Part shown: positions 1 to 60,456 of the stretch, piece by piece
Numbering within the stretch: the stretch's first letter is position 1
Layout of the letters: each line of letters starts with the position of its first letter
From: Cyanobacteria bacterium QS_4_48_99
Lineage (GTDB): Bacteria > Cyanobacteriota > Cyanobacteriia > Cyanobacteriales > Rubidibacteraceae
Assembly (NCBI GenBank): GCA_003021505.1
Contig: PXPT01000097.1
Location: forward strand, 1 to 60,456
Length of the DNA: 60,456 nucleotides
Direction of reading: 5' to 3'
Notes under the pieces: generated by a model
What the model saw: the letters and a program-made list of their open reading frames with translations, nothing else
Database searches by the model: none
Told to the model about the DNA's origin: nothing
Translations under genes and position numbers: made by a program

Positions 1-101
1 GTCACTTGAGAGCCAATGGAACCGCGCATCCGGGTTGCTGCCTCATCCAGGGTAAGGTCTTGGGTTTCGGTATGATCAATTGCCAGAATGCGATCGCGCA
101 T
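1..101 (-). pseudogene. C-terminal processing protease (Ctp/PDZ) fragment, runs off window
   Basis: Reading leftward from an ATG at 101, the peptide MRDRILAIDHTETQDL, then LDEAATRMRGS, matches the second half of the PDZ domain of carboxyl-terminal processing proteases (the pattern RILAIDG, then LDEAV..RG..G). Upstream codons stay open to about position 190 but do not look like the first half of a PDZ domain, so the 5' part seems to have been lost or replaced at about position 101, next to a GCGATCGC octamer. The rest of the gene lies outside the window. It could be a truncated pseudogene or a fusion. The family call is fairly secure. The broken status is inferred. Confidence 0.5.
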
Positions 102-496
102 TGTGCATAATTCTTGATGGGAAGGATTGGGGATAGATGATTCAGAGGCAGTCTTTGCTTCTAGTTTAGTGAAGATGTAACTCCTATAACTATTGGGGGA
201 TCAGAGCTAATCCGAATAGTTGTTAATCTGTTAGCAGATTGGAAAGGATGTGCCGCATCGGATGAGTGTTTCGCTGTTGTGGCTCATTGTCGTCCACCGA
301 AGAAGAGCGACCTCAGGTGGACGGACGATGTGGGGGCATCCACTAGATAGGACGGTGTGGAGTTTTTGTCGCTTCCTCCACTTTGCTACTCCGAGGGGAG
401 GCGAAACCCTCCATCAGAACAGCCTAAGGTAGTAGACGTCCCTAGTCTAGTGACAAACGCAAGCGCGTTGTCTTTCCAATCAATTTTTATGGAGAA
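102..496. other. Hairpin-rich spacer of unknown function
   Basis: No convincing protein is encoded here. Several perfect inverted repeats lie close together: AATCTG/CAGATT (225-240, 4-nt loop), CGTCCACC (291-298) with GGTGGACG (316-323), GTGGAG (357-362) with CTCCAC (376-381), GGAGG (397-401) with CCTCC (408-412), and GACAA-A-CGC (452-460) with GCGTTGTC (465-472). This density suggests a structured RNA or a mobile-element remnant. I found no match to the hallmarks of tmRNA, RNase P RNA, SRP RNA or the common riboswitches. Confidence 0.3.
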
Positions 497-1750
497 TTAG
501 GAACTAGGAATTACTGTTTGGATTGCCCTCTCTAGCGCATCCATTGCCTGATCGACTTCTGTTGCGGAAATAATCAGTGGCGGCACAAAGCGAAGCACTT
601 TCGGACCCGCAGCAGCAATCAGTAAGCCTTCTGCGATCGCAGCTTTGACTATCTCTATCGAGGTTAATTCTGCCTCGGCGTTGATTTCCATGCCATTGAT
701 TAACCCCCAGCCGCGCACCTCGGTAAACAGATCGGGATGTTGAACGGCGATCGCTCGCAATCTTGACCGAAGTTGCTCCCCTCGCGCCTCCACATTTTGG
801 AGCAGATTATCCCGTTCTATCGTTTGACCAACTGTCAGGGCAGCCGCACAAGCGAAAGGATTGCCGCCAAAGGTACTAGCGTGGTTTCCTGGCTCGAAGA
901 CATCGCAGAATTGCTTGCACATCATTGCGCCGATGGGGATGCCGCCTGCCAAACCTTTGGCGCTAGTAAATATATCCGGTTCAATGCCCAAATTTTCATA
1001 GCCCCAAAAATTGCCGCTGCGACCCATCCCAGCTTGCACTTCGTCTAAAATAAGTAGAATTCCTGTTTCATCGCAGATTTTGCGTAGCCGTAAGAAGTAT
1101 TCCAACTCGCCAGGAAGAACGCCGCCTTCTCCTTGTAAGGGTTCCAGCAGAATTGCCCCCACCCGGCGGTTGCCTTCATCAATATCCCCAATCGCATCTT
1201 CTAGGGCGGTCAAATCGTTATAATTAACATACTCAAATCCTGGTGTCAAAGGGTCAAAGTTCTTCTGATACTTCGGCTGCCCTGTCGCCGTCATGGTGGT
1301 CAAAGTTCGCCCGTGGAAACTCGATTTAGCGCTTAAAATCACGGGTTCGTCAATATCCATAACCGTGTGGGCGTACTTGCGAGCCAGTTTAATCGCCGCT
1401 TCATTTGCCTCTGCCCCGGAGTTGCAAAAAAATACGCGATCTGCACAAGAATGTTCCACAAGCCACTGGGCAAGCTGCCCCTGTTCCGGGATGTAATAGA
1501 GATTAGAAACGTGGTGTAGCTTCTGAATTTGCTGCGTTACCGTTTCCACCAAGGCAGGGTGGGCGTGTCCCAAAGCACAAGTGGCAATCCCAGCCACAAA
1601 GTCCAGGTACTCCTGTTCCTGAGTGTCCCAAAGGCGACACCCCCATCCTTGTTCAATCGCAATAGGAAAACGCCCATAAGTCCCCATTACATGGGCATTA
1701 AATTGGTCTTGGTTAAAAGCGGTTGAGGTAAGTAGCGTTTCTGGACTCAA
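497..1750 (-). CDS. argD: Acetylornithine aminotransferase
   Basis: This is a PLP-dependent class III aminotransferase of 417 aa, the usual ArgD length. It makes N-acetylornithine from N-acetylglutamate semialdehyde in arginine synthesis, in the cytosol. Visible signatures are the FCNSGAEANEAAIKLAR motif near residue 110, ILDEVQAGMGRSG near residue 240, and the Schiff-base lysine in TSAKGLAGGIPIGAM near residue 265. The start is a TTG supported by an AGGAG box about seven bases upstream; no ATG fits the conserved N-terminus. A succinylornithine or ornithine aminotransferase role cannot be excluded from sequence alone, but ArgD is by far the likeliest in a cyanobacterium. Confidence 0.95.
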   Translation of the reverse strand: MSPETLLTSTAFNQDQFNAHVMGTYGRFPIAIEQGWGCRLWDTQEQEYLDFVAGIATCALGHAHPALVETVTQQIQKLHHVSNLYYIPEQGQLAQWLVEHSCADRVFFCNSGAEANEAAIKLARKYAHTVMDIDEPVILSAKSSFHGRTLTTMTATGQPKYQKNFDPLTPGFEYVNYNDLTALEDAIGDIDEGNRRVGAILLEPLQGEGGVLPGELEYFLRLRKICDETGILLILDEVQAGMGRSGNFWGYENLGIEPDIFTSAKGLAGGIPIGAMMCKQFCDVFEPGNHASTFGGNPFACAAALTVGQTIERDNLLQNVEARGEQLRSRLRAIAVQHPDLFTEVRGWGLINGMEINAEAELTSIEIVKAAIAEGLLIAAAGPKVLRFVPPLIISATEVDQAMDALERAIQTVIPSS

Positions 1751-2037
1751 GATTAACTCCTATTAAAATATTATTTCTCTAGAAAATGTTATGAGCATTT
1801 TGCCCAAAATTCTGTTTAATCAGATTCATCCTGGCATTTTCCCCATCTTCCCTGCCTTCTCTGGCAAGGAAGTAACTCCAACCGGATTCAGTATAATAAT
1901 AAGGTAGTATCTTTGAAACTTACGCGGCGTAAGAGACTTAATGAACCGCACCAGGCGCAGAGGACACAGAGAGAGCTGCGTAAGTCCTGATCTCGTCCGC
2001 GCGACGAATTACGTAAAGAATTCCAGACTAGATTGCT
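1751..2037. other. Intergenic region with palindrome and repeat debris
   Basis: This spacer lies between the divergent argD and the 102-aa gene. It holds an AT-rich stretch (TATAATAATAAGG near 1891, a plausible -10 region for the plus-strand gene) and a perfect CTTACGC-G-GCGTAAG palindrome at 1919-1933. It also holds a CGCAGAGGACACAGAGAG-like segment of the kind repeated in other spacers of this window. No gene is seen. Confidence 0.35.
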
Positions 2038-2346
2038 ATGACATTAAATGAATTCGCGCAGTTGATGGAAAAACAGGAAGGATGCCCCTCAGATCTGCCC
2101 AAAGCACTACAGGGACTTTGGTACGACAAAAAAGGCAACTGGGACAAAGCCCATCAAATTGTGCAAGATGCTGGTGATGCCGATAGCGCTTGGGTTCATG
2201 CCTACCTCCATCGGGAAGAGGGCGATTTGGGCAATGCCCGTTACTGGTATCGGCGAGCTAGAAAGTCAGAGTCTCAAGCAGCGCTGAACCAGGAATGGGA
2301 GCAAATTGCTAGGGAATTGCTGGATAAAAGCCCACAATTAGTCTAA
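2038..2346 (+). CDS. Small TPR-like hypothetical protein
   Basis: The 102-aa protein has no signal peptide or membrane segment and is acidic and Trp/Tyr-rich. Its central part (about residues 30-85) reads like two helical hairpins of the Sel1/TPR type: KKGNWDKAHQIVQDAG, then REEGDLGNARYWYRRA, with the W..AH/A..WY spacing of such repeats. Proteins of this type are widespread in cyanobacteria and unassigned. A TPR-like fold suggests protein-protein contacts, which is inference. It stands alone, starting with ATG and flanked by repeats on both sides. I do not recognise a specific function. Confidence 0.7.
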   Translation: MTLNEFAQLMEKQEGCPSDLPKALQGLWYDKKGNWDKAHQIVQDAGDADSAWVHAYLHREEGDLGNARYWYRRARKSESQAALNQEWEQIARELLDKSPQLV

Positions 2347-2522
2347 GTTCAATGAAGGTGAAAGGCAAATCAAGAAGGCGAATGGCGAATGGCGAAAGTA
2401 CTAACGTTTACAGAGTTTTGGTATAAATTCCTTTTGCCTCTTGCCTCCTGCCTCTTATCTTCATTACCCCTTTTGCCTCTTGCCTCCTGCCTTTTGCCTT
2501 ATTCATACTTCTGCCTTATTCG
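2347..2522. repeat. Short tandem heptanucleotide repeats (TTGCCTC type)
   Basis: The region contains GGCGAATGGCGAATGGCGAA on one side and multiple TTTTGCCTC, TTGCCTCC and TGCCTTTTGCC units on the other. The two arms are roughly inverted complements (AAGGC...GCCTT), so the whole could fold as a long imperfect hairpin. The same arrangement recurs at 55588-55807. It matches the STRR type of intergenic repeat known from filamentous cyanobacteria. Confidence 0.6.
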
Positions 2523-3632
2523 TTAAAATCCCATGACCTCTGCTACTGCCTCTACGTTGGCATCAATTCCCGATTTAACCGAGGCGTTGCTGTATTGGAT
2601 GGCACTATCGGGGTCTTTGAGACCGTTGCCAGTTAGGACACAGACGACGGTGGCGTTGCTGGGAATGCGGTCTTTCACTTTGAGTAAACCAGCGACAGAG
2701 GCAGCGCTAGCGGGTTCGCAGAAAATCCCTTCTTGGGATGCTAGCAGCCGATAGGCATCTAAAATTGCGGTGTCGCTTACTTGATTAAATTCGCCTCGAC
2801 TTGCTTCTTGCACAGCGATCGCGCGCTGCCAGTTTGCTGGGTTGCCGATGCGAATTGCGGTTGCCACGGTTTGGGGAGAGCCCACCTGTTTCCCATGAAT
2901 AATCGGGGCAGCACCAGCAGCTTGAAACCCCATCATGTATGGGAGGCGATCGCATTGACCAGAGGCATGGTATTGACAAAATCCCATCCAATAGGCAGTG
3001 ATATTCCCGGCATTTCCGACTGGGATGCACAGCCAATCGGGGGCATCTCCTAGCACATCAACAACTTCAAAAGCAGCCGTCTGTTGCCCCTCTAGGCGAT
3101 AGGGATTAACGGAGTTAACCAGCGTCACCGGATAACGCTCTGCCATTGCTCGCACAATGGTTAAGCAAGTGTCGAAATTCCCATCAATCGCAATTATTTC
3201 TGCCCCATAGAGAAGCGCCTGAGCAAGTTTCCCTAGCGCTACGTAACCATCTGGAACCAGAACAAATGCCCGTAACCCCGCTCGACGGGCATAAGCGGCA
3301 GCAGAAGCCGAGGTGTTGCCGGTACTAGCACAAATTACCGCCTGCGCTCCCGCCTCCTTCGCTTTAGAAATCGCCAAGGTCATGCCCCGGTCTTTAAAGC
3401 TCCCCGTAGGGTTCAAGCCATCGTATTTGGCAAACACTCTCACCCCGCGACCAATTTCTTGAGTAATCGCAGGTACAGGGATGAGCGGCGTGTTCCCTTC
3501 CAGTAACGTCACTACTGGGGTGGAGTCGTTTGCGGACAGGAACGGTCGATAAGCATCGATTAAACCGTGCCATCCGGCGACATCTTTCGGGGGGGGTTTT
3601 ACTCCAGCAGAGTTGGCAGCAGATGGACTCAC
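2523..3632 (-). CDS. thrC: Threonine synthase
   Basis: This PLP enzyme of 369 aa converts O-phosphohomoserine to threonine and inorganic phosphate. The catalytic lysine is K80 in LNPTGSFKDRGM, the phosphate-binding loop is ASTGNTSASAAAYA, and the glycine-rich PVGNAGN loop is also present. The length fits the short bacterial class. The chosen start is GTG without a strong ribosome-binding site, so the first 15-20 residues (with a PPP run coded by a G-tract) are uncertain. It is a single gene flanked by repeat-rich spacers. Confidence 0.94.
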   Translation of the reverse strand: MSPSAANSAGVKPPPKDVAGWHGLIDAYRPFLSANDSTPVVTLLEGNTPLIPVPAITQEIGRGVRVFAKYDGLNPTGSFKDRGMTLAISKAKEAGAQAVICASTGNTSASAAAYARRAGLRAFVLVPDGYVALGKLAQALLYGAEIIAIDGNFDTCLTIVRAMAERYPVTLVNSVNPYRLEGQQTAAFEVVDVLGDAPDWLCIPVGNAGNITAYWMGFCQYHASGQCDRLPYMMGFQAAGAAPIIHGKQVGSPQTVATAIRIGNPANWQRAIAVQEASRGEFNQVSDTAILDAYRLLASQEGIFCEPASAASVAGLLKVKDRIPSNATVVCVLTGNGLKDPDSAIQYSNASVKSGIDANVEAVAEVMGF

Positions 3633-3756
3633 AAGTCTTAGTTACTTCGATAGAAAATCAGCTCGGATTAATTACCCACAAGAAAAACCTCTCCACCTCC
3701 CCGCATCCCCATGTCTCCGCGTCCGTCTATTCAAAGACGTGCTAACTTAACTGCGG

Positions 3757-5139
3757 TTATTTCGGGGTAACGGATTGGTTCGGCTTTCGATTCGTCCGAG
3801 GCTTGGGCTTGGGGCGTTCTGGCTTGGGCGCATCGGTTTCCACCCAATTTGGACGAGTTTGATCGTAAAACATCTGTAAAGCCGCAGCCGCGATCGCCTG
3901 GGGGTCATATTCGATCCCCAGTTCCCGCACAATCGGCAAAAACGATGCCATCCGCTCGCCTGCCAACGCTTCTTGCACTTGGGCTTGCAGTTTTTCTAGC
4001 CGTTGTGCTTCCACTTGAGCGCGGTCAGGGATGGGGCGCACATCTAGGGTTTGACGGGAGCGACGCTCGATTTCTCGTATCATCCGGCGGTCTGCATACT
4101 GGCTTAAAGAAATTGCCGTTCCTGTCTTCCCGGCACGCCCGGTGCGACCAATTCGGTGAATGTAGCTTTCAGGATTATCGGGCAGGTCATAGTTAATCAC
4201 GTGGCTGAGATTTTCCACATCCAGACCCCGCGCGGCAATGTCGGTGGCGACTACCATACGCACCTGATGCTTGCGGAAGCGCTGCACCAGCCGCTCCCGT
4301 TGGCTTTGCTTCAAGTCGCCGTGGTATTCATCCACGCTGTGACCTGCTGCTTGTAACTTTTGCGTCACTTCTGCGGCGGAGCGCTTGGTACGCACAAAAA
4401 TCAGCGCTGCTTCTGGGTCTTCAAATTCTAAAATCGGTTGCAGAGCATTCAGTTTTGACCAACCGCGAGGAACTTTATAGACGCGCTGCTCAATTTCAGT
4501 TGGGGCGGATTTGGGCTGCGCTACCTGAATGTTAGTAGGTGATCGCATAAACTGCTTTACCAACGCTTGAATGGCTCGGGGCATGGTTGCCGAAAAACAA
4601 GCTGTCTTACGCTCCGCTGGTGCTGAAGTCAGAATCTTCTTCACGTCCTCGATAAAGCCCATGCTCAACATCTCATCAGCTTCATCTAGCACCACCCAAC
4701 TAACGCTTTCAAGCTGGAGTTTTTGGCGATCTAGGAGGTCAAGCACTCGTCCTGGCGTTCCCACCACAATTTGGACACCGCGTTGCAAGCTCCGAGTTTG
4801 CCGCTCCATAGATTGACCGCCACAAACGGTTAAAACGCGCATACTTCGGTCGTCGCAGAACTCAATTACTGCCTGGGCAATTTGTTGCGCTAATTCTCGG
4901 GTAGGGGTCAAAATCAATGCTTGCACGGCTGGAACTTCTGCATCAATCTGTTCCAAAATTGGCAGGGAAAAGGCTGCCGTTTTGCCTGTGCCTGTTTGGG
5001 ATTGACCCACCACATCGCGACCCTGCAACAGCATAGGAATCGCCTGTGCTTGCACGTCTGTCGGTTTCTCGAAGCCTAAAGTTTGGAGCCGCTCTATACG
5101 AGCCTCAGACAGTCCTAGGCTTTGGAATGAAGTTGTCAT
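3757..5139 (-). CDS. DEAD-box ATP-dependent RNA helicase (CrhR/DeaD-like)
   Basis: The 460-aa cytosolic helicase has all core motifs: Q-motif FEKPTDVQAQAIP, Walker A SQTGTGKT (about 47-54), PTREL, DEAD at 152-155 in VVLDEADEML, SAT at 183-185, IAARGLD, and HRIGRTGRAG. A C-terminal extension of about 90 residues ends in a basic Pro/Arg/Lys-rich tail (KPERPKPKPRTNRKP) likely to bind RNA. Cyanobacterial relatives such as CrhR are induced by cold or redox stress and remodel mRNA structure. Whether this gene is the CrhR orthologue is inference. ATG start; single gene. Confidence 0.93.
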   Translation of the reverse strand: MTTSFQSLGLSEARIERLQTLGFEKPTDVQAQAIPMLLQGRDVVGQSQTGTGKTAAFSLPILEQIDAEVPAVQALILTPTRELAQQIAQAVIEFCDDRSMRVLTVCGGQSMERQTRSLQRGVQIVVGTPGRVLDLLDRQKLQLESVSWVVLDEADEMLSMGFIEDVKKILTSAPAERKTACFSATMPRAIQALVKQFMRSPTNIQVAQPKSAPTEIEQRVYKVPRGWSKLNALQPILEFEDPEAALIFVRTKRSAAEVTQKLQAAGHSVDEYHGDLKQSQRERLVQRFRKHQVRMVVATDIAARGLDVENLSHVINYDLPDNPESYIHRIGRTGRAGKTGTAISLSQYADRRMIREIERRSRQTLDVRPIPDRAQVEAQRLEKLQAQVQEALAGERMASFLPIVRELGIEYDPQAIAAAALQMFYDQTRPNWVETDAPKPERPKPKPRTNRKPNQSVTPK

Positions 5140-5300
5140 AGGAAATTGTTGGTTAGTTGGTTTGTGATCTAGTCTTTGGCTTAGGCATCATGCTAAATTA
5201 GCCACTCTAGCAGGAAATGCCGCCGGAGCGTTCCTCACAAGATCAAGAGCCTTACCGCGTCCGTCCATCCTCAACAGGAGTGACACTTAGCGACGCTTCC

Positions 5301-6620
5301 CTAGAATTCTCTCCCCGAAGCAACGCGACCGTAAAGGTCATAAGTGTCGGCATCCGTTATTTCCACTGGCACAATTTCCCCGAGGGAAGCTTGACCCAGA
5401 ACATAAACGAGTCCATCCACGTCTGGAGCAAAGCGTGCTGAACGCCCGATTAATTCGCCAGTTTGGTAATTCTCTTGCTCAATCAGCACATCCACTCTTT
5501 TGCCTACCGAGGCACTATGTTTACGCGCTGAAATCGGTTGCTGGAGTTGCATCAGCACCTCCTGACGAGCTTACATCACTGCTTGGGGAAGCTGATTAGG
5601 TAGATGGTAGGCTGGGGTTTCTTCCTCTGGGGAAAAGGTAAACGCGCCGACGTCATCAAACTCGTGACGTTCGACAAATTCTAGCAGGTGTTGAAACTGT
5701 TGTTCAGTTTCGCCGGGAAATCCCACCATAAAGGTGGTACGTAAGATGGCATTGGGGGCTCTGTTTTAATCCTCTCTATAATGGTATCATTCACTCGCCC
5801 TTGCCAGGGGCGTTTCATCGCTCGCAAAACCTCTGGGTGAGAATGCTGGAGGGGTAAATCCAGGTGAATATTGGGGTTTTCCTGAATGGCGGAGATTACC
5901 CGAGAAGTCAGCCCGGTGGGATAGGCGTAGTGCATCCGAATCCAGGGGATCTCGACTTTCCCAAGTTCTCGCAATAGTTGGTCAAGTTGGGGTTTTCCGT
6001 AAAGGTCTACACCATAGTTGGTGGTAATTTGGGAGATTAGGATAATTTCTTGCACCCCTTGCGAGGCAAGCTGCTCTGCTTCGGCAACAATTGATTCTAT
6101 CGAGCTTGATCGCTGCTTACCGCGCAGTTGAGGAATAATACAGAAAGCACAACCATAATCGCATCCTTCTGCTACCCGCAAATAGGCAACCCTTCAGTAG
6201 TAGTGCGATAGCGCGGCACTGTCTCATCAGCGATGTAGGTGGGTCGGCTGAAACTTGCTGCACTCGCTCACCGCTTTGCGATCGCTCTACCACCTCGACA
6301 TTTTTGTCATAGTCACCAGTTCCTACCACGGCGACAGCTTCTGGGATTTCTTCAAGCAGCTCTTGTTGGAAGTGCTGCGCCATGCAACCAGTGATGACAA
6401 TCTTTTTATTCGCCTCTGTCAATTCCACTAGCGTGCGAACCGACTCTTCCCTGGCAGCTTGGATCAAGCTACAAGTATTAACGATTACATGATCGGCGAG
6501 TTCTTCATTGGCATCCACCTGGTAGCCTGCCTTGGCAAGCAAGCCTAGCATGTGTTCGGAATCGATGCGATGTTTTTCGCAACCCAAGTGAGAGATTGCA
6601 ATGGTTGGCTCGTTGCCCAT
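5301..6620 (-). pseudogene. rimO: rimO, ribosomal protein S12 methylthiotransferase, broken by several lesions
   Basis: The pieces together give a complete RimO, the radical-SAM enzyme that adds a methylthio group to Asp of ribosomal protein S12. The N-terminal MTTase domain starts [16 protein letters not shown] (ATG at 6620) and has Cys ligands in LGCEKHR, VNTCS and TGCMAQ. The radical-SAM motif [13 protein letters not shown] is intact, and the TRAM domain ends GRVASGREF. The frame is lost at about 6241 (one base missing before [12 protein letters not shown]), at about 6190 (one base missing in GGGTTGCC), and in the G-run at 5754-5758. An in-frame TAA sits at 5571-5573. The protein cannot be made as one chain unless these are sequencing errors. 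Neighbouring genes are intact. Confidence 0.88.
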
Positions 6621-6920
6621 GCCAAAATTCGTGCAGTTACGATGGGGAGAAATAAGGTTTCCCCGCAGCCCATACATTATAGCGGATAAGTGTGCCAGGG
6701 CCTCATATGATTTGTCGGCGATCACAAAGAGGATGAGTGATCAGGGATGACGAGCGCACACCTGTAAGACATTTTCATCCTTCCTAATTCATTCTTCATC
6801 CTTAACCAATGTCGATAAAATTGCCGTATCCATAAGCCTCCTAAAAGTGATAAATTCCTCAATAGACCCTGAGCAAAATATAAGGGAGAGCGGAATCGGC
6901 GGTGTACTCAGGGAGATGAC

Positions 6921-7769
6921 GTGGACTTAAAACAAATTTTCCAAACCTCAAAACCAATTATTGGCGTTGTTCATCTTTTGCCCTTGCCTACATCTGCTCG
7001 CTGGGGGGGCAACCTCAAAGCAGTAATTGATCGCGCCGAACAGGAAGCAACAGCGCTAGCTGCTGGGGGAGTTGATGGCATTATTGTCGAGAATTTCTTT
7101 GACGCTCCCTTTACCAAAGAGCAAATTGATCCCGCTGTGGTAAGTGCCATGACGCTGATTGTCCAGCGGTTGAAGAATCTGGTCATGCTGCCGGTGGGGA
7201 TTAATGTCCTGCGTAACGATGCCAAAAGCGCCATGGCGATCGCTACTTGCGTCGATGCCCAATTCATTCGTGCTAACGTCCTAACTGGGGTGATGGCAAC
7301 TGACCAGGGATTCATCGAGGGAGAGGCGCATCAACTACTGCGCTACCGTCGAGAGTTAGGCAGCAAAGTGGGCATTCTGGCAGATGTACTAGTCAAACAT
7401 GCCCGCCCCCTTGGTTCTCCTAATCTGACCACAGCGGTAAAAGAGACAATCGAGCGGGGATTAGCAGATGGAGTAATTCTCTCCGGCTGGGCAACGGGTA
7501 GCCCTCCCAGTATTGAGGATTTGGAACTCGCTTCAGCGGCAGCCGAGGGAACACCAGTCTTCATTGGCAGTGGCGCTGATTGGGAAAATGTTCCCGAACT
7601 GATGAAAGTGGCTGATGGGGTAATTGTCGCCAGTTCTCTCAAGCGAGGCGGACGCATTAACGAAACCATTGATCCAGTTCGCGTGAGCCAGTTGATCGAA
7701 GCTGCCCAGCAGCCCAACGCGCAGCAAGAGACTACTCAATCGAGTTCCTCACTTGAGCTTTATTCCTAA
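6921..7769 (+). CDS. btpA: BtpA family photosystem I biogenesis protein
   Basis: The 282-aa TIM-barrel-like protein carries the family signatures KPIIGVVHLLPLPTSAR at the N-terminus, GVDGIIVENFFDAPF near residue 50, and IGSGADWENV...ADGVIVASSLKRGG near residue 215. In Synechocystis, BtpA is a thylakoid-associated extrinsic protein needed to keep photosystem I reaction-centre proteins stable, especially at low temperature. The enzymatic activity is unknown. The start is GTG after a GGGAG box. The C-terminal 25 residues are a Gln/Ser-rich tail. The VKOR gene follows 52 bp downstream on the same strand and may be co-transcribed. Confidence 0.93.
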   Translation: MDLKQIFQTSKPIIGVVHLLPLPTSARWGGNLKAVIDRAEQEATALAAGGVDGIIVENFFDAPFTKEQIDPAVVSAMTLIVQRLKNLVMLPVGINVLRNDAKSAMAIATCVDAQFIRANVLTGVMATDQGFIEGEAHQLLRYRRELGSKVGILADVLVKHARPLGSPNLTTAVKETIERGLADGVILSGWATGSPPSIEDLELASAAAEGTPVFIGSGADWENVPELMKVADGVIVASSLKRGGRINETIDPVRVSQLIEAAQQPNAQQETTQSSSSLELYS

Positions 7770-7821
7770 GGAGCTTGTTAGAATCGAGGTCGTTAAGTGA
7801 GAGTGATCAATTTAAAATTTT

Positions 7822-8799
7822 ATGAAACGCCGACGTTCTACTCCCTGGATTTATCGCTGGTCTCGCACGCTAATCGGTACAATCGCGGTAATCGGCGCTA
7901 CTTTAACTGCCTATCTCACCGTCGTCAAACTCACCGGCAGTAGTGCTGGCTGTCCTGTCGGTGGTGCTGATTCTGCTGGTGGGTGCAACAGCGTCCTTTC
8001 TAGTCCCTATGCTAACGTTTTTGGATTGCCCCTAACCCTATTTGGTTTCTTAGCTTACACTAGCATGAGCACTTTCGCTCTCGCTCCCCTCGCTATTAAT
8101 CAACAGACGCAAAAATCGCTCCGAAGCAAACTCGAAAATTGGACTTGGCTGCTGCTGCTGGTTGGTGGCGTGGCGATGACGATTTTCAGTGGCTACTTGA
8201 TGTACATCCTCGCCTTCAAGCTGCAAACTGTCTGTCCCTATTGCATCGCCTCAGCTTTGTTCTCCCTAAGCCTGTTAACACTGACTATCCTGGGGCGCGA
8301 TTGGGAAGATGTTGGTCAAATCTTCTTCATTGGCATTGTTGTGGGCATGGTAACTTTAATTGGAACGCTGGGAGTTTACTCTAACGTGGGGTCTGCGATC
8401 GCTTCGGATGAGCGCAAGCCTGTTCCCCAGGTTTCAACTTCCCCACAACCAGGAGAAGGTTGGTCGATTAAAACTACCTCTGGCGAGGCAGAAATGGCTC
8501 TAGCAGAGCATCTTAATCAGGTGGGTGCGAAAATGTATGGGGCTTACTGGTGTCCGCACTGTCACGAACAAAAACAACTCTTTGGCAAAGAAGCAGTCAG
8601 TAAAATTAATTACATTGAATGCGATCCTGGTGGGAATAATCCCCAACCTCAGAAGTGCGAGAGTGCAGGCGTGAAATCTTACCCAACTTGGAAGATTAAC
8701 GGTGAGACTTATCGAGGCACTCAATCGCTGACGGAGTTGGCGGAAGCGTCTGGTTATGAAGGTTCGACAAACTTTAAGTACAGTTTCTCAGGACGTTAG
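7822..8799 (+). CDS. VKOR-thioredoxin fusion, disulfide-forming membrane protein
   Basis: The 325-aa protein joins a vitamin K epoxide reductase domain (about residues 15-190, with four to five hydrophobic helices) to a C-terminal thioredoxin-like domain. It has the loop cysteines C44 and C55, the quinone-proximal CPYC at 137-140, and the thioredoxin CPHC at 243-246. Two further cysteines follow (IECDPG, KCESAG). This is the cyanobacterial/plastid LTO1 architecture: quinone-driven disulfide formation on the lumenal or periplasmic side, which in plants supports photosystem II assembly. All catalytic cysteines are present and the length is typical. Confidence 0.94.
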   Translation: MKRRRSTPWIYRWSRTLIGTIAVIGATLTAYLTVVKLTGSSAGCPVGGADSAGGCNSVLSSPYANVFGLPLTLFGFLAYTSMSTFALAPLAINQQTQKSLRSKLENWTWLLLLVGGVAMTIFSGYLMYILAFKLQTVCPYCIASALFSLSLLTLTILGRDWEDVGQIFFIGIVVGMVTLIGTLGVYSNVGSAIASDERKPVPQVSTSPQPGEGWSIKTTSGEAEMALAEHLNQVGAKMYGAYWCPHCHEQKQLFGKEAVSKINYIECDPGGNNPQPQKCESAGVKSYPTWKINGETYRGTQSLTELAEASGYEGSTNFKYSFSGR

Positions 8800-8894
8800 G
8801 GTTGGTGCGGAGTAAGGAGTGCAGAGGTGCGCAGGAGATGGGTGGGGTTGTTTGCTGCCTGCTCTTTGTGTACCCGCGTCCCCGTGTCCCCGCT

Positions 8895-10583
8895 TCACCC
8901 ATCCGTCCACCAGTGATCGCGTTGTACTAAAGTATGAACTTGCCAACTAGGTGAAGTTTGGGGATAGTCGGTGCGGTAATGTCCGCCTCGGCTTTCAGTG
9001 CGAAAGGCAGCACTGTTAAGGACTAGATACGCGACATCAAGGAGATTGAGGGTTTCGGCGTAAGCACGTAGGGTTTTGCCGGAAGGGGAAGTATTAAAAT
9101 TGACGTTCTGACAAGGGGGCGAACTCAGCAGATATTGACTAACTCGGAAATTAGCACATTCTGAGCGCCAGTAATTAATTTGAGCGATCGCTTTTTCCAA
9201 GACGGGTTGCGTGCGACAAATCCCGGCACTGTCCCACACTAGAGCTGGTAACTGCTGCCGAATCCATGCCAATTTTTCCCATTCAGCCTCCCATTCCTCC
9301 ACTACGACATCGGCTTGCTGCTGCATCAATGGCTGAGATTCCCGACTAACTGAGTTGGGTTCGATGTCAATGTCGGCAAGCTGGGCACCGAACACCAAGC
9401 ATTCCAATAGGGAATTACTTGCTAGGCGATTAGCTCCGTGAACGCCTGTGCTGGCAGTTTCCCCAACGGCATATAACCCAGGAATGGAGGTGCGGCTGTT
9501 GAGGTCTGTAACCACTCCACCCATCCAGTAGTGGGCAGCCGGGGCAACTGGAACTGGCTCCCGAAAGACATCGATGCCCCAGGTGTGACATACGTGAACA
9601 ATATTAGGAAATTGCTGGCGAATCTTGTTGGGATTAATGGGGCGCAAATCTAAATAGACGTGGGCATGGGCTGGATGGGGGGTGGTTTTTTGAAGGTGAC
9701 TAAAAATTGCTCGACTCACCACATCTCTAGGTGCTAACTCCCCCTCTGGATGATAATCAAACGCGAAGCGATCGCCCTGCTCGTCTACTAAATGAGCACC
9801 TTCGCCTCGAACAGCTTCACTAATCAGAAAACGAGGGGCACCCAGTATGGTTAGGGCAGTGGGGTGAAATTGGAAAAATTCTAAATCTCGCAGCAGTGCC
9901 CCAGCACGCCCAGCCAGTGCTACGCCATCTCCGGTACTAACTGCCGGATTGGTGGTTTGGGCAAACACTTGACCCCCACCGCCAGTTGCGAGAACTACCC
10001 CAGAAGCTCGTACCCAGCTGATTTGATGGTGATGGAGCAGGCTAATTCCCTGACAGTGACCTGTTTGCGGATGCAGCCACAAATTCAGCGCTAACGCCTG
10101 CGATAGCACTTGAATATTCTTGCGCTCCAATACCTGAGCAGTAAGCGTATTGATGATCGCTCGACCAGTTGTATCGGCAGCATGGAGGACACGGGGGCGA
10201 GAATGAGCGGCTTCTCGCGTCATGGCAAGCTGCTCGTCAAGGCGATCAAAGCTGACACCTAGCTGGAGTAGAGACTCAATCCTCTCGGGTGCTTCTTCCA
10301 CGAGAAACTGTACTGCCTCTGGTATGCAAAGCCCCGCACCAGCCCGCATGGTATCCTCGAAATGCAGCGCGGCTGAGTCCGTATTCTCAAGCGCAGCCGC
10401 AATCCCCCCCTGTGCCCAGTCGCTAGCACCAATCTTGAGAGCATCTTTGGTGATGATACATACCTGCAACGACTCTGGCAAGCAAAGGGCAGCGTAGAGT
10501 CCAGCAGCCCCCGCTCCTACCACGAGAACGTCAAATTGGGTGGGAATCTTTTGGCGAGAAGCATCTGGTTGAGAGGAGGGCAA
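8895..10583 (-). CDS. nadB: L-aspartate oxidase
   Basis: This 562-aa flavoprotein performs the first step of de novo NAD synthesis, oxidising aspartate to iminoaspartate for NadA. The FAD-binding Rossmann motif GAGAAGLYAAL starts at residue 23. The fumarate-reductase-like features ASDWAQGGIAAAL, the FHPTAL loop, EAVRGEGAHLV and GLYAVGETASTGVHGANRLASNSLLE are present, followed by a helical C-terminal domain. The start is TTG with an AAGGA box upstream; no in-frame ATG fits before the conserved region. psbU lies upstream on the same strand, with a terminator hairpin between them, so the two are probably separate units. Confidence 0.95.
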   Translation of the reverse strand: MPSSQPDASRQKIPTQFDVLVVGAGAAGLYAALCLPESLQVCIITKDALKIGASDWAQGGIAAALENTDSAALHFEDTMRAGAGLCIPEAVQFLVEEAPERIESLLQLGVSFDRLDEQLAMTREAAHSRPRVLHAADTTGRAIINTLTAQVLERKNIQVLSQALALNLWLHPQTGHCQGISLLHHHQISWVRASGVVLATGGGGQVFAQTTNPAVSTGDGVALAGRAGALLRDLEFFQFHPTALTILGAPRFLISEAVRGEGAHLVDEQGDRFAFDYHPEGELAPRDVVSRAIFSHLQKTTPHPAHAHVYLDLRPINPNKIRQQFPNIVHVCHTWGIDVFREPVPVAPAAHYWMGGVVTDLNSRTSIPGLYAVGETASTGVHGANRLASNSLLECLVFGAQLADIDIEPNSVSRESQPLMQQQADVVVEEWEAEWEKLAWIRQQLPALVWDSAGICRTQPVLEKAIAQINYWRSECANFRVSQYLLSSPPCQNVNFNTSPSGKTLRAYAETLNLLDVAYLVLNSAAFRTESRGGHYRTDYPQTSPSWQVHTLVQRDHWWTDG

Positions 10584-10625
10584 TGATTTGTTCCTTGGTG
10601 TGAACCCTATACAAAGATTTAATAA

Positions 10626-10646
10626 CCCACCCCTGGCAGGAGTGGG
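10626..10646 (-). terminator. Hairpin terminator downstream of psbU
   Basis: On the minus strand the sequence CCCACTCC-TGCC-AGGGGTGGG folds into a strong GC-rich stem and is followed by TTATTAAAT. It lies 30-50 bases after the psbU stop codon. The T-tract is imperfect, so termination efficiency is a guess. Confidence 0.5.
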
Positions 10647-10679
10647 TGGGACGGAAGGATCGATTAGTCTATACTACGA

Positions 10680-11099
10680 TTACCAATTGACGCCAGGATT
10701 GAAGCGATCGTTTCCTCCGACGTACCGCTCCCGGATTTCACCGGCTTCAAAATTGTCCAGGTTGGCTTGCAAGCGTTTTTTCTGGCTTTCACTCAGCTCA
10801 GGAATGTTCATCACATCCTCAACCTTTTCGTAGGGGGCGTTTTGAACAATCTTGCTCGCCAAGGTGGGATAAAATCCTCGGTACTTGGTAAAGGCGCGTA
10901 TGCTGGCATTGTTGATATCCGTTTTTTCACCTGCGGGGGTGCCAGCAGAAAAGTTTGACTGAGATTCAGCCGCCAAAACGGGAGATGATTGCACTGCAAA
11001 ATCGCTTAAATTTAACGCAAGCGCTTGTTGCTGTCCCATCCATCCCAAGCAGCCAAGCACCAAAGCGAATGCAGCTAGCACACGAATCAGTTTTTTCAT
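10680..11099 (-). CDS. psbU: Photosystem II 12 kDa extrinsic protein PsbU
   Basis: The 139-aa precursor has an N-terminal hydrophobic Sec-type signal (MKKLIRVLAAFALVLGCLG, cleavage probably near LALN or AES) that sends it to the thylakoid lumen. The mature part has the PsbU fold with helix-hairpin-helix-like segments KTDINNASIRAFTKYRGFYPTL and YEKVEDVMNIPELSESQK, ending DRFNPGVNW. PsbU binds the lumenal face of photosystem II and stabilises the oxygen-evolving cluster and its Cl-/Ca2+ requirement. The ATG follows a strong AGGAGG box. It is divergently arranged with a peroxiredoxin gene. Confidence 0.96.
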   Translation of the reverse strand: MKKLIRVLAAFALVLGCLGWMGQQQALALNLSDFAVQSSPVLAAESQSNFSAGTPAGEKTDINNASIRAFTKYRGFYPTLASKIVQNAPYEKVEDVMNIPELSESQKKRLQANLDNFEAGEIRERYVGGNDRFNPGVNW

Positions 11100-11336
11100 C
11101 GACTTAATTCCTCCTAACCAACTTACAAAAGATCAGGTTTTTCTATTCAATTAACTTTTGTTTTACATTATCTCATTTTATCTCAGCACCGGACTTATGC
11201 TGAGTGCTAATTGCCTTTTATAGTCAGTTTTTTGGGCTTAAACTATAATAAAGATCGAAAAGCCGACCGGAAAACCGGTGTTTAATGGTAGAATAAGATA
11301 TCGTTTTTCTGGATGTGTCTTAAAGGAGATTAACCA
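11100..11336. promoter_or_regulatory. Divergent control region psbU / peroxiredoxin
   Basis: This 237-bp AT-rich spacer holds both promoters. Towards the peroxiredoxin there is a TAGAAT (11289-11294) -10-like box and an ACCGG-AAAA-CCGGT hairpin at 11266-11279, just where a -35 would lie. Towards psbU there are several TATAAT-like and TAAAAT-like boxes. Strong ribosome-binding sites occur on both sides: AGGAGG before psbU and AAAGGAG before the peroxiredoxin. The palindrome could be an operator, a guess from position only. Confidence 0.4.
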
Positions 11337-11975
11337 ATGGCTCTGCAATTAGGCGATACAGTTCCCGATTTTACGCAGTCTTCGAGTGCAGGCGAAATCT
11401 CATTTTACGAATGGGCAGGCGATAGCTGGGTAGTCCTATTTTCCCATCCGGCAGACTACACGCCAGTTTGCACGACGGAATTAGGTGATGTAGCTCGCCT
11501 CAAGCCCGAATTTGACAAGCGCAACGCTAAAGTGCTGGCACTGAGTGTTGATAGCGCTGAATCTCACGTAGGCTGGATTAAGGATATTGAGGAAACCCAG
11601 GACGCTAACCTTAATTATCCCATTTTGGCAGATGGCGATCGCAAGGTTTCTGATCTCTACGGTATGATCCATCCCAATGCCAACAACACCTTGACGGTTC
11701 GCTCTGTCTTTATTATTGACCCCAACAAGAAACTGCGGCTTACATTTACTTATCCAGCCAGCACGGGTCGCAATTTTCCTGAAATTCTGCGGGTAATTGA
11801 TTCTCTCCAGTTGACAGACCACCACCAGGTGGCTACTCCTTCTAATTGGGGGGAAGGAGAGGATTGCGTGATTGTTCCCTCTATCAAAGACCCGGAAGAA
11901 TTGAAGCAAAAGTTTCCCAAGGGTTACACCGAAGTCAAGCCCTATTTGCGGATAACTCCTCAGCCGAACAAGTGA
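11337..11975 (+). CDS. 1-Cys peroxiredoxin (Prx6 type)
   Basis: The 212-aa thiol peroxidase has the catalytic PADYTPVC motif with peroxidatic C45. It also has the Prx6-type C-terminal domain with the arm sequences TVRSVFIIDPNKKLRLT and GEGEDCVIVPSI, KFPKGY. It reduces H2O2 and alkyl hydroperoxides in the cytosol. Cyanobacterial Prx6-type proteins usually act without an intramolecular resolving Cys. The ATG start is 8 bases after AAGGAG. Its divergent position next to psbU is suggestive of oxidative-stress co-regulation but proves nothing. Confidence 0.93.
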   Translation: MALQLGDTVPDFTQSSSAGEISFYEWAGDSWVVLFSHPADYTPVCTTELGDVARLKPEFDKRNAKVLALSVDSAESHVGWIKDIEETQDANLNYPILADGDRKVSDLYGMIHPNANNTLTVRSVFIIDPNKKLRLTFTYPASTGRNFPEILRVIDSLQLTDHHQVATPSNWGEGEDCVIVPSIKDPEELKQKFPKGYTEVKPYLRITPQPNK

Positions 11976-11990
11976 ACTGCAGCATACTCA

Positions 11991-12008
11991 AGGGTGGCAT
12001 ACCACCCT
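11991..12008. terminator. Perfect hairpin downstream of peroxiredoxin gene
   Basis: AGGGTGG-CATA-CCACCCT is a perfect 7-bp stem with a 4-nt loop starting 16 bases after the stop codon. There is no T-run, so it may be a processing or stabilising hairpin rather than a classical terminator. Confidence 0.45.
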
Positions 12009-12175
12009 GCTGCGCTTGTCAGTGTCGCTTCCAAGGAGACGCAACGAGGATATTAATAAATCGCACGCGTCGCAAAGAACGCAGAGGAGAGATAAAGAGA
12101 GGCAAATTGTTGATTTAGGGTGAAGCTAGGGCGGCGTAAGTATCGAAGAGATTAGAGATTAATTGAAGATATCGT

Positions 12176-13171
12176 ATGGATATTAGTAATGGTTTCGTGG
12201 GGACGGTTGGTAACACGCCCTTGATTCGGCTCAATCGCATGAGTAATGAGACAGGCTGTGAGATTCTTGGAAAGGCTGAGTTTCTTAATCCAGGTGGCTC
12301 AGTTAAAGACCGCGCGGCACTCTATATCATCAGAGATGCTGAAGAAAGAGGGTTGCTGAAACCGGGCGGCACAGTAGTTGAGGGAACCGCAGGCAATACG
12401 GGGATTGGTCTCACCCATATTTGTAACGCCAAGGGCTACCGATGCCTGATTATTATCCCCGAAACCCAGTCTCAGGAGAAAATAGATGCTTTGAGGACTT
12501 TGGGGGCAGAAGTCCGTACTGTGCCCGCAGTGCCCTACCGTGACCCCAACAACTATGTGAAAGTCTCTGGGCGTTTGGCTGAAGAGATGGACAATGCTAT
12601 CTGGGCGAATCAGTTTGATAATGTGGCAAACCGACGCGGGCACTACGAAACCACTGGTGCTGAAATTTGGGAGCAGACAGGCGGTAAGGTCGATATCTGG
12701 ACGACTTCGACGGGAACAGGCGGCACGTTTGCGGGAGTCTCCATGTTTTTTAAGGAGAAAAACCCCTCTGTTCGCAGCATCGTAGCAGATCCCATGGGCA
12801 GTGGTCTCTACAGTTATGTCAAGACGGGGACAATTAGCACTGAGGGGAAATCAGTTACTGAAGGCATTGGCATTAGTCGCATTACCGCTAATATGGAAGG
12901 CGCTCCCATTGACGATGCCATTCAGATTGATGACAGAGAGTGCGTGCGGATATTATACAAGTTGCTAGAGGAAGAGGGATTATTTATGGGTGGCTCTGTG
13001 GGCATTAATGTCGGAGCTGCCTATGCTCTAGCAAAGCAAATGGGACCAGGTCATACTATTGCTACGGTACTCTGTGATGGTGGAAGCCGTTATCAGTCAC
13101 GCTTGTATAACCGTGAATGGCTAGCAGAAAAGGAACTTTTGCCCGACTCAGTGTCAGCACCCCCGAGTTGA
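12176..13171 (+). CDS. cysK: Cysteine synthase A
   Basis: The 331-aa PLP enzyme makes cysteine from O-acetylserine and sulfide. It shows NTPLIRLN at residue 13, the catalytic K44 in NPGGSVKDRAA, the substrate loop EGTAGNTGIGL, and the phosphate loop STGTGGTFAGV. The C-terminal end (ELLPDSVSAPPS) directly abuts the mobile-element remnant that follows. The last codons (CCCCCGAGTTGA) may therefore come from the insertion boundary. ATG start. A cystathionine beta-synthase or O-phosphoserine sulfhydrylase role is less likely. Confidence 0.92.
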   Translation: MDISNGFVGTVGNTPLIRLNRMSNETGCEILGKAEFLNPGGSVKDRAALYIIRDAEERGLLKPGGTVVEGTAGNTGIGLTHICNAKGYRCLIIIPETQSQEKIDALRTLGAEVRTVPAVPYRDPNNYVKVSGRLAEEMDNAIWANQFDNVANRRGHYETTGAEIWEQTGGKVDIWTTSTGTGGTFAGVSMFFKEKNPSVRSIVADPMGSGLYSYVKTGTISTEGKSVTEGIGISRITANMEGAPIDDAIQIDDRECVRILYKLLEEEGLFMGGSVGINVGAAYALAKQMGPGHTIATVLCDGGSRYQSRLYNREWLAEKELLPDSVSAPPS

Positions 13172-13366
13172 AGTCGCGGGCTTAGGGCAACCATCCGAAG
13201 TTAAACCTGACTAGCCCACTCAGTCGCTATCTGGTACGTACTTCCAAATGCTTTCCCAGTTTGGATTATCTACAAGGCGCGAGTTGCCAAACTCGTCTAA
13301 AAGGCGAACATCTTGATAGCGATGGGCGAGGGAACTTGCCTACTCCAAAAAAGGAGAATTATCTTC
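13172..13366 (+). ncRNA. Probable omega-RNA (OMEGA guide RNA) leader of the IscB remnant
   Basis: The 195 bp between cysK and the iscB start are non-coding and full of structure: CGAGTT-GCCA-AACTCG (13280-13295), CATC/GATG around 13309-13325, the segment GGGAACTTGCCTACTCC, and CTCC-AAAAAA-GGAG (13343-13356), whose GGAG doubles as the iscB ribosome-binding site. IscB systems encode a guide RNA of about this size immediately upstream of the ORF, with the guide at the 5' end taken from DNA flanking the element. If that holds here, the guide would derive from the cysK 3' end. The assignment rests on position and hairpins, not on a database match. Confidence 0.6.
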
Positions 13367-13844
13367 ATGCGAGTTCCAGTTATTTCTCAAGACGGTAAAC
13401 CGTTGATGCCTACCAAACCTTCCCGCGCCCGAGGTGGTCAAAGAAGGTAAAGCGAAAGGATTTTTCAAGGACCTGAATCAATACTGCGTCCAACTGTTAG
13501 AGGAACCAAGCGGGAAAGAAACTCAATCCATTTCTGTTGGGATTGACCCCGGAAAGAAGTACAGGGGCGTGGGCGTTCCAAGTGCTAAATTTACGCTTTG
13601 GAAAGCTCACCTCATCCTCCCCTTAGAAACAGTTAAAAAACTAATGGAGCAGCGCCGGATGATGTGTCGAGGAGGCAGGGGAAGGCGGACATATCAAGGG
13701 GGCGAAATAAATTTGCCCCCCGTGTCCTTGCGGATTAATCGTAAAGTTCCTTACGCTCAGAGAGCGCATCGTCAGAAGCGTTTTGACAACCGTAGGGGAC
13801 ATAAGTTGCCACCATCAATTCGAGCCAATCGCCAGTTCGAATAA
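13367..13844 (+). pseudogene. iscB: iscB remnant (RRXRR / PLMP-domain RNA-guided nuclease), frameshifted and truncated
   Basis: The first 22 codons from ATG 13367 read MRVPVISQDGKPLMPTKPSR, the PLMP-domain signature of IscB/IsrB. A frame change near 13430 then leads to VKEGKAKGFFKDLNQYCVQL. The RuvC-I motif follows (SVGIDPGKKYRGVGV, with the catalytic Asp), then a bridge-helix region (RRMMCRGGRGRR) and RFDNRRGHKLPPSIRANRQFE before a stop. About 155 residues remain of the usual 400-500; RuvC-II, HNH and RuvC-III are missing. A short insertion (about 14 residues, TYQGGEINLPP) interrupts the bridge helix. The gene is certainly inactive as a nuclease. Confidence 0.85.
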
Positions 13845-13960
13845 GGCAGAGGTGCGGAGGAACAGGGGGAGCAGAGGAGCAGAGGAGCAGAGGAGAATAA
13901 ACCTTTAAGCTTCAACCTGTAACCTGTAACCTTTAACCTGTAACCTTTAACCTTCCACAA
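13845..13960. repeat. Tandem repeats between iscB remnant and recQ
   Basis: The spacer consists of AGAGGAGC octamers (four in a row near 13870-13895) followed by AACCTGTA/AACCTTTA heptamer-octamer units up to the recQ start. It is STRR-like low-complexity DNA with no other visible signal. Confidence 0.6.
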
Positions 13961-13962
13961 CT

Positions 13963-16092
13963 ATGCACCAGTTGCACTCGCTGGAGGCGGCACTCAAACA
14001 CTTCTTTGGTTACGATAGCTTTCGCCCTGAGCAGCGGCAGATTATTGAAGAAGCACTTGCCCAGCGGGATTTACTAGTGGTAATGCCTACGGGGGGCGGT
14101 AAGTCTCTCTGTTTCCAACTGCCTGCGCTGCTGAAGTCGGGGTTAACCGTGGTGGTGTCGCCCTTGATTGCGCTTATGCAAGATCAAGTGGATGCGCTGC
14201 GCGATAACGGGATTGCGGCGACGTTTCTCAATAGTAGTTTGAGTTTGGCAGAGATGCGATCGCGCGAAGCTGACATTTTGAGTGGTAAAGTTAAGTTACT
14301 CTACGTGGCTCCAGAGCGCCTGCTATCAGAGCGATTTCTGCCCTTTTTAGAGAAGGTGCGATCGCAACAGGGAATTTCTGCCTTTGCTATCGATGAGGCA
14401 CACTGCGTTTCGGAATGGGGGCACGACTTCCGCCCCGAATACCGCCAGCTCAAACAACTTCGCCAACGTTACTCCCATATCCCCATTATTGCCCTCACTG
14501 CCACGGCAACTACGCGAGTACGCCAAGACATTATCCAACAGCTCACCTTGCGGCAGCCGGGTGTTCACATTGCCAGCTTCAACCGCCCCAACCTCTACTA
14601 CGAGGTGCAACCGAAGCAGCGTCAAAGCTACAACCAGCTTTTAAAGCAGATTCGTGCTCAAAAAGGCTCAGGGATTGTCTACTGTCTCAGCCGTCGCCGG
14701 GTGAATGAAATTGCTGCTCGGCTAGCTCAAGATGGCATTTCCGCACTGCCTTACCATGCGGGCATGAGTGACGAAAATCGTGCTGCCCATCATACTTGCT
14801 TCATCCGAGATGACGTGCAAGTGATGGTGGCAACGATCGCATTTGGCATGGGGATTAATAAACCCGACATCCGCTTTGTAATCCACTACGACTTACCCCG
14901 CAATCTAGAGAGTTATTATCAAGAATCGGGGCGAGCAGGGCGAGATGGGGAACCCGCCCACTGTGCGCTATTTTTCGGTGCCAAGGATATCCGCACTGTC
15001 GAGTATCTCATCGAGCAAAAACCTAATCCCGACGAGCAGCGCGTAGCTCGTCAGCAGTTGCGCCAAGTAATTGACTACGCTGAGGGGACAGACTGCCGCC
15101 GCACGATTCAGCTTGGTTACTTTGGGGAGCGGTTTTCAGGTAATTGCGGCAATTGTGATAACTGTCTTAATCCTAAACCGATAGAAGATTGGACGATTGA
15201 AGCACAAAAGTTTCTCTCTTGTGTCGCACGTTGCCAAGAAAAATTTGGGATGGCGCATATTATTGATGTACTGCGGGGTTCGAGACGGAAAAAAATTGAG
15301 CAGAATGGGCATCACTTGCTCTCTACTTATGGGATTGGCAAGGATCAGCCTACAGAAGCTTGGAAAATGCTAGCGCGATCGCTCCTTCATCAAGGATTAG
15401 TCAGCGAAACCACCGATGGCTACCGGGTGCTAAAGCTTAACAAACGCAGTTGGGAAATCCTACGCAAGCAGCGCTCTGTCGAGATTGCTGTTACCAAAGC
15501 GCCCGCTACAAAAGCGACAGGAGAAGCTACCCCGAAAGCAGTGGAAGCAGAAATGCTCTTTATGCAACTGCAACGCCTACGCAAACAATTAGCCGATGCT
15601 CAATCCGTTCCCCCTTACGTTGTCTTTGCCGATTCCAGCCTGAAGCTGATGGCACAGCTTAAACCCCAAACCTTAGATGCCTTTGCCCAAATCTCGGGGG
15701 TTGGTACGCATAAACTTAATCAGTACGGAGAGCAATTTGTTTCTGAAATCCGCGCTTTTTGTCAAGAACAAGCACCACCTGTGCCGCTTCCTTCTGATAG
15801 TCAAATGACGACGCTGCAACTATACCAGCAGGGGTTAAGCGTGGAAGAAATTGCTCAAAGGCGGAGTCTTACCCCTGGCACAATTATCAATCATTTGAGC
15901 GAACTGATTGAGATGAGGCAACCAGTTGATTTGAATCGGCTAGTGTCTGCCCAACATCAGAAGTGTATTTTAAAGGCAATCCAGACTGTTGGTTCTGACT
16001 CTCTTAAAACTATCCGCGAACATCTCGGAGAAAGCTTTAGCTACGAAGAGATTCGACTAGTACGAGCTTGGTGGCGAAGGGAAAAAACTTAG
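13963..16092 (+). CDS. recQ: ATP-dependent DNA helicase RecQ
   Basis: The 709-aa 3'-5' helicase has Walker A MPTGGGKS at 41-48, an aromatic-rich loop after the DEAH box (IDEAHCVSEWGHDFRPEY), ALTATAT, and motifs V/VI (ATIAFGMGINKPDIR; QESGRAGRDG). It has a Zn-binding RQC cluster (DCRR...NCGNCDNC), an HRDC domain near residues 520-590, and a C-terminal helix-turn-helix (LYQQGLSVEEIAQRRSLTPGTIINHL). It acts in recombination and restart of stalled forks. The full-length frame is intact although both flanks are decayed elements. Confidence 0.96.
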   Translation: MHQLHSLEAALKHFFGYDSFRPEQRQIIEEALAQRDLLVVMPTGGGKSLCFQLPALLKSGLTVVVSPLIALMQDQVDALRDNGIAATFLNSSLSLAEMRSREADILSGKVKLLYVAPERLLSERFLPFLEKVRSQQGISAFAIDEAHCVSEWGHDFRPEYRQLKQLRQRYSHIPIIALTATATTRVRQDIIQQLTLRQPGVHIASFNRPNLYYEVQPKQRQSYNQLLKQIRAQKGSGIVYCLSRRRVNEIAARLAQDGISALPYHAGMSDENRAAHHTCFIRDDVQVMVATIAFGMGINKPDIRFVIHYDLPRNLESYYQESGRAGRDGEPAHCALFFGAKDIRTVEYLIEQKPNPDEQRVARQQLRQVIDYAEGTDCRRTIQLGYFGERFSGNCGNCDNCLNPKPIEDWTIEAQKFLSCVARCQEKFGMAHIIDVLRGSRRKKIEQNGHHLLSTYGIGKDQPTEAWKMLARSLLHQGLVSETTDGYRVLKLNKRSWEILRKQRSVEIAVTKAPATKATGEATPKAVEAEMLFMQLQRLRKQLADAQSVPPYVVFADSSLKLMAQLKPQTLDAFAQISGVGTHKLNQYGEQFVSEIRAFCQEQAPPVPLPSDSQMTTLQLYQQGLSVEEIAQRRSLTPGTIINHLSELIEMRQPVDLNRLVSAQHQKCILKAIQTVGSDSLKTIREHLGESFSYEEIRLVRAWWRREKT

Positions 16093-16127
16093 TGAAGATA
16101 CTAATGGATTACTAGGGCTGCCAAGTA

Positions 16128-16432
16128 CGATTAACAGACGAGCGATTAACACATATTTTGCCACGTCGGGAAATGTCTAGTATGGAAGCAGCAATAGAAG
16201 CAACTCTAAGAACCCGGAATTAGTCAGGAAATCGAAAACCGATGCAACTGCATTTTAAAACTACTGCTACTATAGCGAAACTCAAGTCGGTCGCGGATTA
16301 CTCCGCCGCGAAGCGACGGAGCCTGCCGCGACCGTTGGTGAAAAATGGCTTTGTGTAGTCGTGAAGTACACAGAAGAAGATGCTTTTGTTCTAACTGCCT
16401 ATCTAACCGATAAACCGAAGCAAGGAGAATAG
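16128..16432 (+). pseudogene. DUF4258-like protein, frameshifted, stop-containing, with an in-frame palindromic insertion
   Basis: Reading RLTHILPRREMSSMEAAIEATLR, then (after one missing base near 16212) PELVRKSKTDATAF, then TAA (16256-16258), then YSETQV and, past an inserted 48-bp palindromic block, GEKWLCVVVKYTEEDAFV and LTAYLTDKPKQGE. The ending is that of small cyanobacterial proteins coded just before DUF2283 genes, a toxin/antitoxin-like pair of unproven function. No start codon is left in frame. The downstream DUF2283 gene begins 2 bases after the stop, so they were an operon. The DUF4258 label is a family guess from memory. Confidence 0.6.
16288..16334. repeat. Palindromic element inserted in frame in a coding sequence
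   Basis: Nine-base perfect inverted arms, CGGTCGCGG (16288-16296) and CCGCGACCG (16326-16334), enclose a second inverted pair, CTCCGCCG (16301-16308) and CGACGGAG (16314-16321), with one mismatch. The block adds 48 bp, flanked by GTCGG and GTTGG, and interrupts the conserved peptide between QV and GEKWLC. It stays open in the host reading frame, encoding VGRGLLRREATEPAAT. No second copy was seen in this window. Confidence 0.65.
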
Positions 16433-16434
16433 AT

Positions 16435-16654
16435 ATGGTTTCAACTGTAAAGATTTGGTTTGATCAAGAAGGGTATTTTTTGGAAGTTCTTTTTTTCGGA
16501 GCAACCTGGCTACATACGAGAAACTGAGAACGATGCAGTAATGGAACGGGTTGATGAGCAAGGTAATCTGTTGGGATTCTCTGTGATGCAGGTAAGCCGT
16601 TTGGCAACGGAAAAGCCTCTTGTTGCTGAGTTAGTTTCCCAGGCACAAAGCTAA
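16435..16654 (+). pseudogene. DUF2283 protein, frameshifted in a T-run
   Basis: From ATG 16435 the frame reads MVSTVKIWFDQEGYFLEVLF. It is then lost at a run of seven Ts near 16490. The next frame continues SEQPGYIRETENDAVMER, VDEQGNLLGFSVMQVSRL, the DUF2283 pattern (D.EGDFLEI.F......E....ERVDEEGN..GFEI). Removing one T restores a 73-residue protein. DUF2283 proteins are usually the second gene of a two-gene module. With the first gene also broken, this is most likely real decay and not a single read error. Confidence 0.75.
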
Positions 16655-16661
16655 CTGGATA

Positions 16662-17066
16662 GTGGTGGCTATTTCCCCCTGGTGCAGGCACTTAGACGGA
16701 TTCCCTTCCAAACAGCGATCGCTCACCGCAGCACTTCCCCAAACGTATCCTTTACGGCGTAATGTTCTAGAACTGCTGGCTAATTGGCGGATTAACGTAG
16801 AAGGGAGTGAAAATCTAAGTAATGAAGACAGGGAGTTAATTATGAACTTATCACCCGCATATCTCCGTTGGCGAGAAGAAACCTTACAGGAAGGCAAGCA
16901 GGAGATGATTGAAAACCTTCTGAGAGTTCGATTTGGAGCCTTGGATGAAGAACTATTGGGAATAATCCCGCCCATGTTGCAGTTACCAACCGAAGAATTA
17001 ACTCGCTTGTTGCTTACGCTTTTTCGAAATGAGTTACTGGAGAGGTTTAGCGGGCAGTCTAGCTAG
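16662..17066 (+). pseudogene. C-terminal fragment of an Rpn/DUF4351-like protein
   Basis: Only the tail of a larger family is recognisable: RELIMNLSPAYLRWREETLQ, EMIENLLRVRFGALDEELL and LPTEELTRLLLTLFRNELLERF. This resembles the C-terminus of cyanobacterial PD-(D/E)XK Rpn-type proteins with a DUF4351 end. The first about 30 residues of the ORF (MVAISPWCRHLDG) show no family similarity, and the nuclease domain is absent. The nominal start overlaps DNA of the preceding decayed module. It is probably a leftover of a deletion. The family assignment is moderately sure. Confidence 0.55.
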
Positions 17067-17110
17067 AGAGGTTAGCGTAGGAGTGCCGAAAAGCGCTAGT
17101 AAGTCGTTTC

Positions 17111-20100
17111 ATGAATCCTGTTGAAGCTTATATTCGCAATCTGAGCGAGATTCGCTCTTCTGGTGCTGCTGTCAAAGAAACATCCTACTTACGGAGCGTT
17201 GGAAGCTCTCTTTAACGAAGTGGGCAAAATGCTCAAGCCTAGAGTTCGCTGCATTATTAACTTGAAAAATCGCGGCGCAGGGCTACCGGATGGGGGTTGT
17301 TCGCGGCTAACCAATTTCCAAAGCATTCTGAGGCTGAACCCTTCGAGTCTCTTAATCCTGAACGTGGGGTAGTTGAAGTTAAAGGGACTGGGGATGATGC
17401 CTGGGTGATCGCTGAAAGCGAGCAGGTTCAGCGCTATTGGCAGCGATATCGTCAAGTGCTGGTGACGAATTACCGCGATTTTGTTCTCATTGGTGAAGAT
17501 GGCAATGGCAACCGAGTGGAATTAGAAAGTTACCGTTTGGCAGAGAGTGAGGCGGATTTCTGGGCAAAAGCTGCCAAGCCGCACCAGTTCGCTGAGGAAC
17601 AGGGCGATCGCTTCCTAGAATATCTCAAGCGGGTGATGCTCTATGCGGCTCCCATTGTTACCCCTGCGGATGTGGCATGGTTTCTCGCATCAATTGCCCG
17701 CGACGCGAAATCTCGCATTGAGCGACATACGGCGCTTCCTACCCTAACCACGATTCGCACGGCTCTAGAAGAGGCATTGGGGGTTAAATTCGAGGGGGAA
17801 AAGGGCGATCGCTTCTTTCGTTCTACCTTAATTCAAACCCTATTTTACGGCGTTTTCTCTGCCTGGGTGCTGTGGCACAAGGAAAGCCCCAACCGGCAAG
17901 ACAAATTTGACTGGAGAACTGCGGCTTATTACCTGCGTGTGCCCATGATTCAGGCACTTTTCTATCAAGTATCTGATCCCAGAAAACTGATGGCGTTGGA
18001 ATTAGTTGAGGTGCTGGATTGGACAGGTGCAGTGCTCAACCGCGTTAGGCGAGGGGAGTTTTTTGCCCGGTTTGAACAAGCGCAAGCAGTGCAGTATTTT
18101 TATGAGCCATTTTTGCAAGCTTTCGATCCCCAATTACGCAAAAAATTAGGCGTTTGGTACACGCTGCCAGAGATTGTCCAATACATGGTTGCCCGCGTGG
18201 ATACAGTTTTACGCGAAGAGTTATAGATTGAGGATGGCTTGGCAAATCCCGATGTTTACATTCTCGATCCTTGCTGCGGTACGGGGGCTTATTTAGTAGA
18301 AGTAATCAACTGCATTGCTAACACCTTGGAGGAAAAAGGTGAAGGTGCTTTAGCGATGGATGATGTCAGGGAAGCAGCCACTAAACGAGTATTTGGGTTC
18401 GAGATTTTGACTGCGCCATTTGTAGTAGCGCACTTACAATTAGGGTTAGCTTTACAAAATTTAGGCGTACCTTTGTCAGATGAAAAAGAGCGCGTGGGAG
18501 TGTATCTTACCAATGCGCTCACGGGATGGGAGCCACCAGACGAGGAAGCCAAAAAGAAAATTCAACAACTGGAACTAAATTTTCCTGAACTGAATCGAGA
18601 GCGAGAAGCAGCAGATGAAGTCAAGCGAGATAAACCCATTCTAGTCGTTTTAGGGAATCCACCTTATAAAGCTTTTGCTGGAACAAGTCCGGCTGAGGAA
18701 GAGGAATTAGTCGAGCCATATAAAGAAAGACTAATTTCGGAGTGGGGAATTAGAAAATATAATCTTGATGACCTTTATGTGCGCTTTTTCCGTTTAGCGG
18801 AACAACGGATTGCGGAGAAGACTGGCAAGGGAGTAGTATGCTACATTTCCAATTTTTCTTACTTGAGCGATCCATCTTTTGTGGTCATGCGGCAACGCTT
18901 TTTAAGTGAGTTTGACCAACTATGGTTTGATTGTATGAATGGCGATAGCCGCGAGACTGGCAAATTAACACCAGAAGGTAAACCTGATCCCAGTGTATTT
19001 TCTACTGAATATAACCGCGAGGGAATTCGGTTAGGAACTTCCATTTCTCTATTAGTTCGCCAACCAAAACGGAGTCAGAAACCGAAAGTCCTTTTTCGAG
19101 ATTTCTGGGGAAAGAAGAAACGAACAGATGTCCTCGCCAGCCTCAATACTGAAAACTTTGATGCTCAGTATGAAACTGTTAGCCCAGACAAAAGCAACCG
19201 TTACTCTTTCCGTTTCTCTAATGTTTCCTCGCAGTATCTAGAGTGGCTAAAGTTGGTGGATTTATGTGCAGAAACTCCCAGCAATGGTTTAATGGAAAAG
19301 CGCGGTAGTGCATTGATTTATATAGATAAAGATGCCCTTGAGAAGCGGATGCAGATGTATTATGACATCAAAGTTGATTGGGAAACTCTCAAGGCATTGG
19401 CACAGGATTGACTAAAAATGCTGCTGGATTTGAGCCTAAGAAAGTTCGTGCAAAAGTCCTTGCTGCGGAAGCTTACAATCAAAATCAATTACGCCGTTAT
19501 GCACTCCGCCCCTTTGAAACGCGCTGGTGCTACTACAGTGGCATTAGCACACTATGGAACCGCTCTCTACCCGCTCTATGGGCACAATGCTGGGAGGGCA
19601 ATTCATTTCTTATGAGTCGTCCTGCTGGGGTAGCAAATCCAGAAGGAGTGCCATTCTTTTTCACGCGGGTTCTCGGAGATAATGATTTCCAGCGAGGTCA
19701 TTCCTATTATTTTCCCTTTCGTTTACAAACTACACAAAAGCAGAAAGGTAAGAAAAACTCTGAGCCAGACACACTTTTTAATGTTGATAATTTGGCAGAC
19801 ACTACACTCAAGGCTAATCTGTCTCAAAAAGCCCGCGATTATTTCACCCAACTAGGAATTACCAACCCTGATGCTGATGCTGATACAGCGGGACTCATTT
19901 GGATGCACGCTTTAGCAATTGGTTACTCACCGGCATACTTGAGTGAAAATGCTGATGGTATCCGTCAAGATTGGCCCCGCATTCCCTTACCTAATTCTAG
20001 AGAATTGCTCTTTGCTTCAGCAGAGTTAGGTAAACAAGTCGCAGCATTACTTGATACAGAAAATCCTGTTGCTGGTGTGACTCAAAAAGTTCGTTCAGAA

Positions 20101-20595
20101 TTAAAAGCGATCGCGCTTATTTCCCGTGTTGGTAGTGGCAACATTAACCCAGACTCAGGCGAATTAGCGATCACCTCTGGTTGGGGATATGCTGGCAGTC
20201 GAGGTGTCACTATGCCAGGAAAAGGAAAAGTTGTCGAACGCCCCTACACATCCCAAGAAGAAGCTGCTATCAAAGAAGGAGCTACAGCCCTTGGTTTAAC
20301 AACTGAGCAAGCAATGGAGCAATTAGGTAACACTACCTGCGATATTTATCTTAATGATACTGCTTACTGGAAAAATCTTCCCACCAAAGTTTGGAATTAC
20401 ACCATCGGCGGCTACCAAGTTATTAAGAAATGGTTGAGCTATCGGGAAGAAAGACTACTAGGGCGCAGCCTCAAAAAAGAAGAAGTCCGCGAAGTAAGCA
20501 ATATGGCTCGCCGCATCAGTGCAATTTTACTTCTAGAGACAGAACTGGATAAAAACTATCAGCTAATTAAGCAATCAACCTATTCTTTTGATTAA
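17111..20595 (+). pseudogene. Large N6-adenine DNA methylase / type ISP-IIG restriction-modification enzyme, four lesions
   Basis: The gene would encode about 1160 residues from ATG 17111 (MNPVEAYIRNLSEI). It is broken by an extra base near 17190 (TSYYGALEAL interrupted), a missing base near 17297 (before FAANQFPKHSE), an in-frame TAG at 18224-18226, and a missing base near 19399 (between ETLKAL and GTGLTKNAAGF). The catalytic parts remain visible: SAM motif I ILDPCCGTGAYLVE, motif IV VLGNPPYKAF, the linker YTLPEIVQYMVARVD, and a C-terminal target-recognition-like half ending YQVIKKWLSYREERLLGR. N-terminal restriction-nuclease sequence is likely but I cannot point to its residues. No separate endonuclease gene is nearby. 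Confidence 0.82.
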
Positions 20596-20623
20596 CTCAA
20601 TTTTTGTACTTATTACCGCAGGT

Positions 20624-20675
20624 TCACCCCCCTGTATCCCCCCTTGTAAAGGGTGGAAGTACCCCCCCCTTGCTA
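20624..20675. repeat. CCCCCCTTGTAAAGGG(GG)-type palindromic repeat
   Basis: CCCCCCTTGTAAAGGGTGG and flanking C-runs form a stem whose sequence matches the hairpin at 46600-46623 downstream of pntB. It is a dispersed palindrome common in cyanobacterial spacers. Here it lies just after the broken methylase gene and before the acyl synthetase gene, where it could act as a terminator. Confidence 0.55.
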
Positions 20676-20758
20676 GCTAGTTAACTCACCCAATGCAGAC
20701 AGAATTAATCAAACAGCAGTATCGTATAATAATGTGTGCCCCTGAGTGCGATTGAGCG

Positions 20759-22717
20759 ATGTCAAAACAATCCCCTAGCGCCTACCAAACGAGCGATCGC
20801 GATCAAGCTAACTTCAACCAACCGGCTGATTACTCCTCAATTGAGTCCTTGCCCGAAATTTGGTCTCTAGCAGCCCAGCGATTTAGTGATATAGTGGCAC
20901 TGCGTGACCCCCACGCTCAACCAGAAGTCGTGATCACTTACGCTGAGTTAGATCAGCAGATTCAGCAATTTGCGGCAGGCTTACAGGCAAAAGGTGTTCC
21001 ACCTGCATCGAAAGTTTCCCTGTTCGCTGATAATAGCCCCCGCTGGCTGATTGCCGATCAAGGAATTATGATGGCTGGGGCGGTGGATGTAGTACGCTCT
21101 TCGCAAGCGGCTCAAGACGAGTTACTGTATATCCTTAGTGATAGCGATAGCACCAGTTTAGTCGTCGAAGACAATAAGACTTTACAAAAGCTGCGATCGC
21201 AGTTGCATGGTTTGCCGATTGAACTGGTAGTTTTACTCTCGGATGAAGCGCCAGAAGCGGAAGAAGGCTTAACCATTCTCAACTTCGAGCAACTGATGGC
21301 AGCCGGGGAAGATCGCGCCTTACAACCCGTTGCCCAAAACCGGGAAACCCTCGCTACTCTACTTTATACCTCTGGCACGGGGGGAAATCCCAAGCCGGTG
21401 ATGCTCTCCCATGATAATCTCATGCATCAGGTGAGAGCCATTCCTGCCGTCATCCAACCTCAACCAGGCGATCGCGCCCTTAGTATTCTCCCCAGTTGGC
21501 ACGCTTACGAACGCAGTTGTGAATATTTTCTCCTCTCCCTAGGCTGCACTCAGATCTATACTAATCTCCGTGCTTTCAAAAAAGACCTGAAGCAATTCCA
21601 ACCGCACTACATGGTTGGTGTCCCTCGGCTGTGGGAATCAATTTACGAAACCATCCAAAAGCAGTTCCGCGAACAACCAGCGAATAAACAGCGACTCGTG
21701 AATTTCTTGCTAGGAATTTCTCAGCGTCAGATTATTGCCAAGCGCATGTATCAGGGATTGTACCTTGACAATCTCCATCCCAAACTTAGCCAACGCCTCA
21801 TCGCTGGCATGCAAGCCGCTACTCTCCTGCCACTTCATGCTTTAGCCGAACGCCTCGTTTACAAAAAAGTCCGCGAAGCTACGGGTGGCAAGCTTAAAAC
21901 GGTGATCAACGGCGGGGGAGCTTTAGCAAGGCATATCGACGACTTTTATGAAATAATCGGCGTTCCTCTGCTAGTTGGCTACGGACTCACAGAAACTTCT
22001 CCTGTCACCAACGCGCGTCGCCCCTGGCATAACCTCCGGGGTTCATCTGGACAACCCCTTCCCGAAACAGAGGTGCAGATTGTTAATCCCGAAACTCGCC
22101 AGCCTCTAGCACAGGGAGAAAAGGGACTCGTGATGATACGGGGTTCCCAGGTGATGCAGGGTTATTATAAGAAACCGGAAGCAACAGCGAAGGCAATCGA
22201 TGCAGAAGGCTGGTTTGATACTGGGGATCTGGGTTGGCTAACACCCACAAATGATTTAGTATTGACCGGGCGAGCCAAGGATACAATCGTATTATCAAAT
22301 GGAGAAAATATTGAGCCACTGCCGCTTGAAAATGCCTGTGCGCGGAGTCCCTACATTGACCAGATTATGGTAGTCGGTCAAGATCAGCGATCACTCGGTG
22401 CTTTAATTGTTCCCAATCTTGAGGTACTGAAGCAGTGGGAAGCCTCGCAGGAGGGACAAGGGGACAAGGGGACAAGGGGACAAGGGGAAACTCCTCACCT
22501 GGAAAGCAAACCTGTCCAGAACTTATTCCGGCAAGAGTTGAATCGAGAGGTTCAAAATCGCCCAGGATATCGCCCAGATGACCGCATCGGAACTTTCAAA
22601 CTGATTCTAGAGCCATTTTCGGTCGAGAATGGGATGATGACTCAAACGTTGAAAATTAAGCGTCCTGTAGTTAGCGATCGCTATAGCGATTTGATTGAGA
22701 AAATGTTTGAGAAATAA
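20759..22717 (+). CDS. aas: Long-chain acyl-ACP / acyl-CoA synthetase
   Basis: The 652-aa AMP-forming ligase activates fatty acids, in cyanobacteria mainly to acyl-ACP for recycling of free fatty acids at the membrane. It has the P-loop TSGTGGNPKPVMLSHDN near residue 205 (departing from TSGTTG.PKG at two positions), LPSWHAYERSCEYF, GYGLTETSPV, WFDTGDLGWL and GRAKDTIVLSNGENIEP. A lysine-rich C-terminus contains TLKIKR. Four GGGACAAG repeats are read through near residue 565. ATG start. Acyl-ACP over acyl-CoA is inferred from the single-copy cyanobacterial habit. Confidence 0.88.
   Translation: MSKQSPSAYQTSDRDQANFNQPADYSSIESLPEIWSLAAQRFSDIVALRDPHAQPEVVITYAELDQQIQQFAAGLQAKGVPPASKVSLFADNSPRWLIADQGIMMAGAVDVVRSSQAAQDELLYILSDSDSTSLVVEDNKTLQKLRSQLHGLPIELVVLLSDEAPEAEEGLTILNFEQLMAAGEDRALQPVAQNRETLATLLYTSGTGGNPKPVMLSHDNLMHQVRAIPAVIQPQPGDRALSILPSWHAYERSCEYFLLSLGCTQIYTNLRAFKKDLKQFQPHYMVGVPRLWESIYETIQKQFREQPANKQRLVNFLLGISQRQIIAKRMYQGLYLDNLHPKLSQRLIAGMQAATLLPLHALAERLVYKKVREATGGKLKTVINGGGALARHIDDFYEIIGVPLLVGYGLTETSPVTNARRPWHNLRGSSGQPLPETEVQIVNPETRQPLAQGEKGLVMIRGSQVMQGYYKKPEATAKAIDAEGWFDTGDLGWLTPTNDLVLTGRAKDTIVLSNGENIEPLPLENACARSPYIDQIMVVGQDQRSLGALIVPNLEVLKQWEASQEGQGDKGTRGQGETPHLESKPVQNLFRQELNREVQNRPGYRPDDRIGTFKLILEPFSVENGMMTQTLKIKRPVVSDRYSDLIEKMFEK
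22453..22487. repeat. GGGACAAG x4 tandem repeat inside aas
   Basis: Four perfect GGGACAAG octamers (22453-22484) plus GGG lie inside the coding sequence. They add a Gly/Gln/Lys/Asp-rich linker (EGQGDKGTRGQGE) in the C-terminal subdomain without a frameshift. Its composition matches the repeats of the intergenic regions. Confidence 0.75.
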
Positions 22718-22823
22718 TAGTTCAAGCTGCTGGCGGATTGAAGGGCGCGAAAGTTAAAAACTTAGAAAAGTTGCGCTCTATGCGCGTTTCCACAAGTGGA
22801 CAAATACCAAGGATAAAACCCGA

Positions 22824-23273
22824 ATGAGTGAAGCAAAATCGAGTCTACTTTTAAAGCGTCCAGTTACCCTAAAGGCAATTGTTACTTCCCGCTGGAGGGA
22901 GGAAGTCCAGCAACAACTTCAGGGGCAAATTAATGATGTTGATTCTCAGATGCAACAGTTAGAGAGCCAAGGGCAAAAAGCGATCGCAGAAATTCAAAAA
23001 CAAGGCGTGAATCCACCTGGTCCTCAACTTCAGCAGCAAATCGAAAGTGTTCAAAACCAGGTTAATGAAAAGAAAAGGGAAATGGTAGAGCAGAGAAATC
23101 AAGCTCTACAGCAATTGCAGCAGGTACAAACCTTTGAACTCGGACAAGAGGTCAATCAGGGGCAAATGGATAGTTTTGTCCGTGTCGAATCGGGAGACAA
23201 CCTCGCGCAAAAGATGAACGTAGAAATTCTCCTGCGCGATGGGGTAGTTGAAGAAATTCGCGGTGAGATCTAA
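22824..23273 (+). CDS. YlqD family protein
   Basis: The 149-aa soluble protein has a central coiled coil (about residues 25-100, Gln-rich heptads such as LESQGQKAIAEIQ and QVNEKKREMVEQRNQA). It ends in a small beta domain (VRVESGDNLAQKMNVEILLRDGVVEEIRGEI), as in the YlqD family. The N-terminal SLLLKRPVTLKAIVTSRW is conserved in cyanobacteria. The function is unknown. ATG start; alone between the synthetase and an insertion-sequence scrap. Confidence 0.85.
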   Translation: MSEAKSSLLLKRPVTLKAIVTSRWREEVQQQLQGQINDVDSQMQQLESQGQKAIAEIQKQGVNPPGPQLQQQIESVQNQVNEKKREMVEQRNQALQQLQQVQTFELGQEVNQGQMDSFVRVESGDNLAQKMNVEILLRDGVVEEIRGEI

Positions 23274-23348
23274 TCTCAAATCCGGTTAAATACTCATAGT
23301 TAAGGCAGAGGTGGGGACGCGAAAACACGGGTAAACGGGGACACGGGG

Positions 23349-23534
23349 ATGCGGGGAGGTGTTTTATTAGGAGTAATCAAACGGATTTATCTAATACCTC
23401 TAGAACTAGCTAGCGGTCGTCAATTTATTTGGGAGTTTTCCTACCTCGATCAGGTATGCTTCGAAAAATATCTTTATAGATTTGCGCAAACTTTTCCTAA
23501 TGAACTACCTTTACTACCAAAGGCGGCATTTTGA
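23349..23534 (+). mobile_element. IS630-family transposase fragment
   Basis: The 60-residue open frame contains SGRQFIWEFSYLDQVCFEKY and LYRFAQTFPNELPLL. This resembles the region just before the second catalytic Asp of cyanobacterial IS630 transposases (FFWEFSHLD..CF...L..FA...P). The DNxxxH motif, the third acidic residue and both ends are missing. It is a solitary scrap with STRR-like DNA on its left. Confidence 0.6.
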
Positions 23535-23556
23535 TAAGTATAGGGAGAAATAATAC

Positions 23557-24405
23557 GTGAGCACCGATACCGAAATGACATTGCCTGCGGGCAATACTTC
23601 ACCTGATCTGTCAACCGGATCGGTTTGGTTTATCGGGAATGCCACCGTCCTGATTCGCTATGCTGGGTTTACAATCTTAACCAACCCGACCTTTATCCAC
23701 ATGCATGAGCAGGTTCCGCTAGAGTATGGGCTACACACTAAACGTCTGACCAACCCAGCCATCGAGATTCACGAGTTGCCCCTTCTGGATCTCATCGTTC
23801 TCTTGCACTTCCATGGGGATCACTTTGACCAGGTAGCAGAACAGGAACTAGACAAGTCGCTGCCCATAGTGACAACGCCCGAAGCAACCAAGGAACTCGG
23901 GCAGCGAGGATTCAACAACACATACCCACTTGATACGTGGTCATCCCTGACGGTGGGGAAGGGAGATATTCGTTTCCTAATCACCTCAACGCCCGGACGG
24001 CATGGATCACCGCTCTCGGAGGTGGTGCTACCAGAGGTCATGGGAAGTATTTGGGAGTTCCAATCGCCATCGGGGTCAATTCTCTTTAGGATTTATATTA
24101 CTGGTGACACGCTTGCGATTGACGACTTGAAGGAGAACCCGCGTCGCTACTAGGACATTGATCTCGCTCTTTTGCATTTAGGCGGGACGCAGGTACTTGG
24201 CATTATGGTAACGATGGACGGAAAACAGGGCGTGGATGCGATGCAGATCGTGAATCCCAAGCGTGCCATCCCGATCCACTATAGGGACTACGATGTTTTT
24301 AAGTCCCCGCTGTCTGACTTTCAGCGTGAGGTGAAGACGGCGGGAGTTGAGAACCGAGTCCAATACCTCACTCATGGCGAGACCTACACGTTCAATGCAG
24401 GTTGA
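23557..24405 (+). pseudogene. Metallo-beta-lactamase-fold hydrolase split by one stop codon
   Basis: The frame begins at GTG 23557 and is in register with the downstream part from 24172, interrupted only by a TAG at 24151-24153 (between NPRRY and DIDLALLHLGGTQ). The combined protein of 282 residues has the MBL motif LHFHGDHFDQV near residue 85, TPGRHGSP, YITGDT and IHYRDYDVF, as in UlaG-like/YfiR-type metal-dependent hydrolases. The zinc ligands lie on both sides of the stop, so the truncated 198-aa product should be inactive. Horizontal origin is plausible. Codon usage looks less HIP1-rich than the neighbours. Confidence 0.8.
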
Positions 24406-24489
24406 GTTCATAATCTGTCTACAAGCTTTCACCTTACTCCGAGTCTGTTCCGGTCTGCTTGATAGTACAGTTCACCCGGTTAAAGTAAC

Positions 24490-26022
24490 CTAAACCCCAA
24501 TTCCCAAACGCCCTGCCAAGCCAGGACTTAATGGAATGAGCGTTGCCAGCATCAAAAACAGCGCCAATAAACCCAAAGCTGCCCGAGCATCATCGGGTTC
24601 GGTTAGTTCATTCAGGCTAGGACGTTCTTGAGTTCGCTGCAAGAAGAGAATCAGAATCCCCCAATAAAGTGGAATGGGATTGCTCGGATTCACAATCGCA
24701 ATAATGCCCAACACCACCAGCGTTGCCACCGTGGTGCGTCGCGTAGTTTTCCGCCCATAGATTGCCTGAACAACTCGCCCTCCATCTAACTGTCCTGCTG
24801 GCATTAAGTTTAATGCTGTAATCACTAAGCCCAGCCAACCAATCACCGTGAAGGGATGGACATCTACCAGGGAAGCTTGCAACTCAGAACCCAATGTCAC
24901 CCTTGCCAGGGAACCCACCAAAATCGACCCCTGGAAAAACTCCGTTGGCACCTGAAAAGTGCTTCCAGAATGGGAAAGAAGCAAGCCTGTAACCAGCATT
25001 AACAAAGAGACAATCCCCCCAGCAGCGGGTCCAGCTAGAGCAATATCAAACAGCGCCCTTCGCGTGGGAAGGAGGGACTCAAACCGAGTAATTGCTCCAA
25101 AAGAACCGATTTGCACACTCGGGATGAAAAAAGGGAAGCTCAGGCGCTGGTTATAGCGTTGAGCAAAGATGCGATGTCCCATTTCATGAGCGCCGAGGAG
25201 GAACCAAAGCCCTAAACTGAGAGGAACTGCTTCTCTAAAACGCCCCAAGTTATTAAAGAAATCAAAACCCAGCAGGAGGCTAAACGCTTCGATACTGCTG
25301 ACAAAGGTTGCTACTAGAAGCAGGAGTGCCAAAACTTTCTGGGCAGGTGTAGCTGGTTGGGGATCATTGCTACTGGGGAGAACAATCGCCACAGGTTTTC
25401 CTTCCGGGTTTTCAACCAAAAATAGTCGATATTTTTCACCGAAGCGCTCTTCTAAGTTCGCCGAGAGCTTGGAATAAACCTGCTCTGGCTCTCCCCGCAA
25501 ATTTCCTTGAAAAATTGCCCCTTCTTTATAGGGAATCGTCTCAGTGGCGTAGAAGGTATCGATTCCAAAAATTTCCTGAATGGTTTGGAGGTCTTCTTGG
25601 GGAATGGGGGGTGTTTGCTGAGATGTGGTAGTCTTTTGGTTTTCTGACTCTGGAGAGGTTTCGGTAGCTTCGCTTGTTGAAGTAGTGTTCTCTGCTTCGC
25701 TTGAGTCCTGCTGCTTTAGCCTTTCGGTGGCACGTTCGCGTAGAATCGTTTCTTGACCTGCGGCTCTCAGGCGATTGCCCAGATAAATATATGCACCGGC
25801 TGAGGCAACAATTAAAAATAAAATGCCGATAATGTTGAGGTAAATTCCCGCGGCAAACAGCCCAAAGAACAGTAGCCAGGGAGCCATCAAAACTACCGAT
25901 TGCAGCCAGGATAAAATTCCGATTTTGCCGTAAGGTCGCGCTCGGTTGAAGCCCCAAACTAAAATTCCTAAAGCGACGAGGAGAATTAGAGCTGTTGCTA
26001 TCGTCTCTGAGCTATTAAACAT
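24490..26022 (-). CDS. Site-2 protease family (EGY/M50-type) membrane metalloprotease
   Basis: The 510-aa intramembrane zinc protease has N-terminal hydrophobic helices (about 10-80) and a low-complexity Thr/Ser/Glu/Gln linker (105-140). A GNLRGEP motif (172-178) is typical of the EGY family. The zinc motif HEMGH is at 279-283 and the third ligand LDGGR is near 412-416. Further helices run to the end. Plant EGY relatives are needed for chloroplast development. Substrates in cyanobacteria are unknown. ATG start. The downstream gap carries no related gene. Confidence 0.9.
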   Translation of the reverse strand: MFNSSETIATALILLVALGILVWGFNRARPYGKIGILSWLQSVVLMAPWLLFFGLFAAGIYLNIIGILFLIVASAGAYIYLGNRLRAAGQETILRERATERLKQQDSSEAENTTSTSEATETSPESENQKTTTSQQTPPIPQEDLQTIQEIFGIDTFYATETIPYKEGAIFQGNLRGEPEQVYSKLSANLEERFGEKYRLFLVENPEGKPVAIVLPSSNDPQPATPAQKVLALLLLVATFVSSIEAFSLLLGFDFFNNLGRFREAVPLSLGLWFLLGAHEMGHRIFAQRYNQRLSFPFFIPSVQIGSFGAITRFESLLPTRRALFDIALAGPAAGGIVSLLMLVTGLLLSHSGSTFQVPTEFFQGSILVGSLARVTLGSELQASLVDVHPFTVIGWLGLVITALNLMPAGQLDGGRVVQAIYGRKTTRRTTVATLVVLGIIAIVNPSNPIPLYWGILILFLQRTQERPSLNELTEPDDARAALGLLALFLMLATLIPLSPGLAGRLGIGV

Positions 26023-26119
26023 TGTTGCTATTGGTAAAAAGCGCTACCTCGTACTTTGGTAATTATACCTTGGTGCGATGCAGGGTAATCTAGAGCATAA
26101 TTAAGCTAGACAAGTTTCG

Positions 26120-27463
26120 TTACTCATCCAGGGTGCGGACTGTCAAAACTTGTGGTGGGGTAGCATCTGGGGGATAGAGAAAATCTAGCGAAACCAAACG
26201 GCGACTACCGGGTGGCATCTTTAGCCGAACAATTGGTTTTCCCTGCTGACCGCGCTGCTGGACTAAGTGCCAATAGCGAGTTTGGGACTGCCCCTGCTTG
26301 TCGGTATATTGAACTTTGACTGTGCCTCGGAAAAAGATTTGTTCTGCGGGGGGATCAAGAAAACGCAATTCCTTAGTTGGGGTTTGGATTGCTAGAGTAA
26401 CGGTTTGCGTTTCGTTAGTCGGGTTTTGCAGGGGCAAAGAGAGACTGTATTGCACTCCATAGTTGCCATGTGCCCTGTAGGCAGTGTCCGGATAGCGCAC
26501 CAGTAGCGGGGCACTCTGAATCTGATTGGTTCCCAATGTTTTGCGATTCACGGTACTCAAGCCATAAAAAAATGCTTCTCCTGCTGGGGGAATGGTGAGA
26601 GACTCCGCATCAGCGGAATCACTCAGTTGTGCCTCCCACTGGGAACCTTGGGAAATCCCGGCAACGCGACCATAGACGAATTGCTCGCTAGAGGCACTAG
26701 GAGGGGTGGGTGCGCTGCGGCGCGGTCCTGCTAACTCACCTGTTTCTAGGAGTTGCTGCCATTCTTCCAAGGTGGGAGCGCGTTCTTTTCCTTTCTCGTC
26801 AACTGGCGCGCACATTGCCAAACTAGCGGCGTAGACAGCTCCATCACTGTGCAAGCGCATGTAAGTCGAGCGACCATTGAGCGGTGGTTCTAACTTTCGC
26901 ACCGGAATCGGTAAATTGAGTAACATCTTGCTCTGTCCCTGCGGAATTTTCAATTGGGCAGGAAACATTGCTTGGCGATGTCCTCGCAAAATTTCGCTCA
27001 TCACTCGGTCCCCTGGTCCAGCGTAAACCTTCCCGTGGGGATTCCTTAGCTGAGAGGGCAACTCAATAAAGGGGGCATCGGGCTGACTTAAGTAACTCGC
27101 TGCTGACAAAATATCTACTGTTACTGGCTGAGAACCGGGATTGTGCAGCATAATACCGAGATAAAGCGTCTGTAAATCGTCTGGTGTAGGTGCTTTGGCA
27201 ACATGATGGGCAAACACGTCAAAGCGTCCTTGCAAGGGAAAGTTCAAATGGGCACGTTTGTTCGCTTTGCCAGTCGGTGGGAAAGTGGACAGTAAGATTC
27301 CCGCTTTCTGCACCAACTCTGGGCTATTGCTGTTGAATACTGGTACGTTATCCAGTTGTCCTGGTAAAGGACGAACCTCCTGGGGACGCACAATTTCTTG
27401 AGGTGGTGGTGCGGGTGTAGAAGTTGCTTGAGCAAGGGAAAAAATTGGTAAAAATGGCAGCAT
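26120..27463 (-). CDS. DUF3370 domain-containing protein
   Basis: The 447-aa protein begins with a short hydrophobic stretch (MLPFLPIFSLAQA) that looks like a Sec signal. The rest matches the cyanobacterial DUF3370 family: VRPQEVRPLPGQLDNVPVFNS, TLYLGIMLHNPG, LLVRYPDTAYRAHGNYGV, and PGSRRLVSLDFLYPPDATPPQVLT. These are presumed periplasmic or envelope proteins of unknown function. The ATG was kept because an in-frame stop lies 11-12 codons upstream. The next gene on this strand ends over 370 bp away. Confidence 0.85.
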   Translation of the reverse strand: MLPFLPIFSLAQATSTPAPPPQEIVRPQEVRPLPGQLDNVPVFNSNSPELVQKAGILLSTFPPTGKANKRAHLNFPLQGRFDVFAHHVAKAPTPDDLQTLYLGIMLHNPGSQPVTVDILSAASYLSQPDAPFIELPSQLRNPHGKVYAGPGDRVMSEILRGHRQAMFPAQLKIPQGQSKMLLNLPIPVRKLEPPLNGRSTYMRLHSDGAVYAASLAMCAPVDEKGKERAPTLEEWQQLLETGELAGPRRSAPTPPSASSEQFVYGRVAGISQGSQWEAQLSDSADAESLTIPPAGEAFFYGLSTVNRKTLGTNQIQSAPLLVRYPDTAYRAHGNYGVQYSLSLPLQNPTNETQTVTLAIQTPTKELRFLDPPAEQIFFRGTVKVQYTDKQGQSQTRYWHLVQQRGQQGKPIVRLKMPPGSRRLVSLDFLYPPDATPPQVLTVRTLDE

Positions 27464-27838
27464 GAAACGAGAAATTTGTTTGAGATTCCAAGGGTATTAA
27501 GACACCGAAGTCAGTGCTGGCGTTCCGCTTTCAAGTTTTAAGCTACACCCATCTATCATTTGATGAACTGCAAAGACGCTAAGAGCGCTAAGGTTGAATA
27601 GAGAAGCTGCCAAGTTCGGTAGTCTCTTTAACCAGTTTGTGAGCTAATTGTCAATCGTAATTCAATAATTTAATGGTTTTAAAAACTCCTAGATATCGGT
27701 AATCTAATCTCCAAACAGGGCACTGATAACGTCGAGATACAAAAAACTGTGGCATTTTCTAAGGTTCCCTGCCAACCAGGTAAACTTTGAATAATGTGCT
27801 GCAATCTAACTAAATCAGCTTTGTTTTAAACAGGGAAC
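27464..27838. other. Gene-free spacer
   Basis: This 375-bp spacer is AT-rich and shows only a short GCAAAGACGCTAAGAGCGCTAAGG segment near 27571-27594, a repeat-like sequence. No ORF or structured element was found. Confidence 0.4.
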
Positions 27839-28357
27839 TTAGATTGCTAAGGATGCTATCTTCTCGATCATTAACTCAAAGTCTTCCACCACTTTGGGAA
27901 AGTTCTCGTCCGTAATAACTGGGATATGGACAAAGATACACTGGCTTGTAGAGTGGGACTCCTGTAGAAAATTTAAAATTTCGTAGTACAACCCCTCGCA
28001 GACAAATTTTCCGGCATTATGGCTGATTTCTGTAAAAGATAACTCAGCGACTAATTTTTCTAGGTCAACTGAGGTTCGGAGTAGTTTCTCTTGGCAAGTG
28101 GCATTCGCTTCTATCCCTAGCTTGTGGTAACTTTCTGCCATGCCACAACAAATAATCCTTTCCGGCTGTAGTGCTTTGATGTCTGCAATGACGCGGTGAC
28201 TGGCTTGGGGAACATCTACCGGTAGCTGTCTTAAGAAACTCAAGGAAGCGGTAGAGAAATTTTGCTTTTGCATTTCCCCTAGTAAATCATCTGAAGCATT
28301 TGATTGCTGGTGGGGAAGCCAGGTTTGAAAGGAAGTGAGGAGGATTGTCTTGGACAT
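27839..28357 (-). CDS. Pyroglutamyl-peptidase I-like (C15) cysteine peptidase
   Basis: The 172-aa protein has the C15 catalytic residues in order: E75 (CGMAES), C120 in NAGKFVCEGLYYEIL, and H144 (FVHIPVI). The opening TILLTSFQTW and the DVPQASHRVIADIKALQPERIICCG region also fit. It is shorter than pcp from other bacteria (about 215) and carries Glu in place of Asn right after the catalytic Cys, so substrate preference may differ. It would remove N-terminal pyroglutamate from peptides in the cytosol. ATG start; divergent from hisH. Confidence 0.72.
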   Translation of the reverse strand: MSKTILLTSFQTWLPHQQSNASDDLLGEMQKQNFSTASLSFLRQLPVDVPQASHRVIADIKALQPERIICCGMAESYHKLGIEANATCQEKLLRTSVDLEKLVAELSFTEISHNAGKFVCEGLYYEILNFLQESHSTSQCIFVHIPVITDENFPKVVEDFELMIEKIASLAI

Positions 28358-28432
28358 GGGAATAAGTGATCGCCACGCAGAATCGATTAAAGTAAAGACA
28401 GATAGGGAACTTTAGATCAAAAGGAGGGGTTC

Positions 28433-29071
28433 ATGCCAGCGAGCATTGCTGTTGTGGATTATGACATGGGAAACCTGCACTCTGCCTGTAAGGGGTTAGA
28501 GAAGGTAGGGGCAAGCCCGAAAATCACCGATTCAATTGCAGAGATTGAACGGGCAGATGCGGTAGTATTACCAGGAGTGGGTTCGTTTGACCCAGCGGTA
28601 CAGCGGTTGCGATCGCGCAATCTAGTGGAACCTATCCAAAATGCGATCGCTTCTGGTAAACCTTTCCTGGGCATCTGCTTAGGGCTACAAGTTCTCTTGG
28701 AAGCGTCCGAAGAAGGCAAAGAACCAGGACTAGGAATTGTTTCGGGAACTGTCCGCCGCTTTCGCCCAGAACCAGAAATCACTATCCCGCACATGGGCTG
28801 GAACGAACTAGAATTTACCCAACCGCACCACACTTTGTGGGAACAACTACCAGGCAATTCTCGGGTTTATTTTGTCCATTCTTACTATGTTGACCCGACA
28901 GAATCCGGTATTCGGGCGGCGACTGTAACGCATGGTTCGCAAACTGTTACCGCTGCGATCGCTCGTGATAACTTAATGGCAGTGCAATTTCACCCAGAAA
29001 AATCTTCCTCGGTGGGGCTACAAATTATCTCTAATTTTGTCACTCAGGTGCAAACTCAATTTGCTGCTTAG
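28433..29071 (+). CDS. hisH: Imidazole glycerol phosphate synthase subunit HisH
   Basis: The 212-aa glutamine amidotransferase subunit supplies ammonia to HisF in histidine synthesis. It has the class I triad: nucleophile C82 in LGICLGLQVLL, and H187/E189 in VQFHPEKSS. The oxyanion motif VLPGVGSFDPA and the conserved start VVDYDMGNLHS are also present. ATG start after an AAGGAGG box. The histidine genes that usually partner it are not in this window. Length is as expected. Confidence 0.95.
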   Translation: MPASIAVVDYDMGNLHSACKGLEKVGASPKITDSIAEIERADAVVLPGVGSFDPAVQRLRSRNLVEPIQNAIASGKPFLGICLGLQVLLEASEEGKEPGLGIVSGTVRRFRPEPEITIPHMGWNELEFTQPHHTLWEQLPGNSRVYFVHSYYVDPTESGIRAATVTHGSQTVTAAIARDNLMAVQFHPEKSSSVGLQIISNFVTQVQTQFAA

Positions 29072-29115
29072 AGATATTTGAAAAGTCAGTTCAGTTTAAT
29101 TGTTTTAATTGTAGG

Positions 29116-29892
29116 TTATCCTACGTGGATGTAATAGGCTTTCGTAGGATTTCCATAGGTGTTCAATGTCATTTGGGGATACTTTTCTAAAAACTCATCT
29201 ACAGCGCTTCGGCAGCCCTGGAACTCCGAGTAGTCATCAAGTTGGATGTAACCTCCCTTCGATACCTTCGGTCCCCAAGTCTCTAAGCAGAACTTAACAG
29301 GATCGTAAAAATCAGCATCAATGTGAAGTAGTGCAATCTGCTCGATCTCTGCCTTGGGAAAAGTGTCTGAAAACCAACCTTTATGAAAAGCTAATCTTTC
29401 TGAGGGAATTCCCATTTCTGCCATGATAGTGCTGACCCGATGAGAACTGCCGACTACCTGCCCAGTCCATTTCTTACTTGCCTCGCCGTCCTCACTTCCT
29501 GAGGGGGGTAAGCCCTTCCAAGCATCAAACAGGTGGAGCTTGCGGTGGGCGCTTTTGCGTGTGGCATCTCCCATCAGCGCCGCTGAACCTCCGTCGAGAA
29601 CGCCACACTCGACAATGTCTCCTGGTATGCCTTCTTCCTCAATGCGTGTTGCTAGCTGCATTAAGCTCTTTAACCTAACCTGACTAACCTGGGTAAACGG
29701 ATAGACTGATCGAAATGGTTCTTCAAGATTGAGCTTTTGTTGTTCTAGTCGTTTGCGCAAACCGCGCAGATAGGGTTGCAGCTTTCTCGGAAGAAAAGGA
29801 CGCAGCCAGAACCAACGCTGAACAGGTGCATTTTCCGATTTTTTTGCGGTTTGGTTAGTGGTTGAATTTATAGAGGAATTTTCTCTATTCAT
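29116..29892 (-). CDS. TylF/MycF-type SAM-dependent O-methyltransferase
   Basis: The C-terminal 200 residues fit the TylF family. SAM motif I is GDIVECGVLDGGSAALMG, followed by KLHLFDAWKGLPPSG, a metal-binding LLHIDADFYDPV (paired with GGYIQLDDYSEFQGCRSAVDEFL), and KAYYIHVG at the end. The N-terminal region is basic and linker-like. Family members methylate sugars of antibiotics or surface glycans. The ATG at 29892 is preferred; a GTG 18 codons upstream (29946) is an alternative giving 276 aa. No glycan-cluster genes are adjacent, so the substrate is unknown. Confidence 0.85.
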   Translation of the reverse strand: MNRENSSINSTTNQTAKKSENAPVQRWFWLRPFLPRKLQPYLRGLRKRLEQQKLNLEEPFRSVYPFTQVSQVRLKSLMQLATRIEEEGIPGDIVECGVLDGGSAALMGDATRKSAHRKLHLFDAWKGLPPSGSEDGEASKKWTGQVVGSSHRVSTIMAEMGIPSERLAFHKGWFSDTFPKAEIEQIALLHIDADFYDPVKFCLETWGPKVSKGGYIQLDDYSEFQGCRSAVDEFLEKYPQMTLNTYGNPTKAYYIHVG

Positions 29893-29981
29893 TTTATTAG
29901 CCCACTTGCACAGCAGTAATGCCGTTTTCCTGTTATCTGGTCGCACGAATTAGAGTAAAGCGGCTTAAGAAAAAGCTCAAT

Positions 29982-30497
29982 TTATAAAATTGAGGGGGCT
30001 TTAGATTCTTCTTGGTTCTGCTGAGATGGTGATTCTTGAGCAGAAAGTGGATAACCTGAGTAGGAATTGTGCAGCACCATTGTGGTAGTTTGATTGGGCT
30101 GAAAACCGATGCGTTCGTAAAAATTCTGCTGATAAGTAGTCATTAAGTAAATTCGCTCCACTCGGCTCAGGCGAGGATGACTCAAGACTGTTTCTACTAA
30201 TTTACTACCTAGCCCTGCACCGCGATAATCTGGGTGAATTACCACATCCCAAATTGTGCCACGGTAAATCCCATCTGAGGTTGCTCTGGCAAACCCAATG
30301 AGCTGTTCTCCATCCCAAACGCCCACTACAGGATCGCTGTTAGCGATCGCAATTTCCAAATCTTCAATATTTCGCCTCCTTGCCCAGAAAGCACAGATTT
30401 GAAACAGTGTCTGTAGTTGCTGAAGGTCGATGTTGGGTCTGTTATTTTCCTGAGTAAACTCTTCGTGAAATCGAAACTGGATATGGCGGCAATCCAT
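29982..30497 (-). CDS. GNAT family N-acetyltransferase
   Basis: The 171-aa protein has the acetyl-CoA-binding motif A (WDVVIHPDYRGAGLGSKLVETVL), preceded by VVGVWDGEQLIGFARATSDG and followed by IYLMTTYQQNFYERIGF. This matches the cyanobacterial/plastid GNAT (NSI, Ycf52-like) group. A Ser/Gln-rich tail follows. The ATG at 30497 is chosen over an upstream TTG (30506). Substrate, protein or small amine, is not predictable. Confidence 0.85.
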   Translation of the reverse strand: MDCRHIQFRFHEEFTQENNRPNIDLQQLQTLFQICAFWARRRNIEDLEIAIANSDPVVGVWDGEQLIGFARATSDGIYRGTIWDVVIHPDYRGAGLGSKLVETVLSHPRLSRVERIYLMTTYQQNFYERIGFQPNQTTTMVLHNSYSGYPLSAQESPSQQNQEESKAPSIL

Positions 30498-30741
30498 GAC
30501 TAGCAATTCCTAATTTTTTGGCTAGATACGTATCTTGTACTTTGCTTGCGCTGGTAATTGTAAATTGACTACGAATGCTGCTTATATATTAGGTAAAAAC
30601 AGCCATGTAAATTTCTAATTTTAGAAAACTTTCCCTGCTTCTTGCTAATTTAAGAGTAGCAAAAAATACAAAATGAGTAAATTTTTTACCGTCAATTTTG
30701 TCTACATCTGTTGACATTTAAAGCTTCATTGCCAACAGAAC

Positions 30742-31725
30742 CTATTCCTGTAGCCAACGGGCTGCATCTTTGGCGTGGTAAGTCAAAATCAAGTCAGCAC
30801 CAGCACGCTTGAAGGCAGTCAAGGTTTCTTGCACTACCGACTTTTCGTCTATCCATCCCTGGAGGGCAGTGGCTTTAATCATAGAGTATTCCCCAGAGAC
30901 GTTGTAAGCTGCGACTGGCAAATTCGTTATTTCTTTGACGCGCCAAATGATGTCGATGTAAGCCAAAGCAGGTTTGACCATCAACATATCTGCCCCTTCG
31001 GCAAGGTCAAGTTCCACCTCTTTGAGGGCTTCTTGACCATTCGCCGGATCCATCTGGTAGGTTCTGCGATCGCCAAACTGAGGGGCAGATTCAGCAGCAT
31101 CTCGGAAAGGACCGTAGTAAGCAGAGGAATACTTAGCAGCATAAGAAAGAATGGGCGTGTACTGGAAGTCAGCTTCGTCCAATCCTTCCCGAATCGCCTT
31201 GACAAAACCATCCATCATCCCAGAAGGGGCGATAATATCTACCCCCGCCTTAGCCTGAGAAACTGCGGTTCTTTTCAACAACTCCAGCGTCGGGTCATTC
31301 AAAACTTGCCCAGTGAAGTCACCAAATTCCAAATAGCCGCAGTGACCGTGATCTGTGTACTCGCACAGGCAAGTATCGGCAACAACAACTAACTCTGGCA
31401 CAGCTTCTTTAATGGCAGTCGCCGCCTTTTGAACAATTCCGTGGTCATGCCATGCTTGTGTGGCTTCTGAGTCTTTACTTTCTGGGATGCCAAAGAGAAT
31501 AATCGCTGGGATGCCCAGTTCGTAGACTTCTTTTGCTTCTTCAACGATTTTTTCCACCGAAAGCTGGTAGACTCCCGGCATGGATTTCACTTCCTGCGCC
31601 ACCGATTCTCCCGGAACAGCAAACAGGGGATAGATTAAATCATTAACACTTAAAACAGTTTCGCGCACCATGCGGCGCAGTTGAGATTGTTGGCGAAGGC
31701 GACGAGGGCGATTGGTGGGAAACAT
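30742..31725 (-). CDS. hemB: Delta-aminolevulinic acid dehydratase (porphobilinogen synthase)
   Basis: The 327-aa enzyme condenses two 5-aminolevulinates to porphobilinogen, the second common step of heme and chlorophyll synthesis. It has the Zn/Cys loop [18 protein letters not shown], the Lys region [15 protein letters not shown], the Schiff-base lysine in [13 protein letters not shown], and [11 protein letters not shown] start. The 240-bp upstream region is AT-rich and probably holds its promoter. Full length with no anomaly. Confidence 0.96.
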
Positions 31726-31794
31726 AGTTTGATTTAAAAGTAAAGCGGGTTTATTTAATTAGTGTAAAGCGATCGCTGCTTGGGTGGTTTGTCG

Positions 31795-31975
31795 AGGGGG
31801 CGGAAGGGTAGGGGAACGGGGAGCAGAGGGGAAAAAGTGAGGGCGTGAGAGGGTGAGAGTGTTAGAAATACTGATAGAATCCTTGCATCAAATCAGCTAA
31901 CTCCTCACTCCCTCACTCCTCACTCTTCACTTGCCCTCTCCGCACCTCCGCACAAAATCCTTGTCACTCCTCACC
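31795..31975. repeat. Paired inverted repeats (GTGAGGG / CTCACTCC units)
   Basis: Left-arm units (GTGAGGGCGTGAGAGGGTGAGAG) lie about 70 bp before right-arm units (CTCCTCACTCCCTCACTCC) that are nearly their inverted complement, so the region can form a long hairpin. Very similar arms occur at 47818-48020. The right arm reaches into the end of the downstream UPF0016 gene's 3' side. Confidence 0.55.
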
Positions 31976-32260
31976 CCTTCTACCTTCTTCGGAATGGGGC
32001 CACAGAATCGTCAGTGCCATTAGAATAAACCCAATGGCAGCGATCGCTTTGAGTAGACTAGCTGGTAATACCTGTGCGGCTCCCTCTCCAGCGATTGCTC
32101 CGAGTAAGCTTGCTAGCAGCAAGGCAACGACAGAGCCACAAAACACACCCCGGGGAGAACGAGAGCCACCACTAAGCGCGATCGCGGCAATTTGGCTTTT
32201 GTCTCCTAGTTCTGCCATAAAGACGGTTAGGAAACTGATTCCGAGAAGCTGCCAGTCCAT
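31964..32260 (-). CDS. Half-size UPF0016/GDT1 family transporter, second of pair
   Basis: The 98-aa membrane protein has three hydrophobic segments and one copy of the family motif E-x-G-D-K-(T/S) in FMAELGDKSQIAAIALSGG. Full-size GDT1/TMEM165 proteins carry two such halves and exchange Mn2+ or Ca2+ for protons. Half-size proteins work as pairs, and in Synechocystis a heteromeric pair is implicated in manganese export. The partner gene starts 40 bp upstream on the same strand. The last residues (HSEEGRRGEE) extend into repeat DNA. Confidence 0.88.
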   Translation of the reverse strand: MDWQLLGISFLTVFMAELGDKSQIAAIALSGGSRSPRGVFCGSVVALLLASLLGAIAGEGAAQVLPASLLKAIAAIGFILMALTILWPHSEEGRRGEE

Positions 32261-32299
32261 ACTCTAGAATTGATTTAACAGTGTTAGGCGAGTAGTTAA

Positions 32300-32701
32300 C
32301 TAAGATGTAACCGCACTTCCCAACAGCAGCATAGAAACAATTAAAAGAAGCGTCGCCACTGCGATTTCACGGGTTCTGGGAGATACCCGGCTGGCTAACC
32401 AACAACCGATCCATACTCCTAACAGGCTAGTTGTTACTAAGGCAAGCGCTGCCCCAGCAAAAACAATTCCAGGAGAGTGCGATTCAGCACTCATCAGTAA
32501 CGTTGCCAGTTGGGTTTTGTCGCCCATCTCAGCCAAAAAGATGGTCAAGAAAGTAGAGCCAAAAGCAGCCCAAAATCCTGAAGGGCGTTTCTTTTTAAGC
32601 AAGGACTCTTGAGAGTGATCGCTCACCGAATCCCATTCGGACTCAGAAAATGCAGCAGACTGGCTGCGCTCGGGCTGCTCTTTTTGAATGGGCTCAATCA
32701 A
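32300..32701 (-). CDS. Half-size UPF0016/GDT1 family transporter, first of pair
   Basis: The 133-aa protein has a hydrophilic N-terminal tail of about 45 residues. Three membrane segments then carry the motif in FLAEMGDKTQLATLLMSA, followed by GIVFAGAALALVTTSLLGVWIG. Together with the downstream half-size gene it should assemble a complete cation exporter in the plasma or thylakoid membrane. The only available start is TTG (32701), since an in-frame stop lies upstream. The true start could be further inside at a GTG. No Mn riboswitch was recognised upstream. Confidence 0.85.
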   Translation of the reverse strand: MIEPIQKEQPERSQSAAFSESEWDSVSDHSQESLLKKKRPSGFWAAFGSTFLTIFLAEMGDKTQLATLLMSAESHSPGIVFAGAALALVTTSLLGVWIGCWLASRVSPRTREIAVATLLLIVSMLLLGSAVTS

Positions 32702-33182
32702 GGTAACACTGGCTACTAGGTGGAATAGGTGGAAACTGATCTCAAATCAAGGTAAGAGCAACGAAGCAAGTTATTACTTTGCTTGAGAATGCTCCGTTAT
32801 CTTGAATTTATTGCTGTGGTATAAGTGGTAGGCTCAAGCCACAAGCGTCGGCATCTGAATCATGTTGAGTATGTATGCACTAGCCTAGTTCACAATTATC
32901 TCATATAACCTTTGCTCCTGGCTAAACCCGCAAGCTGTTAACTAGCAAATATGCGGGGGAGAGCCGGTGTGGAGACTCCCTTCGGGAGTGATACAAAGCA
33001 GGGGGAGTGAGAAGTAGGGACGACTCGGTGAGTCTCCCGTACAGAGGTGAGGGGCAAACATTAACCCAAATGAATAGAAAATTTGATTTTTATGTTAAGA
33101 TATTTTACCCTCTCACTTCTTCCCTGTGTCCCCGTGTCCTTTTTATCCTCTGCCTTGCGCTGTGATCGCCTAGGAACCGCTT
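32702..33182. other. Gene-free spacer with hairpins and repeat DNA
   Basis: This 481-bp region contains a GAATGCTCCG/TTGCTTGAGAATG-like stretch, an ACTCC-CTTCG-GGAGT hairpin (about 32975-32989), and a second GGGAGACTCACCGAG-type segment on the opposite strand near 33022-33040. It also has a GTGTCCCCGTGTCC repeat near 33125. It probably includes the promoter of the UPF0016 pair. No gene was found. Confidence 0.4.
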
Positions 33183-33830
33183 TTATTCAGCAAATGCTGA
33201 GTGAATGTAGGTTTGTAGGGTGAGTTGGTATCCCGCCCAAAGGACAGGCTGCCCTAGCGTAACGGAAGCTGGTAGGAAATCAGATACGGGCTGAGGCTTG
33301 ACTTTTTGAGCGCTGACTAGGGCGAGATCAAACCGACAAGGCAGATGGGCTAAATTGGGGAATTGGGTGAGAAATAGCTCGGCTGCTTGCCAGAGTTTCT
33401 TCTGCTTGTGAGGTGTGATTGCCAGAAGACCATCAGCGTCCCAACTCTCCTGACTGCGGGTTTTTACTTCCACAAATACTAAACAGGTTTCCTGGTATGG
33501 TTGCGGAGTGGTATTTGGGTAGTGCTGGGCAATCAAGTCTAGCTCTCCCCAGCGGCAGCGCCAGCGACGATGTAGAATGAGCCAGCCTTGCGTCTTTAGC
33601 GATTGAGCGACGAGCTGTTCTCCTAACTCGCCGAGTTTAGGCGTATGGTTGGGTGGGGGAGCAGAGGAATGGAAATACACGGGGGGCAACGAACTGGTAC
33701 GATTACAATCATAGAGCAAGGGCAAGCTTTTCGCTCTGCTGTCGGTCATAAAAGTGTGTAAATGCGGAATTTTCGACTCCCTGAGGTACGCCTTGGTTAA
33801 AATCGGGCAAAGGGAAAATGGAAACTTCAT
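33183..33830 (-). CDS. YraN/UPF0102 family protein
   Basis: The 215-aa protein is a predicted PD-(D/E)XK nuclease-fold protein. The core GELGEQLVAQSLKTQGW, RCRWGELDLIAQ, CLVFVEVKTRSQESWDADGLLAI and LPCRFDLALVSA is the UPF0102 pattern (E, D, E-x-K). The role is unknown; a link to DNA repair or uptake is suspected. The first about 30 residues are poorly conserved, and a downstream ATG (33749) may be the real start. Confidence 0.87.
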   Translation of the reverse strand: MKFPFSLCPILTKAYLRESKIPHLHTFMTDSRAKSLPLLYDCNRTSSLPPVYFHSSAPPPNHTPKLGELGEQLVAQSLKTQGWLILHRRWRCRWGELDLIAQHYPNTTPQPYQETCLVFVEVKTRSQESWDADGLLAITPHKQKKLWQAAELFLTQFPNLAHLPCRFDLALVSAQKVKPQPVSDFLPASVTLGQPVLWAGYQLTLQTYIHSAFAE

Positions 33831-33918
33831 TCCTTTAACCCTTACCTTTTTCCTTTAACCTCTGAGTGAAACGCAGTACTTCATCTCCGTTGCAAACTGC
33901 TGTAAGTATGGGTGAAAT

Positions 33919-34428
33919 ATGAGTTATTGGCAATCCTTTAATGGGAATGCTAGAGCGTTTAGTTTAGTTGCCTGGGTGGTTGCTGCTATAGTTGCCTTAG
34001 GAGCGATCACTCCTACTGCTTGGGCTGAGAATTACGACAAACAAGGTCTAGTTGATGCTGATTTTTCTGCTCAAGAGCTAAGGGACTCCAGCTTTGTGAA
34101 AGCCAATCTCCGCAACAGCAATTTCTCTGATGCAGACTTAGTGGGTGCTAGCTTCTTTGGAGCAAACCTAGAAGGTGCTAATCTCAAAGGAGCCAATTTA
34201 ACCACTGCCACTCTCGATTCAGCACGCTTTAGTTACACTAACTTGACCAATGCTGTGCTTGAGGGAGCGTTTGCCTACAACGCCAAGTTTGAGGGCGCGA
34301 CTGTGGATGGGGCAGATTTTACGGATGTTCTAATGCGTAGCGACGCGCAAGCCCGGCTTTGCGAGCAGGCAAAGGGAACTAATCCCACTACCGGACGCGA
34401 TACTCGGCGAACGCTAGGGTGTCGCTAG
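33919..34428 (+). CDS. Pentapeptide-repeat protein, thylakoid lumen/periplasm
   Basis: The 169-aa protein has an N-terminal signal (LVAWVVAAIVALGAITPTAWA, cleavage likely after AWA). A right-handed beta-helix of A(D/N)LXX repeats runs over about residues 50-135: SSFVKANLRNSNFSDADL, GASFFGANLEGANLKGANL. It ends with LCEQAKGTNPTTGRDTRRTLGC, the tail of the lumenal TL15/TL17-like pentapeptide proteins. Two cysteines in this tail could form a disulfide. The exact function is unknown. Confidence 0.88.
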   Translation: MSYWQSFNGNARAFSLVAWVVAAIVALGAITPTAWAENYDKQGLVDADFSAQELRDSSFVKANLRNSNFSDADLVGASFFGANLEGANLKGANLTTATLDSARFSYTNLTNAVLEGAFAYNAKFEGATVDGADFTDVLMRSDAQARLCEQAKGTNPTTGRDTRRTLGCR

Positions 34429-34501
34429 TGAATTCATAATTAGGAGTTTTCCCATCTCCGCGTCCCCGCGTATCCGCGTCTCCGTGTTACCCTGCCTCCT
34501 C

Positions 34502-36508
34502 CTAAGCTGAAGGAGATTCGATAATATCGATAATCGAGAATTGGCGTTGCTGGTCTAATTCTTTGATTTTTTGGTGGGCGTTGTAGAACTCTTGATAGTA
34601 GTATTCTCGGCGCTCCGGTTCAGCTTCGGGGTGAAGCTGCTGCCACTGTTCGAGGCAGTAACGTTTATATTTTTCGCAAACAACTCTTTCGAGAGTAGCG
34701 ATCGCAGCGCTCATTACTAAAGGAGTGCGGATGATTTCCCGTGTTCCAATCTCGTCGAGATAGAACAAGTGAGCTACCTGAGCCATTTTCTCTGGAAAAT
34801 CGGCGCTACGCTCTTGCAGTAGCGAAAGGAGTTGATTTTGGGTTGAAGGTTGAAGGTTGAAGGTTGAAGGTTGCAGGTTTTCCCCTTGTCCCCTTCCACT
34901 CTCCTGTGCCTCAGTTTGAAGTTCAAGAATCTGCTGCCACAAAAACCGATGGTGAGAAAAGTTAAACGTTAAGTCTTTCTCGTCCAAAGCCTCAATAATT
35001 TCTTGTCTGTGTTGGGGGCAGTGCAGATAAATGCGTAGGAGAAGAGCCTCGGCTCTCTCTAGAAGGTTGCGTTCGGAACTAGCTGGAAACTCCTGGGAAT
35101 CGGGTTTGTTTGCGCCAGAGCGTCGCTGGGGCTTTTTGAGTTGAGCCTGTAATTTTTCTGCATAGAGGGGGATAAGTCGGGAGTCGCCTTGGCTCAGGAG
35201 TTCGGCGCAGTGGTGGATGTAGTGACCGCGTTGATTCGCATTGGCGAGGTGATTGAGTAATTGCACCATGTTTTGGGCAACTCGCTGAAACTGGTCAGCT
35301 TGTTTAAGGTCTTGACCCACCAAGAGTTGGCTAATTTGCCAATCGAGCCACAGGGGAGCATCGCGCAGGAGTTGGCGATATTTTTCCGGGGCATCGGGAG
35401 CAGATTGAAGGAAGTCATCGGCATCTTTGCCGTCAGGGAGATTGAGAACCCGAAGTTGTAGTTGTCCGGTATAAACCAGGGATTCTGCTTCCCGGATCAC
35501 TCGTTGGGTGGCAGTAGTGCCAGCGGTATCGGCATCAAAGTTGAGGACGATTTGCTTAGACTCGGTATAGCGCAGGAGTTGTCGAAAGGCGCTAAAGGCA
35601 GTGCCGAGGGAGGCGACGACGTTTTTGATTCCAGCGGCGTGGAGGGCGATCGCATCAAAATATCCCTCCACCACAACGGCTTGGTCTTGTTTAGTAATCT
35701 CGCTCCGAGCAATATCCAGGGCAAACAGCGTCTTGCTTTTGTCGAATAGGGGAGTTTCTGGGGAGTTCAAATACTTCGGCTCTTTTTTTTGTTCCTCCCC
35801 TTCTTTCTGCTCCACATCTGCTAGAGTTCTGCTGCCAAAGCCAATCACTCTCCCCTGGTTATCGCGGATGGGGATGATTACGCGGTTGCGAAAGCGATCA
35901 TAGTAGCCATGCCCGGACTTACGTTGCTGAATTAATCCCGCCTCTTCCACTAGGGCAAGGGAATAACGTTTCTGCTCAACTAGATAACGGTAGAGCGTTT
36001 CCCACCCTGCCGGTGCGTAACCGAGCTGGAATTGCTTAATTGTCTCCTCACTAAGCTGTCGCTCGGATTTGAGATAATCAAGCGCCACTTTTCCTGGGGG
36101 CTGCTGTAAGGCGTGTTGATAAAAACTCGCGCTCACTGCCAGAATTTCGTAGAGCTTCTCTTGCAGTGAGAGTTGACGCTGGAGTTCTTGGCGCTGCTCT
36201 GGTTCTAGGGTTTGTACGGGAACTTGATAGCGTTGTGCTAGCTCTAGCACCACCTCACTAAAAGATTGCTTCCCCACCTCCATTAGGAAGTTAAAGGTTC
36301 CCCCACCTGCACCACAGCCGAAACAGTAGTACAGTTGCTTGCTGGGGCTAACGGTAAAACTGGGTGTCTTCTCTTCGTGGAAGGGACACAGCCCTTGATA
36401 ATCTTTTCCTCGCTTACGCAGCACCACCTGCTCGGAGATGACATCAACAATGTCAACCCGTTGCTTCACTTCTTCAATTGTGTCGGGATGCAGGCGGGGA
36501 GTTTCCAT
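34502..36508 (-). CDS. dnaG: DNA primase
   Basis: The 668-aa primase makes RNA primers at the replication fork. It has the N-terminal CHC2 zinc finger (CPFHEEKTPSF, then YYCFGCGAGG, about residues 42-70), the TOPRIM domain (AVVVEGYFDAIALHAAG, VLNFDADTAG), and a C-terminal helicase-binding region. Near residue 546 the coding strand contains TTCAACC heptamers, giving LQPSTFNLQPSTQ between the core and the C-terminal domain. ATG start. Confidence 0.95.
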   Translation of the reverse strand: METPRLHPDTIEEVKQRVDIVDVISEQVVLRKRGKDYQGLCPFHEEKTPSFTVSPSKQLYYCFGCGAGGGTFNFLMEVGKQSFSEVVLELAQRYQVPVQTLEPEQRQELQRQLSLQEKLYEILAVSASFYQHALQQPPGKVALDYLKSERQLSEETIKQFQLGYAPAGWETLYRYLVEQKRYSLALVEEAGLIQQRKSGHGYYDRFRNRVIIPIRDNQGRVIGFGSRTLADVEQKEGEEQKKEPKYLNSPETPLFDKSKTLFALDIARSEITKQDQAVVVEGYFDAIALHAAGIKNVVASLGTAFSAFRQLLRYTESKQIVLNFDADTAGTTATQRVIREAESLVYTGQLQLRVLNLPDGKDADDFLQSAPDAPEKYRQLLRDAPLWLDWQISQLLVGQDLKQADQFQRVAQNMVQLLNHLANANQRGHYIHHCAELLSQGDSRLIPLYAEKLQAQLKKPQRRSGANKPDSQEFPASSERNLLERAEALLLRIYLHCPQHRQEIIEALDEKDLTFNFSHHRFLWQQILELQTEAQESGRGQGENLQPSTFNLQPSTQNQLLSLLQERSADFPEKMAQVAHLFYLDEIGTREIIRTPLVMSAAIATLERVVCEKYKRYCLEQWQQLHPEAEPERREYYYQEFYNAHQKIKELDQQRQFSIIDIIESPSA
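34841..34880. repeat. GGTTGAA x4-5 heptamer repeat inside dnaG
   Basis: Four perfect GGTTGAA heptamers (34841-34868) plus a degenerate fifth lie in the dnaG reading frame. They code for a Ser/Thr/Pro/Gln-rich linker (LQPSTFNLQPST). The unit is of the same size class as the intergenic STRR repeats in this window. Confidence 0.75.
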
Positions 36509-36708
36509 ATTGAAATGAAGCGAGGGGTTGCGTTAACTATTGTATTCTTGCGTTGTCCAAGTTGTTCGTCTTGTTGGGATTAAATATTTCTCTTTGGCTG
36601 TCTACCCTGAAAAATTCGCCATTAAAAAAGCCAAAGCTAGCTTCAAGGAGCGTTGGCTCTGGCTCAGTTTCATTTTTTGTAACAATGAATTCCGGAGGTT
36701 CAGTTAAC

Positions 36709-36885
36709 CTAAATTAACCCAAATCGATTGCAAACAACTGCAAATAGCGCTGCTATTACCGTAATTGCAAGCGCCATAAGTGGATGTTGACCTTGGCTCA
36801 CAGCGAAAGACGTAACAATACCAGCACCGACAGAAGCAGTCACAACCGAACTTAAAAGGTCTTTATTTGTCTGATTATTGTACAT
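36709..36885 (-). CDS. 58-aa small membrane protein
   Basis: ATG 36885 opens a 58-codon frame starting MYNNQTNKDLLSSVVTASVG. It has one or two hydrophobic segments (VVTASVGAGIVTSFAVS and LMALAITVIAALFAVVC), ends NRFGLI, and stops at 36709-36711. Composition (Ala/Val/Ile/Gly with a polar N-terminus) is that of an inner-membrane peptide. No family is recognised and the ribosome-binding site is weak. It sits between dnaG and the SH3 gene on the same strand, in an otherwise empty 530-bp region. Without expression or conservation data this is only a plausible gene. Confidence 0.5.
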   Translation of the reverse strand: MYNNQTNKDLLSSVVTASVGAGIVTSFAVSQGQHPLMALAITVIAALFAVVCNRFGLI

Positions 36886-37110
36886 GAGTTAGTTATCTAG
36901 TCGTCTAATCTTACGCAAGGCAATTTGAACTTGCTTTTGATCAAACTAGCACTCTCTTCTCATTTTATTCCGAATAATCTGAGATCTTGTAATCAAGGTT
37001 TAAATTTGGCTAGATTTTGTAACATATTTAGTTAATTAATCCACGACCTCAAGTAGTTGTGGTTTCGTGTATTCCTCTGTGAGGGCGATTCACAAATCAC
37101 TAATCACTAA

Positions 37111-37611
37111 TTAATTTTCTTTTAATTTCTCAACATTGCCTGCCCTTACCCAAGCCTTTTGATTGGTTTCAAGCACATGGATTTTCTGCCAGTTTTGATC
37201 AGCGCTGTCTTCGAGAAGAATGACTTCCTGGTTGTTGGCAATCCCGCCAATACGTGAGGCTTGTGAACTTGGCGCTCCTCGCAAAACCAGTCCTTCGGGC
37301 CAAGTGACACGAGCTTTGTAGACTCCTGGATCTTGCTCTAGCTTTTTCTGGAGAGCAGGATCTAGCTTCGGCTTCTTAGGCTTTTCAAGGGTGTCTGAAC
37401 TACTTGTTGCGGTGGGGTTGGGAGAACTTTCTGGGTTGGCAGCTTGGGGAGATTGTTGTTTTTCTTTTTCCTCGGCAAAGGTAGGCTTGGGCGGCGAAAC
37501 TGAGAGCCTGTTGAAAAAGAGCAAATAGGCAGCCGCGGCACCGCTAACCGCCAGTAGCGAAATTCCCAAGATAAAACCCAGCAAATACTGAACTAGACGT
37601 GACAAAATCAT
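37111..37611 (-). CDS. SH3 domain-containing membrane-anchored protein
   Basis: The 166-aa protein has an N-terminal transmembrane or signal-anchor helix (VQYLLGFILGISLLAVSGAAAAYLLFF, residues 7-33). A Pro/Ser/Gln/Thr-rich linker (about 40-85) follows, then a C-terminal SH3b domain: ARVTWPEGLVLRGAPSSQASRIGG, NNQEVILLED, WQKIHVLETNQKAWVRAGNV. Such domains bind peptidoglycan or proteins on the periplasmic side. The role is unknown. It precedes ycf46 in gene order but ends 66 bp away from it. Confidence 0.8.
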   Translation of the reverse strand: MILSRLVQYLLGFILGISLLAVSGAAAAYLLFFNRLSVSPPKPTFAEEKEKQQSPQAANPESSPNPTATSSSDTLEKPKKPKLDPALQKKLEQDPGVYKARVTWPEGLVLRGAPSSQASRIGGIANNQEVILLEDSADQNWQKIHVLETNQKAWVRAGNVEKLKEN

Positions 37612-37678
37612 AGGCGGCTTGTCGATCCCTATTTCTTGCCAGTGAATCTTAACCTAGTTCAAGAGCTGATCGCGGCTG

Positions 37679-39196
37679 CTACTGTTGCATTTGACGCTGG
37701 ATGAGGCAACTCAGGCGGCTATCCTTGGAAGCCAGACGAGCTTTACCCGAAGAAACCCAATTTTGCAGAAACTGGATTTCCTCTTGTGCAGTTCGCGCTA
37801 GGGGCACAATCTGGCTCGCTGCTTCTAAAATATCTTCGGTGGTGAAGTCTCGGTTTTGACTAAAGCCGATGTGCATTGCTTCGGTAAGCGTTTGCTCAAT
37901 CTCTGCCCCGGAAAAGTCAGGAGTTTCATAAGCTAGCCGCTCGATATGGTAATTTTTTAGGCTGTGGGGACGCAGCCGGGAGAGGTGAACGGTAAAAATG
38001 GCGCGGCGCTCTTCTTGGGTAGGCAGATCCACAAAAAAGATTTCATCAAAGCGCCCTTTGCGAAGCATTTCGGGGGGCAAAGCCTGAATATTGTTAGCTG
38101 TTGCCACCACAAAGACGGAGGATTGCTTCTCGGCAAGCCAGTTGATGAAGGTGCCGAACACGCGGCTTGTTGTCCCGGAGTCTCCTCCCCCTTCCACGCC
38201 AGAGAAGGCTTTGTCAATTTCATCAATCCAGAGGACGCAGGGAGCAAGGGCTTCTGCCAAGCCAATCATCTGCCGGGTGCGAGATTCCGATTCCCCTACC
38301 AGTCCGGCAAACAAGCGCCCTACGTCTAGGCGCAGCAGGGGAAGATGCCAGTGGTGAGCGATCGCCTTTGCGGTTAGAGATTTTCCTGTCCCTTGCACAC
38401 CAACTAGCAGTAATCCACGTGGGTGAGGCAAGCCATACGCTCTAGCGCGTTCGCTAAAAGCTCCCCCTCGTCGCAGCAACCAGTCTTTTAAATTATCTAA
38501 ACCACCAATATCGGAGATGTTCTCCTTGGCGGGATAAAAGTCGAGAATTTGCGTCTGGCGAATGGATTGGCGCTTCTCTTCTAATACGAGTTCCACATCT
38601 TCGGGTTGCAGTTCCCCGTGAGCTGCGATCGCCCGCGTCAACACCCGGCGAATCCGCTCTAGAGAAAGCCCTTGTGCCGAGCGTACCAATTCATCCAGCA
38701 GTTTTTCGGGAACAGACTGCACTGTCGCCGAGACAAGGCGTTGAACTTCTGCTTTAATTTCGGCTGCGGTGGGCAAAGGAAACTCCACCACTGTCAGCAC
38801 TTCGCTCAACTCGGATGGAATGGTAGTATGAGGCGAAACAAGGACGACATTTATGGGCTGAGATTTTAAACGCCGCGCTAAATTGCGAAGTTTGCGAGCG
38901 ACGGAGGTATCTTCTAAAAATCGGTGGAAATCTCGCAGAACCACCACGCTACCGGATTTTTCCGGCAATTTATCCACAAATTCTAATGCCTGCAAGGGAT
39001 TGCGGCGTGCTTCTCCTGCATTGTTAGGGTTATCCTGATACCCATCTACAAAATCCCAAATATAGACGTTGCGATCGCCAACGCGCTTGGCACAGTGAGC
39101 GATCTCGGCTTCTAAGCGCTCCTCTTCTTGCGTGGGAACATAGATTAAGGGATAGCAAGCACGCAGGAGTAATTCAAACTCTTCATTAAAGCTCAT
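37679..39196 (-). CDS. ycf46: AAA family ATPase Ycf46
   Basis: The 505-aa protein has the Ycf46 N-terminal region ([32 protein letters not shown]). A AAA module follows with Walker [17 protein letters not shown] near residue 265, Walker [15 protein letters not shown], the second region of homology ([19 protein letters not shown]), and a helical lid ([19 protein letters not shown]). It is conserved in cyanobacteria and algal plastids. Work in cyanobacteria links it to CO2 utilisation/inorganic-carbon uptake, though its target is unsettled. ATG start. Confidence 0.92.
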
Positions 39197-39350
39197 AGGT
39201 AAGAATTAGGAATTATGAATAATGAATCATAAAGGGATACTAGGTGAGACAGTTTGGGCAGTTATCTGCGGTAAAGCAACGCTCATGCATCAGAGATTTA
39301 AAATACTAAACAACACCACTGCTGATGCCTAGTTTTTTTTTCATCCCTCA

Positions 39351-39869
39351 TCATTCATCCTTGGTCATTCCCGATTGTGACAATTGCTCTTTAAGCGTTT
39401 CCAGAGCACTCAAGCGGCTATCAATTGCAGTTTCCTCCCTGTAGCTGTAGTCCACCTCTTCTCGCTTGTCGCGCAACTGCCGTAGGGGCATTGCCAAACA
39501 TAGTTGTTCGTACAACCACACATCAGGCTCAAAATAGCCCTCACTAGGCAGGGTTTCGCACAACTCTTCTAGGGGAACTTCTCGTTCTAGGGAACCGTTG
39601 TCAGGTGCGTCTACGTTTTTCTCTAGCCAGATCAACTCTGTGGTGTCCACCGATAGCCGATGATTATATTGTTGCAGGCTGCGATCGCAGGTCAACGTGA
39701 TAATGGTTTCTGCTTGAACCGAAACCTCTAAATAATTACCCCGATGAACTACCGCCATCTTGCCTCGTACAGGTGTTAGACTCTCTAAGCCGTCAATAAA
39801 TTCCTGAACTTGAATCTCTTCGGTTTTCTGCGGTGCTTTGAGCAGTTGGGGAATGTAGATTGCTTCCAT
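39351..39869 (-). CDS. DUF177/YceD family protein
   Basis: The 172-aa protein fits DUF177: MEAIYIPQLLKAP at the start, YLEVSVQAETIITLTCDRSLQQ, TELIWLEKN, and an acidic YFEPDVWLYEQLCLAMPLRQL in place of the usual zinc-binding C-terminus. In plants and cyanobacteria DUF177 proteins support 23S rRNA and ribosome assembly. It ends the yidC-khpB cluster, 55 bp downstream of khpB. No zinc cysteine pair of the E. coli YceD type is visible. Confidence 0.87.
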   Translation of the reverse strand: MEAIYIPQLLKAPQKTEEIQVQEFIDGLESLTPVRGKMAVVHRGNYLEVSVQAETIITLTCDRSLQQYNHRLSVDTTELIWLEKNVDAPDNGSLEREVPLEELCETLPSEGYFEPDVWLYEQLCLAMPLRQLRDKREEVDYSYREETAIDSRLSALETLKEQLSQSGMTKDE

Positions 39870-39924
39870 TTTGTCCTCCTCGCTCCAAACTTACATGGCA
39901 ACTAGAGTATTAACGAACCACCCA

Positions 39925-40404
39925 TCAAGCACGAAGCCGCACAGTAAGATGTCGATTGGGTTCCTGCCCCTGACTGTAAGTTTCTAAATCTCGGTACTCT
40001 TTGAGCAAGTTGTGCATTTGCCGTCGCTCCGCTGAAGATAAAGATTTGATTTGGGACTCTTCTCCAGTTTCGCGCACTTGCTGTGCCACTTCCTCAGCCA
40101 AAGTACAGAGTTCTTGCTGACGCCGGAGGCGATAACCATTCAACTCAATCGTAAATGCGCTTTGCGAGTCCGGCTCTAGCCCCAAATTCAGGGTAATATT
40201 GGCAAGATATTGAACAGCATCGAGCGGCTCTGCTTGGGAACCCATCAAAGCTTCCATTTGCTTGGGCGTTAGTTGAGTTTCGTCAATCGTCAACCAAAAA
40301 GCAGCGGATTGGGCTTCCTCGGCATAAGAAGCTTTCACCCTAGCAGGAATGCCCATTAACCTTAATACTTCTTCGAGCCATTGCTGGCCCCGTTGCTGCT
40401 CCAT
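39925..40404 (-). CDS. khpB: KhpB/Jag-like R3H RNA-binding protein
   Basis: The 159-aa protein combines a KH-like fold (WLTIDETQLTP...ALMGSQAEPLDAVQYLANITL) and an R3H domain with IKSLSSAERRQMHNLLKEY. This is the Jag/SpoIIIJ-associated family that binds RNA and affects cell division. It starts just 8 bp after yidC, so the two are translationally close. The N-terminal Jag domain of Firmicutes is absent, which is usual in cyanobacteria. Confidence 0.88.
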   Translation of the reverse strand: MEQQRGQQWLEEVLRLMGIPARVKASYAEEAQSAAFWLTIDETQLTPKQMEALMGSQAEPLDAVQYLANITLNLGLEPDSQSAFTIELNGYRLRRQQELCTLAEEVAQQVRETGEESQIKSLSSAERRQMHNLLKEYRDLETYSQGQEPNRHLTVRLRA

Positions 40405-40412
40405 GTTGGCAA

Positions 40413-41567
40413 CTACCCTGAGGTTTTCTCTTTTTTCTTAGAACGTTTTTCAAACGGAAGTGACTCCTCTTTGCCATCCTCGGTTTTTTCTTGTTGTTCT
40501 TGTTGGTCTACGATTTTCTGCAAGTTTTCCGGTAGGGGTTCGCGCATCAGAATTAAAGTCTGGAGCGTCTGGAAGATGTTGGCAACCACGATATACATCA
40601 ACACCCCAGCCGGTAAGGGGAAAAATAGGAACATTCCTGTAAACAGCACAGGCATGATTTTGGTAATTGTCTGTTGTTGGGGGTTGGCACTGTTGCCTTG
40701 TTGACCCGAAAGCACCTGGTTGAGATACAAGCTAATGCCGAAGAACGCCACCATCCCGACAATATCCCAGTGGATGGTTCCGTCTTCTTCTACAGCGCCC
40801 ACGCGCCCCAAAGCCTCAATAAAGAGGAATCCTTCGTTTGCAGCGGCTCCGGGGATTTCCCCTTTAAGAGTAGCTTCTCCCGGTTCTAGCGCTTTAATTG
40901 TGCCATCAGAGTTAACCTGCAAGCGTTCTTCTCCTTGAACTACTTGCCAATTCGGTTCCATTTGACCTTGGGAGTTTTCGCTGGAGAGTTTCTCAAGCGG
41001 CTTTCCTTCAGTGGTTTGAAATTGGACTTGAGTTGTGTCTCCCACGGCTAACTTGTTGCCACCGGATAGTACGGCAACCACTGGGTAGCGAACCCCTTTT
41101 TCGATATAGACGCTTTTTGATTCAGTTAGGAAAGATTGGGGTTGGATGCGCTCCACTTGATTTCTGGGGAAAATTTGCACATCAACGGTGTAATCAGTGG
41201 CAGAAAATGGCGAACCCCGCAAGGTAGCAAACAGAGCGATGAGAATCGGCATTTGTAGCAAAATCGGCAAGCAGCCCGCCAAGGGGTTGCCAAATTCCTT
41301 ATAGACATCGCTCATTGCCTGCTTTTGTTTGGCAGGATCATCTTTGTAGCGTTCCTGAACCTCTTTGACTCGCTTTTGCATCTCTGGCTGAGCGACTCGC
41401 ATCCGCCTCATGCTGCGAATCGATTTCGCACTGAGGGGATAGACGGCAAAGCGAATTACCAGTGTCAGGGCGATAATTGCAAAGCCATAGCTAGGCACAA
41501 TCCCGTAAAAGAAATCCAGGATTGGCTGCATGAGATTATTAGAGAGAAATCCGATACCAAAATCCAT
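40413..41567 (-). CDS. yidC: YidC/Oxa1 membrane insertase
   Basis: The 384-aa protein inserts membrane proteins, in cyanobacteria into plasma and thylakoid membranes. The YidC2 domain has helices around residues 8-40 ([21 protein letters not shown]) and the conserved region [28 protein letters not shown] cyanobacteria-type inserted periplasmic region lies between about 125 and 245. Further membrane helices ([49 protein letters not shown]) lead to a basic, Lys-rich C-terminal tail ending KKKEKTSG. The long E. coli periplasmic domain is missing. It is clustered with rnpA and rpmH as in most bacteria. Confidence 0.95.
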
Positions 41568-41693
41568 TCGTTTGAACTCGAGCCTTCGCGCTGTGTACTA
41601 TCTTAATCTATCCAATCTTTGCTGCTGTTGAGTGTCGCTTTTGCTCTAGCAATGCAGTTTCGGAGTGAGGCAGTGAAGCTTTTTAGATAGACT

Positions 41694-42086
41694 TTAACTC
41701 GTAATTGCCTCTAGGGGTTTACCCGTTCTCTGGGCAGCTTTCTCGGCAATGTAGTTATAAATTTCTCTGTGCTTGGGAACAGCTCGCATTTCTAGGCGAG
41801 TCTTGTCTCTAAGGGTGACCACAATATCTCCCCAGAGTCCTATTCCTCTTGGAACTTGGATGATTTTAATAATTTCTGAATAGATTATATCGGTGCGATC
41901 GCGCCCTCGCAAACCACCAGTTATAGAAATTCTGCGGTTAGTAATGCGATAACGCAACCGGAGTGCTCGCACGATTGCTCCCACTGTTAGTGGCAAACAA
42001 ATAACCGTAAATCCTAGTAATATATTGAAAATTAAGTCCCCCATGTGGGGACCACCTTCATAAAACACCTCTTCTTGAATGCCCAT
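41694..42086 (-). CDS. PH domain-containing membrane protein (bPH2/YdbT type)
   Basis: The 130-aa protein has hydrophobic helices (ILLGFTVICLPLTVGAIVRAL) and a bacterial PH2 domain: YRITNRRISITGGLRGRDRTDIIYSEIIKIIQVP, WGDIVVTLRDKTRLEMRAVPKH. It overlaps the end of rnpA by 29 bp and is a standard member of the cyanobacterial rpmH-rnpA-PH-yidC order. The function is unknown; membrane-protein quality control is a guess from context. Confidence 0.87.
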   Translation of the reverse strand: MGIQEEVFYEGGPHMGDLIFNILLGFTVICLPLTVGAIVRALRLRYRITNRRISITGGLRGRDRTDIIYSEIIKIIQVPRGIGLWGDIVVTLRDKTRLEMRAVPKHREIYNYIAEKAAQRTGKPLEAITS

Positions 42087-42432
42087 TGAGTACCTCGGCT
42101 TTGGTTAGTAACTCTTCCAATTCTCTCAAAAAATGTTCATAATCGCACGCTACGGCTTGCGGTTTGACAATAACCACCAGTTTCCAACCAGGCGAGATTT
42201 GAGGCAGCAACTCCTGCATCACGGCTCGAATCTGACGTTTAATGCGATTACGAATTACTGCCTTTTTGCTCACTTTTTGGCTAATCGAAATGCCGATTTG
42301 GACAGATTCGCACAAGTAAGAAGGGGGCAAAGCCCGCAACGTTAAATAGCGCCCACGGCAGCGGCTTCCTCGTTTATAAACCGCCTTAAAATCTTGCCGA
42401 TGTTTGAGTCTATGAGCTTCGGGCAATCCCAA
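42058..42432 (-). CDS. rnpA: Ribonuclease P protein component
   Basis: The 124-aa basic protein binds RNase P RNA and helps 5' tRNA maturation. Family signatures are HRLKHRQDFKAVYKRGSRCRG and the RNR box SKKAVIRNRIKRQIRAVMQE. The start is TTG because no ATG precedes the conserved region. It lies 29 bp downstream of rpmH, the universal order, and its 3' end overlaps the PH-domain gene. Confidence 0.94.
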   Translation of the reverse strand: MGLPEAHRLKHRQDFKAVYKRGSRCRGRYLTLRALPPSYLCESVQIGISISQKVSKKAVIRNRIKRQIRAVMQELLPQISPGWKLVVIVKPQAVACDYEHFLRELEELLTKAEVLNGHSRRGVL

Positions 42433-42461
42433 CTATTCGTCTGCCCCCAGAACGCGAAGGC

Positions 42462-42599
42462 TTACACAGCCAGACGAGCGCGTCCTTTCTTTCTTCTGCG
42501 CTTGAGTACCTGGCGACCACCTTTGGTGACTTTTCGAGCGCGAAAGCCAGATCTTCTTTTTTGTTTAAGTTTTGTACCGACTAAGGTGCGCTTAGGCAC
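42462..42599 (-). CDS. rpmH: 50S ribosomal protein L34
   Basis: This 45-aa protein was found by translating the minus strand. It starts GTG (42599) after a strong GGAGG box, reads [20 protein letters not shown], continues with [20 protein letters not shown], and stops at 42462. This is the classical L34, which packs against 23S rRNA near the tunnel. It is first in the rpmH-rnpA-PH-yidC-khpB-DUF177 cluster. Confidence 0.96.
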
Positions 42600-42753
42600 G
42601 GATTACCTCCTCCTTTGTTGCTCTTCGACACTTGACAAATAATTCAAGACCTTCGATTATATCCTATTAGTCTTGTCAGCGTTAAGTAAACTCTCGCCTT
42701 ACCAAGGCTGAGGTAACATTACTACCCATCCTCGGCAGGCTGGTAAGCTCTCT

Positions 42754-43302
42754 TTAGTTAAGGCTCAAGATCCAGGTTCCAACGTAACGGGGCGCGGGAC
42801 TACCTTGTAGCGCTTGAATCTGACCATTGAAGTAGTAAGTTCCACCAGTGCGTGGGTTTTCCACATTCGAGAACACTAACTCGACCTCTTTTCCATTCTC
42901 TCCTCCTTCAATGGGTTGTTTGGGGATAATCTCCACCCGATGCTCTTCCTCGTTCCAGCTTACCTCTTGTAGGGGGACAGATTCGCCCTGGACGCGAACT
43001 TCAATTTCGTCTGGATCAAATTCACCGTTGTAGTAATCTGGATAGGAGACAGTAAACTGTGATGCTCCTTGCTCCATCTTCTCGGCAGGAATACGTAGTT
43101 TGTAGCGATCGCGCTGGATTGTACCAGCTTCGCCATGCTTTAAGTGATAATCGAGAATATCTTCTCGGTTGTCAACACCGCTAAAAATGGTTAATCCGGG
43201 GTTACTCTGGGCCCAGCTTACCAGCGGAAATCCGGTGATTAGACAACCGCTTACTGCCAGTGTAGAAATTAGCTGTCGTGTTAAAGATGTTTTTGAGAAC
43301 AT
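42754..43302 (-). CDS. DUF2808 domain-containing secreted protein
   Basis: The 182-aa precursor has an N-terminal signal (LISTLAVSGCLITGFPLVSWAQS). The DUF2808 core follows: LTIFSGVDNREDILDYHLKHG, RYKLRIPAEKMEQGASQFTVSYPDYY, VRVQGESVPLQEVSWNEE, GTYYFNGQIQALQG, YVGTWILSLN. The family is abundant in cyanobacteria and presumed periplasmic, with no known activity. A cysteine in the signal (SGC) could also suggest a lipobox, but the spacing favours signal peptidase I. Single gene. Confidence 0.87.
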   Translation of the reverse strand: MFSKTSLTRQLISTLAVSGCLITGFPLVSWAQSNPGLTIFSGVDNREDILDYHLKHGEAGTIQRDRYKLRIPAEKMEQGASQFTVSYPDYYNGEFDPDEIEVRVQGESVPLQEVSWNEEEHRVEIIPKQPIEGGENGKEVELVFSNVENPRTGGTYYFNGQIQALQGSPAPRYVGTWILSLN

Positions 43303-43636
43303 AAGCGAGAAACTCCACTGTTCAGGTTAAGGGTGACTTTTACTAGCGTTGATTCCTGGTTGAATTTACCAGAGCCAAGTCATGGGTGTGTAAGACCAGG
43401 ACGTTAAACTTAGCAGAGATTGTTTCGGCAAGCGAACTCTTGCAATCTCTAAGAGAAACTTACAAAAACGCAGCAATGGTAGAAAAATAAACATAAAATC
43501 TCAACTTATATCCCATCGATAGTCAAGATAACGATCTAGGCTGGAAATTGCTCTAAACCAATCAGAAAATATCAGCCATAAGAAAAATTTTTCTAATCTA
43601 GAAAAGTTTTCCCAAGTTGTACTCAAAGGAGCATTC
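43303..43636. promoter_or_regulatory. Upstream region of the pntA operon
   Basis: This 334-bp AT-rich spacer is between DUF2808 (minus) and pntA (plus). It includes an inverted repeat-like TTGCAATCTC/GAGAAACTT zone near 43440-43465. An AAAGGAG ribosome-binding site lies just before the pntA ATG. A promoter must lie here, but I cannot define clear -35 and -10 boxes. Confidence 0.35.
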
Positions 43637-44788
43637 ATGAAAATAGCGGTTGCAAAAGAAATTGAAGTAGGCGAACATCGCGTTGCCCTAATTCCCGACC
43701 AAGTTGCCAAATTAGCGAAACAGGATTGGGAATTTTGGGTAGAAAAAGGTGCTGGTGAGGCATCGTTTTTTAGCGACCAAGCCTACGAAGCAGCCGGTGC
43801 CAAGTTGATTGCCGATAAAAACTCCCTTTGGGGTGAAACTGACGTTCTGCTCAAAGTAGGAGTTCCTCGGGAAGAGGAAATTTCGCTGCTGTCGGAAGGA
43901 ACTGTTTTGATTAGCCTTCTCAATCCCCTCGGGAACCCCCAGGTGGTGCAGAAGTTAGCAGAGCGCAAAGTTACCGCTTGCAGCATGGAGACGATTCCCC
44001 GAACTAGCCGCGCCCAGAGTATGGATGCTCTGTCGTCTCAAGCGGGTGTTGCTGGGTATAAGGCTGTTCTGATTGGCGCTTCTGCCCTCCCCAAATTCTT
44101 CCCCATGTTGACCACAGCCGCCGGAACCATTCGCCCAGCGAAGGCGTTTGTAATTGGTGCGGGAGTTGCGGGCTTGCAAGCCATTGCCACTGCCCGACGC
44201 TTGGGTGCGCTCGTGGAAGCCTTCGATATTCGCCCAGAAGTTAAAGAGCAAGTCGAGAGCTTAGGAGCTAAATTCGCAGAAGTCCAATTAGACGAAGACA
44301 CTGCTGCCGAAGGTGGCTATGCCAAGGAAGTCTCGGAAGACTCGAAGCAGCGCAGCCAGGAATTAATTGGCGAGCGCGTCGCTCAGTCAGATGTGGTGAT
44401 TACTACTGCCCAAGTTCCTGGAAAGAAAGCCCCTCGTTTGGTGACTGATGCCATGATTGCCCAAATGCAGCCCGGTTCTGTCATTGTTGACCTAGCAGGA
44501 GAACAAGGCGGCAACTGTGAGGGAACCGAAGCTGGTAAAGACATCCAGCGCCACGGCGTGACAATTATTGGTCCGATTAACTTACCCTCTTCCATGCCCA
44601 TCCACGCCAGCCAGATGTACGCCAACAACGTCTCCAATCTGCTGCAACATCTCGTCGAAGATAAACAGGTACAGCTTAACTTTGAAGATGACATCACCAG
44701 CAGCACCTGCGTTACCCATGCTGGTGAGATTCGCAACCAACGAGTGAAAGATGCCCTCGCTGCTGAAGGGGTAAAGGTTGAAGGTTAG
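43637..44788 (+). CDS. pntA: NAD(P) transhydrogenase subunit alpha, part 1
   Basis: The 383-aa soluble domain I binds NAD(H). It has the alanine dehydrogenase-like fold with MKIAVAKEIEVGEHRVALIPDQV at the N-terminus, TIPRTSRAQSMDALSSQAGVAGYKA, the Rossmann motif VIGAGVAGLQAIATARRLGA, and VVITTAQVPGKKAPRLV. The protein ends before the transmembrane part, which is a separate downstream gene, the three-subunit form found in cyanobacteria. The complex couples hydride transfer from NADH to NADP+ with proton movement. Confidence 0.95.
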   Translation: MKIAVAKEIEVGEHRVALIPDQVAKLAKQDWEFWVEKGAGEASFFSDQAYEAAGAKLIADKNSLWGETDVLLKVGVPREEEISLLSEGTVLISLLNPLGNPQVVQKLAERKVTACSMETIPRTSRAQSMDALSSQAGVAGYKAVLIGASALPKFFPMLTTAAGTIRPAKAFVIGAGVAGLQAIATARRLGALVEAFDIRPEVKEQVESLGAKFAEVQLDEDTAAEGGYAKEVSEDSKQRSQELIGERVAQSDVVITTAQVPGKKAPRLVTDAMIAQMQPGSVIVDLAGEQGGNCEGTEAGKDIQRHGVTIIGPINLPSSMPIHASQMYANNVSNLLQHLVEDKQVQLNFEDDITSSTCVTHAGEIRNQRVKDALAAEGVKVEG

Positions 44789-44869
44789 AAAACAATTCAC
44801 AATTGTGAACTCTGAATTCTGAATTAACCTGCAACTGACTACTACTGAATACTAACTAAGGAGAATGGA

Positions 44870-45160
44870 ATGGCAACAACATTACTTGCCAGTTTACTGG
44901 TGTTCGTTTTAGCCGCCTTTGTGGGGTTTGAAGTAATCAACAAAGTGCCACCCACCCTACACACCCCTCTTATGTCAGGGGCAAATGCCATTTCCGGTAT
45001 TACCATTATCGGCGCAGTGCTGATTGCTGGTGCTGGTCATGGGAAAGTAACGGAAATTTTAGGTTTGATTGCGGTGGTTTTGGCAACCGTCAACGTTGTG
45101 GGCGGTTTCCTCGTCACTGACCGCATGCTACAGATGTTCAAAAAAAAGGAGGCTAATTAA
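44870..45160 (+). CDS. pntAb: NAD(P) transhydrogenase subunit alpha, part 2
   Basis: The 96-aa protein has three predicted membrane helices: LLASLLVFVLAAFVGFEVI, ISGITIIGAVLIAGAG, ILGLIAVVLATVNVVGGFLV. They form the membrane portion of the alpha chain. It lies 81 bp after pntA and 3 bp before the pntB start. ATG after an AAGGAG box. Confidence 0.94.
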   Translation: MATTLLASLLVFVLAAFVGFEVINKVPPTLHTPLMSGANAISGITIIGAVLIAGAGHGKVTEILGLIAVVLATVNVVGGFLVTDRMLQMFKKKEAN

Positions 45161-45163
45161 CTC

Positions 45164-46576
45164 GTGAGCGATTATTTGCCAATAGTCATGCAGCTAAGTT
45201 ATATCGTGGCTGCTTCTCTGTTCATCCTCGGGTTGAAAAATCTGGGTTCTCCAGCCACAGCCCGCAGAGGCAACGTTTTATCTGCCACAGGAATGCTGCT
45301 AGCGGTGGTTGTCACCCTGCTCGACCAGCAGATTTTGAGCTACCGCATGATTCTGATTGGAGTTGCCATCGGTTCTGTGATTGGGGCGATTCTTGCTAGG
45401 CAAGTAGCCATGACAGCAATGCCGCAGATGGTGGGTTTATTCAACGGTTTAGGCGGTGCAGCTTCGGCGCTGGTTGCCGTAGGGGAATTTTGGCAATTGC
45501 TTAACAGCTCCGAAACTGTGCCTCTCGATGCCATCATCACTGTCATTCTTGGTGTTTTTATTGGCAGCATTACCCTGACGGGAAGCTTTGTCGCCGTGGG
45601 GAAATTGCAGGGCATCATTAGCGGTAAACCTGTGACTTTTCCCTTGCAGCAGCTCTTTAATGCCTTGCTGCTGATTAGCTTTGTGGTCAGCAGTGGCTAT
45701 CTGCTGGCAATGCCAGACAACCAGCCTGCTTTTCTGGCAATGGTCGGAATTGCCTCGTTGCTGGGAGTTTTGTTAGTTCTTCCCATTGGCGGCGGCGATA
45801 TGCCCGTGATTATTTCCCTACTCAACTCCTTGTCGGGTTTGGCAGCAAGCGCGGCTGGCTTTGTCGTCATGAACAATATGCTTATTATTGCCGGAGCTTT
45901 GGTGGGCGCGTCTGGGTTGATTCTTACCCAGATTATGTGTAAAGGCATGAATCGTTCCTTACCTAGCGTGCTGTTTGGCGCTTTTGGCGGTGGCAGTGCG
46001 ACGACTGGTGCGGCTGGCGGTTCTGACACTCAGGGCGACCAAACCGTGCGCTCAGTTGACCCGGAAGAAGCCGCAATGATGCTGGGTTATGCTCGTTCTG
46101 TGGTAATTGTTCCGGGTTACGGAATGGCTGTTGCTCAAGCACAGCATGCGATTCGGGAGTTAGTTGACTTCTTAGAACACCAGGGTGTCGAGGTGAAATA
46201 TGCGATTCACCCAGTTGCTGGGAGAATGCCAGGACACATGAATGTGTTGTTGGCAGAGGCAAATGTGCCCTATCCACAGCTCTATGACATGGATGACATT
46301 AATCCGCATTTCGAGAAAACGGATGTGGCTTTGGTCATTGGAGCCAACGACGTGGTTAATCCCGCTGCTCGTCACGATGATGGTAGCCCGATTTATGGTA
46401 TGCCCATCTTAGAGGTAGAAAAAGCAACTAACACGATTGTGATTAAGCGAGGCATGAGTACGGGCTTTTCTGGCGTGCAAAATGAGCTGTTTTACAAAGA
46501 TAAAACGATGATGCTGTTTGGCAGTGCCAAGGATGTGGTCGGACAGCTTGTTTCGGAAGTAAAAGTTCTCAATTAG
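45164..46576 (+). CDS. pntB: NAD(P) transhydrogenase subunit beta
   Basis: The 470-aa protein has an N-terminal set of eight to nine membrane helices and a C-terminal NADP(H)-binding domain (from about 300). The latter carries IVPGYGMAVAQAQHAIREL, EVKYAIHPVAGRMPGHMNVLLAEA, VALVIGANDVVNPAAR and GMPILEVEKA. The start is GTG after an AAAGGAGG box that overlaps the end of pntAb, implying translational coupling. It completes the proton-pumping transhydrogenase. Confidence 0.95.
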   Translation: MSDYLPIVMQLSYIVAASLFILGLKNLGSPATARRGNVLSATGMLLAVVVTLLDQQILSYRMILIGVAIGSVIGAILARQVAMTAMPQMVGLFNGLGGAASALVAVGEFWQLLNSSETVPLDAIITVILGVFIGSITLTGSFVAVGKLQGIISGKPVTFPLQQLFNALLLISFVVSSGYLLAMPDNQPAFLAMVGIASLLGVLLVLPIGGGDMPVIISLLNSLSGLAASAAGFVVMNNMLIIAGALVGASGLILTQIMCKGMNRSLPSVLFGAFGGGSATTGAAGGSDTQGDQTVRSVDPEEAAMMLGYARSVVIVPGYGMAVAQAQHAIRELVDFLEHQGVEVKYAIHPVAGRMPGHMNVLLAEANVPYPQLYDMDDINPHFEKTDVALVIGANDVVNPAARHDDGSPIYGMPILEVEKATNTIVIKRGMSTGFSGVQNELFYKDKTMMLFGSAKDVVGQLVSEVKVLN

Positions 46577-46599
46577 AACTTTTGCAATCGTTACTTTTA

Positions 46600-46623
46600 C
46601 CCCCCCCCTTTACAAGGGGGGGG
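46600..46623. terminator. C/G-run palindrome between pntB and prfB
   Basis: CCCCCCCCTT-TAC-AAGGGGGGGG forms a 10-bp stem between convergent genes, followed by AATTAGTTG rather than a T-run. It is the same palindrome type as at 20638-20656. It could stop transcription from both sides. Confidence 0.55.
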
Positions 46624-46649
46624 AATTAGTTGACTCTACTTCTGCCTAT

Positions 46650-47757
46650 CTAGTTGGCAGGGGCGTGCAGGTAGGCTTCGATGAAAGGGTCGAGGTTGCC
46701 GTCGAGAACTTCCTCTACAGCGCCTATTTCTACGTTGGTACGCAGGTCTTTGACCATCTGGTAGGGATGGAAGACGTAATTCCTAATTTGCTTGCCCCAG
46801 GCAGCATCGACCGCTTCGCCCCGAATTTCGGCAATTTTTTGAGTGCGTTGCTCTTCCGCAATGACGATGAGCTTTGATTTGAGAAGATTGATCGCTTTCT
46901 CTCTGTTTTGGAGCTGAGAGCGTTCCTGGGTGCAGCGCACCGCAATGCCTGTGGGACTATGAACGAGCCGCACGGCGGTTTCCACTTTGTTAACGTTTTG
47001 TCCCCCTTTACCGCCTGCACGGGAGGTGGTCATTTCTAAATCTTTCTCAGGAAGTTCGATATCTTCAATCGCAGAACGGTCTAAGGCAGGCATTACTTCC
47101 ACTCCAGCGAAGCTCGTCTGCCGCTTTCCATTGGCGTTGAAGGGAGAAATTCGCACGAGTCGGTGCGTGCCCTTTTCACCTTTGAGGTAGCCGTAGGCGT
47201 AGCGCCCTTCAATTTCCAGGGTGGCGGATTTGATCCCCGCCTCATCTCCTTCGGAAAGTTCTGCCAGTTTAACTTTGTAGTTTTGTTGCTCTGCCCAACG
47301 GCTATACATCCGCAGTAGCATTTCTGCCCAATCTTGGGCATCTGTGCCGCCAGCACCGGCGTTGATGGTGATAACGGCTCCTTTAGGATCATACGAGCCT
47401 GATAAGAGCTGTTGGAGTTCCCAGCGGTCGAGTTCCTGCTGGAGTTGGGAGAGGTTCGCTTGAGCTTCTTCGCGAAGGTTTTCGTCCTCCTCGATTTCGA
47501 GCAAATCTGCGATCGCCTTGGTATCTTCCAAGCTAGCTTGCCATTGCTGATATTGCTCTAGGCTAGATTTCAGGTTGTTGAGTTCTTGTAGGGTTTGTTG
47601 TGCTGCTTCTGGGTTATCCCAGAATTCTGGTTGCGCTGCAAGCTGCTCTCTGTCGTAAATTTGAGCTTTGAGGGCAGCAAGGTCAAAGATACTGCTGGGT
47701 TTTGCCCAGGCGATCCGACAAGGTTTCGACTTCCCGTTTTAGCTGTGATGTCTCCAT
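46650..47757 (-). CDS. prfB: Peptide chain release factor 2, with programmed +1 frameshift
   Basis: RF2 recognises UGA and UAA. The protein is read in two frames. The first, from ATG 47757, codes [20 protein letters not shown], then QQYL, and ends CTT TGA at 47688-47683. Shifting +1 continues [15 protein letters not shown] and the rest to 46650. It has the anticodon tripeptide in [15 protein letters not shown], and GGQ in [15 protein letters not shown]. The full length is about 368 aa, as expected for RF2. Confidence 0.95.
47682..47688 (-). promoter_or_regulatory. prfB programmed frameshift site CTT TGA C
   Basis: The heptamer CTTTGAC (minus strand) is the canonical RF2 autoregulatory slip: when RF2 is scarce, the ribosome pauses on UGA and slips +1. 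The usual upstream Shine-Dalgarno-like AGGGGG is replaced by CAGCAGTAT, so stimulation may be weaker. Confidence 0.85.
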
Positions 47758-47817
47758 ATGCAATTCGAGTGATCGCTTCCACCTCTAGGGTATCACTATC
47801 AAGTTTAAGAAAGATAC

Positions 47818-48063
47818 GCGGGGGAGAAGTGAGGGCGTGAGTGCTGGGGAAAGTGAGGGGTGAAAGCGTGAGTGCGTTCCAGAGTTGGGATGGGAAGTGA
47901 GGCGTGAGCGCGTTCCAGAGTGCAAATAGGAAGAAATTTTTCGAGCAAACGAGCCAATTTACCTCCTCACTCCCTCACTCCTCACGCCTCACCTCTTTTA
48001 CTCGGAACCCCTCACTCCTCACTTGAATCACCTGCAACCTTCCACCTTCCATCTGTAACCCGA
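47818..48063. repeat. Paired inverted repeats between prfB and the hlyD gene
   Basis: GTGAGGGCGTGAGTGCTGGGG, GTGAGGGGTGAAAGCGTGAG and GCGTTCCAGAGT units (two copies of the last, about 45 bp apart, with GTGAG arms) face CTCCTCACTCCCTCACTCC and CCCTCACTCCTCAC units. This is a large imperfect hairpin similar to that at 31795-31975. Near 48030 ACCTTCCACCTTCCATC adds a further tandem repeat. Confidence 0.6.
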
Positions 48064-49674
48064 TCAGCGCACATTCTTGAGGCTATCAACAGCACTGGTA
48101 AAGCGCTCAGTAAATAGATCGATCACGTGACGATCCTCACGCACAATAATGTTAGCGCTCACTGACATTCCCGATTGCAAGGCGATTTCTCGGTCATTCA
48201 CCGAAAGGGACTGTTCATCGAGACGAATCTTGGCAGGGTAGCGATATGAATCGTGATTCTTGTCGGGTGGCAGAGCATCTGAGCCAATCGAGATTACCTC
48301 TCCTTCGATGTCGCCGTACTGACTGAAGGGAAATGTATCAATCCTGACATCGACCTTCATGCCCTCCTCGACAAAGCCAATATCTTGGTTGGAGACATTC
48401 ACTTTCGCAATCAGTTTGTTGCTGGGGACAATTTTGAGCAGGGTTTCGCTCGGAGAAGCCACCGAATCATAACCTGGTTGCAAATCAAACACTGCCCCTG
48501 CTGCGGGAGCGCGAAGTTGTTTGTACTTTAACTGCTGCTGCGCTTGCGAGATTTGGCTATCCAGCTCCGAAATGCGCTGCCGGTTGTCCATCATCGCTTT
48601 GCTCAGTTGGCTGTCGATTTTAGCAATCTGTTGTTTATTGGCAGCAATTTGATCGAGTACAGCTTTGTCTTGACCCGCCGTCGTCTTGGTTAACTCCTTC
48701 TGTGCCTGAGAAATATCCAACTGCAAGCGCTGCTGTTCTGCTTGGAGTGTGTCTACCTTGCTAGCGCGGTCTTGTACTGCTTGTTTCTGCTTGATGTACT
48801 TGAGTTGAGCAACTGCCCCCTCTTTAACTAGGGACTGAAGCTGGCTAAGAATATCGCGTTCTATACCTAATTGCTCTTGAGCATTGGCTAGCTTCACCTG
48901 AGTTTGACTCTGTTGTTGTTTGAGTTGTTCTACTTTTAACTCAGCAGCAGAGGTGCGCGATCGCGATTCCTTGGTGGCTGCTTGCAGGCGTGCCAGCTCA
49001 TCTGCTCCCAAGTTAGCGGTTTGAGTCCCCATCCCCAGTTGCTTCCGATAGAGCTGATTTTCTGAGGTCAGTGCTGCCCGGTTTTTCGCCAGAGAGGCGA
49101 CTTCGGGAGGTAAATCGAGTTGCGTCGTTTTCTGCTGAACTGCAGTGGGTGAGCTAGGCTGCTGCATCAAGTTGCGATAGAACTTATTCTCTTCCATTAA
49201 CGACTGGCGAACGTTCTGGAGAGATTTCAGTTCGGCAGCAGCGGTTTTGGAATCAAAACTGAGTAGCAGCTCTCCTTTATCTACGCGCTCTCCATCCTCA
49301 ACGTGAACTTCTTCCACCACTCCTTTGCTGGGGGCTTGAACTTCCTTGACCTCTCCTTTGGGCTTGAGTTGACCTCGCGCGCTCACTGCTTGTTCCATTT
49401 TGGCGAAGAAAGCCCAACCTACACCGAATGTTACCACTGCGATGATCGTCCCGATAGCTGCCTGCGCCCAAACGGGAGATTGTCGCAACACAACAGAGTG
49501 ATCAAAGTTGCCAGCGAAAGAATCGGAATTGGCTGGGGCAGAGGAAGAGCCACCCGCCTCCTTTGTAGTAGGCTGGGAGCTGGGCTTTGTCCCATCTCTT
49601 TGCTCTGTCTGGTTATGTCCGTTCCCGTTTGTTTGCTCTGTCTGCTTGCGTCGCTTTCCGTTCAGTAGCGTCAT
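48064..49674 (-). CDS. HlyD-family membrane fusion protein
   Basis: The 536-aa periplasmic adaptor of the type I secretion system starts with a polar N-terminus of about 75 residues. One membrane helix follows (AAIGTIIAVVTFGVGWAFFA), then a biotinyl-lipoyl-like half (GEVKEVQAPSKGVVEEVHVEDGERV). Long alpha-helical coiled coils (about 150-390, with Gln/Glu/Lys/Ala-rich heptads) precede the second lipoyl half (YKQLRAPAAGAVFDLQPGYDSVA) and the beta-barrel domain. It lies 24 bp downstream of the ABC exporter gene, so they are one operon. Confidence 0.93.
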   Translation of the reverse strand: MTLLNGKRRKQTEQTNGNGHNQTEQRDGTKPSSQPTTKEAGGSSSAPANSDSFAGNFDHSVVLRQSPVWAQAAIGTIIAVVTFGVGWAFFAKMEQAVSARGQLKPKGEVKEVQAPSKGVVEEVHVEDGERVDKGELLLSFDSKTAAAELKSLQNVRQSLMEENKFYRNLMQQPSSPTAVQQKTTQLDLPPEVASLAKNRAALTSENQLYRKQLGMGTQTANLGADELARLQAATKESRSRTSAAELKVEQLKQQQSQTQVKLANAQEQLGIERDILSQLQSLVKEGAVAQLKYIKQKQAVQDRASKVDTLQAEQQRLQLDISQAQKELTKTTAGQDKAVLDQIAANKQQIAKIDSQLSKAMMDNRQRISELDSQISQAQQQLKYKQLRAPAAGAVFDLQPGYDSVASPSETLLKIVPSNKLIAKVNVSNQDIGFVEEGMKVDVRIDTFPFSQYGDIEGEVISIGSDALPPDKNHDSYRYPAKIRLDEQSLSVNDREIALQSGMSVSANIIVREDRHVIDLFTERFTSAVDSLKNVR

Positions 49675-49698
49675 GCCTAGTTATCTCCTTGTCAATTG

Positions 49699-52689
49699 TT
49701 AATTGATTTGCGCTTCTTGTTGCTGATAGAGGGAGTAGTAACGCCCTCTCATCCCCATCAACTCTTGATGGGTTCCTTTCTCTGCTACTCTCCCTGAGTC
49801 CATCATCAAAATCGCATCGGAGTTCTTGATGCTGCCGAGACGATGGGTAATAAAGAAGACGGTTTGCTCGGCAAATACTTGAGCTAAATTCGCGCAGACT
49901 TGTCGCTCTGTGGGATAATCTAGGGCACTAGTGGCTTCGTCTAACACCAGCAATTGGGGACGTTGTAAAATCGTGCGAGCGATCGCCACGCGCTGTCGCT
50001 GTCCCCCCGATAGTGCTGCCCCTCGCTCCCCGACTTTAGTGTTATACCCTGAAGCCAAATCCATAATAAATTCGTGGGCACAGGCAATCCGGGCAGCCTC
50101 TATCACCTCTTCGGTGGTGGCATCGGGATTGGTGAGGGCAATATTTTCTTGGACAGAGCCCTCGAACAACAGCGTATCTTGGGGAACAAAGCCAATTTGC
50201 CGCCGCAGGGAATAGAGTTCCACTTTCCCAATGTCGTAGCCATCAACCAGAATTCGACCCTTTTCTGGTTCGTATAGCCGTGCCAACAGCTTCGTTAAGG
50301 TACTCTTGCCAGCTCCACTTTGACCCACTACTCCCACCAACGTACCCGGCTCAACCTCGAGACTGACATTCTCGAGCTGCCAGATGGGATTGTTCTGCTT
50401 GAAGCGAAACGAGATATTCTCATAGCGAACTGCGCCGTTAATGGCTGGCATGGGAATATTTTCGCGGTCTTGCTCTGCCTCTTGGGGCGTATCCACAATA
50501 TCGCTGAGGCGCTCGAGAGATAAGGCAGTTTCCTGGAAGTTCTGCCAAACTTGGGAGAGGCGCAGAATAGGACCAGTAACGTAGCCGGCAATAATCCGAA
50601 AGGCAATTAACTGACCTAAGTTTAATTGTCCCTGGAGTACCAAGTAAGCTCCGAACCAGAGGACAATTAGTCCTGAGAATTTGTTGAGAAAATTGCTAGT
50701 GGAGCTAGAAAGGGTTTGAGTAACTACAGTTTGGAAGCCTGCTGAGACATAGCGGGAATAGCGCTCTTGCCACTGCCAGCGCGTTCGCAACTCAATATTC
50801 TGCGCCTTGACTGTCTGAATTCCTGAGAGAGACTCAACTAAATAGGACTGAGTTTCGGCATTCCGCTCGGCTTTGGTACGCAACTGTCTGCGAATTGTCG
50901 GGGAAAAAAACAGCGTTAGCAAGATAAACACCGGGATAATTGCTAATGTTGCTAGGGTAAGTTTCCAGCTATAGATCAACAGGACGACGATGTAGACCAC
51001 AGAAAAGATGGCATCCAACACCACCGTCAAGGCTGTCCCGGTGAGAAACTGCCGGATTTTCTCTAGCTCATTTACCCGCGAAGAAATTTCCCCAACTGGA
51101 CGGCGCTCGAAGTAGCGCAGTGGCAGGCGCAGCAGGTGGTCAATAATTTCTGACCCCAAGCTCATGTCAATACGGTTGGTGGTATTGACAAACAGATAAG
51201 TACGCAAGGAACTCAGAACTGCCTCAAAAATGGCGATAACCAGCAAGAAAACCCCTAAAACCTGTAAGGTATCTGGGCTGTTCTGAATAATCACTTTGTT
51301 GATAATCACCTGGATCATCAACGGATTCGCCAACCCGAACAGTTGCACGAAAAAGGAGGCAACAAAGACGAGTAATAGTATCCCTTTGTACTGCTTGATG
51401 TAAGGAATAAACCACCGCAAGCCGAAGCGTTCTTGGGGCGTTTCTTTGGTGGATTGCAGCAGTAATACTTGACCTCCATCGCCCCAACTTTCCATGAAGT
51501 CGGCGGGTTGGCGTTTGACGATGCCAATCTCGGGCACGCCCAGCACGAGCTGGTTGGCGCTTGCTTCATAGAGGACAGCGAAGCTCTCCTCCCACCGAAT
51601 CAGGGCTGGGGGATTAAGGCGCGTTAGGGCAGAGGAGGGCACTTTCACCAACTGCGCTTTCAGTCCCATCATCTCCGCCACTGCCCCAGCTTGGGGAAGG
51701 GAAACATTGTCGCCCTGCCGGAGCTGATTTGTTAACACGCGGCGAATCACTTCTCTGCGAAAAGGGATGCCGAAATATTGGCTCAACATTTGGAAGCAAG
51801 CCATTGCCGTATCTAGCGGACTCCGGCTTTTGCTTCGCACGTGAGGATATTTGGGTTCTGCTTGTAAGCCATTAGAGAAAGTGCTGGAACCTTCTGGAGG
51901 CGGCTCTGGTGCGTAAGGAATCTTGGGCTCTGTTGTTTGTTGTTGGGGTGAGCCGTTGGTTTGCCCGTTAGTTGTTGTTTGTTCGCCGATGGCGGATAGA
52001 TCCGCTTGCCGAAACCCCACTAGGCGGGCGGGATGATCGCCTTTGACCTTGAGGTTCGCCAACTCTGCTGACTGGAGGCGAGAGCCCACTGGATAGTCTT
52101 CTACCTCAGCTCCGCCACTCAGAAACCACACCCGGTTAGGATCGGGCGGGGGTTGGGGAGAATCTGCTCCCATATGAGCGATTTCGGCGTGGCTAAATGC
52201 GTTTTGGGTGACTTCGTTGATATTAGTGGGTCTTTGAGCCTGTTGTTCTAGTTCTTGGCTTAATAAATCGAAGGCTTCGGCTAAGGCACAGCGATCATGA
52301 AAGGCACTGCCAAATTGGGGATATTGGGAGCAAAAGTGCCAAAACTCCTCTGCGGGGATGGTGAGGCAGATGGCTTCTGTGGAAGCGATCGCGGTTTCGC
52401 AGGGAACTCCCCGCATCCAACCTACCCAGCCGAGAATTTCTCCCAGCTCTAGTAATTTCAGGGTGAGGGGCTTTTGAGTCCAGGGGTCAATCCCGAGCAG
52501 ACGCGCCTGTCCTTCGTAGATAATCGCAATCTGGTTGGGCATGCGCTCGCGCACGAAAATTGCCTGACCCATGCGGTAGCGCAACAGTTGAGTGCGCCCG
52601 ACCATCTCGGTTAGCGCTGCGGAGGGTAATTGGTCAAAAGGCGGCAGCTCAGCCAAAAATGCTTGAATATTTGCTTGAGTATAGGTCAT
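49699..52689 (-). CDS. Type I secretion ABC exporter with CNBD and degenerate C39-like domain
   Basis: The 996-aa exporter has an N-terminal cyclic-nucleotide-binding-type domain (about 20-130, GQAIFVRERMPNQIAIIYEGQARL) and a linker. A C39-peptidase-like domain (about 285-410) follows in which the catalytic Cys position (DTAMACFQMLSQYFG) and the His position (IRWEESFAVLYEA) look altered, so it probably binds and does not cleave. Six membrane helices precede an NBD with Walker A GVVGQSGAGKSTLTKLL, signature LSGGQRQRVAIAR and Walker B LLVLDEATSALD. The architecture resembles cyanobacterial HetC-type exporters. The substrate is unknown. Confidence 0.92.
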   Translation of the reverse strand: MTYTQANIQAFLAELPPFDQLPSAALTEMVGRTQLLRYRMGQAIFVRERMPNQIAIIYEGQARLLGIDPWTQKPLTLKLLELGEILGWVGWMRGVPCETAIASTEAICLTIPAEEFWHFCSQYPQFGSAFHDRCALAEAFDLLSQELEQQAQRPTNINEVTQNAFSHAEIAHMGADSPQPPPDPNRVWFLSGGAEVEDYPVGSRLQSAELANLKVKGDHPARLVGFRQADLSAIGEQTTTNGQTNGSPQQQTTEPKIPYAPEPPPEGSSTFSNGLQAEPKYPHVRSKSRSPLDTAMACFQMLSQYFGIPFRREVIRRVLTNQLRQGDNVSLPQAGAVAEMMGLKAQLVKVPSSALTRLNPPALIRWEESFAVLYEASANQLVLGVPEIGIVKRQPADFMESWGDGGQVLLLQSTKETPQERFGLRWFIPYIKQYKGILLLVFVASFFVQLFGLANPLMIQVIINKVIIQNSPDTLQVLGVFLLVIAIFEAVLSSLRTYLFVNTTNRIDMSLGSEIIDHLLRLPLRYFERRPVGEISSRVNELEKIRQFLTGTALTVVLDAIFSVVYIVVLLIYSWKLTLATLAIIPVFILLTLFFSPTIRRQLRTKAERNAETQSYLVESLSGIQTVKAQNIELRTRWQWQERYSRYVSAGFQTVVTQTLSSSTSNFLNKFSGLIVLWFGAYLVLQGQLNLGQLIAFRIIAGYVTGPILRLSQVWQNFQETALSLERLSDIVDTPQEAEQDRENIPMPAINGAVRYENISFRFKQNNPIWQLENVSLEVEPGTLVGVVGQSGAGKSTLTKLLARLYEPEKGRILVDGYDIGKVELYSLRRQIGFVPQDTLLFEGSVQENIALTNPDATTEEVIEAARIACAHEFIMDLASGYNTKVGERGAALSGGQRQRVAIARTILQRPQLLVLDEATSALDYPTERQVCANLAQVFAEQTVFFITHRLGSIKNSDAILMMDSGRVAEKGTHQELMGMRGRYYSLYQQQEAQIN

Positions 52690-52763
52690 CAGCTTGGGTG
52701 AGCGGTGAAGAAATTAAAAATTAAAAATTCACGTGTTCAAAATGGAATTCCCATTTTGCATTT

Positions 52764-53582
52764 CTAATGAATGCATTTGGAAGTATTTGTCTCCGCGTCC
52801 CCCTGTGCCTGCGTCTCCGCTTCATCTCGTTGAGAAGTTTCCCAACTCTCCTCCTCTGCTGAATGAATAGAGGCTTTCTGCTGGAGCTGTTGTTCTAACC
52901 AGCCACCGAAAAGGTCGTTGAGTAGCCGCTGTCGCATCTGTGCGTCAAGTTGAGCAGGAAGCAGCTTTTCTAGACGGATAATGACATGCCACTCCTTGAT
53001 CTGAGTAGGGGAGCAGAGTTGCCCTGGCTGAGATGCCTTCAGCATTTTGATTACTTTCTCCGGCTGGGCACTCAGTGGCACTGGACCAATCAATCCGCCA
53101 GTTTGGTTTTCTGATCCCTGGGAATACTGCCTTGCTAGCTCGGCAAAGGATTCTCCTTCATCCTGAATGCGAAAGTAGAGTTCCCTGACTACACCAGCGT
53201 CTGTGGTTCTTAGTAAAGAATAGACGACCCGATCTAGATTTTCCTTTTGTTGGAGAAAGTAGGATTCTACCTTGTTACCCCAATTTTCTTCCTTGAATTT
53301 TTCGATCTTGAAGTTTCGCACGGCTTGGTATTCCAGTTGGGACTTGCTCATATTGCGCTGTTTGAGCCAAGCCTCCACCTGTTCGACTGTCGCTAGCTGG
53401 TTTTGCTCAAAGAATTGTGTTAGCGCCTTCTCCTTCTCCTCGGAACTGCATTCCACTGAGGCGATCGCCTGATCAATGATAATTTCGCGGGCAAGCTGAG
53501 GCAGCATTTGATACCTGGCTAGCAGAGGAAGAACTTGTTCGGAACTTATGGTTTGGTCATCAATCTGTAAAATAGTATTCAT
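52764..53582 (-). CDS. Parvulin-like peptidyl-prolyl isomerase, cytosolic, T1SS-linked
   Basis: The 272-aa protein lacks a signal peptide. An N-terminal SurA-like helical part (about 1-130: ILQIDDQTISSEQVLPLL, REIIIDQAIASVECSSEE) is followed by a parvulin domain with ESFAELARQYSQGSENQTGGLIGPV and the ending WHVIIRLEKLLPAQL. It lies 74 bp upstream of the ABC exporter gene, so it may prepare the substrate before export. Its last about 30 residues (ETSQRDEAETQAQGDAETN) are coded by an STRR-type repeat (about 52780-52822), so the native C-terminus was probably shorter. Confidence 0.85.
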   Translation of the reverse strand: MNTILQIDDQTISSEQVLPLLARYQMLPQLAREIIIDQAIASVECSSEEKEKALTQFFEQNQLATVEQVEAWLKQRNMSKSQLEYQAVRNFKIEKFKEENWGNKVESYFLQQKENLDRVVYSLLRTTDAGVVRELYFRIQDEGESFAELARQYSQGSENQTGGLIGPVPLSAQPEKVIKMLKASQPGQLCSPTQIKEWHVIIRLEKLLPAQLDAQMRQRLLNDLFGGWLEQQLQQKASIHSAEEESWETSQRDEAETQAQGDAETNTSKCIH

Positions 53583-54471
53583 GCTGGTTCGTTATTTCTA
53601 ATCCACTCTTAAATAGGAACGCATCGAAGCTTAATTGAGAGCTAGTCTAGGATTATGCGGGATTAAAGTAAACTAGGGTAGATAGCTTGGAACTCAGTCG
53701 AGGCTTCCTATAGTGGTTACATTCCCAGAGAGAAAAATTTTTTCGTCTAACAACTTAACAAGTTTCCCGAAAGCCTCTAAACCCGCTAGTTCATTGTCGC
53801 TCTGATCCTCCATTCCGCTCCTCCATTGAAAACAGTTGCTCAAGTTACCGACACTAAGCTACTCCGCAATTCAAGCTACTAGATAATAATTAACCGAGCA
53901 GTGACTGTGATTCTTGACACCACACCCTCACTTCCTTTGAAGGGAGTCATGCTTGGCTGAGTTGTTGACACTCTCCTACCTGAAGGAAGGAGATTCTCGC
54001 TTCTACGGGAGAATCTAGAAAGCACGGAACTGAATCCAGACACTTTCCCCGATCTCAAAACCCACAGAGCTTTTTAAAGGAAGGGGCCTTAGACCCATGA
54101 TTTTTGGGTAAATCAAGTTAATCGCAGCTTGGCACAGAACCTCAAATCAATTCCCACACTAGCAACAGCTAAACTCATCATACGACTAAAAGACGTGGAA
54201 TGTGGAGTTTATTGTTGTTCATTTTTTGTGGGGGAGTTGTTCGTTGTTTGTTGATAGTTTGTTCGTGGGCAAAATCAGGAAGGCTATTTCTCGAATTCCT
54301 GGTCAATTGGGCGGTTCTCCACTTCAGAGGACAAAATATCGTAGCAAGCTTAACAAGTAAATAGGTTCCGGTTAAGAGTTTACTAACAGAGGCAATTGCT
54401 CTGTAATGCTGGAGCCAGACCTGGGGTAGTTATACTTGAGAAGGCTGGGCTTCTCTCAGGGAGTTGTTTTT
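53583..54471. other. Long gene-free spacer upstream of the type I secretion cassette
   Basis: This 889-bp spacer between the parvulin gene (minus) and the FAD oxidoreductase (plus) contains the tnpB/omega-RNA scar at 53965-54110 and a GTTGTTCGTTGTTTGTTGATAGT low-complexity stretch near 54232. The T1SS promoter must lie in its left part, where AT-rich boxes occur near 53670. I searched for short ORFs that could be exported precursors and saw none longer than about 22 codons. Confidence 0.4.
53965..54110 (-). mobile_element. IS200/IS605-type right end with tnpB 3' tail / omega-RNA scar
   Basis: On the minus strand the region ends GGAGAGTGTCAA at 53965. It is preceded by a stem (TCTCCTACC/GGAAGGAGA at 53972-53993, one mismatch) and a second stem AGATTCTC (53991-53998) with GAGAATCT (54009-54016). 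It can be read as KRESPSFR-stop (TAG at 53976), a typical tnpB C-terminus. TnpB omega-RNAs end in the element's right end with this GAATC-stem-TCAA layout. The tnpB gene itself is gone. A second GTGTCAA lies about 30 bp further on. Confidence 0.6.
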
Positions 54472-55587
54472 ATGACCCAAGTGGTAGTGATTGGCGCAGG
54501 AGTAGTGGGAGCCGCGATCGCTTATGAGCTGAGTCAGGTTCGGGGACTAAATGTTACGCTCCTCGACCAAAACACCTCGGCATCCGGCGCTACGGGGGCT
54601 GCCCTGGGCATCCTCATGGGGGCAATCAGTCATAAAACCAAAGGGAGGGCATGGCGGCTCCGGCAAACCAGCATGCAGCGCTACGAAAAGTTGGTGTCAG
54701 AGTTAGAAGCACTCACAGGAACCTGCATTCCCTTCAATCAACAAGGCATCCTCAAGCCTTGTTTTGCCGAGCAAGATTTAGAACAATGGGAAAAACTGGT
54801 AGAGATACGCCGCGCCCAGGGCTGGCAACTCGAAATTTGGGAGGAGGCGCAAGTTAAAGCCCAATGCCCCCAGCTTCACCACGAAAAGATTATCCGTGCG
54901 ATTTATTCTCCCCAAGATCGACAAATCAATCCTACTGCACTTACTCAGGCATTAGTGGCAGGGGCAAAGCTTAACGGCGTGAACTGCCAGTTTGGGATTA
55001 GCGCCCTCGATGTCACTGCAACATACCACTGCAATGCCTCCGAAACGAAAACTAGCCGCAAGCTTCACACATCTGCTGGAGTATTAGATACCGATTGGCT
55101 AGTGGTGGCAGCCGGATTGGGTTCAATGCCGCTAACAGCTTCTATGGCACAACCGCTCGATGTTCGTCCTGTCCTCGGACAAGCATTGCATCTGCGCTTG
55201 CCTCGTTCTTTAGAGTATAGGAATTTTCAACCTGTGGTGACAGGCGATGATGTTCATATTATTCCGCTGGGAGAAGGGGACTATTGGGTAGGGGCAACGG
55301 TGGAATTTCCAGATGAGGCAGGGGAGGTGGCAGCAGAACCAGCGTTGTTGGAGAAGGTGAAGCAGGAAGCGATCACGCTCTGTCCCGCATTAGCAGAGGC
55401 AACTATCCTGAATACATGGTCAGGCAAGCGCCCCCGCCCAGAAGGACGTGCTGCCCCAATTATTGAAGCACTCCCTGGTTATGATAATGTTCTCCTTGCC
55501 ACAGGGCACTATCGCAACGGCATTTTACTCGCACCTGCCACTGCCCAGGCGATTCGGGAGGCGATTGTCAGAACAATCAAAAATTAG
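54472..55587 (+). CDS. FAD-dependent oxidoreductase (D-amino-acid/glycine oxidase-like, ThiO/DadA family)
   Basis: The 371-aa flavoprotein has the dinucleotide motif VVVIGAGVVGAAIAYELSQ at the N-terminus, GATGAALGILMGA, and the DAO-family C-terminus GKRPRPEGRAAPIIEALPGYDNVLLATGHYRNGILLAPATA, typical of glycine oxidase/ThiO. It may make imino acids for thiamine synthesis or degrade amino acids. The start is ATG 54472, preceded by GGGAG; an upstream TTG (54436) is in frame. There are no thiamine genes adjacent. Confidence 0.88.
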   Translation: MTQVVVIGAGVVGAAIAYELSQVRGLNVTLLDQNTSASGATGAALGILMGAISHKTKGRAWRLRQTSMQRYEKLVSELEALTGTCIPFNQQGILKPCFAEQDLEQWEKLVEIRRAQGWQLEIWEEAQVKAQCPQLHHEKIIRAIYSPQDRQINPTALTQALVAGAKLNGVNCQFGISALDVTATYHCNASETKTSRKLHTSAGVLDTDWLVVAAGLGSMPLTASMAQPLDVRPVLGQALHLRLPRSLEYRNFQPVVTGDDVHIIPLGEGDYWVGATVEFPDEAGEVAAEPALLEKVKQEAITLCPALAEATILNTWSGKRPRPEGRAAPIIEALPGYDNVLLATGHYRNGILLAPATAQAIREAIVRTIKN

Positions 55588-55807
55588 AAATTAAAAATTA
55601 TATAAATTAAAGTGAAAGGCGAATGGCAAAAGAGGTGATAAGAAAAAAGAGATAATAGGGAAGAAAAAAAAACTAGAAGTTAAGTAGATTAAAAGAACTT
55701 TAGCCTCTTGCCTTTATCCTCTTGCCTTCGAGTTGCAGTTTGCCTTTAGCCTCTTGCCTTCAGCCTTCCTGCTTGAATTGGAGCGAGGCGATGGTCGCAC
55801 AAACTTT
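55588..55807. repeat. Short tandem repeats (CTTGCCTT / GGCGAATGGC units)
   Basis: GTGAAAGGCGAATGGC on the left, AAGAAAAAAGAGATAATAGGG in the middle, and multiple TAGCCTCTTGCCTT units on the right give a structure like that at 2347-2522. It is low-complexity DNA with no gene. Confidence 0.6.
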
Positions 55808-56251
55808 TTAATTGCGCTGGATCAAAACCACACCGAAGATTAACAAGATCGCACCCACACCACGCCAGAAGTTGATGGGGTGTACGGGATAACTGGCGAA
55901 CCCGAATTGATCTAGGAAAAGGGACGTTAACATTTGACCAGTAATAACGAGTCCAATCATGGTTGCTGCGCCCAGCACGGGTGCAACGATAATAGTTGCC
56001 GAAACCAGGAACGCGCCGAGCAATCCCCCAATCCAGAGATACCAGGGAGTCTGTGCTACCACGCTAGCCGAGGGCAAGGGGACGCGAAGCACTAACAGAC
56101 AAAGCAGCAGTGCTACCATTCCTACCACGAAGGAAACAAAGGATGCCAGAATGGGATGACCGAGGTTCCGTGCCAATTGGCTGTTAAGCCCAGCCTGCAT
56201 GGGAACGAAAGCACCAGCGAGCAAAGCAGAGAGGATAAAAAGCCAACGCAT
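55808..56251 (-). CDS. DMT family transporter (YdcZ/DUF606)
   Basis: The 147-aa integral membrane protein has four to five helices: WLFILSALLAGAFVPMQAGLN, FVSFVVGMVALLLCLLVL, WLWIGG-like LYLWIGGLLGAFLVSATIIVAPVLG, and MIGLVITGQMLTSLFLDQFG. It ends with VGAILLIFGVVLIQRN. This is the single-domain DUF606 size class, which is likely to dimerise. The substrate is unknown. ATG start, 54 bp from the kinase gene on the same strand, so they may share a transcript. Confidence 0.85.
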   Translation of the reverse strand: MRWLFILSALLAGAFVPMQAGLNSQLARNLGHPILASFVSFVVGMVALLLCLLVLRVPLPSASVVAQTPWYLWIGGLLGAFLVSATIIVAPVLGAATMIGLVITGQMLTSLFLDQFGFASYPVHPINFWRGVGAILLIFGVVLIQRN

Positions 56252-56305
56252 CTTCTTTATTTCCTTATAAAACCAGAACTGGAATAAGCTTAGTACGCGC
56301 TACAG

Positions 56306-57292
56306 TTAGCTCTTATCCCTCATTTGACTGAGAAATGCTTCTACTTGCGAGGCGGTGGGTTGAGCAGCGATCGCGCCTGAGTTGGTTGTGGTCAATCCCC
56401 CCACAGCACAAGCATAGGTGACAATTTCTCTTGCTGTATCAGGATTACTCAGGCTAGCAATCCCTCGCTGGCACAACTGATGAACCAAGCCAGCCACTAA
56501 ACCGTCCCCTGCCCCCGTGGTATCTTGCACCTCAACCGAGAAAGCGGGAACTCTGCCTTCGTTATCGTTGAGGCAGTAACTAACCTCTTCTCCACCATTG
56601 CTAACTAAAACCCCCTCAACTGAGTCGAGACGGTGAGCGATCGCTCCGGCATCAGTGGTGTTAAATAACCACTGCGCTTCCTCAGCAGAGAGTTTCAAGA
56701 AATCAACGTAGTTCCAGAGCTTTTGAATCAGCGGTTCTGCCTGACTGGGATCACTCCAAAAGATCGGACGCCAGTTGATATCGACTAGAATTTTGACATT
56801 GTACTGCTCGGCTAACTCCAGGGCACGGAAAATCGCTGCTCGCGTCCGAGGATAAGCGAGTTCCAGGGTTCCCAGGACAAGAAAATCAGCCCTTTCAAAT
56901 AACTCCATGGGTAATTGCTCCGCTTGCAGGTAAGCATCGGCAAACTCACCGGGATGGAGCTGCTGTGTAAATCCAGCAAACTCGCGATCACCACTTTCCG
57001 TTCTCAGCGTATAAACTTGTCGCGTGGGAGCAGTGGAATGGCGTTGTACTCCCGTGCGATCCACGCCCACCTCCTGTAAAAGTTCTGAGAGCGCATCTCC
57101 TGCTTCATTTTCCCCCATACAGCCCACGAAGCCTGCGGGAGTTCCGAGCTTCACCAAGGCACAGGCAACATTCGCTGGAGCGCCGCCTGGGTAATAACTC
57201 CAGGATTCCACTTCAGTGAGCGATCGCCCTTGCTGATCGGCGAGGCAATCAAACAAAATTTCACCTAGGCAGATCACTTGCGGATTACTCAT
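56306..57292 (-). CDS. PfkB-family carbohydrate kinase, probable fructokinase
   Basis: The 328-aa sugar kinase has VICLGEILFDCLADQ at the N-terminus and the sugar-binding YYPGGAPANVACALVKLG. The PfkB signature 2 DTTGAGDGLVAGLVHQL carries the catalytic Asp. The Gly-Asp-Gly variant of GAGDAF is conserved in some fructokinases. It phosphorylates fructose with ATP in the cytosol, linking sucrose breakdown to glycolysis. A different sugar specificity remains possible. Confidence 0.87.
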   Translation of the reverse strand: MSNPQVICLGEILFDCLADQQGRSLTEVESWSYYPGGAPANVACALVKLGTPAGFVGCMGENEAGDALSELLQEVGVDRTGVQRHSTAPTRQVYTLRTESGDREFAGFTQQLHPGEFADAYLQAEQLPMELFERADFLVLGTLELAYPRTRAAIFRALELAEQYNVKILVDINWRPIFWSDPSQAEPLIQKLWNYVDFLKLSAEEAQWLFNTTDAGAIAHRLDSVEGVLVSNGGEEVSYCLNDNEGRVPAFSVEVQDTTGAGDGLVAGLVHQLCQRGIASLSNPDTAREIVTYACAVGGLTTTNSGAIAAQPTASQVEAFLSQMRDKS

Positions 57293-57408
57293 CGCTCATT
57301 ATTTCTATCCTTATCATCTCTTTACCACATCACTCTAGCGAGAGATTATGAGCAGCAAAAATCTTCTAAAATTGAGAAATAGTAAGTAGATCTACACATC
57401 AAGTACTT

Positions 57409-57693
57409 ATGACTGATGGCGACTCGTCTACCCCCGTGTCCCTCTCATGGCGAGAACTACAAATCCTCGAACTAATCGGCGGCGGCATGACCAATCATGA
57501 CATTGCCCAAGAGCTAGAGATCAGTAAAAGAACCGTCGATAACCACATCAGCAATATCCTCACTAAAACCTCAACCGAAAATCGTGTGGCACTGGTTCGC
57601 TGGGCTTTACTGTGGGGCAAAGTCTGCATCGATGAGGTTAACTGCTGTGCTTTGCCCATACCTGCCCAGAGTAACGAAGAAGTGGTTCCTTAG
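57409..57693 (+). CDS. Stand-alone LuxR-type HTH regulator
   Basis: The 94-aa protein is almost only a GerE/LuxR DNA-binding domain: LSWRELQILELIGGGMTNHDIA, EISKRTVDNHISNILTKTS and NRVALVRWALLWG. A short N-terminus and an acidic tail follow. There is no receiver or sensor domain, so control must come from expression level or partners. It is divergent from the fructokinase gene, with about 116 bp between the start codons. Small LuxR proteins of this kind are common in cyanobacteria. Confidence 0.85.
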   Translation: MTDGDSSTPVSLSWRELQILELIGGGMTNHDIAQELEISKRTVDNHISNILTKTSTENRVALVRWALLWGKVCIDEVNCCALPIPAQSNEEVVP

Positions 57694-57811
57694 CCAGCAA
57701 TCCTGCGTGAGTGCGAGCGCTACACTGATAAGGTAATATCTGTTTTGAAGCTGCTCTCTAAGTTTCTGCCTAGCACTTGCGTTTCCCGATTAGCACGGAT
57801 GAATATTGCTC

Positions 57812-58480
57812 ATGACTAATGCCGCTTCTGCCAATACTAGCCACCCCTGGGGATGGGACTTTTTTACCCCGCAGCCGCACCAGGATACTGATTTATTCAA
57901 GCAGTTCAGCTTGATTCCTGGACTGAAAGAATTTTTGATGCTGCGCCAGGTACATGCTCTAGAACATGCCACCGTCTGGGTTCTAAGTGAAACTGCCAGG
58001 GAACCGAGTCAAATTCCTGACACATCAAAGCGTCCGAGTGCGATTAACCCTCCTCAAGCGGACAATGAAGCATTAGGAGGTCTCTCCACTGACCAGGGAT
58101 TCTATTTGTATGGTCAAGTCAACCCAGTCCACTTACAGCGTGCAGTTTGCCTTGCTCTGGGGCGTTTCCAAGCTGGGGAGTGGGATTTAGCCGTTCATCC
58201 CCGCTGCGGGACAAACGTGTCGGTGGCACTGATGTTAGCTGCCGGAATGAGCCTAGGAACTCATTTACTTTTGCCACGAAGTCCGCTCGAACAATTGCTG
58301 GGTCTAGGTTTAGCTACAACTACCGCTACCCAGTTAGCACCCGATTTAGGGAAAGTCGCCCAAAAGTACCTGACCACTTCTATTCCTTTTAACCTAAAAT
58401 TGGTAGACATTTTAGAAACCTCTGACTTCTGGGGAAATCCAGCGCATTTTGTCCTGGTGCGGTGGAGCGCTTTGCAATAA
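57812..58480 (+). CDS. DUF6391-type cyanobacterial protein
   Basis: The 222-aa protein has the core MLRQVHALEHATVWVLSE, LGGLSTDQGFYLYGQVNPVHLQRAV, LAVHPRCGTNVSVALMLAAGMSLGTHLLLP and ending WGNPAHFVLVRWSAL. This is a small cyanobacterial family with no known biochemical role (DUF6391 from memory). One hydrophobic stretch (SVALMLAAGMSLGTHLLL) could be a membrane helix. A downstream ATG was chosen (57812) over a TTG six bases earlier. psaE follows 75 bp downstream. Confidence 0.75.
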   Translation: MTNAASANTSHPWGWDFFTPQPHQDTDLFKQFSLIPGLKEFLMLRQVHALEHATVWVLSETAREPSQIPDTSKRPSAINPPQADNEALGGLSTDQGFYLYGQVNPVHLQRAVCLALGRFQAGEWDLAVHPRCGTNVSVALMLAAGMSLGTHLLLPRSPLEQLLGLGLATTTATQLAPDLGKVAQKYLTTSIPFNLKLVDILETSDFWGNPAHFVLVRWSALQ

Positions 58481-58555
58481 AACTTAAAGCCTGGGGTTAG
58501 CAGTAAGCTGCAATCTCATAGTACGCTTTGAGATAAAAGATGGAGACATAACATT

Positions 58556-59020
58556 ATGGTTCAACGTGGATCTAAAGTTAAAATTCTTAGACCAGAATCC
58601 TATTGGTTTGGAGACGTGGGGAGCGTGGCAACTGTAGACAAGAGCGGCATTCGCTATCCGGTCATTGTTCGCTTTGATACAGTTAACTACACCAGCTATA
58701 GTGGTCAAGATGCGGGCGTAAGCACCAATAACTTCGCAATGGAGGAACTCGAAGAAGTGGAAGCTCCAGCGAAGAAAGAGAGACAGAAAAAATCATCCAG
58801 CAAATCCACAGAGTCCAAAACTGCCCAACAAGGCGGAGCTGCCAGAAAAGCGGAACAGGAAGCCAAAGCTAGCGGTAAAACGCAACAGCAGGCTCAAAAG
58901 GACGCTGAGGAGGTTAGCGAAACTACCACTAAAGGCGCACCCCAATCGAAAGGAGAGGGTCAAGAGCGACCTTCGCAAGGCAAACCTGGTAGTCCACAAC
59001 AGGGAGGAAGTTCCACCTAA
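58556..59020 (+). CDS. psaE: Photosystem I subunit PsaE with long C-terminal extension
   Basis: Residues 1-67 are Psa[50 protein letters not shown] and [12 protein letters not shown]. PsaE is the SH3-fold stromal subunit of photosystem I that helps dock ferredoxin and supports cyclic electron flow. Normal PsaE ends at about 70-75 residues. Here about 85 more follow, rich in Lys, Gln, Ser, Gly and Glu ([34 protein letters not shown]), with no predicted fold. ATG after GGAGA. The mutM GTG starts 3 bp after the stop. Confidence 0.9.
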
Positions 59021-59023
59021 GTT

Positions 59024-59875
59024 GTGCCCGAGCTACCAGAAGTTGAGACTGTCTGTCGGGGTCTGAATGAGTTGACCCCAAAGCAGGAATTTCGGGGTGG
59101 GGAGGTTTTGCTCAAGCGCAGCCTTGCCTACCCCGTTTCTATGGAGGAGTTTTGGGCGGGGTTAAAAGGGACTGCGATCGCTCATTGGCAGCGGCGGGGC
59201 AAATACTTACTCGCCCCCCTATTGGACTCCTCGCAAGAGCAACCCGCAGGCTGGTTAGGCGTTCATCTACGCATGAGCGGTCAATTATTATGGCTCCAGC
59301 GAAACGAACCCCTGCAAAAACATACACGAGTGCGACTGTTTGTGGGAAACAGCGGGGAGTTACGTTTTGTTGACCTACGCACGTTTGGTCAGATTTGGTG
59401 GGTGCCACCCACCGAAGCGCCAGAAAGCATCATCACAGGGTTAAAGAAACTCGGACCAGAACCGTTTTCGCCTGATTTTTCCCAAGAGTATCTGAGAAAA
59501 AAGCTTCAAAATTCCCGGCGCTCAATCAAAACGGCACTACTCGACCAAGCGCTTGTGGCCGGTATGGGCAATATATATGCCGATGAGGCTCTTTTCAAAA
59601 GTGGAATTCGACCGGAAAAGCTTGCTGGCAACTTAAGTATAAAGGAAATTGAGTGCCTACGAACGGCAGTGATTTCGGTGTTGCAAGCAGGAATCGATCG
59701 CGGTGGAACCACTTTCAGTAATTTCCTCAATGTGCTAGGTGTTAACGGTAACTACATGGGAATTGCCTGGGTTTATGGGCGCAAAGGAGAACCTTGTCGC
59801 ATTTGTAGCACCCCGATTCAGAAGATTAAACTAGTGGGGCGATCGGCTCACTTTTGTCCGTACTGTCAGAACTAG
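59024..59875 (+). CDS. mutM: Formamidopyrimidine-DNA glycosylase (MutM/Fpg)
   Basis: The 283-aa bifunctional repair enzyme removes 8-oxoguanine. It has the N-terminal catalytic PELPEVETVCRGL (after the start Met), the H2TH region QALVAGMGNIYADEALFKSGI, and a C-terminal zinc finger CRICSTPIQKIKLVGRSAHFCPYC. GTG start at 59024. Its position 3 bp after psaE suggests co-transcription; Fpg has been reported downstream of psaE in another cyanobacterium and is linked to survival in high light. Confidence 0.96.
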   Translation: MPELPEVETVCRGLNELTPKQEFRGGEVLLKRSLAYPVSMEEFWAGLKGTAIAHWQRRGKYLLAPLLDSSQEQPAGWLGVHLRMSGQLLWLQRNEPLQKHTRVRLFVGNSGELRFVDLRTFGQIWWVPPTEAPESIITGLKKLGPEPFSPDFSQEYLRKKLQNSRRSIKTALLDQALVAGMGNIYADEALFKSGIRPEKLAGNLSIKEIECLRTAVISVLQAGIDRGGTTFSNFLNVLGVNGNYMGIAWVYGRKGEPCRICSTPIQKIKLVGRSAHFCPYCQN

Positions 59876-60094
59876 TCAGCAATTAGCCTAGTCAAGGTAG
59901 TACCACGATGACGTTCTTAATTTGCTGTGTTAAGTTACTTATAAACGTCTATCTCAGTAGATGCATAGAGCAGAGATTTATACAGTCTAGATTGGGCAAA
60001 GTAACATAAGTTTCCTGGTAACGTAGAGAGTTACAAATAACTATGAAGATTCCGGTTGCCGGTAGTAGTAAATACGTAGTGATAAATGAGATAT
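59876..60094. other. Gene-free spacer downstream of mutM
   Basis: No ORF is supported. The region is AT-rich and ends at the IS630-type remnant. Confidence 0.4.
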
Positions 60095-60456
60095 AGCAAT
60101 TCTCAGAATTACGAGGTACAGTAGCAGCAGTGAGTAGACCAATAACGAACCTCGGAGTTAGTCACCTTTGACCTTGCCTCCGTAATCCCATCGACTAAAT
60201 TTTTATAAGTTCTGGCTTTGACCTTTTTGAAGATTGCTTTGAGTTTCGACCCAAAAAAATCCCTCGGGGAAAACTCAGGAGAATAGGGAGGTAAATAGAT
60301 TAATCTTGCCCAGGCTGGTTCGAGAGATTTTCTCACCATTTCTCCTTGGTGGAACTTAGCATTGTCCATCACTACACATGCACCCTTCCAGAGCTGAGGA
60401 ACTCAATCTTTGACTATAAATGCTTCCAATGTTACTCCGTCTACAGTTCCGTAAAT
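60095..60456 (-). mobile_element. IS630-family transposase, decayed, runs off window
   Basis: From the window edge the frame reads IYGTVDGVTLEAFIVKD, then an in-frame TGA (60403-60405), then VPQLWKGACVVMDNAKFHQG, PAWARLIYLPPYSPEFSPRD, SKLKAIFKK, and ends WSTHCCYCTS at 60109-60111. The DN..FH motif (second Asp) is present, but the third acidic residue usually found in SPDLNPIE is replaced by SPEFSPRD. The 3' flank holds the palindrome AATTCT-C-AGAATT (60098-60110), probably part of the element's end. With a stop and a missing catalytic Glu it should be inactive. Confidence 0.75.

Follow-up and report, generated by a model that had tools for sequence, protein, structure and literature searches.

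PsaE is a stromal subunit of photosystem I (PSI) that lies near the ferredoxin site and takes part in ferredoxin binding (PMC8908432); in Synechococcus PCC 7002, cyclic electron flow depends on it in vivo (Yu et al. 1993, cited in PMC8908432). A C-terminal extension of this subunit has been reported from the red alga Cyanidioschyzon merolae, where an unresolved, Lys-rich PsaE tail forms cross-links with adjacent core subunits of PSI and with Lhcr1 (PMC13322767, 2026). That study uses "fishing hook" as a section heading and describes such tails as enriched in red algae; the general idea of a PsaE tail is already published for the red-algal lineage and is not new. We found no open-access account of cyanobacterial PsaE tails, or of the free protein described below; a paper on the TS-821 tetramer names PsaE once and mentions no PsaE tail, and the string NQGTESR is printed in no paper that we found. 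Among the PDB matches listed for PsaE, the resolved chains end within about 10 residues of the end of the core, even for longer deposited sequences: 9jj8_e and 9uen_e, both of 131 residues, are resolved over 63 residues each. A single PsaE in the PDB, 7qco_V (126 aa), carries a tail with the sequence PNQGTExR.

The stretch of DNA analysed here (the window) comprises 60,456 nucleotides of a contig from Cyanobacteria bacterium QS_4_48_99, and contains the only psaE copy in this draft genome of 196 contigs. The gene lies on the forward strand at 58556..59020 and encodes 154 amino acids, tail included, from an ATG preceded by a probable ribosome binding site (GGAG, 58542..58545, 10 nt before the ATG) to a TAA stop (59018..59020). 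The core domain (residues 1-68, 58556..58759) is that of a normal PsaE. It matches the full length of PF02427 (profile positions 1-60 of 60) over residues 2-68 with an E value of 3.6e-32 and 110.3 bits against a cut-off of 27, NF002745 spans residues 1-69, and the AlphaFold2 model is an SH3-like fold of five strands whose best Foldseek matches are all PsaE chains of PSI. This bears out the claim of an earlier note, made from the letters alone, that the core is complete at residue 67 or so.

Downstream, on the same strand, the stop codon is followed by GTT and then by the GTG start of mutM (formamidopyrimidine-DNA glycosylase, 59024..59875), leaving 3 nt between the two genes. The coupling to mutM remarked on in the same note is uninformative about the tail because the arrangement is nearly universal. 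Of 39 relatives, a sample of nearly one genome per family of the order plus the whole family of the window (f1), 37 have mutM as the next gene after psaE, on the same strand. The gene upstream of psaE (57806..58480, forward strand) encodes a DUF6391 protein and is also close to psaE in 22 of the 39. The psaE stop lies 2-3 nt from mutM, mostly in the same frame, in eight genomes with the conserved tail module described below (L032, L045, L082, L083, L020, L021, L028, and L036), and the gap is longer in most short-tailed genomes. A fragment of a DDE_3 (IS630-like) transposase is present at the end of the window (60109-60372, reverse strand; PF13358, E value of 7.5e-11).

The remaining 86 residues of PsaE (69-154) contain a single hydrophobic residue. 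In 5000 dinucleotide shuffles of the tail DNA the mean was 9.4 and no shuffle encoded as few as one; stop codons were absent from only 9.7% of them. The frame is therefore a coding one, not the product of chance read-through. Three parts can be distinguished, all on the forward strand. The first is a basic linker of 17 residues with a net charge of +4 (58760..58810), a Lys-rich start that is common to every long PsaE tail seen. It is followed by a low-complexity, near-neutral middle rich in A, Q, K, S, G, and E (residues 86-143, 58811..58984), in which no homology to the conserved module was detected, and by the C-terminal 11 residues (58985..59017), which a profile match marks as a probable diverged copy of the end motif GxPNQGTExR. 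In 10-residue blocks, the pLDDT of the tail in the AlphaFold2 model is about 47-66, and the model assigns it neither helix nor strand. The tail contains no tandem repeat. These results support the earlier description of a disordered, Lys/Gln/Ser/Gly-rich tail of roughly 85 residues on an otherwise normal PsaE.

Tail length is bimodal across the 39 relatives, with either 0-24 or 42-93 residues. Every long tail opens with a Lys-bearing linker, and many short ones have a few lysines at the very end (APPAKKKKK and EAPKAAKAK are examples). In the nine genomes of family f1, including that of the window, the tails measure 8, 14, 16, 17, 24, 58, 73, 86, and 93 residues, and within one genus (g2) the length ranges from 14 to 73. 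The long f1 tails are rich in Ser, Gln, Gly, and Lys and can hardly be aligned; those of G008 and G005 consist of near-pure Ser/Gly/Gln repeats. The nearest long-tailed relative of the window, G003, has a 93-residue tail of similar composition. Between these two, dN is 0.104 in the core and 0.921 in the tail, a contrast of about nine- to tenfold that is subject to an uncertain 80-codon alignment, and dN alone was used for this pair since dS is saturated. The corresponding values for G005 and G008 are 0.042 and 0.492. Because tail dN is far above core dN in both pairs, the tail sequence is weakly constrained, and purifying selection on the window tail was not detected in the comparison with G003, its sole comparable relative. 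A search for the same tail in relatives, as had been suggested, thus recovers long tails within the family, but neither their sequence nor their length is conserved.

Elsewhere, the PsaE tail can be conserved. A tail of about 60 residues is present in many families of the same order and in a few of other orders, and consists of a Lys-rich linker, a central motif SGG(K/Y)QT....RxTG, a variable stretch, and an end motif GxPNQGT(E/D)xR. Seven residues (R, T, G, N, Q, G, and T) are invariant in a 23-row alignment of this module, and R27 and T29 of the central motif are invariant in A1. The module tails have dN values of 0.02-0.18, about 1.2 to 3 times those of their cores, and the module is under purifying selection. 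No Pfam or NCBIfam family outside PsaE matched the module in its fused or its stand-alone form.

When the module tail alone was used as the query, short separate open reading frames were also recovered. These encode stand-alone proteins of about 59-79 residues that carry the end motif and, in most cases, the central motif (L131:3332-3520, L133:2968-3183, L135:2602-2799, L139:2555-2791, L142:2953-3138, L145:2537-2713, and others). A phylum-wide sample comprised 386 genomes, of which 181 have psaE; the module is present in 48: fused only in 14, free only in 32, and in both forms in 2. These counts are no evidence of mutual exclusion, as independence already predicts about 3 genomes with both. 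Family f33, which probably corresponds to Nostocaceae, has the free form most often. No conserved neighbourhood of the stand-alone genes was found; the ten neighbouring proteins scanned are mostly unrelated, offer no clue to function, and include DUF2391, DUF2382, trypsin, GNAT, hemerythrin, HSP20, subtilase, amylase, and aspartyl protease. No match to the stand-alone module was obtained in the plasmid collection.

Several genomes depart from the usual psaE complement. Two (L069 and L070; G091 and G316) have two psaE genes each, one short and one with the conserved tail and without an adjacent mutM, and the tailed copy looks as if it were a separately acquired paralogue. In L088 (G101:C33), a psaE match at 2672-2854 corresponds to a divergent PsaE domain in an open reading frame of about 350 aa, the C-terminal part of which is unrelated and partly hydrophobic; this genome has two PsaE matches. 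In a whole-genome search, no PsaE match was found in the nearly complete genomes G016 (same order, family f9), G134, and G205, which could be explained by gaps in the assemblies, by strong divergence, or by the loss of PSI.

Is the window tail a derivative of this module? Taken as a whole it is not recognizable as one: 747 of 2000 shuffles score as high against the module profile, the central SGGKQT....RxTG motif has no significant match, and shuffling only the middle leaves the score of the global profile alignment unchanged. A conserved module across the entire window tail can be rejected for the middle, which scores no better than its shuffles. The last 11 residues, however, score 12.9 bits on the C-terminal profile of the module in one fixed register. 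Random draws from the tail composition reach this score with a frequency of 1.8e-4 (8.5e-5 with the stand-alone profile), and these residues rank above the C-termini of 528 other long open reading frames, of which the best non-member scores 4.2; a true variant member of the module left out of the profile scores 10.1. In this end motif (GSPQQG) N, T, and R are replaced, and G, Q, and G remain of six invariant or nearly invariant residues. Further, the TAA-GTT-GTG junction between psaE and mutM is identical in the module-bearing genomes L032, L045, L082, and L083, and a MutM tree places G011 (L016), which has the module, beside most of family f1, with moderate support (84/76). Given the profile match, the shared junction, and this placement, the window tail probably descends from the conserved module, with its middle replaced and its end motif eroded. 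The case is weakened because no other member of family f1 keeps the motif and no intermediate was found there. Nor was the module detected elsewhere in the window's genome or family at an E value of 1 or below, save for a chance-level match (0.22) in G006.

We consider it most probable, with a likelihood of about 0.6, that the window encodes a normal PsaE with a disordered tail that has diverged from the module and may act as a basic anchor and a sequence-tolerant tether. The ancestral tail would have been the conserved PsaE module of related cyanobacterial families; in the window lineage a low-complexity stretch of Lys, Gln, Ser, and Ala would have replaced or expanded its middle, and its end motif would have decayed at the C-terminus. 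The short basic segment may anchor at the acceptor side of PSI, and the rest may form a flexible, sequence-tolerant tether on the stromal face. Any effect of the tail would probably be electrostatic or steric, with soluble or neighbouring complexes weakly attracted or held at a distance, and would probably involve no fixed binding site. We infer this electrostatic or tethering role only weakly, and neutral drift would produce a picture similar to that of a functional tail. Such drift is the basis of an alternative that we regard as unlikely though far from negligible, in which a short Lys-rich C-terminus that points into the stroma was lengthened by slippage or stop loss, has no role, and resembles the module at GSPQQG by coincidence. 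The wide range of tail lengths in genus g2 and in the family, the roughly tenfold higher dN of the tail, and the near-pure repeats in G008 and G005 are all consistent with such an origin. On the other side, the window tail is without a tandem repeat, its C-terminal match in a fixed register has a p value of about 1e-4 to 2e-4 and exceeds all 528 controls, and its depletion in hydrophobic residues suggests selection at least for solubility or disorder.

The proposal in the earlier note that the tail could bind a partner such as ferredoxin, NDH-1, or an inter-complex linker, read here as a dedicated arm that tunes cyclic electron flow, fares less well: none of the present results singles out any of these partners, and we judge the proposal improbable. 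The stromal location near the ferredoxin site on which it drew is established for the PsaE family, and the position beside the acceptor side (PMC8908432), the net charge of +4 in the proximal 17 residues, and the cross-links of the Lys-rich red-algal tail to PSI core subunits and Lhcr1 (PMC13322767) are compatible with it. However, the red-algal contacts are PSI subunits and antenna, not ferredoxin or NDH-1, and the family has no conserved tail sequence. The middle is unconserved even among the closest relatives, where tails range from 8 to 93 residues and tail dN is 0.92 against 0.10 in the core, variability that argues against a strict partner-binding sequence. A reading or assembly error that fused PsaE with a downstream frame, the artefact against which the earlier note had warned, is scarcely credible even for a draft assembly, as psaE is one intact coding frame whose codon usage is ordinary (mean log synonymous preference of 0.0, compared with -0.18 and -0.11 for the two alternative forward frames), G003 is an independent genome with its own tail of similar composition, and the mutM start follows directly after the stop as in relatives.

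The pairing of tail and free protein has wider implications. The occurrence of the same sequence on PsaE and as a separate protein suggests, as a gene-fusion prediction, that the fused and free modules share a partner at the acceptor side of PSI. A broader reading, which we advance tentatively and hold to be somewhat doubtful, is that the C-terminus of PsaE has repeatedly served as the point of attachment for a small disordered protein (about 60-79 aa) that many heterocyst-type cyanobacteria make separately, and that the window tail would be a motif-less descendant keeping only the basic tether. The disordered tails of this small, otherwise very conserved PSI subunit differ between lineages, and one of them is also made as a free protein; this pairing predicts an unrecognised PSI-associated factor. 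The window tail itself is real, lineage-specific, and fast-changing. As the probable decaying end of this series of tails, it cautions against assigning function by position alone; of wider interest is the conserved module, which lies outside 58556-59020.

Compared with structurally characterized proteins, the window PsaE shares its core, fold, and gene neighbourhood with the cyanobacterial chains 9s6p_E (86 aa), 8vu3_E, and 6kif_E, which end in a short Lys-rich C-terminus, and differs from them by its 86 further disordered residues. It is like PsaE of the 7qco_V type in having a long disordered tail after a Lys-rich linker and a resemblance in the last 11 residues. In contrast to that module, it is missing the central SGGKQT..R.TG motif, its end is without N, T, and R, and its tail evolves about ten times faster than its core. 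The C. merolae tail, from the red-algal plastid lineage, is shorter (33 aa) and more basic (9 Lys in 33) (PMC13322767), but like the window tail it follows the PsaE core as a positively charged extension on the stromal side.
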